A DNA stretch of 37,149 nucleotides from Gammaproteobacteria bacterium (lineage in GTDB: Bacteria; Pseudomonadota; Gammaproteobacteria; Pseudomonadales; Azotimanducaceae), in NCBI GenBank assembly GCA_026707905.1, contig JAPOVY010000153.1:1-37149 (forward strand), written 5' to 3'. Position numbers and translations under genes: made by a program. Shown piece by piece: positions 1 through 37,149 of the stretch; positions within the stretch are counted from its first letter, which is position 1, and every line of letters starts with the position of its first letter. Under the pieces are notes generated by a model. It was not told the DNA's origin. It did not search any database and was given only the letters and a program-made list of their open reading frames with translations.

Positions 1-143
1 CAGCTATCAGGATTTTGCTCACTCATCAACCGACCGGGTCTGGAAACAGACAGTGGCGACGACGATTCTGCGACGATCTCGCCACGTTCGTTCATGACGA
101 CCGTCTTAACGGCGGACGTACCGATATCGATTCCTAGATACAT
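1..143 (-). CDS. FGGY-family sugar kinase, N-terminal fragment (xylulokinase-like)
   Basis: Reading leftward from ATG at 143 gives 47 codons that run off the window edge. The N-terminus carries the first phosphate-binding motif of the FGGY/hexokinase fold (DIGTSAVK, residues 6-13), then a strand, a short turn and SRPGRLMSEQNPDSW. This closely resembles the start of bacterial xylulokinases, where a SEQDP-type sequence occupies the same place. Family members phosphorylate a sugar with ATP in the cytoplasm; the exact sugar cannot be assigned from this fragment. The gene lies 33 bp beyond the dsbA stop on the same strand, so it may be read from the same transcript, an odd partner for dsbA. No strong ribosome site precedes the ATG. 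Confidence 0.75.
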   Translation of the reverse strand, partial: MYLGIDIGTSAVKTVVMNERGEIVAESSSPLSVSRPGRLMSEQNPDS

Positions 144-176
144 GAATCGATTCGCTGCGACGACGGTGTCGCGAAG

Positions 177-839
177 CTATGAGTCAGTGTTGCGCTGCGA
201 CCGACGATCTTCCAGTACTTTTGCCACAAGAAAGTCCACGATAGCTAAGATCTGACGATTGGTTCTGGTATGGGTACCACCAACGATATATCGCCCGTCA
301 ACGACCATTGTTGGAGTTGCTTCAATTCGCCACCCACGCACAAGCGCGTCACTCCGTCGAATACGGTTTTCGACAGTGAAGCCGTTATACGCGGCTTGAA
401 AGTCAGCTGCTGATGTTTCGCCGCGTCCCTCGAACAGCCGTACAAGCAAATCAAGTTGATTCATGCGCAAACCATTGACGTGGATGGCAGTGAACAGTGG
501 CATATGAATCTTCTCGGTGATTCCGAGTTCTTCTGCTGCGTAGAACGCTCTTGCGAGACTAAGACTAGCGCCACTGAATATCACGTGCTCACGTACAAAT
601 TTCACTGTGTGATCTTGTTTAGGAAGCCAGTCTTTAAGATCACGTTCGAAGGTGAAGCAGTGTACGCAAATATACGAGAACATTTCTGTTACAACCACGG
701 TGTCGGAATTGACATCCGATGTCTCGAACCTCGTTGGAATCTCTCGATAGTGTTCGAACTCGCGAAATTCCGTCTCTTGACTTAGCGCGATAGAAGCGAA
801 CATGGATATGACGCTAATGAGGACGGTTTGAATCTTCAT
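177..839 (-). CDS. dsbA: Periplasmic thiol:disulfide interchange protein, DsbA family
   Basis: A 220-residue protein with a signal peptide (hydrophobic residues 5-20), then a thioredoxin-type DsbA fold. The redox centre is C58-V59-H60-C61, and the cis-proline loop is T175-P176 in EATPTMVVDG. The length matches exported DsbA proteins, which oxidise cysteine pairs in secreted proteins and are recharged by DsbB. The usual DsbA active site is CPHC; Val in place of Pro is a variation that may shift the redox potential. It follows the cytochrome c4 gene on the same strand with a gap of 43 bp, an arrangement known from Pseudomonas, where dsbA and a c4 cytochrome are neighbours near polA and engB. 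Confidence 0.9.
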   Translation of the reverse strand: MKIQTVLISVISMFASIALSQETEFREFEHYREIPTRFETSDVNSDTVVVTEMFSYICVHCFTFERDLKDWLPKQDHTVKFVREHVIFSGASLSLARAFYAAEELGITEKIHMPLFTAIHVNGLRMNQLDLLVRLFEGRGETSAADFQAAYNGFTVENRIRRSDALVRGWRIEATPTMVVDGRYIVGGTHTRTNRQILAIVDFLVAKVLEDRRSQRNTDS

Positions 840-882
840 ATCGAGCTCCTGCCGCTGAACGCTGTCACAGGACGGGCTTCAG

Positions 883-1530
883 CTAGTACAGCCCTTGGAT
901 GTAGTTTGCGACAGCTTCGATTTCGTTGTCGGTCATACGAGCTGCTATATCGCGCATCATGCCGCTAACGTACTCGTCGCTGGTACGTTCTTCCTCGCGG
1001 TAACTCTTGAGTTGACTGATAGTGTAACCAATTGGTTGGCCGGAGATGCGTGGGAAGCCAGCGAGCGTGTTGCCATTTCCATTTGGCGCATGGCAAGCAG
1101 TGCATGCCGCTACGTTCTTATCCAAAATACCTCCCCGGTAGATACGTTCACCGAGTTCGAGATTTTCAGGCGAAGCTTGACCGATTTTTCCGGGTTGCGA
1201 TGCATAAAAAGCAGCGATGTCCTTCAAGTCCTGATCTGTCATCGAATCAAGCTGTCCGGCCATCAATGGGATATCGCGCTCACCATCTCGCATCTGACGC
1301 ATCTGGGTTTCAAGGTACTTTGCGTTCTGCCCACCAATGTGTGGGTAGTCAGGAATAGTTGACGTACCGTCATTTCCGTGACATGCGACGCACGCTACTG
1401 CCTTACCTTCTCCAGCTGCGGGATTCCCTGCTTCTTCACCAAGGATAGTTTGTGTGAAACCAATGCAGCCAAACGTGAAGGTACAAAGAACGCGAAATAG
1501 CAGTGCTTTTGACAGGCAATAACGACCCAT
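883..1530 (-). CDS. Diheme cytochrome c4
   Basis: A 215-residue exported protein. A signal peptide covers roughly residues 6-31. Two class I c-type heme domains follow, with heme-attachment motifs CVACH at 47-51 and CTACH at 143-147. Candidate axial methionines are M90 (PLMAG) in the first domain and one of the methionines in the VSGMMRDIAARM stretch of the second. Two tandem domains of about 90 residues are the hallmark of cytochrome c4, a periplasmic electron carrier feeding terminal oxidases. It is divergent from engB (61 bp between starts) and co-directional with dsbA downstream, matching the conserved gammaproteobacterial neighbourhood. Confidence 0.93.
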   Translation of the reverse strand: MGRYCLSKALLFRVLCTFTFGCIGFTQTILGEEAGNPAAGEGKAVACVACHGNDGTSTIPDYPHIGGQNAKYLETQMRQMRDGERDIPLMAGQLDSMTDQDLKDIAAFYASQPGKIGQASPENLELGERIYRGGILDKNVAACTACHAPNGNGNTLAGFPRISGQPIGYTISQLKSYREEERTSDEYVSGMMRDIAARMTDNEIEAVANYIQGLY

Positions 1531-1591
1531 AAAATCTCCGTCAGCGTCGTTACGCCAACCGTCTCAGGGGGTAGAACGCGCGAAATTATAT

Positions 1592-2212
1592 GTGTCGATT
1601 TCACCTGCGAATTTCCCCGAAATGACCGAGTTACCAACGTTATCGGCCGAGTTTATCGGTAGCGCTGCAAGGTTGTCGCAGTGTCCCGAAGACGATGTTG
1701 TTGAGGTCGCTTTCGTCGGTAGATCCAATGCAGGTAAGTCGAGTACGTTGAATCGAGTCGCTGCTAACAAGCGACTTGCTCGTGTGAGTAAAACCCCAGG
1801 ACGAACGCGGTTGATCAATCTGTTTGAAACCTCTTGGGGGTTTCGCATTGTTGACCTGCCTGGCTACGGTTATGCGAAAGCGAGCCAGAAAGAAAGAGCG
1901 GCTTGGAACGCCGCCGTGGACGAATACCTTGAGCAACGAACAAATTTACGAGGCCTAGTCTTGGTGATGGATGCGAGACACCCGTTGAAACCGTTTGACC
2001 AACGGATGCTCGAGTGGGCGAGTGAGCGAGTGCTGAGAGTGCTAGTCTTGCTCAACAAGGCAGACAAGCTAAAACGGAATGCGCAGATACGAACGGTTGC
2101 TGAGACTAAACATCATGTCGATACATACGAGTCGGTAACGGTACAGCTCTTTTCAGCGACGTCAGGATTGGGCTCGGATGAACTTACCCGATGGTTGACC
2201 AAATTTGTGTGA
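1592..2212 (+). CDS. engB: Ribosome biogenesis GTPase EngB/YihA
   Basis: All five G motifs of the EngB (YsxC/YihA) family are visible: P-loop GRSNAGKS at 43-50, switch I KTPGRT at 67-72, G3 DLPGYG at 88-93, G4 NKAD, and a G5-like FSATSG near the C-terminus. EngB is an essential cytoplasmic GTPase needed for large ribosomal subunit assembly. The longest frame begins with GTG at 1592. An ATG at 1622 would give a protein closer to the usual length of about 200 residues, and neither start has a clear Shine-Dalgarno sequence. The link with polA is conserved in Gammaproteobacteria, but here about 1 kb holding an unrelated gene separates them. Confidence 0.93.
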   Translation: MSISPANFPEMTELPTLSAEFIGSAARLSQCPEDDVVEVAFVGRSNAGKSSTLNRVAANKRLARVSKTPGRTRLINLFETSWGFRIVDLPGYGYAKASQKERAAWNAAVDEYLEQRTNLRGLVLVMDARHPLKPFDQRMLEWASERVLRVLVLLNKADKLKRNAQIRTVAETKHHVDTYESVTVQLFSATSGLGSDELTRWLTKFV

Positions 2213-2350
2213 GCCGTCTAGTTCCCGTGAACGGGCAAAAAAATGAATTCATCGCATGGAGTTATTTTGCCTTTTACGTAACTAGATACGAACGTTTAGA
2301 TTCGATATTGCGAATTTGCTTCGAAAAAGTAATCTGACCCAGCCACCGAA

Positions 2351-2383
2351 ACGAATAAGGTTAATTCGTATCGGAATATACGA
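2351..2383. promoter_or_regulatory. Two overlapping inverted repeats upstream of the zinc-finger gene
   Basis: ACGAAT (2351-2356) pairs with ATTCGT (2364-2369), and TCGTAT (2366-2371) pairs with ATACGA (2378-2383). The two stems share bases 2366-2369, so they cannot form together in one RNA. The ACGAA core also recurs at 2288-2293 and 2410-2415. The 228 bp between engB and the next gene therefore holds four related ACGAA/TTCGT elements. These could be operator half-sites or an RNA switch; no known regulator's consensus is recognised. Confidence 0.3.
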
Positions 2384-2440
2384 TGTCCGTACTCAATCTA
2401 GAATTGGAAACGAATCACGAGTTGACAGGAACACGGTTCG

Positions 2441-3013
2441 TTGCTTGCACCTGACTTCGATGAGCGAGTGGTCGCACTTAACAAAGCTCGTCAGAGGTGT
2501 GGATCCTGCAAGCTCGATGGTAATCACTTTAGTGAGTTAATAGCGAGCTGCCGCGTACCAGGCAAGATGATCTGCATCGAATGTGTCAATGAGTTCCATG
2601 ACATATTCCGTTCAGAGTCTAAATTTGATGAGTTGTCTCATGGTGCAGACTGCGATTTTTGTAATGTGCTCTCGAACGTAGCGGTAACTCTTATAAGAAA
2701 ATCGGACATCTGCATTTGCGATGCATGTTTGAGCATTTGTCAGGAACTTAATGGTCCTAAGTTTGCGTCTAGGAGAGCGAAGAAAGCAAAACTTCCTTTG
2801 TATTGCATACTCCTATTGATGGAGTTCGACAACCAACGCAATGTTCAAGAGCATTCAGACGCACTACTACATCGACGCCTAACAAGCAAACAGTTTATGC
2901 GAGTAATTAATGGAGGACGCATACCAAAACGATGGCGTGAGAAATTCACTGACGATGAACTAAATAATCGACTTGAGCTGTTAGAGAAGATCGTCTACTC
3001 CGCCTCATATTAA
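2441..3013 (+). CDS. Stand-alone protein with two tandem ClpX-type C4 zinc-binding domains
   Basis: A 190-residue protein with eight ordered cysteines. Domain 1 is C20-x2-C23-x21-C45-x2-C48. Domain 2 is C71-x2-C74-x18-C93-x2-C96, and its spacing equals that of the N-terminal zinc-binding domain of ClpX. The flanking residues (ICDAC followed by a helix with CQEL) also resemble ClpX. There is no Walker motif or AAA+ domain. Residues 105-190 are charged and probably helical, with no family I recognise. In ClpX this domain dimerises and binds adaptors and some substrates, so a role in protein turnover is possible but inferred. The start is TTG at 2441, with AGGAA nine bases upstream; an in-frame stop lies at 2423, and GTG at 2468 is the alternative. 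The gene interrupts the engB-polA neighbourhood. Confidence 0.7.
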   Translation: MLAPDFDERVVALNKARQRCGSCKLDGNHFSELIASCRVPGKMICIECVNEFHDIFRSESKFDELSHGADCDFCNVLSNVAVTLIRKSDICICDACLSICQELNGPKFASRRAKKAKLPLYCILLLMEFDNQRNVQEHSDALLHRRLTSKQFMRVINGGRIPKRWREKFTDDELNNRLELLEKIVYSASY

Positions 3014-3273
3014 TTCCTCCGATAAGCTTTTTTGTATGGTAGCACTTATCTGTTCTCTGTTATATCCTCTCTGATCGTATAGATTGAGATCGCTTCGAGA
3101 AGATCACATCTTCGGTGTAGAACACCGTTCACCTGCATCGTGAGCATGGAATTTCCACCCCTGATTTCACTTTTAGCACCTTGATGCGATTAACGGGTCG
3201 TGGAATCTCTTAGATGCGGTCCTATGGTTGCGGCGCATGCGATAGATATGAATTCTGCGATAGGTCTGAGGAA

Positions 3274-5973
3274 TTAGTGTGCGGCGGACCAGTTTTGCGC
3301 CACGCCAAGATCGACTTCCAAAGGTACCGCAAGCTCGACTGCTGTGCGCATCAGCGCGGGAATTCGCTCCTTCGCTTCTTCTAAATCGCTCTCCGCGACT
3401 TCGAAAACAAGCTCGTCGTGAACCTGCAAGATCATCTCGATATCTAGCTCTGAGGCGTTTAACCACTCGCCGACGCAGATCGTGGCCTTCTTGATGATGT
3501 CTGCAGCGCTACCTTGGACTGGTGCATTGATCGCCAGGCGTTCTGCCGCTTGCCGCACCATCGGGTTACGCGCATTGATATCGCGAAGGTAAATTCGACG
3601 TCCGTAAATCGTTTGGACGTAGCCTTTTTGTTTCCCATGTTCTTTCGTAGCTTGAACATAGTCTTGAACGTTTGGATAACGGTTGAAATATGCGTCGATG
3701 TACTCTTTCGCTTGATACTGCGGAATCTCTAGATTTCGTGCGAGACCGAACGCCGACATGCCATACATCAAACCGAAATTGATCGCTTTCGCACTGCGTC
3801 TTTGATCCTCGGTTACGGAATCCAAGGAAATCGCGAAAACTTCCGCTGCCGTCGCCTGATGGATATCGACGCGGTTCATGAACGCTTCAGTGAGTCCTGG
3901 ATCGTCCGTTAGATGTGCCATAACCCGAAGTTCAATTTGTGAATAGTCAGCAGTGAGGAGCAGGTGTTCAGACGGGGCAACAAATGCTTCGCGAACTCGT
4001 CGCCCATCAGTAGTGCGAATCGGGATGTTCTGTAGATTAGGGTTCACCGAAGCAAGCCGTCCGGTTGAAGCGTTCGCTTGCGAATAGGAAGTATGGATGC
4101 GTTTAGTCGTCGGGTTTATTTCTCGCGACAACCCAGCTATATAGGTAGAAATCAGCTTCGTCGTTGCGCGATAGTCGAGGATGACTTGAGGTAATTCGTG
4201 ATTGTCGGTCAATCCGCTAAGCACTTCTTCCTTGGTGGATCGACTACCACTTTTTGATGCGCGGGGTGCCGGTAACAGCAGTTCGTCATACAGTATGACT
4301 TCTAGCTGTTTAGGGGAACCAAGATTGAATTCTCGGCCTGCCAGTTCATATGCACGCTCGACCAGCGAGTCCTTTCGTGCCTCAAGTTCGTTTCGTAGCG
4401 ACTCTAAGACATCAGGATCAACTAAGGTGCCATGGTGTTCCATGCCCCAGAGAAATGGTTCAAGCGGAATCTCGACATCCGCATAGATCGACCGTAGGGT
4501 CTTTATTTCGGCCAATCTCGTGGACATTTCCTTGTAGAGCGCTTCGATAGTGAGGACTTGCTCACTTGCGTAATGTCGCACTGCGGTTGGATCAGCGGCG
4601 TCGAAACTAATGCGTTTTGCGCCAGCTCCAAGCAAGTCAGTTGAATCTTTGATTGTGCGGTCGAGAACGGTTCCGGCAATTCCTTTCAGACGATGCTCAC
4701 CATGGCCGACGCTATTCAAGACATACGACATTAGCATGATGTCATGAACGGTAGTTCGTACGTTGACCCCGAAACCTTGAAGGGTATGACGAAGTGATTT
4801 GATGTCGTGTGTGACAAGCGTCAGATCAGATCTTTCGAATATATCGCGGAGTTTCGACAACGCTTCGTCCGCAGACAGCATCGACTCCGTCAATGATGAT
4901 CCACATGGGACATAACAAACACGATCGCCTCCGATGCAGAGACTCAATCCGTGTAGCGTGTGATCTAGCGTCGTATGTCTAGAAGTAACAGCGAATATGG
5001 CGAATGTACCGGCCGTCGATATTTCATCTACTACTTCATCTAATTGTTGGACGCTTGTTAGTACGTCAACTTCAGTCTCAGATACCGAAACTTCTGGGGT
5101 CGGTTCGGTTACGCCTGCATCTTCATTGAATTGGTCCCTCAATTGCCGAAATTCATACTTTTGGCAGAGCTCAAGCAACTCAGCGAGATTCATAGGTTGA
5201 TGTTCGAGGTTGTCGATTGTGTGCGCCATGTCGACATCGCACTTAATCGTCGCGAGCTCTTGCGCCAACGGTAGCTGATCTAGATGTGCACGCAGTTTCT
5301 CTCCGACCTTGCCTTTTACATCAGCCGATGTGGCAATGATGGTCTCAAGATCACCGTGAGTCTGTAACCACTTCGCGGCAGTCTTTTTCCCAACGCCAGG
5401 GATACCAGGTATGTTGTCAACTTTATCGCCCATCAGCGCAAGATAGTCGACGATCTGTTCGGGTTTGACCTCGAACTTTTCCTCTACCCCGTCTGGATCT
5501 AACGTGTTGTCGCTCATCGTGTCCTGTAAATAGACGTGGGCTGTCACAAGTTGGGCTAGATCTTTGTCTGAGCTCGAAATCAATGTGTCGCGTTTCGCCG
5601 CAGACGCTTGCGTTGCAAGCGTGCCAATTACGTCGTCCGCTTCCACGTCTGCGACTTCGAGTCGTGGTAATCCCATTGCGTCTACGAATTCATACACGGG
5701 TGCGAATTGCACTAATAGGTCGTCCTCGATCGGAGGACGATTCGCCTTGTATTCAGGGAATATCGCGTCGCGAAACGTCTTTCCTGGCCCGTCAAACACG
5801 ACAACAACCGTTCCAGTCGGATTTTCGCGAACAAGCTTCCTGAGCATCATGACGACACCACGGATCGCGTGCGTAGGGAAGCCGCGGCTGGTACGCATCT
5901 CAGGAAGTGCGTTATAAGCTCGAAATAGGTATTGCGTACCGTCCACTAGAATTAAAGGCTTCTCTAGGTTCAT
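3274..5973 (-). CDS. polA: DNA polymerase I with degenerate proofreading domain
   Basis: An 899-residue family A polymerase. The N-terminal 5' nuclease is intact (DGTQYLFRAY at 11-20, EADDVIG at 111-117, SSSDKDLAQL, GDKVDNIPGIPGVGKKTA at 182-199). Polymerase motifs are present: A DYSQIELR at 676-683, B RRSAKAINFGLMYG at 725-738, C VHDE at 851-854. The middle domain (about 305-490) aligns with the Klenow 3'-5' exonuclease, but all four catalytic carboxylates are replaced. The DTE of ExoI is F327-A-V329, the ExoII Asp is L394, and the ExoIII Asp is Q472 (YASEQ). It should polymerise, remove primers and act in repair, but not proofread. It starts head-to-head with the DUF2782 gene with no spacer. 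Confidence 0.96.
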   Translation of the reverse strand: MNLEKPLILVDGTQYLFRAYNALPEMRTSRGFPTHAIRGVVMMLRKLVRENPTGTVVVVFDGPGKTFRDAIFPEYKANRPPIEDDLLVQFAPVYEFVDAMGLPRLEVADVEADDVIGTLATQASAAKRDTLISSSDKDLAQLVTAHVYLQDTMSDNTLDPDGVEEKFEVKPEQIVDYLALMGDKVDNIPGIPGVGKKTAAKWLQTHGDLETIIATSADVKGKVGEKLRAHLDQLPLAQELATIKCDVDMAHTIDNLEHQPMNLAELLELCQKYEFRQLRDQFNEDAGVTEPTPEVSVSETEVDVLTSVQQLDEVVDEISTAGTFAIFAVTSRHTTLDHTLHGLSLCIGGDRVCYVPCGSSLTESMLSADEALSKLRDIFERSDLTLVTHDIKSLRHTLQGFGVNVRTTVHDIMLMSYVLNSVGHGEHRLKGIAGTVLDRTIKDSTDLLGAGAKRISFDAADPTAVRHYASEQVLTIEALYKEMSTRLAEIKTLRSIYADVEIPLEPFLWGMEHHGTLVDPDVLESLRNELEARKDSLVERAYELAGREFNLGSPKQLEVILYDELLLPAPRASKSGSRSTKEEVLSGLTDNHELPQVILDYRATTKLISTYIAGLSREINPTTKRIHTSYSQANASTGRLASVNPNLQNIPIRTTDGRRVREAFVAPSEHLLLTADYSQIELRVMAHLTDDPGLTEAFMNRVDIHQATAAEVFAISLDSVTEDQRRSAKAINFGLMYGMSAFGLARNLEIPQYQAKEYIDAYFNRYPNVQDYVQATKEHGKQKGYVQTIYGRRIYLRDINARNPMVRQAAERLAINAPVQGSAADIIKKATICVGEWLNASELDIEMILQVHDELVFEVAESDLEEAKERIPALMRTAVELAVPLEVDLGVAQNWSAAH

Positions 5974-6309
5974 GTGTCGTCAGTTCCTATGTTGGGTATT
6001 GCGAACTGGATCGTTAAGCGTTGGCTTGGCTTATTCGTGGTGATGGCTGTCATGTGGACACCCGTCGCGGCACAGGAAGACTCCAAAACCGCACCTACGC
6101 GAAATCAGCGGGGTCCCGATGTCGTGCTCCGCGAAACGCCTGAACGCACGATCTACGAATATCGTCAAAACGGTCAATTAACAATGATAAAAGTCGTGCC
6201 GAAGAAGGGTAAACCATATTTTTTGGTTCCTGCTGACCGCACTGAACACTACGGTGAACTCGACCGCGTGACGCGACTTAAGCCTCAATGGGTGATTAAG
6301 GCTTTTTAA
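5974..6309 (+). CDS. DUF2782 family exported protein
   Basis: A 111-residue protein with an N-terminal hydrophobic segment ending in VAAQE (about residues 18-34), probably a signal peptide or membrane anchor. The conserved DUF2782 region follows: TIYEYRQNGQLTMIKVVPKKG, then PYFLVPADR, then PQWVIKAF at the end. Function is unknown. The family typically sits between polA and thrB in Gammaproteobacteria, as here. GTG at 5974 directly abuts the polA start; ATG at 5989 is a good alternative and still leaves the signal segment intact. thrB begins 8 bp after the stop, so the two are almost certainly cotranscribed. Confidence 0.85.
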   Translation: MSSVPMLGIANWIVKRWLGLFVVMAVMWTPVAAQEDSKTAPTRNQRGPDVVLRETPERTIYEYRQNGQLTMIKVVPKKGKPYFLVPADRTEHYGELDRVTRLKPQWVIKAF

Positions 6310-6317
6310 ACTCATAC

Positions 6318-7304
6318 ATGGCCGTTATTACCCATCTCAATGCGGACGATATCGCTCAGACGCTTTCCGAGTATCCAGTCGGAACCCTTGATGGCTTCAA
6401 AGAAGCTTCCGAAGGTATTGAAAACACGAACTACTTCGTGCGTACGTCTCACGAAGACGGTAGGACGGCGGAATACGTACTTACATTAATTGAGGAAGCA
6501 AATGGTTCAGAATCTAACCTGGATACAGTGGTCAAGATTCTGGATACATGCGTGGCCGCAGGACTACCTGTGCCCCACGTCATTCGAACGATAAACGGGG
6601 CATCGGAAGCTCGGTTATTCGATAAACCGGCGTTACTCTGCAGCAAACTGGACGGTATGCATGTGGTCAATCCGGTTCGATCGCAATGTGCAGCGATCGG
6701 TCGATTCTTGGCGAGATTTCATGCCGCAACGGCACCATTAGAGAACGAGGTCGGTTCATACGTACGCGATAGCGACTGGTTGGCATCGAAGACAGGTACT
6801 GTCAGGTTCGATATCTCATTAGCTGATCGAGCGGATCTTGAAGCGACGCTTCAGACGGTCATTGACCTGTTAGCCCGTACCGATGTCGCAACTTTACCGC
6901 AGTCCGTGATTCATGCCGACCTATTTCTCGACAATGCACTTTTCAATACGTACGGACTGTCCGGTATCCTCGATTTTCACCAGGCTGGACGCGGGTACTG
7001 TGTGTATGACTTGGCGGTCGCGATTAACGATTGGTGCCGTAATGGTGATTCGATAGATCGAGAGCGTGCGATCGAGTTGCTCCGTGGATATTCGTCCATC
7101 CGTGACATAACTCAAGCCGAACTCTGGTTTTTACCGACGTTTTTGCTCTACGGTGCATTAACGTTCTGGTTGTCGCGCCTACTGACGCACGTGCGTACGG
7201 ATTTGCCCGCTCACTATCCGATGCGAGACCCTAACGAGCTTAAGGATTTGGCGAAGCGTCACACGCGTTCACCTTTCAGTGTCGTGCGTGAAAGTCTGCT
7301 CTAA
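6318..7304 (+). CDS. thrB: Homoserine kinase, APH-fold type
   Basis: A 328-residue protein of the aminoglycoside-phosphotransferase/choline-kinase fold, in the ThrB form found in Pseudomonas and relatives rather than the GHMP form of E. coli. Visible motifs are the N-terminal FKEASEGIENTNYFV strand-turn, the catalytic-loop motif HADLFLDN at 199-206, and the metal-binding LDFHQAG at 218-224. The enzyme phosphorylates L-homoserine with ATP in threonine synthesis. The polA-DUF2782-thrB order supports the call. The last 4 bp overlap the convergent egtD gene. Confidence 0.92.
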   Translation: MAVITHLNADDIAQTLSEYPVGTLDGFKEASEGIENTNYFVRTSHEDGRTAEYVLTLIEEANGSESNLDTVVKILDTCVAAGLPVPHVIRTINGASEARLFDKPALLCSKLDGMHVVNPVRSQCAAIGRFLARFHAATAPLENEVGSYVRDSDWLASKTGTVRFDISLADRADLEATLQTVIDLLARTDVATLPQSVIHADLFLDNALFNTYGLSGILDFHQAGRGYCVYDLAVAINDWCRNGDSIDRERAIELLRGYSSIRDITQAELWFLPTFLLYGALTFWLSRLLTHVRTDLPAHYPMRDPNELKDLAKRHTRSPFSVVRESLL

Positions 7305-8284
7305 GGGTCGGTCGATTCTCTCGACTCGGGCACACGCAATAACACAACATAGAACCACGCCTGACTATCTTCCCAGTGTGTCACAAATGACATTCCAGCG
7401 CGACGCGCGAGTTCTCTCACTTCCGTTAGCGAGTATTTGTAGGAGTTCTCCGTGTGGATCGATTCATCGCGCGACAAATTAAATGTATCGCCATCTAGAG
7501 TCACTTCTTGCGCAACCTTACTGACCAAATGCATCTCAATGCGACCTAAGGCTTCGTCATAAAACGCGTGGTGATCGAAGTTAGACTGTTTAAAGTCGGT
7601 ACCTATGGTCCGATTCAGATGGTTTAGAAGATTTAGGTTGAACGATGCGGTGACTCCTAAACTGTCGTTGTACGCTGGTTCTACGATGGTTTTGGGTTTG
7701 CGACTATCAAAACCGATGATGCAATACCCGCCAGATCCAATGTCGTTACTAATATTCGTTAAGAAAGTCAGCGCATCTTCGCGCTCAAAGTTGCCGATGC
7801 TTGAGCCTGGGAAAAACCCACATCGTGGAGCACCATCGATAATTTCTGGTAGTTGCACTCCCTGCGTGTAATCGGCACACGTCGGATACACGTGCAGCGT
7901 ATCGAAATCATCGTGAATGGAACGAGCAGACTGGTTAAGGTGTTCTCGTGAAATGTCAACGGGGACGTAGAACTGAGGATTAATCGCGTTAATCAGCGCT
8001 CGGACTTTCCGACTGGAGCCACTTCCATATTCAATCAGACAACACGATTCGTCGATGATGTGGGACAGTTTTTCTTTGTTTTCGTCAAGGATGCTGATCT
8101 CAGTTCGCGTTAGGTAGTACTCGGGTAGTTGCGTAATCTGCTCGAATAGTGCCGAACCATGGGCGTCGTAGAAGTACTTCGGTGAGATGCGTTTAGGCGT
8201 TGCCCGTAGACCTTGCTTGATCTCCTCGACCACGTTAGGTAATTTGGGGTTTTGGTCAAAGAACTGATAACGTTCAGACGTCAA
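7301..8284 (-). CDS. egtD: L-histidine N-alpha-methyltransferase (ergothioneine synthesis)
   Basis: A 327-residue SAM-dependent methyltransferase of the EgtD family. N-terminal family landmarks are PKYFYDAHGSALFEQI at 35-50 and LPEYYLTRTE at 53-62. The SAM-binding region is EYGSGSSRK at 85-93, followed by FFPGSSIGNF and a C-terminal substrate-binding region. EgtD trimethylates histidine to hercynine, the first step of ergothioneine synthesis. The start is TTG at 8284, supported by AGGAAG placed about six bases upstream and by correct N-terminal length. It overlaps the end of egtB by 11 bp, so the pair is translationally coupled. Confidence 0.94.
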   Translation of the reverse strand: MTSERYQFFDQNPKLPNVVEEIKQGLRATPKRISPKYFYDAHGSALFEQITQLPEYYLTRTEISILDENKEKLSHIIDESCCLIEYGSGSSRKVRALINAINPQFYVPVDISREHLNQSARSIHDDFDTLHVYPTCADYTQGVQLPEIIDGAPRCGFFPGSSIGNFEREDALTFLTNISNDIGSGGYCIIGFDSRKPKTIVEPAYNDSLGVTASFNLNLLNHLNRTIGTDFKQSNFDHHAFYDEALGRIEMHLVSKVAQEVTLDGDTFNLSRDESIHTENSYKYSLTEVRELARRAGMSFVTHWEDSQAWFYVVLLRVPESRESTDP

Positions 8285-9518
8285 GATTTCTTCCTAGTCT
8301 AATGCCGGTGAATTGCCAGCGATCTTTGCTGTAGAAAAAGTTCCGATATGAGTTGCGGTAGTGACTTAGCGGCGTTGCACATGAGCCGCCTCGTAGCACA
8401 TATTGATTGGCCATGAATTTTCCGTTGTACTCCCCAAGCGTGCCTTCAAGCGGCTGATAACCAGGATAGGGCGCGTAGCTCGATGACGTCCACTCCCAAC
8501 AATCTCCGCTGAATGTCTGCGATTGCGGTTGTGGATGAAAATGCATGTCATCGGCGAACGTTCCGCGCTCAAAATCATTCTTTGATTGAGCGGTCGCTTC
8601 CCATTCGAATTCAGTAGGTAATCGCGCGTTCGCCCACCGTGCGAATGCGTCTGCTTCGTAGTAACTGACGTGGCAAACCGGGGTATCGACATCGATTGGC
8701 ATCACGCCGTGAAGCGTGTACTCAAACCACTGTCCATCCTGTTGGAACCAATATTCCGGGGCGTGCCAGCCGCGAGCGCTCTTTTCCGCCCAACCATCAG
8801 AAAGCCATAGAGAGACGTTGTCATACCCACCGTCGTCGATGAATTCCAGATATTCGGCGTTAGTAACTAGACGATCGGCGATTTCATATGACGTCAGCCA
8901 GACCGAGTGGCGTGGTAGTTCGTTATCGAAACAAAACGGATTTTGATCGAGTTCAGCGCCAATATCAGCCATTTCGCCACCGTCGTTGATGAACGCTGTC
9001 CGATCAGCTCCTTTTTGCGTTTGATCGAGAGGTTTTTCCAAATAAACGGGTCGAATAGGGTTACGGCCAAGATTGCATTTAAGATCGGTGATTAGCAGTT
9101 CTTGATGTTGCTGCTCGTGATGTATGCCGAGTTCAATTCGCCGTACCCACTCGTCGTCTGGCGAAGACTGTATCAGTTGTCGCAGCGCGTCGTCAACGTG
9201 TTCACGGTACGCATAGATTTCTGAAACGAGCGGACGTGAGAGAAATCCGCGTTCAGGTCGCGGATGACGAGTGCCGACTCCTTCGTAATAGGAATTGAAG
9301 AGATATTCGTACGTTGGATGGAATACTTCATATTTCGGCACAGCTTGCTTCAATACGAACGTCTCAAAAAACCACGTCGTGTGCGCTAAATGCCATTTCG
9401 GTGGACTCGCATCCACCATTGGTTGGATACAGTAGTCTTCTGTTTCTAGCGGCTCGCAGAGACGTTCAGTCTGCTTACGAACGCGCTCTAATCGCGCTAG
9501 CGCGCTCGAGCAACCCAA
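8274..9518 (-). CDS. egtB: Hercynylcysteine sulfoxide synthase-type non-heme iron enzyme
   Basis: A 414-residue protein with an N-terminal DinB-like domain and a C-terminal formylglycine-generating-enzyme-like domain (GGSC and YRNSYRNFF near the end), the EgtB architecture. Candidate iron ligands are in KWHLAHTTW (H43/H46) and the HHEQQHQE motif (H133-E140). EgtB joins hercynine to a cysteine-containing thiol with oxygen, giving a sulfoxide; whether the donor is gamma-glutamylcysteine or cysteine cannot be read here. No egtA, egtC or egtE lies in the window. The start must be TTG at 9518: a stop codon lies two codons upstream, and no ATG or GTG occurs before the conserved region. Confidence 0.93.
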   Translation of the reverse strand: MGCSSALARLERVRKQTERLCEPLETEDYCIQPMVDASPPKWHLAHTTWFFETFVLKQAVPKYEVFHPTYEYLFNSYYEGVGTRHPRPERGFLSRPLVSEIYAYREHVDDALRQLIQSSPDDEWVRRIELGIHHEQQHQELLITDLKCNLGRNPIRPVYLEKPLDQTQKGADRTAFINDGGEMADIGAELDQNPFCFDNELPRHSVWLTSYEIADRLVTNAEYLEFIDDGGYDNVSLWLSDGWAEKSARGWHAPEYWFQQDGQWFEYTLHGVMPIDVDTPVCHVSYYEADAFARWANARLPTEFEWEATAQSKNDFERGTFADDMHFHPQPQSQTFSGDCWEWTSSSYAPYPGYQPLEGTLGEYNGKFMANQYVLRGGSCATPLSHYRNSYRNFFYSKDRWQFTGIRLGRNLDV

Positions 9519-9563
9519 TATCTACGCGGTTTGTAAACCTGTCGCAATAATAGCTAGTGGATG

Positions 9564-9581
9564 TGACAGCAATACTGTCAA
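9564..9581. promoter_or_regulatory. Dyad overlapping a candidate -35 box upstream of egtB
   Basis: A perfect inverted repeat TGACAG-CAATA-CTGTCA occupies 9564-9580. On the minus strand its left part plus one base reads TTGACA (9581 to 9576), an exact sigma-70 -35 hexamer facing egtB. A weak TAGCTA lies 19 bases further on as a possible -10. A repressor bound here could control egtBD, and possibly the divergent transporter. No known regulator consensus was recognised. Confidence 0.35.
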
Positions 9582-9718
9582 CGTTGTTTTTACAAATAGA
9601 TATTGTGAGATAACCGATCGACGCTGTAAGAGAAATCGACCCCTATACGCAAGGCCGTAACGAACCAGTCGATCCACCGAAGACCCTAACCGGACGGTTT
9701 CGCCATCTAGGCCCAAGC

Positions 9719-10999
9719 GTGATCGTATCGGGATCGATTGTGGGCTCAGGCGAAATCCTACTGACCTCAGGACTCGGTGCTGCGGCAGGATTCACACTGC
9801 TTTGGTGGGTGCTCGTGTCGTGCTGGAGCAAGTCGATCGTACAAGCCGAAATTACTCGGTATTGCATCTCGTCCGGCGACACCTATATGCGAGCGTTGAA
9901 TCGCTTACCTGGCAAGATCAAGGGTCCTAAAGGTCCAGTCGGGTGGCCAGTATGGCTTGCGGTCATTTCGTTCTTCCCTGGCATCTTCGGCCTAGGCGGT
10001 ATCGTAGGAGGAGCTGGACAAGGGCTAGCTCTCATGTTTGATGGGCTAAATCCGGTCTTAGCGACCGGGATCGTTACGGTGGGTGCGATTGGAATCCTAG
10101 CGACGGGCTCATACCCGTATCTCGAGCGGATCATGCTGGGTCTGGTCATGAGTTTCACCGTTATCACGCTCTTTAGTAGCGGCGTTATGCAGACCACGGA
10201 ATTCCAGATGACGCTGGACGACTTAGCCGAAGGATTTAGGTTTCATTTCCCGTTGGCGGTCGCTGCGCTCGCAATTGCGATGTACGGCTATACGGGCGTA
10301 AACGGAGGCGAAATCGCTGCGTACACCTACTGGTGCGTTGAAAAAGGATATCCCAAGTACATCGGTGCTGACCCATCAGACCCGCGATGGGTAGACCGAG
10401 CAAAAGGTTGGATCAAGGTGCTCCATGCGGATGTGTGGCTGACCTTGTTCATATTGACTTTAGCGACTGTTCCTTTCTATCTGCTTGGTGCTGGGGTTCT
10501 TCACGCGACCGGTGCTCGACCGGAAGGTCTTGAGACGATTGAAGTCCTTGCTGGCATGTTCACAGGCACTCTCGGTGGGTGGTCGGTGCTGCTATTTGCA
10601 GCGGGTGCGTTCTGCATCTTGTTTTCTACGACGCTTTCAGGTGTTGGTGCAGGCGGTCGTGTATTCCCTGATTACATCGTCGAGTTTGGTTTTATTGGCC
10701 GCACGAAGATACATCGACGGCAATGGACTCGCGGCTATGTGATCGTCATTCCGATTATTGCTTTCTTTTTAGACTTGGGATTCCAAAATCCTGTCATCTT
10801 GGTCATGATTTCTGCGTCGTTTGCAGCGATCACATTACCAATTCAAAGTGGTGCGACACTCTGGTTGCAAAAACGTCATATGGATCAACGGATCAAGCCG
10901 CACTGGATCCTGAAATCAGCGCTGTGGGCGACGTTTGTTTTTCAGTTGTTAATGTCGCTCTTTGTTATATGGTTTACGTTCCAGAACCTTTTCAACTGA
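9719..10999 (+). CDS. NRAMP-like membrane transporter, N-terminus uncertain
   Basis: At least 426 residues with about eleven hydrophobic segments. The sequence VIVSGSIVGSGEILLTS at the start and WWVLVSCWSKSIVQAE resemble divergent members of the NRAMP divalent-metal transporter family. The canonical DPGN metal motif of helix 1 reads GSGE here, and the helix 6 MPH motif is replaced by GVNGGE, so metal transport should not be assumed. The first usable start is GTG at 9719, which falls inside helix 1. The frame stays open upstream to 9614 and encodes a plausible family-like lead-in (GRFRHLGPS), but that stretch has no ATG, GTG or TTG. Its end overlaps the convergent sco1 gene by 8 bp. Confidence 0.72.
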   Translation: MIVSGSIVGSGEILLTSGLGAAAGFTLLWWVLVSCWSKSIVQAEITRYCISSGDTYMRALNRLPGKIKGPKGPVGWPVWLAVISFFPGIFGLGGIVGGAGQGLALMFDGLNPVLATGIVTVGAIGILATGSYPYLERIMLGLVMSFTVITLFSSGVMQTTEFQMTLDDLAEGFRFHFPLAVAALAIAMYGYTGVNGGEIAAYTYWCVEKGYPKYIGADPSDPRWVDRAKGWIKVLHADVWLTLFILTLATVPFYLLGAGVLHATGARPEGLETIEVLAGMFTGTLGGWSVLLFAAGAFCILFSTTLSGVGAGGRVFPDYIVEFGFIGRTKIHRRQWTRGYVIVIPIIAFFLDLGFQNPVILVMISASFAAITLPIQSGATLWLQKRHMDQRIKPHWILKSALWATFVFQLLMSLFVIWFTFQNLFN

Positions 11000-11633
11000 T
11001 TTTTGCCATCTGTGAAAAGATGCGTGCCAGCAGGTGCTCTTCAAACGGAGATTTGATAAAACCGTAGCAGTTGCCGTTCCGATCAAAGATAACAATATTG
11101 CCTTGATGTTCGACGAGGTAGTCAGTTTCCTTGTGTGGATCGCCTAGCTGTTTGTAGCCCACATAAACTAGGTCTGCGAATCGTTTGACTTTAGCTGGCT
11201 CACCGGTAACGCCGATGATGTCGGGATCAATGTTGTCAGTGTAAGACTTGACGACCTCGTGGTGGTCGCGTTTAGCGTCAATCGACACGAACATTCGTTG
11301 CGTATTCTGTAGTGTGTCAGTGTCGCCCGTCTCTTTAAATCCATCGTACACGGTTCTCATTTGACCGAGTGTTACCGGGCATATATCTGGGCAATGTGTA
11401 TATCCGAAAAATCCAAACGTCCACTTGCCTTTGAGTTGTGAACTGTCAAACGCTTCACCATCTTCATCGACTAGCTCTAAATCCTCCAGCAAGATCGGTT
11501 CAGGAAGAATTACTACGCCTAGAGACGCGAGCTCCTCATCAGTAACTGGTTCTGAACGTAAGTTCCACGCTAGTAATGCAAGGGCGATGACGCCCATAGA
11601 CCCAAGCAACGTGAATCGAACATTGAACTTCAT
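10992..11633 (-). CDS. SCO1/SenC copper chaperone for cytochrome oxidase
   Basis: 213 residues from ATG at 11633. An N-terminal membrane anchor (about residues 7-24) precedes a thioredoxin-like domain with the copper-binding C81-P-D-I-C85 motif in GYTHCPDICPVTLG and the distal histidine H176 (YLVEHQGN). SCO proteins deliver copper, or act as thiol reductases, during assembly of the CuA centre of cytochrome c oxidase. The start was set at MKFNVRF because it gives a normal anchor and overlaps the surf1 stop in an ATGA arrangement. A longer in-frame extension to 11711 is less likely. No oxidase subunit gene lies nearby. Confidence 0.93.
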   Translation of the reverse strand: MKFNVRFTLLGSMGVIALALLAWNLRSEPVTDEELASLGVVILPEPILLEDLELVDEDGEAFDSSQLKGKWTFGFFGYTHCPDICPVTLGQMRTVYDGFKETGDTDTLQNTQRMFVSIDAKRDHHEVVKSYTDNIDPDIIGVTGEPAKVKRFADLVYVGYKQLGDPHKETDYLVEHQGNIVIFDRNGNCYGFIKSPFEEHLLARIFSQMAKIS

Positions 11634-12328
11634 GAATTCTGAGACTCTCTGTCTTTTCTCACCGTGAAAAACCAATAGCCGCCAATGACCAGGGCACCGA
11701 TGAGTAGCCATTGCGCAGCGTAACCCCAGTGTATGGCCGCAGAAAACTCAACCTGCAGCGGCGCTGCTTCTAGCACCCCCGGACTTTCATCGATGAGGCG
11801 TAATTCCAACGCGCGAGCACCGGTTAAGCGCGCCATTTGACCTATATTGACCTCACGGAGACGGATAGGCCAATCCGAGGCAGAACGCTCAAGCGACGAG
11901 CGTAGAACCGGGTTTGGCCACGCTATACCGATTATAGAAACGGCTGCGTCCGGTGTATCGATGTTTGGATTCACCTGAACAGAAGCCTCGACGGATACCC
12001 ATCCGCGATTGACGAGGTAACGATCGCTTCCTGTGTTAAAGGTCTGAACGATCCAATAACCTGATCGTCCTCGATGTCGCTGATCTTCGATGATAAAGTA
12101 GCGCTGAGCGTCGAATCGACCAAGAAGCTGAAGTTTCCTGTAATCGATATCGGCTGTTGACAGAGTCTCTTCATTGATCGGCGGCAGGTTTAGTCTGGTT
12201 TCATAGTCGTCTTTCAAAGCTAGCTTTTCGAAGCCTCGTCCGACTTGCCAGATGCTCAAAGCGATCGTGACCAGAACCGCAATTCCGACTTGTATGACGA
12301 GAGGCCAACCACCTGGTGGGGTTTTCAT
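11630..12328 (-). CDS. SURF1 family cytochrome oxidase assembly protein
   Basis: 232 residues with the SURF1 topology: an N-terminal transmembrane helix (about 8-26), a periplasmic domain, and a C-terminal helix (about 203-223). Family landmarks include WQVGRGFEKLALK near the N-terminus, GRSGYWIVQTF, and YLVNRGWV in the middle. SURF1 helps insert heme a or stabilise oxidase subunit I. It is followed by sco1 with a 4-base overlap, so both assembly factors are made together. In many Proteobacteria these genes flank coxABC-ctaG; here they stand apart, between aroE and the NRAMP-like gene. Confidence 0.9.
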   Translation of the reverse strand: MKTPPGGWPLVIQVGIAVLVTIALSIWQVGRGFEKLALKDDYETRLNLPPINEETLSTADIDYRKLQLLGRFDAQRYFIIEDQRHRGRSGYWIVQTFNTGSDRYLVNRGWVSVEASVQVNPNIDTPDAAVSIIGIAWPNPVLRSSLERSASDWPIRLREVNIGQMARLTGARALELRLIDESPGVLEAAPLQVEFSAAIHWGYAAQWLLIGALVIGGYWFFTVRKDRESQNS

Positions 12329-12417
12329 TTTGGTTTTAGGTCGTGAAAAAACGCATACTGTCTTGCCACTCGGATTTCACCGATCGTGCTCTTCTTGTGT
12401 CTGGTGGGGAACACCTA

Positions 12418-13362
12418 CTAGAGCAGGTCAACGGAGACATTCCCATCGACATCCTCGACGTAATTACAAGCACTGCAAGCACGTAACGTCACATTTCCGA
12501 GTAGGTCACGTTCAACATAGATCGTATCCTGCTGATTGCATCGTGGACATACTGCGCCAGCGATAAACTGTCGCTTCGGATTGCGAAGCCCATCGAGCAC
12601 AGGACTCGTTTGAGGCTTGATATCGTGCCAGATTCGAAACGCTTCGGAAGCTTGTTCTACTAACATACCCAGACCGTCGGAAGTCTCGTCTGCGTGGGCT
12701 TCGACTTGCTGAATGAATGGTGTTCGACCGTCGCGTTGGTAACCGAGGTCATAACATCGAGCATCTTCAAACGTCGTACTCGGAACTGGTAGTTGTTCTT
12801 GTTGCCAACCCGCGGCTGTGGCGTTGATCACGATATCCCATCCTTGTTCGAGTTCTTCTAGATCAAGGACGTCGATTTTCGGGAACTGTTTTTGTAGCGC
12901 TTCGGCTCGAGAGCGTGTGCGATTAGCCAATGCGATTTCAGCACCGTGCTCAAGAAGCGGAAGAACAATACCTTTCGCGGCGCCGCCTGCGCCTATCACG
13001 AGAATCTTGGCTTGTTCAAGAGGCCAACGGAGACGCGATAGGTCTGCGACCAGACCGATACCGTCGGTGTTGTAACCTAGGAATACATCACCTACTGCGT
13101 GAATCGTGTTTACAGCGCTTGCAGCGATCGACGCTTGATCTTTTTGGTCAACAAACTTGTAAGCATCGTGCTTAAAAGGCGCCGTAACGTTGAGACCCGT
13201 GCCACTCCCCGAGAAGAAATCACGGGCGGTTGATTGAAAACCGTCTGGCGGTGCCAGGATTCGGTCGTAGGTTAATTCCAATCCAACCTGCATCGCGAAC
13301 GCAAGGTGAATCTCAGGCGAAAGGCTATGCCCGATCGGGTTCCCAATGACGGCAAACTGCAT
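12418..13362 (-). CDS. aroE: Shikimate dehydrogenase fused to a YheV/DUF2387 zinc ribbon
   Basis: 314 residues. Positions 1-260 are shikimate dehydrogenase: GNPIGHSLSP at 7-16, LNVTAPFKHDA at 58-68 with catalytic K64, NTDG at 98-101 with D100, the NADP-binding GAGGAAKG at 124-131, and NRTRSR. It reduces 3-dehydroshikimate with NADPH in aromatic amino-acid synthesis. From about 262 the frame continues without a stop into KRQFIAGAVCPRC, with C272/C275 and C296/C299. This matches the short metal-binding protein YheV (DUF2387), normally a separate gene beginning KRFIAGA. The fusion makes the protein about 45-50 residues longer than usual AroE. It follows tsaC with a 2-bp gap. Confidence 0.92.
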   Translation of the reverse strand: MQFAVIGNPIGHSLSPEIHLAFAMQVGLELTYDRILAPPDGFQSTARDFFSGSGTGLNVTAPFKHDAYKFVDQKDQASIAASAVNTIHAVGDVFLGYNTDGIGLVADLSRLRWPLEQAKILVIGAGGAAKGIVLPLLEHGAEIALANRTRSRAEALQKQFPKIDVLDLEELEQGWDIVINATAAGWQQEQLPVPSTTFEDARCYDLGYQRDGRTPFIQQVEAHADETSDGLGMLVEQASEAFRIWHDIKPQTSPVLDGLRNPKRQFIAGAVCPRCNQQDTIYVERDLLGNVTLRACSACNYVEDVDGNVSVDLL

Positions 13363-13364
13363 GG

Positions 13365-13910
13365 CTATCGGATTTGATCGCCGCTTAAGGCGTCAAATAT
13401 CTCGCTTGGTCCGGTGGCTTGACCCGTCGCGCCGTGTACGACATGATCGACGATGCCCCCGAATCTCTCCCGTGCCTCGTTCTCGGTAAGACACGGAGGG
13501 TCGTTGGCGATGTTTGCGGATGTCGACACGATGGGATGCCGGAACATTGCTGCGATCTCTCGCGCTTGCTCGTGACCTGGTACGCGAGCCGCCACGGTTG
13601 TGTTATCTCCGACAACCCATTTTGGAAACCGAGAAGTCGGTAAAAGCCAGGTTGTTCGACCAGGCCAGCTTTGCTCAACGCGAGCGCGTGTTTCTGAATT
13701 CAATTGCGTAAGTTCAGACTCAAACTTCGTCGCTTCGTCTGCGATGACTATAAGTCCTTTAGATTGCGGTCGTTGCTTGATCTCGAGAACACGCCTTACG
13801 GCGGCTGCATTGAAAGGATCGCACGCAAATCCCCAAACACCTTCGCAGGCGTGACAGATGATGCCTCCATCTCGAAGCAGCTTGACTGCTTCGCGGAGCT
13901 CCGCACTCAC
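13365..13910 (-). CDS. tsaC: L-threonylcarbamoyladenylate synthase (YrdC/Sua5 type)
   Basis: 181 residues, the length of stand-alone TsaC (YrdC, formerly RimN). The N-terminal substrate-binding region includes [14 protein letters not shown] and [10 protein letters not shown], where the K-x-R and SKGL motifs bind ATP and carbonate. [10 protein letters not shown] and [11 protein letters not shown] follow, all typical of the family. It condenses threonine, bicarbonate and ATP to threonylcarbamoyl-AMP for the t6A modification of ANN-decoding tRNAs. It overlaps the purE stop by 4 bp and is followed 2 bp later by aroE; tsaC-aroE adjacency is common in Gammaproteobacteria. Confidence 0.93.
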
Positions 13911-14404
13911 TTGAGAGAGGCCTGGACCTCGGCGTTTTTCTGCTTGATGGACTCTCGATTGTGGACGCGGTCTTCATTGAGCCTGTCGGCGAGTGACCCG
14001 TCATTCAATGAAAGGATTTGTGCTGCGAGATAACCCGCGTTTTTTGCACCTGCTTTGCCAATCGCAACGGTAGCCACCGGGACACCGCCAGGCATCTGAA
14101 CTGTAGAGAGCAAGGCGTCGAAGCCGCTGAGTGGTCCGCCGTCCATTGGAACACCGATCACTGGCCGCGTGGTATGAGCCGCTACGGCGCCGGCAAGGTG
14201 AGCCGCTAAACCCGCTGCACAGATGAATACTTGACAATCGCGTCGTTCAGCTTCTTTAACGTACGCGATGGTCTCTTCCGGTGTGCGGTGCGCGGACGAT
14301 ACCCGTACTTCATATGAAATAGAAAACGTGTCGAGGATCTCTGTGGTTGCTTGCATTGTGGGCCAATCGGAGTCAGAACCCATCAATACGGCAACGAATG
14401 GCAT
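13907..14404 (-). CDS. purE: N5-carboxyaminoimidazole ribonucleotide mutase, class I PurE
   Basis: 165 residues with the class I PurE signature: GSDSDW at 9-14 in the phosphate-binding loop, SSAHRTPE at 36-43 with catalytic H39, and [24 protein letters not shown] in the C-terminal half. It moves the carboxylate of N5-CAIR to form CAIR in purine synthesis. Class I PurE needs PurK to make its substrate; no purK is adjacent, so it must be elsewhere or lost. It is the first gene of the purE-tsaC-aroE run and is divergent from the glutathione transferase gene across 82 bp. Confidence 0.94.
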
Positions 14405-14486
14405 CTAAACCTCCACTGAAATATGCGAATATACGCAAGAACATGAAGCGGCAAATTCTATTGACGCTCATACACGGAGCACCTAT

Positions 14487-15113
14487 ATGAGTAACGACCT
14501 AGTCCTCTACACTCACCCCATGTCCCGCGGCCGTATCGCGCGTTGGCTCATGGAGGAATCTGGACAACCATACACCACAGAAATCTTGGAATTTGGTTCG
14601 ACCATCAAATCGCCTGAGTACTTACGTATTAATCCGATGGGGAAGGTTCCTGCGCTCAGACACGGTGATGTCGTAGTCACTGAAGCAGCGGCAATTTGTG
14701 CTTATGTGGCTGACGCATTCCCGGAAGCCGGTTTGGCGCCTGAACCCAAAGAACGCGGCAGCTACTACCGCTGGCTTTTATTTGCGGCGGGTCCAATAGA
14801 GCAGAGTTGCGTCACTAAAGCACTCGGATTTGACGTACCTGAGAAGCAAGAAGGACTAGTCGGCTACGGTACACACGGTAGGATGTTGGACACGCTTGAG
14901 GGTATGTTGTCCACGCAGGAATACGCAGCCGGTGAACGGTTCAGTGCCGCAGATATTTATCTAGCTGCGCAGCTGCAGTGGAACATGATGATGGGCGTGG
15001 TTGAAGAGCGCGACGTATTCGTTGACTACTCTCAGCGAATGCATCAACGGCCTGCATGTGTGCGAGCTGATGAAATCGACAACGAACTGGCGGCGAAGCT
15101 TCAATCGTCCTAG
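14487..15113 (+). CDS. Glutathione S-transferase family protein
   Basis: 208 residues. An N-terminal thioredoxin-like domain holds the likely catalytic S13 in HPMSRGRIARW, the cis-proline region GKVPALRHGD, and the glutathione-binding TEAAAICAYVAD. An all-helical C-terminal domain with FSAADIYLAAQLQW (the N-capping-box region) follows. Such enzymes conjugate glutathione to electrophiles or reduce peroxides in the cytoplasm; the substrate is unknown. GGAG lies seven bases before the ATG. The ankyrin gene starts 8 bp after its stop, so the two probably share a transcript. Confidence 0.9.
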   Translation: MSNDLVLYTHPMSRGRIARWLMEESGQPYTTEILEFGSTIKSPEYLRINPMGKVPALRHGDVVVTEAAAICAYVADAFPEAGLAPEPKERGSYYRWLLFAAGPIEQSCVTKALGFDVPEKQEGLVGYGTHGRMLDTLEGMLSTQEYAAGERFSAADIYLAAQLQWNMMMGVVEERDVFVDYSQRMHQRPACVRADEIDNELAAKLQSS

Positions 15114-15121
15114 TCATCTCG

Positions 15122-16036
15122 ATGGCAAAAGCTAGTAAGACACTTCCTGCAACGGAAGCCCGTAAGCGCTTGATTGCAGCGGCGAAAATCGGGGATTTGA
15201 AGGCGATCCGAGGTGTTCTTAGTCTCCGTGAAGACGCTATACATCTTCGTAATTCGCATCACAATACCGCTCTAAGAAGTGCGGTAGGTGCAGGTCAACT
15301 CGATGCCGCTCAGCTGTTAGTAGAGTACGGCGCAGATGTCCATCAGGTTAACCATGGTGGTTCATCGCTCATGGAAGCCGCGGTCTATGCAGGAAAACCA
15401 GACACAGTGCACTGGCTAGGACGTAACGGTCTAGCGGTTGGAATCGTGGAGTTGAGTGCAATCGGTGATCTCAAAAGGGTCATATCAGTCCTCGAGTCCG
15501 ATCCTGCGTGTATGAATCAACGTGACCGCCGTGGCTTAACAGCGCTACATCACGCGGCTCGATGTGGACACATCGCGTTGATAAAAGCTCTGATCGTTCG
15601 GGGCGCAGATATTCACGCCGCGAATCGGCATGGGCATGTCCCGCTCTCTATCGCCGTGGAAGAACGTCAGATTGAGTCTACCGAGGTTCTCTTAGCGAAC
15701 GGTGCCGATCCTAATGCTCGGGGTGGGCACTATCGTGGATCTGTGCTTCATCGCGCGGTTTTGCGCCGTAGTTTGCCGATTGTTATAGCGCTTCTAAACG
15801 CAGGTGCAGACCCAAACTATCGAGATGCGAACGGCAAAACGCCTCTCCATGATGCGATCGGGATAGGGAATCAGAAGATTGTTGCGAGGGTATTAATAGC
15901 TTCGGGAATAGACATCTCGTTGCGTACCGGAAAGACCAAATACAGTGAAAGAGGCGAAACAGCATTGGAATATGCGAAAAATCGTCGAAAGGCGCGTATC
16001 GTCAAAATGCTAGAGGACTACCTTAGCGCGTCTTAG
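15122..16036 (+). CDS. Ankyrin-repeat protein
   Basis: 304 residues without signal peptide or membrane segment. About seven ankyrin repeats can be followed, with the strongest consensus in TALHHAARCGHIALIKALIVRGADIHAA-type units between residues 140 and 270 and in TPLHDAIGIGNQKIVARVLI. A less regular repeat pair (residues 45-120) precedes a short non-consensus linker (VGIVELSAIGDLKRVISVLE). Ankyrin repeats bind other proteins; no partner can be named. The stop overlaps the convergent cysC gene by 4 bp. Position directly after a glutathione transferase gene suggests co-expression but does not reveal a function. Confidence 0.88.
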   Translation: MAKASKTLPATEARKRLIAAAKIGDLKAIRGVLSLREDAIHLRNSHHNTALRSAVGAGQLDAAQLLVEYGADVHQVNHGGSSLMEAAVYAGKPDTVHWLGRNGLAVGIVELSAIGDLKRVISVLESDPACMNQRDRRGLTALHHAARCGHIALIKALIVRGADIHAANRHGHVPLSIAVEERQIESTEVLLANGADPNARGGHYRGSVLHRAVLRRSLPIVIALLNAGADPNYRDANGKTPLHDAIGIGNQKIVARVLIASGIDISLRTGKTKYSERGETALEYAKNRRKARIVKMLEDYLSAS

Positions 16037-16578
16037 TTTGGTAGCAGGAGCTCGTTGCCTTCTAAGTACGTAACAATGGTCTTGACGAGTGTCGATGGCG
16101 ATTCTCGATGGGTTTGTAGATGGAGATCTGGGTTCTGAGGTGATTCATACGAATCATCCACCCCAGTGAAATTCTCGATTTCACGTGCGCGAGCTCGGCG
16201 ATATAAGCCTTTCGGATCACGCTCCTCGCACACACTTAAAGGCGCATCAACAAAGATCTCCACGAACTGACCTTGTTCGAAAAGCGATCTCACCGCAGCT
16301 CGTTGACGCCGCAATGGAGAAATCAATGCCACTAAGGCTATGTATCCCTCATCGAGAAAGAGCTTCGCGACTTCCGCGACTCTTCGCATGTTTTCCATGC
16401 GATCCTCTTCGCTAAATCCTAAGTCCGCGTTCAAGGATTGCCGCAAGTCATCGCCATCGAGAGAGCGACACGGTACATGGCGGTCCTTTAACATCGAGGC
16501 CAGCTCGCGTACAAGGGTGGTCTTACCGGCACCGGATAGACCGGTGAACCAAAGAACACACGGTTTATTTCGAATCAA
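16033..16578 (-). CDS. cysC: Adenylylsulfate (APS) kinase
   Basis: 181 residues with the P-loop GLSGAGKT at 13-20, the DGDDLRQSLNADLGFSEEDR segment that binds APS, the lid region RRARAREIENFTGVDDSYE, and the closing PDLHLQT, all typical of CysC. It phosphorylates APS to PAPS. No cysN, cysD or PAPS reductase gene is nearby, so it may serve sulfotransferases rather than assimilation, though that is inference. The start is TTG at 16578. The frame is open upstream to a stop at 16636 but contains no ATG or GTG, so a TTG or a rarer start is forced. Confidence 0.92.
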   Translation of the reverse strand: MIRNKPCVLWFTGLSGAGKTTLVRELASMLKDRHVPCRSLDGDDLRQSLNADLGFSEEDRMENMRRVAEVAKLFLDEGYIALVALISPLRRQRAAVRSLFEQGQFVEIFVDAPLSVCEERDPKGLYRRARAREIENFTGVDDSYESPQNPDLHLQTHRESPSTLVKTIVTYLEGNELLLPN

Positions 16579-16692
16579 AGCACTTGACAGAAAACAAGCG
16601 ACGTCCGTTTCAATCGGGTATCCCTTAATTTGTGACTAGGCGTGGGGCGATGTGCGAATCCATCCATCGTGCGCGACGATCGCATACTAATC

Positions 16693-18366
16693 TCAGTTTT
16701 TCGATAGGACCTTCTCCCAAAGTTCGCGCAGATCTCGATTTAGGTCATGGTCGATGCGCGGCATCGCGTCCAATACCATGGTAGCTCTCGATTCTGAGTC
16801 GTAGTGCGGCCATGTCGGCAAGCCTGCCCCATTTGGATCGCCTGTTCGAACGAATGCGATCAGCGTGTCCGACCATCGCTGCGCGAGCTCGCGTGCGATG
16901 GGGTCTTTACCGTCGTAGCCGATCAATTCACCAGGGTCTGGGCTGTTGAAGCGATTGAACGTAAACGGGATTTCTGCCGCATGTGTCGCACCCACGCTGC
17001 GTCCAAATACCGGTTTGGTGGTCGCATAATCGAATCGATAGAGCCAACCGCCATTGCCAGCGAGTGTAGCTTGCGTGGCACTTCCGACCGCTGATTTCAA
17101 GAACATCGCGTCGAATACGCGTTCTAGAATCTTCATGTCGTCAGCAGACGGATCTTCTGCTCGCAAAGCGTTGATGAACGGTTGCGGGTCCTCGCCCGCG
17201 GTTACTGCGCGCGCCAATCCGTCGAGGAATTCTGCGGCGGCGTTTGGCGCGAACAACGCGAATAGTGCCGAGAAGAAGGTGCCTTCATCTCGATTCGTTC
17301 CGGCGATCAGCGGAACGCCTTGTGCGCCGCGATCTCGTATCGCTTCGTTCGGTGAGCGTGAGACAACGGTGCCGTCGATGGCCGCGCCGAAGTCAGACAG
17401 CACTTCTTGTAACGCGAACAGTTCTTCGGCCGACATGCCATTGAGTTTGTCTACGACGAGATCTTTCGTTGTGTCAAGATGTTCGAGTAAACCGTTCACA
17501 TGGTCTGCTGGCGGGGTTTCTGTTGACCCCGGACTATGCGCGATTGCCTTGTGGTACAAGCCATCAGCCGAAGGTGTGGCCAGAAGCGTCAGTACGGAGG
17601 CGCCGCCCGCGGACTCGCCGAAAATCGTGACGTTCTCAGGGTTGCCCCCAAAGTCAGCGATGTTGTCCCGCACCCACTCAAGCGCAAGCACCTGATCCCG
17701 CATGCCGTTGTTTGCAGAACCGGCGTAGTCGTCGCCGAACGGCGACAAGTCGAGAAATCCGAGTATCCCAAGTCGGTAATTGATCGTCACCACGACGACA
17801 TCGCCCTGAATTGCCAACATTGTGCCGTCGTATCCGTTAGCTGATCCTTGGGTAAATCCGCCGCCATGTATCCAAAACATCACGGGTCGATCCGATCCGT
17901 CGGTGCTGGGTGTCACGATATTCAGGTATAGGCAATCTTCGCTCGTGATTCCGATCGCCTGACCAAAAATGCCGCTTGGCGCTTGTACACAGCGATTTGG
18001 AAATTGCGTGGCATCTATGAGTTCTGACGAAGCATCGGGTTTCTGCGGAGCGCTAAAACGTAGATCGCCAGTAGGCGGTTGTGCATACGGTAGACCCCGA
18101 AAATGTAACGTGCCGTTTTGACGAAGCCCTTTTACGTCGCCGAACTGAGTGCTTACGAGGGTTGAATGAGGTTCGTTGTCCGCGATAGCAAGTTCCGTGC
18201 TCGACTCTTCCGCTAACTCGCTGCTTGCGACGTAAATGGATGACAAGCCGCTCCCGAGTATCAAGATCAGGCGAAACAGTGACGTATAGAGGACGTGAAA
18301 TCGCGTCGAGGAAAGATTTGCGATGTGGACCGATTCACAAGATGTATCTTCGAACATGCGGGACAT
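16693..18366 (-). CDS. Type B carboxylesterase, exported or membrane-anchored
   Basis: 557 residues of the alpha/beta-hydrolase carboxylesterase family. A hydrophobic segment near residues 26-47 may act as a signal or anchor. Landmarks are GLPYAQPPTGDLRF at 91-104, EDCLYLNIVTP at 143-153, the oxyanion loop HGGGFTQG at 167-174, nucleophile S252 in FGESAGG, a likely acidic residue in NRDEGTFFS, and the catalytic His in GATHAAEIPF. It should hydrolyse carboxylic esters outside the cytoplasm; the substrate is unknown. ATG at 18366 is used; ATG at 18357 is an alternative. It stands alone, 114 bp upstream of cysC. Confidence 0.9.
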   Translation of the reverse strand: MSRMFEDTSCESVHIANLSSTRFHVLYTSLFRLILILGSGLSSIYVASSELAEESSTELAIADNEPHSTLVSTQFGDVKGLRQNGTLHFRGLPYAQPPTGDLRFSAPQKPDASSELIDATQFPNRCVQAPSGIFGQAIGITSEDCLYLNIVTPSTDGSDRPVMFWIHGGGFTQGSANGYDGTMLAIQGDVVVVTINYRLGILGFLDLSPFGDDYAGSANNGMRDQVLALEWVRDNIADFGGNPENVTIFGESAGGASVLTLLATPSADGLYHKAIAHSPGSTETPPADHVNGLLEHLDTTKDLVVDKLNGMSAEELFALQEVLSDFGAAIDGTVVSRSPNEAIRDRGAQGVPLIAGTNRDEGTFFSALFALFAPNAAAEFLDGLARAVTAGEDPQPFINALRAEDPSADDMKILERVFDAMFLKSAVGSATQATLAGNGGWLYRFDYATTKPVFGRSVGATHAAEIPFTFNRFNSPDPGELIGYDGKDPIARELAQRWSDTLIAFVRTGDPNGAGLPTWPHYDSESRATMVLDAMPRIDHDLNRDLRELWEKVLSKN

Positions 18367-18972
18367 ACTTGCGAGTCTCTGGCGGATTGGGTGGTGAAGT
18401 GTATTCGTGCTAAATGGGGAAACGAGGCGACGGCGTAAGCCTTTCGAGTTCGTCGCCGTTGTTTAGGATAAGAACAGCAACATAAGCGATCTGGATTGTG
18501 GAATGGTTGTCAAGGTTGATGGCGAGGCGAACACCTTCACAAAGTGTGTGTACCGCTCAATGCACCTCTGTCATGTATCCATTGAGATGTACGTCAACTA
18601 ATCGCCTTTAGATACAAGAAAGTACTATGTTCGTAAATATCGGCGTGAAAAGTCGGTAATTTCCCACTTTTACATACATAAAAGTAGGAATAGTGCTGAC
18701 TGGTGAGTCCCAAGCGCGATAGGACTTAATTTGGAACGGTTTCTTGAGCGGGAGCTACTCACTTGACGAGACGCGACAGTTAGAAAGCGATCGTTGAGCT
18801 ATGGTGCGCGTTATATGAGCGGTCATGTCAACTACGGACCCGAACGAAACTAAGGATGGCGTTGTATCAAACTAGCCAATTTATGACGTAGTCCAGCGCG
18901 CACAATCGAGACTCGCTACGACCAACCCGAATCTTGATAAATAGTGAGATGCCGAAACAGCGCTTCAACAAG
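18367..18972. other. 606-bp intergenic stretch without a recognisable gene
   Basis: This is the longest gap in the window. It separates the 3' end of the sulfatase gene from the 5' end of the carboxylesterase gene, both on the minus strand, so it should hold the terminator of the first and the promoter of the second. No ORF with coding character, tRNA shape or repeat family was seen. Its only clear structure is the inverted repeat listed separately at 18663-18688. Confidence 0.6.
18663..18688. promoter_or_regulatory. Hairpin or operator-like inverted repeat in the long gap
   Basis: ACTTTTA (18666-18672) and TAAAAGT (18679-18685) are perfect arms around the 6-base loop CATACA. The symmetry continues after one mismatch into CC (18663-18664) and GG (18687-18688), so 9 of 10 pairs match. 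No T-tract follows on either strand, so it is not a classic intrinsic terminator. A protein-binding site is as likely as an RNA hairpin. Confidence 0.35.
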
Positions 18973-20424
18973 TCAGTTCAAGCGACCAGTACGTCTGACG
19001 TATTTACGATAACGCGACATGCGATCATGGTCAATACGTGCATCAAGCGGTTCGAGATGGTGTTCGGTCAATTCTTGTTGAACTTCCGCATATTCTGGAT
19101 CATCAACTAAGTTGCGACTCTCGTCAGGAGTCTCCTGTCGATCGATGAATTGCGATGGTTCATGCGTCTCCGTTTTGACGGTAAGCTTATATCGATCGGT
19201 GATGACAGTAGACTCACCAAACAATTCAGAGACAACTGCGTCACAACCACTTTCAGATGCGGGTCCTGAAACGATGGCTTTGAGTGATCGTCCTAACGAA
19301 TCCTTAAATGACTCAACCTCACCTATATCCAACAGCGTATTCGTTAGATCAACTTGCTGAACCAGCTGGTCTGTCTTTTGCGGTTCTGCTTTTGGCGCAC
19401 GGATCAACAATGGAATGTGCACCGAAGGTTCTAAATACACGGTTTTACCCATCAACCCTAAGTCTCCTAGCATCTCGCCGTGATCACTTGTGAACAGAAC
19501 CCATGTGTTGTCGGCAAATCCTGATTTACGGAGTGTTTCGAGGAGCTCACCAACCCAATGGTCGATGAGTGAGATATTGGCGTAATAGTTAATCCGCCAT
19601 TGGCGTCGCTGTTCTCTTGTTGAGCGTGCGATCGTACTGAGGGAATCTAATCTCGCCTTGAGGTACGGCGATGGATTCTCGATTGTCGCTGTTGTACCGA
19701 TGTCGATTTCTTCATCTCGATATAGCGCACGAAAGTCCTCGGGACCGTCGTAAGGGTCGTGAGGTCCTGTAAACTGGACTTGGAGGTAAAACGGCTGTGA
19801 TCTATCGTACGTGGAAAGCCATTCCATCGCTGTACGACCTATAAAAGAATCGATATCACCGAATGTGGGCGCCGGTGATGGTGGTTGTGCCCATGGGGTG
19901 GGGTTCCCCGACCGCAGTTCGTCAAGCCATTCGTTGATGTACTTCCGGTGTGCATCGACGAATCCGTGTTCAGTCGCATAGTCCGTATATGCGCATCCCT
20001 GAGAACCCGTACCAATTGGGTCGTTAACCTCGACCCTCTCTTTAAATCCCCAAGCTTCCAACATATGGTCCATCGATTTAGCGTGTAAGCCTGCTTTAGG
20101 TCCTGGACCAGTGCGCCATAAATGGGTTTTGCCGATGACGGCGGTGAAATAGCCAGCATCGCGCATGCTTCTAACATGGCTACGACCATTGACGTCAGCG
20201 CCCCATGCATTGCTCCATACCCCGTTTTCGCGCGGCAATTGACCTGTCATGATGGCAGCACGAGCTGGCACGCACAACGGTGAATTGGAAATACAGCGAT
20301 TAAAAACGGTGGAGCGGCTGGCGAGTTCGTTTAGATTTGGGGTGATTACGTCAGATTCATTGCGATATCCGACTGCATCGCCACGCCACTGATCAGTAGC
20401 GATTAAGAGAATATTCGGTGGCAT
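18973..20424 (-). CDS. Type I sulfatase, formylglycine-dependent, no signal peptide
   Basis: 483 residues of the alkaline-phosphatase-fold sulfatase family. Metal-binding D11 and Q12 are in LIATDQWRGD. The maturation motif is C51-V-P-A-R55 within LCVPARAAIMTGQ, where Cys is converted to formylglycine. FTGPHDPYDGPE and FTSDHGEMLGDLG supply further active-site residues. Such enzymes hydrolyse sulfate esters, and some relatives act on phosphonate monoesters. The protein begins directly at the first core strand, so it looks cytoplasmic. It is the last gene of the yej-like operon, 37 bp after the yejE-like stop. The activating enzyme is not encoded here. Confidence 0.9.
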   Translation of the reverse strand: MPPNILLIATDQWRGDAVGYRNESDVITPNLNELASRSTVFNRCISNSPLCVPARAAIMTGQLPRENGVWSNAWGADVNGRSHVRSMRDAGYFTAVIGKTHLWRTGPGPKAGLHAKSMDHMLEAWGFKERVEVNDPIGTGSQGCAYTDYATEHGFVDAHRKYINEWLDELRSGNPTPWAQPPSPAPTFGDIDSFIGRTAMEWLSTYDRSQPFYLQVQFTGPHDPYDGPEDFRALYRDEEIDIGTTATIENPSPYLKARLDSLSTIARSTREQRRQWRINYYANISLIDHWVGELLETLRKSGFADNTWVLFTSDHGEMLGDLGLMGKTVYLEPSVHIPLLIRAPKAEPQKTDQLVQQVDLTNTLLDIGEVESFKDSLGRSLKAIVSGPASESGCDAVVSELFGESTVITDRYKLTVKTETHEPSQFIDRQETPDESRNLVDDPEYAEVQQELTEHHLEPLDARIDHDRMSRYRKYVRRTGRLN

Positions 20425-20461
20425 AGATATGCACCATCAGTTCCCTCGCCGCCCTTTGAAC

Positions 20462-21505
20462 TTATGCTGCTTTGCTTGCTAGTAATGCGAGTACGCGTCG
20501 AGGATCGAATGCGTCTCTCACCCCTTCAGAGATGAATATCAGGAGGCAAAGCATGATAGCGAGGGTGAAGAAACCGGTCAGACCTAAAAAGGGAGCTTCA
20601 ACATTGGACCTACCTTGGTTCATGAGCTCGCCGAGGGACGGTGCGCCCTCCGGTAGTCCTAAGCCTAGAAAATCTAGAGCGGTCAACGTTGTTACTGCCG
20701 TGCACAGAATGAATGGCATATTGGTAAGTGTCGCGACCATTGCGTTTGGCAGTACGTGTCGACGCATGATGACGGGGTTTGGGACACCTAACGATCGAGC
20801 TGCACGTACGTAATCGAAGTTACGTGTGCGGAGGAACTCCGCGCGAACTACAGCCGATAGCGGCATCCAGCTAAATAAAGTCAGCAAGATCAGCATTACA
20901 AGCAAGTTGCGTTCGACGATCGTCGACATGATGATCAAGATTAGTAGTGTGGGCAAGCCAACCCAAATTTCGACTAAACGCTGTCCCACAAGATCCGTCA
21001 GACCTCCGAAGTACCCCTGAACTGCGCCGACCGAGATTCCGATCACCGCTGCCATCGATGTCAAAATCAAGCCAAAAATGACGGACAATCGAAAACCATA
21101 AATAAGACGGGCTAATGTGTCTTTGCCGCGATCATCGGTACCTAGCCAATGCTGTGCTGATGGCCACGCCGGTGTTGCAGAGAGCACGTGAAAATCGACC
21201 GTGTCGTAGGCGTAAGGGATGATCGGATAGATGGTAAAGGCATTCTTAGATTCAAGGAGGTCTTCGATGTAAGGGTCGGTGTAGTCAACCACGATATCTA
21301 GCTCGCCACCCAAATCACGTTCGGAGACAAACTCCACGACTGGGAACCAGATATTTCCATCCATCACGATCACGATGGGCTTGTCGTTCGCGATGAATTC
21401 GGCGAAAAGGGTTACAACGAACAAGGTTCCGAAGATCCAAAGGGAGTAATAGCCGCGTCGGTTTGCCTTGAAGTTCGCGAATCCGCGTTCGACGAGTGGG
21501 CTCAT
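20462..21505 (-). CDS. yejE: ABC transporter permease, YejE-like
   Basis: 347 residues. One N-terminal helix (about 20-40) is followed by a long periplasmic loop and then the binding-protein-dependent permease domain with five helices. The ATPase-contact (EAA) loop is visible as VRAARSLGVPNPVIMRRHVLPNA. The HWLGTDDRGKDTLARLIYGFRLS segment and the N-terminal extension are typical of YejE within the peptide/opine/nickel (PepT) importer family. Its start overlaps the yejB stop by 4 bp. It forms an inner-membrane channel with YejB. The substrate of this system is unknown; E. coli YejABEF takes up peptide-like compounds such as microcin C. Confidence 0.88.
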   Translation of the reverse strand: MSPLVERGFANFKANRRGYYSLWIFGTLFVVTLFAEFIANDKPIVIVMDGNIWFPVVEFVSERDLGGELDIVVDYTDPYIEDLLESKNAFTIYPIIPYAYDTVDFHVLSATPAWPSAQHWLGTDDRGKDTLARLIYGFRLSVIFGLILTSMAAVIGISVGAVQGYFGGLTDLVGQRLVEIWVGLPTLLILIIMSTIVERNLLVMLILLTLFSWMPLSAVVRAEFLRTRNFDYVRAARSLGVPNPVIMRRHVLPNAMVATLTNMPFILCTAVTTLTALDFLGLGLPEGAPSLGELMNQGRSNVEAPFLGLTGFFTLAIMLCLLIFISEGVRDAFDPRRVLALLASKAA

Positions 21506-22599
21506 TGGCGCGTCTCAAAGTCGATGCGTGGATCGATCAGCACGTAGCAAAGATCGCCGATAAGCTGCATGGTCAGTCCGATTAACGAAAAGCAATACAG
21601 CGTCCCGAACATGATGGGATAGTCACGCTTTATGACAGCGTCGTAACTTAACAAGCCCAGACCGTTGAGATTGAAGATGACTTCAATTAATAATGAGCCG
21701 GTAAACAGGATGCCGATAAGAGCGGAGGGAAATCCAGCGATGACGATCAGCATCGCATTACGGAAAACGTGCCCGAAAAGCACACGTTTTTCATTGATGC
21801 CTTTTGCTCTGGCTGTTAAAACGAATTGCTTGCTGATTTCCTCCAAGAACGAATTCTTGGTGAGCATCGTGAGGTACGCAAAACCGCCTACGGTGAGTGC
21901 AATAACCGGTAGCGTTATGTGCCAGAAATAGTCTTGAATTTTGTCTAGCCAGCCGAGGTCGCCGAAATTAGCGGACGTTAGCCCTTGTAAGGGAAACCAG
22001 TCAAACGTGCTCTGTCCACCTGCAAAGAGCAGGATCAGCAGGATCGCGAACAGGAATCCCGGGATCGCGTAACCGACAAAGATCACTGTACTCGACCAGA
22101 AGTCGAACGTTGTGCCGTCTCTGACGGCCTTTCGTACCCCGAGAGGTACAGAAATGCTGTAGATCAGCAGCAACGACCAGAGGCCAAGTGAAATCGAAAC
22201 AGGAAAGCGTTCGATTACTAGCTCGTGAACGGGTCGGTTTTGAAAGTAGCTCTCCCCGAAGTCGAACTGAATGTAATTCCAAACCATGGTGAAGAACCGC
22301 TCGTGGGCGGGTTTGTCAAAACCGAATTGCTTATTTAGGTCCTCCAAAAGGTCAGGGTCTAGTCCGTACGTTGTGCTGCTCTGAACCGTACCAGCTGCTG
22401 CCAACGCATCCGAAGACATACCCATATCCCCGCCACCGCTGATACCTTGGGTGGTAGATGTTTGCCCCATCATCATTCTTGCGACGATTTGCTCGATGGG
22501 CCCGCCCGGTGCAAATTGAGCAATCGTGAAGTTAATTAGGATGATGCCGAATAGAGTAACGGGTACGAGGAGGATGCGCTTGGTGATATAGATAAGCAT
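21502..22599 (-). CDS. yejB: ABC transporter permease, YejB-like
   Basis: 365 residues of the DppB/OppB/YejB permease class. The N-terminal helix (MLIYITKRILLVPVTLFGIILINF) is followed by the family's APGGPIEQIVARMMMG segment. A periplasmic stretch of about 60 residues rich in Gly, Met and Ser follows. The permease core has the contact loop TARAKGINEKRVLFGHVFRNA and ends with YVLIDPRIDFETRQ. YejB pairs with YejE in the membrane. Its ATG lies 21 bp after the yejA-like stop and its end overlaps yejE, so translation is coupled through the operon. Confidence 0.88.
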   Translation of the reverse strand: MLIYITKRILLVPVTLFGIILINFTIAQFAPGGPIEQIVARMMMGQTSTTQGISGGGDMGMSSDALAAAGTVQSSTTYGLDPDLLEDLNKQFGFDKPAHERFFTMVWNYIQFDFGESYFQNRPVHELVIERFPVSISLGLWSLLLIYSISVPLGVRKAVRDGTTFDFWSSTVIFVGYAIPGFLFAILLILLFAGGQSTFDWFPLQGLTSANFGDLGWLDKIQDYFWHITLPVIALTVGGFAYLTMLTKNSFLEEISKQFVLTARAKGINEKRVLFGHVFRNAMLIVIAGFPSALIGILFTGSLLIEVIFNLNGLGLLSYDAVIKRDYPIMFGTLYCFSLIGLTMQLIGDLCYVLIDPRIDFETRQ

Positions 22600-22620
22600 T
22601 AGTGAGAGATCACTTCGATG

Positions 22621-24540
22621 TTAGTTCCCACGTAGCTCTGCCAGTCCAGCTTGTAATGCTTTTTCCTTCTCGGGATCCCACCACCATGCGTCGATAACAG
22701 GTACCCGATTCAATGGTCCGGAATCAACGTAACTGAATCGGTCCCAATAAACGGCGCGATAGCCAGGTTGACCCATACCCGGCACCATATAAAACTCCCA
22801 TAGAAGTACTCGATCCAAAGCACGAGTTGCTGCGAACAAGCCCTCAGCGGTGCGAGCTTCGTTCACTTTATCTATAAGGTAATCAACGGCTGGGTTTTTT
22901 ACGCCAGCCCAGTTCAGACTGTTAGGCTCGTCCGCTGCGGCACTACCAAATCGATTACGTAAATCAATACCTGGCATATTGCTAGGAATATAGATATAGC
23001 CACCGCCGTCGAATTTCCGCGCACGCATCCTGTGCTGCCAATTGGATACTTCAGGTGCCACTGCGGACGTTTCAATGCCTACCTGATTGAGCCGTTTCAT
23101 ATAAGGTGTTTTCGCTCTTAGCAACATAGGTGATACGAACACGAAGTCGACTTTAAAACGCTCGTCGGTTTCTTTGTGCCTCAACTGACCATTTTTAAGT
23201 GTCCAGCCTGCTTCATCGAATAACTCAATCGCGCGCCTCATGGCGTCGCGATTGGTGCCGTACCCATCAGACTCTGGTTGATCGAATTCTTCAGTGAACA
23301 CCCGAGTCGGCACCTTATCTCGAATAGGTTCAAGTAGCGTTAGTTCCGCTTCGGAGGGTAGGCCTTCCCAAGCCATTTCTGAGTTGTAAAAGTAGCTGTT
23401 ACCGTAGTCGTAAAACCCATGAAGAATCACGCGGTTGATCCAAGGAAAGTCATACAAAAGGAACAGTGCTTCCCGTACGCGACGATCCTGGAATCGTTCG
23501 ATTCGAACGTTCCAAAACGCGGGCCACCACATACCCCATGAGCGTTTTAAGTAAATCAGGCGTTTTTGAAACAACCCTGCCGCCACTTCAGGGAAGTCAT
23601 ATTTAACCGTCCAGTTTTTAGAGACGGTTTCTTCGCGAAAGTCCAGTACACCCGCTTTATGCGCTTCCGTGATAACTTGCTCATCGCGAAAGTAGTCCCA
23701 CTGGATCTTGTTGTAGTTGTAGCGGCCCCGCATTGAAGGAACGTCCTTTCCCCAGTAATCCTCAAAACGCTCGTAGATCGCTAGCTGGCCAAAGTCGACT
23801 TCGGTCAACTGATAAGGGCCACTCCCTAGCGGGGGATCCGTGACGGTCTTGGATAGATCTTTATCGGCCCAATAGTGCTTCGGCAATATGCCTTGGCCAC
23901 CGTATATGAACGGTGTAGCCGGATTGATTTCGGCGCCTTCCTTGGTGACAAAACACACTTCTCGTTCACCAAAACTGTATATGCGTTCGAGATCGCGGAG
24001 CGCCGTTTTCAGACCGACGTTGCCATGTTCGAGGAAAGCCTCGAATGTCCAGACGACGTCTTCAACTGTCAGCGGTTTCCCGTCGTGCCAGTAGGCGTTA
24101 TCGCGCAGTTTGAATGCCACCCAACGGTAGTCATTTTCGACTGCGATACCCTCGGCTAAACGCCCGTATGCGCTTTGTGATTCGTCGGCGGCACCGGTCA
24201 GCAATGAATCGTAGATAAGGGCACCAGGTCCACCGCTTTCGTAACCCGCAAGCAATCGACCTTTGTCAGGGAGGAAGTTGTAGTTATCGAAGGTGCCGAG
24301 TTGGGGCATCCGCAATATGCCGCCTTTCGGTGCGTTAGGGTTGTTGTAGTCGAAGTGTTGGAAATCTCTAGCGTATTTGAGCGGTAAGACGTAGGACCAC
24401 CCGTGTTGATACTGAGGATTGACGCACGGTTCCGTTTGAGCGTTCACGAACGATGCACATAGCAGTAACACGTACACCGTCCAGCTCGTCGGACACGCAT
24501 ACCACTGATGGTTTAAGCTAGTTGCTTTATGCACAGCCAA
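22621..24540 (-). CDS. yejA: ABC transporter periplasmic solute-binding protein, YejA-like
   Basis: 639 residues of the family 5 solute-binding proteins. A signal peptide with a hydrophobic core at about 22-33 ends near VNAQ. Characteristic pieces include PKGGILRMPQLGTFDNYN at the start of the mature fold, YWHDGKPLTVEDVVWTFEAF, and LGSGPYQLTEVDFG. The length and the DNFNPF-like start fit YejA rather than short dipeptide-binding proteins. It delivers substrate to YejBE. The start is TTG at 24540 or GTG at 24534; no ATG precedes the signal sequence. It is divergent from the SDR gene with only 14-20 bp between the starts. Confidence 0.9.
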   Translation of the reverse strand: MAVHKATSLNHQWYACPTSWTVYVLLLCASFVNAQTEPCVNPQYQHGWSYVLPLKYARDFQHFDYNNPNAPKGGILRMPQLGTFDNYNFLPDKGRLLAGYESGGPGALIYDSLLTGAADESQSAYGRLAEGIAVENDYRWVAFKLRDNAYWHDGKPLTVEDVVWTFEAFLEHGNVGLKTALRDLERIYSFGEREVCFVTKEGAEINPATPFIYGGQGILPKHYWADKDLSKTVTDPPLGSGPYQLTEVDFGQLAIYERFEDYWGKDVPSMRGRYNYNKIQWDYFRDEQVITEAHKAGVLDFREETVSKNWTVKYDFPEVAAGLFQKRLIYLKRSWGMWWPAFWNVRIERFQDRRVREALFLLYDFPWINRVILHGFYDYGNSYFYNSEMAWEGLPSEAELTLLEPIRDKVPTRVFTEEFDQPESDGYGTNRDAMRRAIELFDEAGWTLKNGQLRHKETDERFKVDFVFVSPMLLRAKTPYMKRLNQVGIETSAVAPEVSNWQHRMRARKFDGGGYIYIPSNMPGIDLRNRFGSAAADEPNSLNWAGVKNPAVDYLIDKVNEARTAEGLFAATRALDRVLLWEFYMVPGMGQPGYRAVYWDRFSYVDSGPLNRVPVIDAWWWDPEKEKALQAGLAELRGN

Positions 24541-24554
24541 ATTAAGGATTTCGT

Positions 24555-25337
24555 ATGTCTGTAGCTACCGAATTGTTTGATCTCACCGACCGAGTTGCCT
24601 TGTTAACGGGCGCTTCCAAAGGTATGGGATTATCAATGGCTGAAGGATTAGCGGAACACGGCGCAAAGGTCGTCGTTTCGAGTCGCAAACTAGACCAATG
24701 CGAAGCGGCTGTGGAACAGATAAACGAAAAGTGTGGCGATGAACGCGCGATCGCTGTCGCCTGCAACATTGGATACAAGGACCAGCTGGAGAACTTAGTC
24801 GAAACTACCCGTAGTCGCTTTGGTCCAATTGACATTTTGGTCAGCAATGCGGGTGTCAATCCATTTTACGGAAGGATGTCAGAGATACCGGATTCCGCTT
24901 TCGACAAGACGATGAACTCAAATGTCCGCTCGAATCACTGGTTAGCACACATGGTGGCTCCCGATATGGTCGCCAAAGGTCAAGGCTCGATGATGATCAC
25001 CGCGAGCACTGGTGCGTTCTCGGGTTCCTTGACCTTGGGCACGTACAACATCTCTAAATTAGCCGACATTGCGTTAGTACGAAATCTCGCAATGGAATAT
25101 GGACCGGACGGCATTCGCGTGAACGCGATCTGTCCAGGTTTGATAAAAACCGATTTTGCGCGTGCGTTGTGGGACAATCCTGAAGCCAAACGCAACGCCG
25201 AAACGAATACACCGCTTCGACGTCTCGGCGAGTCGGACGACTTGAAGGGAATCGCCGTTTTCTTGGCTTCGGACGCGAGTACGTACGTTACGGGTCAGGC
25301 AATTGCGGTTTGTGGCGGTACGCATATGTGGCGTTGA
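24555..25337 (+). CDS. Short-chain dehydrogenase/reductase
   Basis: 260 residues with the classical SDR layout: cofactor motif TGASKGMG at 18-25, NAG at 98-100, catalytic Y164 and K168 in YNISK, with S151 or a nearby serine completing the triad, and PG/T segment CPGLIKTDFA after it. SRK at 43-45 after the second strand suggests NADP preference, as for many SDRs with basic residues there. It oxidises or reduces an alcohol/carbonyl substrate that cannot be named. AGGAT lies a few bases before the ATG. It starts head-to-head with the yejA-like gene, hinting at a shared control region. Confidence 0.9.
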   Translation: MSVATELFDLTDRVALLTGASKGMGLSMAEGLAEHGAKVVVSSRKLDQCEAAVEQINEKCGDERAIAVACNIGYKDQLENLVETTRSRFGPIDILVSNAGVNPFYGRMSEIPDSAFDKTMNSNVRSNHWLAHMVAPDMVAKGQGSMMITASTGAFSGSLTLGTYNISKLADIALVRNLAMEYGPDGIRVNAICPGLIKTDFARALWDNPEAKRNAETNTPLRRLGESDDLKGIAVFLASDASTYVTGQAIAVCGGTHMWR

Positions 25338-25388
25338 GCACATAATGAGGTGACTGTGCAGAAATCTCTTCCGGCTGCGTGACTGAGG

Positions 25389-27716
25389 ATGGCGTTTAAA
25401 GGTTTCATCCTTCAAAGCACGTACAGGGTTGTGAACGGCCAGCCGATCATTCTGATCTATGGTCGGCTTGATGACGGACGTACTTTTGTGATTCGTGAAA
25501 CGCGTCAATTGCCGACGTTCTACGTCCGCGCGGCAGATGTCGAACACCTGGAATGGGGAAATGCGAAGGTCGAAAGCACAACGTGGAAGACATTGGATGG
25601 CTTAAGTGCCTCCCGGGTGAAGGTCACAGAACCATCGAAGGTTGTCCCACTCCGAGACCGCATACACAGCGCGAATAAACGCACGTATGAAGCGGATATT
25701 CCTTTCGCTACAGCTTACTTAATGGAACGCGACATCCGTGGTGGCGTGTCCATTAGCGGAGAACCGAGTCCTTCGAAAACCTTGGTCGATGTCGAGTTTA
25801 ACGATCCCTCACTTGAACCCTGTGAGGTGGACTTCATCCCTAGGTGTTTGTCGTTCGATATTGAAACCGATCCAGACGCTACGGAGTTACTTGCGGTTTC
25901 CCTATATAGCGATGGTATTGATGAAGTACTTGTTTGCGATCCAGCTGGTCGGGAGATGCCGGACGGTGCAATCGGTTTTGCGACCGAACAGGACACGATT
26001 GAGGCGTTTGTTGCTCGTGTACGCGAGTTAGATCCCGATGTCCTGACGGGTTGGAACGTTGTTGATTTTGACCTAGACGCGCTACGCCGTATAAGCCTTC
26101 GTACTGGTGCACACTTCGAGCTCGGCCGTGCGCCCGGACGCTTAGTGCTTCGCGAGGCGCAAGGCTATTTTGGCAGTGGGAGAGCCTTAATCCCCGGTCG
26201 CGTTGTATTGGATGGCATCGACTTGGTACGAGGCGCGTTTATTCGCTTTCCAGAGTATTCGTTAGAGGCGGTCGCGCAGGAAGTACTAGGTGAAGGTAAA
26301 CAGGTTGAGGGTGATGTCCACGACCGCGCCGGTGAGATTCTTGAGAGATACGAACACGATCTACCAGGATTCGCAACGTACGCACGAACAGACGCGAGGC
26401 TAGCCTATCAGATCATCGAGCGATTGAAGCTCTTACCCCTTGCAAAGGTTCGCAGTACCCTCACAGGTATGCCAATGGATCGTGTCGCGGCAAGTGTCGC
26501 TTCATTTGATTTCGTCTATATCGCAGCGCTCAAGAAAAGACGGGTTTGCGCACCGAGCTTCGATCGTTCACGAAATGACACATCAGAGTCACATGAAGGC
26601 GGTGCTGTGTTATCGCCAGAAGTCGGCATTCACACTAACGTGTGGGTACTTGATTACAAGAGCCTATATCCAAGCATCATTCGAACGTTCAACATCGACC
26701 CGCTTGGGTATGCGGGTACCGACGAGTCGCTGGCGGGAATCCGTCTTCTAAATGACGCGGTATTTTCAAGAAGTCCGGCGATATTGCCTGGGGTATTGGA
26801 TGGCTTATACGCGGCACGGGAGCGAGCGAAACATCAAGATGACAGTGTCGCTTCGCAAGCTATCAAAATCTTGATGAACTCGTTCTATGGCGTCTTGGCG
26901 ACACCTGTATGTCGATTCCATAACAGCAAGGTTGGTAACGCGATAACGACCATGGGACGACACTTCTTGATGTGGTCGAAGGACTGGTTTGAATCCCGTG
27001 GGTTTGCTGTCCTATACGGCGATACAGATAGTGTGTTCGTGGCATCAGGTTCCGAATACAGGGAGCGTGCGACCAACTTAGGGAATGAGTTAACCAGGCA
27101 ATTCAACTTGGAACTCTCGAACTATATCGAGCGAGAATGGCAAGTAGAGAGCAAGCTCGAGCTCGAATTTGAAAAGCTCTACACCCGATTGTTCCTTCTA
27201 CCTCTAAAGAAGGGAAGTGGGGGCGCAAGGAAACGCTATGCAGGGCAGATTAGCGCGACGGGGCAAGTGGAATTCGTCGGCATGGAAGTGGTTCGACGAG
27301 ATTGGACGGAACTCGCGAAAGACGCTCAGCGGGAGTTGTACGCGCGACTATTCCAAGGTGAACCAGTTGAAGATTTCATTCGTGATCTTGTGAATGCGGT
27401 ACGAGACGGAAGAATGGATGCGAAGCTCGTTTATCGAAAAGGCTTAAGTAAGCCGCCAACGAGCTACACAAAAGTCAAACCGCCGCACGTCGTCGCCGCG
27501 CTTAAGTCCACCAACCTGTCGCGAGTTGTCCACTACGTGATGACGTTAGATGGTCCTGAACCGACAGACAATATCCGTCACGACATCGATCGAGAGCACT
27601 ATATAGAAAAGCAGCTCAAAGGTGTCGCGGAACCAGTGCTAGCAACGCTAGGTACGACTTGGGAGTCTGCCTGTGGTATTCCGGTTCAGCGCTCGTTATT
27701 CGATGCACTTGAGTAG
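25389..27716 (+). CDS. polB: DNA polymerase II (family B)
   Basis: 775 residues of the PolB type. The proofreading domain is intact: ExoI FDIET at 156-160, ExoII in GWNVVDFDLDAL, ExoIII YARTDARLAYQI. Polymerase motifs are present: A DYKSLYPSIIRTFNIDP, B KILMNSFYGVL, C YGDTDSVFV. The N-terminus (MAFKGFILQS) aligns with E. coli Pol II. This enzyme works in replication restart and translesion synthesis and is SOS-induced in E. coli, but no CTGT-N8-ACAG LexA box is visible in the short upstream gap. An in-frame stop 9 bp upstream fixes ATG 25389 as the first possible start. Confidence 0.95.
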   Translation: MAFKGFILQSTYRVVNGQPIILIYGRLDDGRTFVIRETRQLPTFYVRAADVEHLEWGNAKVESTTWKTLDGLSASRVKVTEPSKVVPLRDRIHSANKRTYEADIPFATAYLMERDIRGGVSISGEPSPSKTLVDVEFNDPSLEPCEVDFIPRCLSFDIETDPDATELLAVSLYSDGIDEVLVCDPAGREMPDGAIGFATEQDTIEAFVARVRELDPDVLTGWNVVDFDLDALRRISLRTGAHFELGRAPGRLVLREAQGYFGSGRALIPGRVVLDGIDLVRGAFIRFPEYSLEAVAQEVLGEGKQVEGDVHDRAGEILERYEHDLPGFATYARTDARLAYQIIERLKLLPLAKVRSTLTGMPMDRVAASVASFDFVYIAALKKRRVCAPSFDRSRNDTSESHEGGAVLSPEVGIHTNVWVLDYKSLYPSIIRTFNIDPLGYAGTDESLAGIRLLNDAVFSRSPAILPGVLDGLYAARERAKHQDDSVASQAIKILMNSFYGVLATPVCRFHNSKVGNAITTMGRHFLMWSKDWFESRGFAVLYGDTDSVFVASGSEYRERATNLGNELTRQFNLELSNYIEREWQVESKLELEFEKLYTRLFLLPLKKGSGGARKRYAGQISATGQVEFVGMEVVRRDWTELAKDAQRELYARLFQGEPVEDFIRDLVNAVRDGRMDAKLVYRKGLSKPPTSYTKVKPPHVVAALKSTNLSRVVHYVMTLDGPEPTDNIRHDIDREHYIEKQLKGVAEPVLATLGTTWESACGIPVQRSLFDALE

Positions 27717-27725
27717 TAAAGCCCC

Positions 27726-28424
27726 ATGAGCGACGCTGCACTCGACGCGTACTGGCGATTTTTCGAGACCTTTAACACGCGTGACGCCTACACGTTTTCT
27801 ACTGCAATGAGCTATCCGCACGTACGTGTGTCGTGGGCTCGCGAGCCCGTGGTTTTGGCCGATCAAGAAGCGCATGCGCTAAGCGTTGGATGGGACGCGT
27901 TTATACGATCTGGATGGGACCATACCGTGGGGGCGGACCCGGAGGTCATCGGTAGTTCGGTTGCAAAAGCGCACATCGCCGGTGGATGGACTCGATATAC
28001 GGTGTCAGATGAGCCAATATTGACGAACAAAGTGTGCTACATCGTCACGCGCGTCGAAGGCAAGTGGGGGATTCAGAGCCGCTTTGGCACCGACCCGGGC
28101 AACGATGGCGTCGAACAAACGGAGAGTGAATCGGTTTCGGCACTAGATCACGTCAGTGGGTTTTTACAGGCCATCGCGAGCAAGGATGGTTCCACTGATC
28201 GATTCATCTCCGACGAGTTTTTCGTGATCGGTGTAGGTGCGGTACGACGCGTTAAACGTGGCGAAGACTTACTAATGGAAGGTATGCATGACCCTCAGTT
28301 ACGCGTTATACAGAGTGGTCCATCCTCGATAACTGTGTGTGCGCTTGAGCATGGACACGAAGCGTTAATCTATGCTGTTCGTCAGGAAAATGAGTGGAAG
28401 ATCAAGGCAGGATCATGGCTTTAG
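27726..28424 (+). CDS. Uncharacterised protein with NTF2/SnoaL-like fold, copy 1
   Basis: 232 residues with no signal peptide. The first half looks like an NTF2/SnoaL-type domain: YWRFFETFNTRDA, SYPHVRVSWA, then AGGWTRYTVSDEPILTNK and WGIQSRFG. The second half (about 140-232) again has the alternating pattern of such a domain (FLQAIASKDG, ISDEFFVIGVGAVRR, WKIKAGSWL), so it may be a tandem duplication. NTF2-like folds serve as isomerases, hydratases or binding domains; no catalytic residue can be assigned. It starts 9 bp after polB and overlaps the aldo/keto reductase start. It is clearly paralogous to the gene at 34245-34985. Confidence 0.75.
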   Translation: MSDAALDAYWRFFETFNTRDAYTFSTAMSYPHVRVSWAREPVVLADQEAHALSVGWDAFIRSGWDHTVGADPEVIGSSVAKAHIAGGWTRYTVSDEPILTNKVCYIVTRVEGKWGIQSRFGTDPGNDGVEQTESESVSALDHVSGFLQAIASKDGSTDRFISDEFFVIGVGAVRRVKRGEDLLMEGMHDPQLRVIQSGPSSITVCALEHGHEALIYAVRQENEWKIKAGSWL

Positions 28425-29410
28425 AGAAACGAACGATCGGTCGTACGGGTGTTGATGTCACGGCATGGGGAATGGGTTGTGCGCCTCTTGGGGGCGTCGG
28501 CGACCGCATTTCGGATGGTGACAGCGATGCCATACTCAATGCGGCGTGGGACAAAGGTGTCCGTTACTTCGATTCGGCACCTTTGTATGGCCATGGGCTA
28601 TCGGAAAAGCGTGTAGGACGCGTGCTTAGTGGCAAGCCACGAGATGAATTCGTGCTTTCAACCAAGATTGGCCGCTTGTTGGTTCCTGCGGATGAGGGTA
28701 CACGCGACGCGCTAATGCGCGATAGCGAGAATCTGGCGATCCGTTACGACTATTCAAGCGACGCGGTCGTCGCATCGGTCGAAAGCAGTCTACATCGGCT
28801 CAATCTGGACCGCATTGACATTCTGTTATGTCACGACATCGATCGTTGGACACACGGTGACGATCAGCCCGGGATTTATGAAGCCGCCGCGAACGGCGCG
28901 TTACCGGCGATGCATCGTTTGCGCGAACAAGGGTTGGTCCGGGCGATCGGTCTCGGAGTTAACGAATCCGCAGTATGTGTTCGCGTGATGCAAGAGTTCG
29001 AACCGGACTGCTTCCTGTTGGCCGGGCGTTTCACGCTACTTGAGCAAGAGCCACTCGACGAAATGTTGCCTATGTGCGTTGACCGAAACGTGTCTGTCAT
29101 CATTGGTGGTCCTTACAACTCTGGGATATTGGCAAATACCGAACGTCGGCGAGCGACTTACGACTACAAACCGGCACCAGACGATCTCTGGGAAAAGGCA
29201 CAGAAAATCCGTGTAGTCTGCGACGCTCACGGCATCGACATGCGTGCAGCTGCTCTCCAGTATGTGTTGCGACATCCTGCTGTCGCAAGTGTGATCCCTG
29301 GTATGTGGGCTTTGCACGAAGTTTCAGAAAATGCCGAGCTACTTAACGTATCGATCCCTGACGCGTTATGGTCGGATCTCGCGGACCAAGATCTCGCGCG
29401 CGCTTGGTAA
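28415..29410 (+). CDS. Aldo/keto reductase, L-fucose / D-threo-aldose 1-dehydrogenase type
   Basis: 331 residues of the AKR superfamily (TIM barrel, NAD(P)). The catalytic tetrad is visible: D53 and Y58 in YFDSAPLYGHG, K84 in LSTKIG, and His in DILLCHDIDRW. FDSAPLYGHGLSEKRVG and the insertion with YDYSSDAVVASVESSL point to the bacterial D-threo-aldose 1-dehydrogenase (L-fucose dehydrogenase)/pyridoxal dehydrogenase subgroup, which oxidises free aldoses to lactones. Exact substrate is uncertain. The start is ATG at 28415, preceded by AGGA and overlapping the previous gene by 10 bp. An upstream ATG at 28394 would add seven non-family residues. Confidence 0.88.
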   Translation: MALEKRTIGRTGVDVTAWGMGCAPLGGVGDRISDGDSDAILNAAWDKGVRYFDSAPLYGHGLSEKRVGRVLSGKPRDEFVLSTKIGRLLVPADEGTRDALMRDSENLAIRYDYSSDAVVASVESSLHRLNLDRIDILLCHDIDRWTHGDDQPGIYEAAANGALPAMHRLREQGLVRAIGLGVNESAVCVRVMQEFEPDCFLLAGRFTLLEQEPLDEMLPMCVDRNVSVIIGGPYNSGILANTERRRATYDYKPAPDDLWEKAQKIRVVCDAHGIDMRAAALQYVLRHPAVASVIPGMWALHEVSENAELLNVSIPDALWSDLADQDLARAW

Positions 29411-29415
29411 GTGAT

Positions 29416-30060
29416 TTGACACCCCAAAAAGTCACCGTATGGGATGTGCCACTGCGAGTCTGGCATTGGCTGTTCGGTGCGGCTATCCTGACGGCATTAG
29501 CAACAGGTTTGATCGAAGAGCTTTACAACATCGACATCCACCAGTGGGCGGGTATCAGCGTCGTCTCGCTTCTCGTTTTCCGTCTGACTTGGGGTATCTG
29601 GGGAGCGACGTACGCTCGATGGACGAAATACTGGACGACGCCGCGCAAATTCCTCGATCACTTCTTACGTAAAGGCGAACTGACGCCACATACGGCTCCC
29701 GGAATCGTATTGGTTCTGATCTTGTTGCTGGGTGCCCTAGTTCAATCAGTGACCGGGTTGTTTATGACGGACGACATCTTCTTCGAAGGACCGTTACACG
29801 ACTACGTTGACGACTCGACATTTGATTGGGTCTATCTAGTCCACCACAATGCGTGGCGACTTGTCGTGGTGGCGGTAGCGGTGCATTTGCTCGCCCAGTT
29901 GATCTATGGTGTCGTTTTGCGCGATCCAACCCCCATTGGGATGGTTACAGGTCAGAAGCGAGTGGCATTGCCAAGGGTTGCCACACCTTGGATTCGTGCG
30001 TTGTTCAGCTCTGCCTTGGGTGGCGTAACGTTTGCGGTATTAACGTTCCTCGCCGACTAG
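29416..30060 (+). CDS. Cytochrome b561-type membrane protein
   Basis: About 214 residues with four transmembrane helices and histidines placed to hold two b hemes: VWDVPLRVWHWLFG at the N-terminus, IHQWAG, LVHHNAWRL and VAVHLLAQL. This is the Ni-hydrogenase cytochrome b / cytochrome b561 family, which moves electrons between the quinone pool and periplasmic partners. The convergent cytochrome c-prime gene is its probable partner, a pairing seen in other Proteobacteria. The start is uncertain: TTG 29416 begins right before the conserved region; TTG 29404 overlaps the aldo/keto reductase stop, and ATG 29368 would add arginine-rich residues inside that gene. Confidence 0.87.
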   Translation: MTPQKVTVWDVPLRVWHWLFGAAILTALATGLIEELYNIDIHQWAGISVVSLLVFRLTWGIWGATYARWTKYWTTPRKFLDHFLRKGELTPHTAPGIVLVLILLLGALVQSVTGLFMTDDIFFEGPLHDYVDDSTFDWVYLVHHNAWRLVVVAVAVHLLAQLIYGVVLRDPTPIGMVTGQKRVALPRVATPWIRALFSSALGGVTFAVLTFLAD

Positions 30061-30063
30061 CAT

Positions 30064-30483
30064 TCATTCTCGGTAACGTGTGTGACATCCGCGACAGGCT
30101 TGTCCGAGTTCACCAACTGCAGGACCGATTTGCGCCATATCACCAGAGCTAGCGGCCTCACGGAATGCACTAGCGGCTTCTTTGAGTGTAGTAAGTCGTT
30201 CGGCGAAATCTTGAGGTTCTTCCCAGATTTCAGGTAGCGCATCGCCACCTTCTGATCCTTCAGGAAACACGCTTTGTGCGGTTTCGGCGAGTTCTGCAAG
30301 AGCGGCTGCGAGAGGAGCGATGTCGTTTGGTCGATCAACTTCCTGTCTGAGGATTTTTGCGAGTGCGCCCATGGTTCCGCCGATCGCTGACATGACTTCC
30401 TGTCGATACTCAACTTGATCCTCGTCTGCCGTAACCGCGAGACCCAAGAGCACAGCGAGCGTAAATGCAACAAATCGTCTCAT
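30064..30483 (-). CDS. Cytochrome c-prime / c556 family monoheme cytochrome
   Basis: 139 residues: a signal peptide (1-19), four predicted helices, and a C-terminal heme-attachment motif C130-R-G-C133-H134. A C-terminal CxxCH in a four-helix bundle of about 120 mature residues is the mark of class II cytochromes c (c-prime, c556). The first helix begins VEYRQEVMSAIGG, where M36 or a nearby residue would provide a sixth ligand in the low-spin c556 form. It is a soluble periplasmic redox protein. It is convergent with the b561 gene, the two stops being 3 bp apart. Confidence 0.92.
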   Translation of the reverse strand: MRRFVAFTLAVLLGLAVTADEDQVEYRQEVMSAIGGTMGALAKILRQEVDRPNDIAPLAAALAELAETAQSVFPEGSEGGDALPEIWEEPQDFAERLTTLKEAASAFREAASSGDMAQIGPAVGELGQACRGCHTRYRE

Positions 30484-30525
30484 TTCTAACCCCTTAGTTG
30501 ATGTGGCGATTGTAGAACGTATCTA

Positions 30526-31347
30526 TCAAGTCCCTGTGAATGAGGGTTTACGCTTCTCAATAAAGGACAATCGCGATTCGCGTTGATCATTCACAGCTTT
30601 CCGTGGCGTCGCAAGACTACTAAGCTCAAAACGTAACGCATCTTCTAGCTCGACTTCGTTGTTGTGCTGGAGGACACGTTTGGACGTACGGAGCGCTAGT
30701 GGTGGCCATCCAGCCATTTGTGCAGCTACTTCGTGCGCCGTATCCATCAAAACGTCGTGATCGACGAGGCGATCAAGAAGCCCGATTCGGTACGCTTCAT
30801 CCGAATCGATCGTTCTACTGGTATAGATCAAATCAGCCGCTCGCGAGTATCCCACAATGCGAGGTAGGAAGAAGGACATGCCGCTGTCTGGCGAGAGGTT
30901 TCGCTCGATAAACACGGTTTTGAATCGCGCTTTTTCGCTTCCGATGCGCAGGTCGCATCCCAGGCTCAGACTCATGCCAGCGCCTGCTGCTACGCCGTTC
31001 ATGACTGCGATTGTTGGTTTATCAACGTTGTAGATAGCGAGTGCTTGCCGCCCGACCCAACCCAAATCATCCATCAGTTCGTTTTGTTTTGACGCGCGTA
31101 CCTCTTGCGAAGACGCACCTGGATTTGGCGTGAGGTCGGCTCCGGAACAGAAGCCACGACCTGCTCCGGTGAGTAGGACAACGCGAATTTCATCGTCGTG
31201 TTGAGCTTTTGCAAGTGCATCACGAAGATCCTGTTGTAAACCGCCATTGAGCGCATTGAGCTTTTCAGGTCTGTTGAGGGTTAACGTCGCGACGTGATCT
31301 TGTACGTCGTAAATGAGATTCTCGAAAGCCATCGAATCGGTCGCCAT
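30526..31347 (-). CDS. Enoyl-CoA hydratase/isomerase (crotonase) family protein
   Basis: 273 residues. Crotonase landmarks are NRPEKLNAL at 25-33, the first oxyanion-hole segment GRGFCSGADL at 63-72, and the second, GVAAGAGMSLSLGCDLRIGSEKARF. In place of the two catalytic glutamates of true enoyl-CoA hydratase the sequence reads ERNLSPDSGMSFFLPRIVG, with the Asp arrangement seen in PaaG and other enoyl-CoA isomerases. So isomerisation of a CoA thioester may be more likely than hydration. It acts in the cytoplasm. It is divergent from the PQQ-type dehydrogenase gene across 170 bp. ATG 31332 is an alternative start. Confidence 0.88.
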   Translation of the reverse strand: MATDSMAFENLIYDVQDHVATLTLNRPEKLNALNGGLQQDLRDALAKAQHDDEIRVVLLTGAGRGFCSGADLTPNPGASSQEVRASKQNELMDDLGWVGRQALAIYNVDKPTIAVMNGVAAGAGMSLSLGCDLRIGSEKARFKTVFIERNLSPDSGMSFFLPRIVGYSRAADLIYTSRTIDSDEAYRIGLLDRLVDHDVLMDTAHEVAAQMAGWPPLALRTSKRVLQHNNEVELEDALRFELSSLATPRKAVNDQRESRLSFIEKRKPSFTGT

Positions 31348-31454
31348 ATATGAATGAGATACCGTGCAATAGCATAAAACACGGTCGAGGTCGCTTATTT
31401 AACGTGTTCAGAAAAGGGTCGTTTTGAGTGGTCTTCGATGATTAGATACCTTCC

Positions 31455-31460
31455 TATAAT
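31455..31460 (+). promoter_or_regulatory. Candidate -10 element for the sugar dehydrogenase gene
   Basis: A perfect TATAAT lies 58 bp upstream of the GTG start of the lipoprotein dehydrogenase, in the gap between two divergent genes. No good TTGACA-like hexamer stands 16-18 bases upstream, so this would be a weak or activator-dependent promoter. Confidence 0.35.
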
Positions 31461-31517
31461 CAAAAAAACGCAGGCAAATGAGAGCAAACGGTCGATCGAC
31501 CGAGGGAGCGCTGAAGC

Positions 31518-33026
31518 GTGAACATGCGATATTTATTGATATGGTTGCTTGTCAGCTTCATCACCAGCTTCTTGTTGATCGGTTGTGGTGGTTCTTCAGG
31601 TGGTAACCCGTCTCCACCTCCCACACCTACGACACCTCCGCCAACGCCTCCCCCACCGCCACCTCCTCCAGCTCGATTGAGCGATCCAATCGAGAGTACC
31701 ATCGAAGTTGGGTCGATCGCTGTTGATGCAGTTCAGTTCGTTCAAGGACCAGGCACTGTAGACCGTGTAAGTGGTGGTGGCGTGAACAATCCGGCCACCC
31801 GTATTCAATACATGCAGCAGGTTGGGGAACGGTTCTTCTTTAACGACACACGTGGCGTCCTGTGGGTAACGGATGCCGAGGGATCGGAACCCGTCAGTTA
31901 CCTAGACCTTCGGAATGAGAATGTGGGATTCAACCCAGATCGATTCGTCCAGGAATCGGGATTTATGGGATTCGCTTTTCATCCCGAATTTGCGAATGAA
32001 GGTGAAGAGGGATTTGGGAGGTTCTATACCACCTTTAGTGCGAGCCCAGATGGAACGGCAGACTTTATCGAGGAGGGCAATTCAGTTCAGGAGAGCGTTC
32101 TGGCTGAGTGGTCCGTCGAGGACCCGGCGGGTGCAGTGTACGTAGGTGAATTTCGAGAAATTCTCCGTGTAGGTCAGTTCGCCGCCAATCACAACGTCGG
32201 AAATGTGGCGTTCAACCCTACGTCAACAGCTGGCGACCCTGACCACGGCATGCTATACGTTAGTTTTGGCGACGGGGGCAATGCCAATGACCCACGCCAA
32301 CACGGACAGAACCCAAACAGCATCTTGGGGACGATCATCCGTATTGATCCTCTCGGTGGTGGTGAGGACGCAAATTACGGAATCCCGGCTGACAACCCAT
32401 TCGCGGATGGCGCGGACGGACTACCTGAAGTTTGGGCATATGGACTAAGGCATCCGCAAAGCTACTCGTGGGATTCTGCGGATGGTCGAATGTTCATCCT
32501 TGATATCGGTCAAGATCAGGTCGAGGAAGTAAATATTGGTGTCGCGGGTGGAAATTACGGATGGCGGCTTCGGGAAGGTACGTTCGCGACGGCCTATGGT
32601 GTTGATTCCAATGATCCGCCTGGCGGTGTGTACGAACGTGAAACGGACACTACCGACTTGATCTACCCAGTCGCGCAGTATGACCACGACGAGGGGTTTG
32701 CGATTGGCTCAGGAATTGTGTATCGGGGATCAGAGATTCCAGAATTGGTTGGAATGTTTGTCTTCACCGACATTGTTACCGGTCGCTTGTTCTATGTCGA
32801 TACTTCATCACTCGAGCCTGACTCACCGGTGACGATATTTGAGTTGGATCTTACGGTCGACGGGGAATCAGGGACATTGGCAGACATCGCAGGCCATCGA
32901 AATACGAGCCCTGGTCACGCGGGATATACACAACGCGTTGATCTTCGTATCAGTATGGACGCAGCCGGTGAGCTATATATCCTTTCAAAAGGAGATGGGT
33001 GGATTAGGAAACTGACTGCACGGTAA
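31518..33026 (+). CDS. Lipoprotein PQQ-dependent sugar dehydrogenase (GSDH family)
   Basis: 502 residues. The N-terminus is a lipoprotein signal with lipobox L20-I-G-C23, then a Gly/Ser stretch and a proline-rich linker (about 31-51). A six-bladed glucose/sorbosone dehydrogenase propeller follows. Its landmarks are GFAFHPEF, VSFGDGGNANDPRQHGQN, GTIIRIDPLGG, AYGLRHPQSYSWD, FILDIGQDQVEEVN and GGNYGWRLREG, which contain the usual PQQ and calcium ligands. It should oxidise a sugar aldehyde or alcohol at the outer membrane and pass electrons to the respiratory chain. Substrate unknown; no PQQ synthesis genes are present. GTG 31518 has GAGGGA upstream; ATG 31524 is the alternative. Confidence 0.9.
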   Translation: MNMRYLLIWLLVSFITSFLLIGCGGSSGGNPSPPPTPTTPPPTPPPPPPPPARLSDPIESTIEVGSIAVDAVQFVQGPGTVDRVSGGGVNNPATRIQYMQQVGERFFFNDTRGVLWVTDAEGSEPVSYLDLRNENVGFNPDRFVQESGFMGFAFHPEFANEGEEGFGRFYTTFSASPDGTADFIEEGNSVQESVLAEWSVEDPAGAVYVGEFREILRVGQFAANHNVGNVAFNPTSTAGDPDHGMLYVSFGDGGNANDPRQHGQNPNSILGTIIRIDPLGGGEDANYGIPADNPFADGADGLPEVWAYGLRHPQSYSWDSADGRMFILDIGQDQVEEVNIGVAGGNYGWRLREGTFATAYGVDSNDPPGGVYERETDTTDLIYPVAQYDHDEGFAIGSGIVYRGSEIPELVGMFVFTDIVTGRLFYVDTSSLEPDSPVTIFELDLTVDGESGTLADIAGHRNTSPGHAGYTQRVDLRISMDAAGELYILSKGDGWIRKLTAR

Positions 33027-33099
33027 AGGCGTCGTACGATCCCTGAATAAAGTCGCACACTCGTTCTTACTTCAAATGATCCGATTAAGTGAATAGAAC

Positions 33100-34254
33100 A
33101 TGAAAATAACGGCGGTTAAGGCGGTACCTGCGAGTGGACCAAGGGGTCTACCGGTCACACGCAATTTTGTCTACGTCAAAATCGAAACTGATGAAGGCAT
33201 TGTCGGTTGGGGCGAGGCTACGAGCGGACCTTTAGCTGTAGCCACTATGGTCGATGAGTTCGGTCAATTGCTGGTGGGTGAGGATCCCATGGCGATCGAA
33301 AAGCACTGGCAGATGCTCTATCACCACTTTCACGTGCGCGGAGGCGTCGTGCAGATGTCTGCGATTAGTGGCATCGAGATTGCGCTATGGGACATCAAAG
33401 GTCAAGCTTTAAACACACCGGTTTACGAGTTACTCGGTGGCAAGATCCGAGACCGAATTTGGACGTACGGCCGATGGGATGGCCCTACGCCTGAAGCGGC
33501 GGTGCAAAACGCGATGAACCATGTGGATCGTGGACTCACAGCGTTGAAAGGTGATCCCTTTGAACATCGCGGCATTTTCATCGACCGTCGTTCCGAAGAC
33601 CTTGCCGTCGAAAAACTGAAAGCGGTCCGAGAAGCCGTCGGTGATGATGTCGAACTGTTTGTCGAAGTTCACGGTCGACTTTCGCCATCTGACGCCATTC
33701 GTGTCGGAAATCGAATGGAGCCTTATCGACCTTTCTATTTCGAAGAACCGGTTCCTCCGCAGAATCTTGACGCCTTAAAACGCGTTTCGGACCAAGTGAA
33801 TATCCCGATCGCGACGGGAGAGAGACTGCTAACGAAGTTCGACTTTGCCGACCTACTGCCACTGCATGCCGTCGATTTGATTCAACCTGACATCATGTAT
33901 GCGGGTGGAATACTCGAAACCAAGAAGATTGCTGCGATGGCTGAGGCTTATTACGTTGGTATACAACCGCATAACTGCTATGGTCCTTTCGCGACCGTTG
34001 CCGCACTGCATTTGGACGTATGCACACCAAATTTCGTCATCCAGGAGGGAGGGATTCACCAATGGTTCCCAGATGCGACAATCGGTAACTTCCCTGTTCA
34101 AAAAGATGGATATTTCGGTTTACCGCCTGGACCGGGGCTCGGGGTCGCGATGGATGAAGAATGGTTAGCGGCACATCCATGGGACGACAATGCGCGACCG
34201 TGGGCGCACCGACTCGGTAGCAATCCTTCGCGGCAAGGGGTGGATTGGTCATAA
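33100..34254 (+). CDS. Enolase-superfamily dehydratase, D-galactonate dehydratase-like
   Basis: 384 residues. The capping domain (MKITAVKAVP, VGWGEATSGP) is followed by a barrel. Metal ligands are E189 (VEVHGR), E215 (FEEPV) and E241 (TGERL). H191 in HGR and H291 in QPHN correspond to the acid and base of E. coli DgoD, and AGGILETKKIAAMAEAY is strongly DgoD-like. The family dehydrates aldonic acids to 2-keto-3-deoxy acids in the cytoplasm. The first metal ligand is Glu where DgoD has Asp, so the substrate may differ (galactonate, fuconate or another acid). The next gene starts within its last codons. Confidence 0.88.
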   Translation: MKITAVKAVPASGPRGLPVTRNFVYVKIETDEGIVGWGEATSGPLAVATMVDEFGQLLVGEDPMAIEKHWQMLYHHFHVRGGVVQMSAISGIEIALWDIKGQALNTPVYELLGGKIRDRIWTYGRWDGPTPEAAVQNAMNHVDRGLTALKGDPFEHRGIFIDRRSEDLAVEKLKAVREAVGDDVELFVEVHGRLSPSDAIRVGNRMEPYRPFYFEEPVPPQNLDALKRVSDQVNIPIATGERLLTKFDFADLLPLHAVDLIQPDIMYAGGILETKKIAAMAEAYYVGIQPHNCYGPFATVAALHLDVCTPNFVIQEGGIHQWFPDATIGNFPVQKDGYFGLPPGPGLGVAMDEEWLAAHPWDDNARPWAHRLGSNPSRQGVDWS

Positions 34255-34985
34255 GGCGAACACCTGAAGAGACATATTGGGAGTTCTTCCGCGCGGATCG
34301 GACGAAGGATGCGGAGGCATGGGCGGCAGTAATGAGCTACCCCCATGTTCGTGTGGCCGCACCAGGTCGAATTGAGTATTTTCGGTCCGCTGAGGAATTT
34401 ATCGCTTCGGCAGATTGGACTCAACGTGAAGCGACGGGTTGGATTCGTACAGAAGGTATAGAACCTCGAGTAATTCAGACTGCACGGAAGAAGCTTCATC
34501 TCGCTGGTGGCTGGACGCGATATGACATAAACGATCAACCGATTCTGTCAAATCGAGTGGTTTACGTTCTTACGAAGCAGTACGACGGATGGGGTATACA
34601 GGCACGTTTCGCATGTGGTGCAACTGCGTCATGGCAAGAAGCCGCGGACGCAGAACCTGTGAATGTGGTCAAACGATTCCTGCACCTACTGAAAGACGGT
34701 GAAATAAGTACGACTGTGCGACTGGTTGGCTATCCGTTTATCGTTGTAGGAATGAGTACGGTGCGACGATATGAGTCTGAAGCTTCTCTTGCTTCGTCAT
34801 TACCACGATTGATTCGGACTCCTGTCGAAATTAGTGACGTTTCATTGATTCAAAACGGATCGCAAGGCGCGAACGTATGCGGTTCATTTGGTATTGATGC
34901 TGACATGCCACACGATGCCGTGTTTTTGATTGCTAGAAAGGACGCTGACTATCGATTGGCGGCGCTCTCTCTGTTAAGCTCCTAG
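34245..34985 (+). CDS. Uncharacterised protein with NTF2/SnoaL-like fold, copy 2
   Basis: 246 residues, paralogous over its whole length to the protein at 27726-28424: YWEFFRADRTKDA, MSYPHVRV, LAGGWTRYDINDQPILSNRVVYV and WGIQARF all have counterparts. The C-terminal half (VVKRFLHLLKDGE, YPFIVVGMSTVRRYESEASL) again matches the second half of copy 1. Function unknown. The start is TTG at 34245 within the last codons of the dehydratase gene (10-bp overlap), supported by AAGGGG four bases upstream; the frame has no other start after a stop at 34218. The overlap suggests coupled expression with the dehydratase. Confidence 0.75.
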   Translation: MVIRRTPEETYWEFFRADRTKDAEAWAAVMSYPHVRVAAPGRIEYFRSAEEFIASADWTQREATGWIRTEGIEPRVIQTARKKLHLAGGWTRYDINDQPILSNRVVYVLTKQYDGWGIQARFACGATASWQEAADAEPVNVVKRFLHLLKDGEISTTVRLVGYPFIVVGMSTVRRYESEASLASSLPRLIRTPVEISDVSLIQNGSQGANVCGSFGIDADMPHDAVFLIARKDADYRLAALSLLSS

Positions 34986-35060
34986 ATTTCGTTTTGTTGC
35001 GTTACACTAATAATCACCTTAGTTCGTGAATTTAGTGGAATCAAGCGCTACGTAGGAACC

Positions 35061-35087
35061 ATGGCGATTTTGCGGTTTCGATCTTGA
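35061..35087 (+). CDS. Possible 8-codon leader ORF before the TonB-domain gene
   Basis: ATG at 35061 opens a frame of eight codons (MAILRFRS) whose TGA overlaps the TTG start of the next gene as TTGA. TAGGA lies just upstream, but only about two bases from the ATG, which is close for a ribosome site. It could promote translation of the downstream TTG by coupling. It could also be chance. Confidence 0.25.
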   Translation: MAILRFRS

Positions 35088-36115
35088 AACTATTTCTATT
35101 TGTGCTCGCTCTTGGAGTCGTCGTATACAGCGGCACGAACAGTGCACAGACTGACGCTGAAGAGATTCCAACGCTTAAATCACCAAAGGTCATAAAGCGT
35201 GGTCCTATCGTATACCCGCATGTGGCGGCATCGAGAAATGAAGAAGGCTGGGTTGAACTTGAAACCATGGTGGATCAGAAAGGCCGACCATATGAAATCG
35301 TTGTCGTCGATTCGGTAGGTCACCCAGAATTTCGAAGAGCTGCGATTCGTTCTCTTAAGAGAACAACGTTCGAGCCCGGTGAGTATTTAGGTGAAAGAGT
35401 TGACGGGGTTCATCGGTTCAGAGTCTCATTTGAAATGTATAGTGGTGCACCTCCATTCTTCAAGCGTTTCAGATCAAGTTTCATGGAGACCGTTCGTGAA
35501 ATCGAGGGGGGTAACCGAGCAGAAAGCGTCAAACGACTAGAAAAGCTCCGTGACCAAACGAAAACGCTTCATGAAGACTTAATGTATTGGACTGCGAAGT
35601 TTTACTTCGAACGCAGATGGGGAACTCCCTCTCAGCAGCTAGTTAGCGTAAATAAGGCGATAGGCTATAGAAAAGTCCCAGGCAATATGGACCGAAGTCT
35701 ATTCGAACAGTTACTCTGGTCGAAACTTGATCTAGAAATCGAGTTAGGTCACTACGGAGAGTCGTTGCGCACGATGGTTGTGTTAGAGAACTTGGAGCAA
35801 GTAAGTGAAGGGCGCCTAACAAACTTTGCGAAATACAGGAATTCGATCGAGGATTTGCGAACGGCGAATACTGCTTTTGGAGTCCCGGGTGTACTTAACA
35901 AAGAAGGTAAGTGGAAGTATGTTCTGCTTCGAAATCAGTTTGGCGTTATCGATGTGGAAGGAGTCATATATGAGTTTCAACTCTATTGTGAACGGGATCT
36001 GGTGCGATTTAAGTTTGAACCCGAGCTTCAATATAGTTTAGATGGGACGAATGGCACATGCAGCCTTTGGACGATTGGAAAACCCAATACTGAATTCACA
36101 TTGTTACAGCTATAA
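35084..36115 (+). CDS. Secreted protein with TonB C-terminal domain
   Basis: 343 residues. A signal peptide (1-21, ending NSAQ) is followed by a TonB C-terminal-type domain (about 35-120): VYPHVAASRNEEGWVELE, VDQKGRPYEIVVVDSVGHPEFRRAAIRSLKRTTFEPG. The remaining residues look helical at first and then unrecognised. True TonB has an N-terminal anchor and a proline-rich spacer. Both are missing here and no exbB/exbD is nearby, so it is unlikely to be a working energy transducer and may use the domain for binding in the periplasm. TTG 35084 is the only canonical start after an in-frame stop at 35033. Confidence 0.75.
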   Translation: MKLFLFVLALGVVVYSGTNSAQTDAEEIPTLKSPKVIKRGPIVYPHVAASRNEEGWVELETMVDQKGRPYEIVVVDSVGHPEFRRAAIRSLKRTTFEPGEYLGERVDGVHRFRVSFEMYSGAPPFFKRFRSSFMETVREIEGGNRAESVKRLEKLRDQTKTLHEDLMYWTAKFYFERRWGTPSQQLVSVNKAIGYRKVPGNMDRSLFEQLLWSKLDLEIELGHYGESLRTMVVLENLEQVSEGRLTNFAKYRNSIEDLRTANTAFGVPGVLNKEGKWKYVLLRNQFGVIDVEGVIYEFQLYCERDLVRFKFEPELQYSLDGTNGTCSLWTIGKPNTEFTLLQL

Positions 36116-36160
36116 CGCGGCTCTGTCTTCGTCGCAGTCCGCCAGATTTACGCTCGGATA

Positions 36161-37149
36161 TCACCCCTGGATGTTGGTGAGTCTTTGTACCTTAGATTGG
36201 TCAATCCACCAACTATCGAGAATCCTAACGGAGCTACCCGTTAGATACTCGAGTTCCGCCACGTCTTCTCCGGCTGGGCGACCAAACTTATCCCAGTAAA
36301 GGACGCGTTCCAACTCCGCCGAATTGATCTGTATGTGGTAGAAACCCCATAAGACCACGCGATCAAGCGCTTTTACGACCGCACTGATTTCCTCGATTGA
36401 TGAAGCCTGTTCTGCCATTGCCACGAGTGTATCGACAACCTCATCTTGTACTCCAACCATGTTTCCACCCATTTGAATACCGGCGGCTTCAGAGCCGAAA
36501 TGATTACGCAGTTCCCCTACAGGTGGATTTAAAAACAGGTGCTCTCGAACGTATGCATCGAAATTCCTGCCTCTAATAAGGTTGATCGCCGTCACGTTGT
36601 CGACGAGTCTCATTCGCCCATCGATACCTAGTAGACGCAGTGTTTCTGTGTACGGCAGTAGCACCCGTTGCATCGATTGATCTTGCGTGAGTATTTGGAA
36701 TTCGAAGGGTTCTCCGGATTCGTTGACCAATCGACCATTCTGTAAGTGCCATCCTGCAGACTCAAGCAACTCGCGGGCGCGTTCCAGTGCATTCCGATTG
36801 GTACCGTATCCAGTTGAAACGGGAAGTGTGAATGGGTGACTAAATACGCGAGGAGGTATCCGCGACCGAAATGGTTTGAGTATCTCAATCTCAGCTTGCG
36901 ATGGTAATCCTTCCGCTGCAAATCGGGATTTCGCGAAGTAACTCAATGCACGGGTTTGTGTACCGTGTCTCATTACCCGGTTTTGCCATTCGAAGTCAAA
37001 TGCCAGGGTTAGTGCTTCTCGCACACGGACATCACTTAAGTAACTACGACGGGTGTTCAACGCTATTGCACGTTCCGCACCTATGAACTTCCGAACTTCG
37101 CGAGTCGATTGACGTAACTGGTTGGCAGCAAGGGCTGGCACGTCGTACG
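36161..37149 (-). CDS. Second YejA-like solute-binding protein, C-terminal part
   Basis: The frame runs off the right edge; about 329 C-terminal residues are present. They align throughout with the C-terminal half of the YejA-like protein at 22621-24540: DVRVREALTLAFDFEWQNRV, AAEGLPSQAEIEIL, STGYGTNRNALERARELLESAGW, RNHFGSEAAG, ALDRVVLWGFYHI and ILDSWWIDQSKV all have direct counterparts. It is therefore a family 5 periplasmic binding protein for an ABC importer. GTG at 37141 is internal, not the true start. No permease gene follows on its 3' side within the window, so its partner must be elsewhere or it shares YejBE. Confidence 0.85.
   Translation of the reverse strand, partial: YDVPALAANQLRQSTREVRKFIGAERAIALNTRRSYLSDVRVREALTLAFDFEWQNRVMRHGTQTRALSYFAKSRFAAEGLPSQAEIEILKPFRSRIPPRVFSHPFTLPVSTGYGTNRNALERARELLESAGWHLQNGRLVNESGEPFEFQILTQDQSMQRVLLPYTETLRLLGIDGRMRLVDNVTAINLIRGRNFDAYVREHLFLNPPVGELRNHFGSEAAGIQMGGNMVGVQDEVVDTLVAMAEQASSIEEISAVVKALDRVVLWGFYHIQINSAELERVLYWDKFGRPAGEDVAELEYLTGSSVRILDSWWIDQSKVQRLTNIQG

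Follow-up and report, generated by a model that had tools for sequence, protein, structure and literature searches.

A stand-alone protein with two ClpX-like zinc-finger units encoded between yihA and polA: a possible mimic of the ClpX docking domain

ClpX carries an N-terminal C4-type zinc-binding domain (ZBD; Pfam zf-C4_ClpX, PF06689; structures 1ovx and 2ds5), the docking site at which adaptors, e.g., RssB and SspB, hand over substrates to ClpXP. According to passages of one report, the isolated ZBD supplied in trans inhibits the RssB-mediated degradation of sigma-S by ClpXP, and SspB does likewise (PMC7226468); on that account a free ZBD can compete. CsfB (Gin), an anti-sigma factor of Bacillus subtilis, is described as a small stand-alone treble-clef protein with one finger per chain, forming a dimer closest to the ClpX N-terminal domain, and the corresponding passages question whether the two share ancestry or partners (PMC5890618). 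In part of another report, zf-C4_ClpX is also found as a domain accessory to sigma factors of cyanobacteria (PMC11119718). Finally, the NCBI name 'ClpX C4-type zinc finger protein' is given to proteins, among them plasmid-encoded ones (e.g., WP_282835466.1 and WP_327166968.1), that have the finger without AAA+ and no stated function; compared by name, they resemble the protein presented here. A search of titles and abstract openings in the open-access literature found no dedicated study of stand-alone or tandem ClpX zinc-finger proteins.

The stretch of DNA analysed here (the window, 37,149 nucleotides) encodes the protein P0001, with the following parts:

2441..3013, + strand: open frame of P0001, a stand-alone double CxxC...CxxC zinc-finger protein of 190 aa, with matches to PF06689 and NCBIfam ClpX
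2498..2584, + strand: finger 1, C20-x2-C23-x21-C45-x2-C48 (PF06689 E 0.28 alone); from residue 35 onward it has a counterpart in the G007 remnant
2651..2728, + strand: finger 2, C71-x2-C74-x18-C93-x2-C96, assigned to the ClpX ZBD type (PF06689 E 3.8e-4 alone)
2753..3010, + strand: C-terminal 86 residues, possibly helical, for which no relative was found

The frame starts with TTG, is open for 190 codons and is preceded by an in-frame stop at 2423. Alternative in-frame starts are GTG at 2468, giving 181 aa with both fingers retained, and ATG at 2567, giving 148 aa with finger 1 truncated. The twelve cysteines occupy positions 20, 23, 37, 45, 48, 71, 74, 91, 93, 96, 100, and 122. The original prediction of eight cysteines in two CxxC...CxxC units proved real (20/23/45/48 and 71/74/93/96), leaving C37, C91, C100, and C122 as extra ones, and the predicted 21 and 18 residues between the knuckles were confirmed by counting in the sequence. 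The predicted lack of a Walker motif or AAA+ domain also held, as the Walker A pattern GxxxxGK[ST] was absent from P0001 in the motif scan and Pfam gave no AAA match. With no AAA+ module detected, P0001 is, by its sequence, no ClpX; it differs from it further in its tandem units, the first spacing of 21 and the unmatched C-terminal 86 residues, while the C4 arrangement is common to both.

The label of ClpX type, predicted for the units, stood for the second and was weak for the first. Whole P0001 matched PF06689 along two stretches with E 4.5e-4, and its 20.5 bits stayed below the gathering threshold of 27 bits, so that by the curated score the protein would fall outside zf-C4_ClpX, though it may still work like the domain. 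It matched NCBIfam ClpX with E 6e-5, the best stretch covering model positions 6-46 of 418. Scanned alone, finger 2 retained its PF06689 match (E 3.8e-4), whereas for finger 1 (E 0.28) FYVE (0.063) and B-box (0.13) ranked ahead. In an HMM of our own making, built from nine distinct ClpX fingers, the score of finger 2 was equalled by 1 of 1000 shuffles that held every cysteine in place, and that of finger 1 by 6 of 1000. Finger 2 has the CxxC-x(18-19)-CxxC arrangement with a ClpX-like core and shares with E. coli ClpX the 18-residue spacing, CxFC, the LI pair ahead of the second knuckle and a similar hydrophobic stretch after the last cysteine; it is followed by CLSICQEL, which resembles the ClpX helix at the same place. 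Both fingers have diverged from the ClpX of their own genome, and the glycine of the ClpX LIAG is missing from each (LIAS, LIRK). The PF06689 searches of whole genomes at E <= 1 did not report the gene, nor was it among the matches listed in such a search of 150 genomes at E <= 0.001, the E-values in both being scaled to the whole genome. Among solved structures searched with phmmer (PDB), the ClpX domain 1ovx (E 0.2) ranked behind 2v9k (E 0.015), a human protein unrelated to it, whose alignment covers the second CxxC knuckle of finger 2 and leaves out the first. Altogether, the assignment of finger 2 to the ClpX type appears well supported and that of finger 1 probable, not proven.

As the leading explanation we tentatively put forward, as possible rather than probable, that P0001 is a free mimic of the ClpX docking domain that modulates ClpXP via the adaptors or the ClpX zinc domain. 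Several other readings were weighed against it.

The first concerns the C-terminal part, which would make P0001 a DNA- or RNA-binding regulator combining a zinc knuckle pair with a helix-turn-helix-like region at residues about 135-168. The segment LLHRRLTSKQFMRVINGGRIPKRWREKF looks, by eye, like a Cro-like helix-turn-helix, the C-terminus is basic (18 K/R versus 10 D/E, counted manually), and the better of two AlphaFold2 single-sequence models (pLDDT 37.7 and 53.4) contains, at low confidence, five helices. Against this, the C-terminal 86 residues matched nothing in Pfam at E <= 10, the helix-turn-helix models included, and Foldseek with the pLDDT 53.4 model returned nothing significant (best E 1.9), with no helix-turn-helix title among the 18 weak matches. 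The models and the Foldseek matches were discarded as uninformative. Among 390 genomes of the order, the C-terminus matched its own genome alone, and the phage search gave nothing beyond a pair of records, both from one phage, at E 7. A nucleic acid-binding function is, in our judgement, quite improbable.

The P0001 gene lies between two housekeeping genes, presumed to be yihA (EngB) and polA:

1592..2212, + strand: presumed yihA/engB GTPase gene (ORF), upstream neighbour, matched in 17 of 18 genomes of the genus, own included
3274..5973, − strand: presumed polA, DNA polymerase I (ORF), convergent neighbour, adjoining yihA in 15 of 16 other loci
2213..3273, no strand: inserted DNA that separates the stop codons of yihA and polA, two convergent genes, and holds the P0001 gene

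The two genes were adjacent in all 15 other loci of the genus that held both, the 16th lacking polA on the stretch fetched, and in 11 of the 15 their stop codons overlapped by 4 or 7 bp. The stops are 1061 bp apart in the window versus 203 bp in G007, 79 bp in G124 and 53 bp in G156, and the insertion has a GC content of 0.41-0.45 versus 0.50-0.51 in the neighbours. In the YihA+PolA tree, which did not include G154, the window's genome (G000) grouped as ((G000,G124),(G156,G007)), with inner supports of 0.89 and 0.91 and a support of 0.999 for the four species; G040 branched next. Since the stops overlap in this outgroup, DNA was inserted at the yihA-polA junction before the four-species split. 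The distance of 111 bp in G150 indicates that a gap can arise there elsewhere too. The interruption of a conserved housekeeping block, as predicted, was thus found, with the insertion placed at the level of the clade. The accompanying claim of a recent gain fell: the G007 gap keeps, in matching position and orientation, a remnant of 28 residues with 57% identity to P0001 residues 35-62, interrupted by TGA, so the gene predates the four-species split and is not brand new. Judged from these sequences, it is decayed in G007 and intact only in the window's genome, while the gaps of G124 and G156 are short and show no recognisable trace of it.

The insertion revealed few other features. A repeated mobile element was rejected, as no convincing second copy of the gene turned up in the 18 genus genomes, own included (next best E 0.03). 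The repeats at the locus are limited to a direct pair of 12 nt and an imperfect inverted pair of 24 nt (83%), the latter of which joins window positions 2999-3022, the last bases of the gene, with 3265-3288 at the polA 3' end; it is either due to chance or a trace of the insertion's origin. The single promoter-like site falls within the P0001 ORF, and no terminator-like site was found for the gene. For lack of an Rfam match, known RNAs were discarded, including Spot 42, which in E. coli lies between polA and yihA; a known anti-phage defence gene was discarded for lack of a PADLOC match to P0001.

These findings bear on the possibility that the gene, once acquired, has lost its function and is decaying, its frame still open by chance. 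The loss or reduction of the sister copies, the TTG start, the position of the promoter-like site, the missing terminator and the low GC would fit such decay. The polA dS between the window's genome and G124 is 0.76, and to G007 1.58, which places the synonymous divergence on the window genome's branch at about 0.4 to 0.8. In simulations of neutral drift (5000 runs per divergence level), the ORF was still open in 13.7% of runs at 0.1 substitutions per site, 2.8% at 0.2, 0.96% at 0.3, 0.24% at 0.5, and 0.02% at 0.8; it was open with all eight cysteines in 2.4%, 0.1%, and 0.02% at the first three levels and in none at 0.5 and 0.8. The simulation assumes vertical presence since the ancestor shared with G007 and ignores indels, the counting of which would lower these figures. 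Chance retention of 190 open codons with eight cysteines over the divergence of this branch is very unlikely, and even 0.1 substitutions per site leaves just the above 2.4%. The 16 aligned codons of the G007 remnant differ at 2 first, 3 second, and 6 third positions, which, with so few sites, fits selection before the decay. A recent re-acquisition of the gene would evade the retention argument and could give an open frame without selection. We regard decay as improbable, slightly more so than a nucleic acid-binding role.

No full-length homologue of P0001 was found in the plasmid or phage collections, in viral_contigs (2 pattern stretches, none confirmed) or in genome_contigs (15 stretches, none confirmed). 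In the overlapping genome samples, matches came from 4 of 150 genomes of the family (own, the G007 remnant and two ClpX genes; E <= 1e-3), 2 of 390 of the order (own and G007; E <= 1e-4), 1 of 369 of the class (own only; E <= 1e-5) and 1 of 398 of the phylum (own only; E <= 1e-4). PHROGs gave weak matches only (phrog_6797, E 0.081). A degenerate pattern derived from the motif ICxxCVxEFHD matched one viral contig, which was rejected as a relative; because its open frame lacks the first CxxC knuckle, the match was taken as a chance one.

Proteins of a similar build occur in the wider family. Among the loci fetched from it, six further double-finger genes without AAA+ were detected in five genomes:

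L083:4725-5447: stand-alone double-finger protein
L084:4953-5675 and 5842-6588: two stand-alone double-finger proteins side by side
L085:5006-5950: stand-alone double-finger protein
L087:4360-5097: stand-alone double-finger protein
L088:4431-5528: stand-alone double-finger protein

Like P0001, they combine two ClpX-type fingers with no AAA+, and they score far better on PF06689 (E 3e-20 to 3e-33 in the five scanned, L087 being left out). Their extra part is N-terminal to the fingers and, by eye, shares a VIARExGFxSW-like motif, whereas that of P0001 is C-terminal and unrelated. Stand-alone proteins with a single finger are encoded in the loci L086, L089-L092, and L094. The single-contig genome G062 (L091) has at least 8 PF06689 matches versus one in most of the 150 genomes, among the matches listed. 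The protein of L092:4847-5266 (+ strand) joins one ClpX-type finger to a C-terminal part that resembles a helix-turn-helix and weakly matches HTH_AsnC and DUF6362, which suggests that some stand-alone ClpX-finger proteins may bind DNA. The original prediction had put P0001 forward as its best candidate for something undescribed; it is not unique in kind, with double-finger proteins without AAA+ found adjoining clpX in sister species as well as elsewhere in the family. As far as the searches show, such proteins are an existing, in the literature uncharacterised kind, to which P0001 adds a variant.

Nearly as likely as the docking-mimic reading is that P0001 is a treble-clef zinc protein of ClpX-like fold which serves another partner, such as a sigma factor, makes no contact with ClpXP and uses its C-terminus as a second binding module. 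CsfB, a ClpX-like treble clef that, in the passages describing it, binds sigma factors, sets the precedent (PMC5890618); the accessory zf-C4_ClpX domains of cyanobacterial sigma factors point the same way in the part of the report concerned (PMC11119718), as does the L092 protein. A diverged finger 1 and altered LIAG stretches would also agree with such a role. This reading is weakened by the C-terminus, which is without a known regulator domain (Pfam and the 390 order genomes), and by double fingers linked to clpX within the clade, which point to ClpX as source and context.

These clpX-linked fingers are encoded by a microprotein ORF located between clpP and clpX in 4 of the 18 genus genomes (by PF06689):

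L097:1996-2301, + strand: clpX-linked microprotein of G124, two ClpX-type fingers
L098:1979-2245, − strand: clpX-linked microprotein of G156, two ClpX-type fingers
L099:2181-2444, − strand: clpX-linked microprotein of G007, two ClpX-type fingers
L100:169-510, − strand: clpX-linked microprotein of G154, two ClpX-type fingers

The microproteins (88-114 aa) share with P0001 the genus, the two ClpX-type fingers and the lack of AAA+, and differ from it in the spacing of 19, the missing C-terminal domain and the location. Their fingers and leader residues repeat those of ClpX itself, the ~20-50 bp ahead of the ORF resemble those ahead of clpX, and in G154 the linker between the fingers is the clpX leader; the ORF is evidently, by these resemblances, a duplicate of the clpX 5' end. 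The dN/dS values, with dS near saturation, were 0.33/1.31 (about 0.25) for G124-G156, 0.38/1.38 (about 0.28) for G124-G007 and 0.33/2.26 (about 0.15) for G156-G007; at about 0.15-0.28 they put the microproteins of these three species under purifying selection. In the window's genome, clpP and clpX lie on one contiguous stretch, 158 bp apart as in the outgroup G040, and the microprotein is missing between them; the tree makes a loss in this genome probable. Hence, each of the four closest species yielded exactly one intact double-finger gene. The pattern is suggestive, but with n = 4 it has a chance of about one in four given the totals, and more diverged genes may have been missed. A recent copying of P0001 from the microprotein was rejected: pairwise scores did not favour the microproteins, and the spacings of 21 and 18, differing from the 19 in the microproteins and the genome's own ClpX, disfavour descent from either.

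Two further arrangements were noticed around clpX. Upstream of clpX, G081 carries an ORF of 96 codons with a single finger (L027:913-1200, + strand), which may represent the same trend arising independently. The clpX 5' end is present a second time in G037, immediately upstream of clpP and within a single open frame of 313 codons (L093:3985-4923, + strand), from which the ClpX zinc domain may be translated as a fusion to ClpP, a separate ClpP start being also possible; the ordinary clpX follows at 5036-6328.

To return to the docking mimic, the ClpX-type finger or fingers of P0001 would adopt a treble-clef fold, associate among themselves or with the ClpX ZBD, and present the type of surface at which ClpX adaptors and ZBD-dependent substrates dock. 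P0001 might then divert adaptors as an anti-adaptor-like decoy, or it might itself be an adaptor and deliver a partner bound by its C-terminus to ClpXP. The genome has an ordinary clpX and encodes an SspB (E 9.2e-27) with the C-terminal end LPSHLRLVKD, which is close to the ClpX-binding tail of E. coli SspB. The inhibition by the ZBD in trans, together with ClpX and SspB in the same genome, means that a tandem ZBD-like protein could be a decoy or an adaptor. That P0001 is expressed, binds zinc, dimerises and touches ClpX or adaptors is inferred, as is the direction of its effect.

In favour of the mimic, finger 2 matches the ClpX ZBD more closely than its cysteines alone would account for, a clpX-linked double-ZBD microprotein arose in the same clade, evidently from the clpX 5' end, and the frame has stayed open over a divergence at which neutral drift, as simulated, would disrupt it. 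Against it, finger 1 alone is not significantly ClpX-like, the whole-genome PF06689 searches missed the gene, and the gene is not near clpX; the diverged fingers, the lost LIAG glycine and the CsfB precedent also count against it.

A broader scenario, which we consider unlikely, is that this small gammaproteobacterial clade arrived on two occasions at tandem ClpX docking domains which are free, lack the motor and serve as dedicated ClpXP regulators, once as the copy of the clpX 5' end and once as the yihA-polA gene with a cargo-binding tail, the two replacing each other between sister species. If true, a free tandem ClpX zinc domain would be a new way of tuning what ClpXP degrades, and the clpX-linked version, apparently a copied clpX start, would show how such regulators arise. 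P0001 and the microproteins are small enough for in vitro work with purified ClpXP, and of the two finds the one derived from clpX, in the clpP-clpX gap, may lend itself better to testing.
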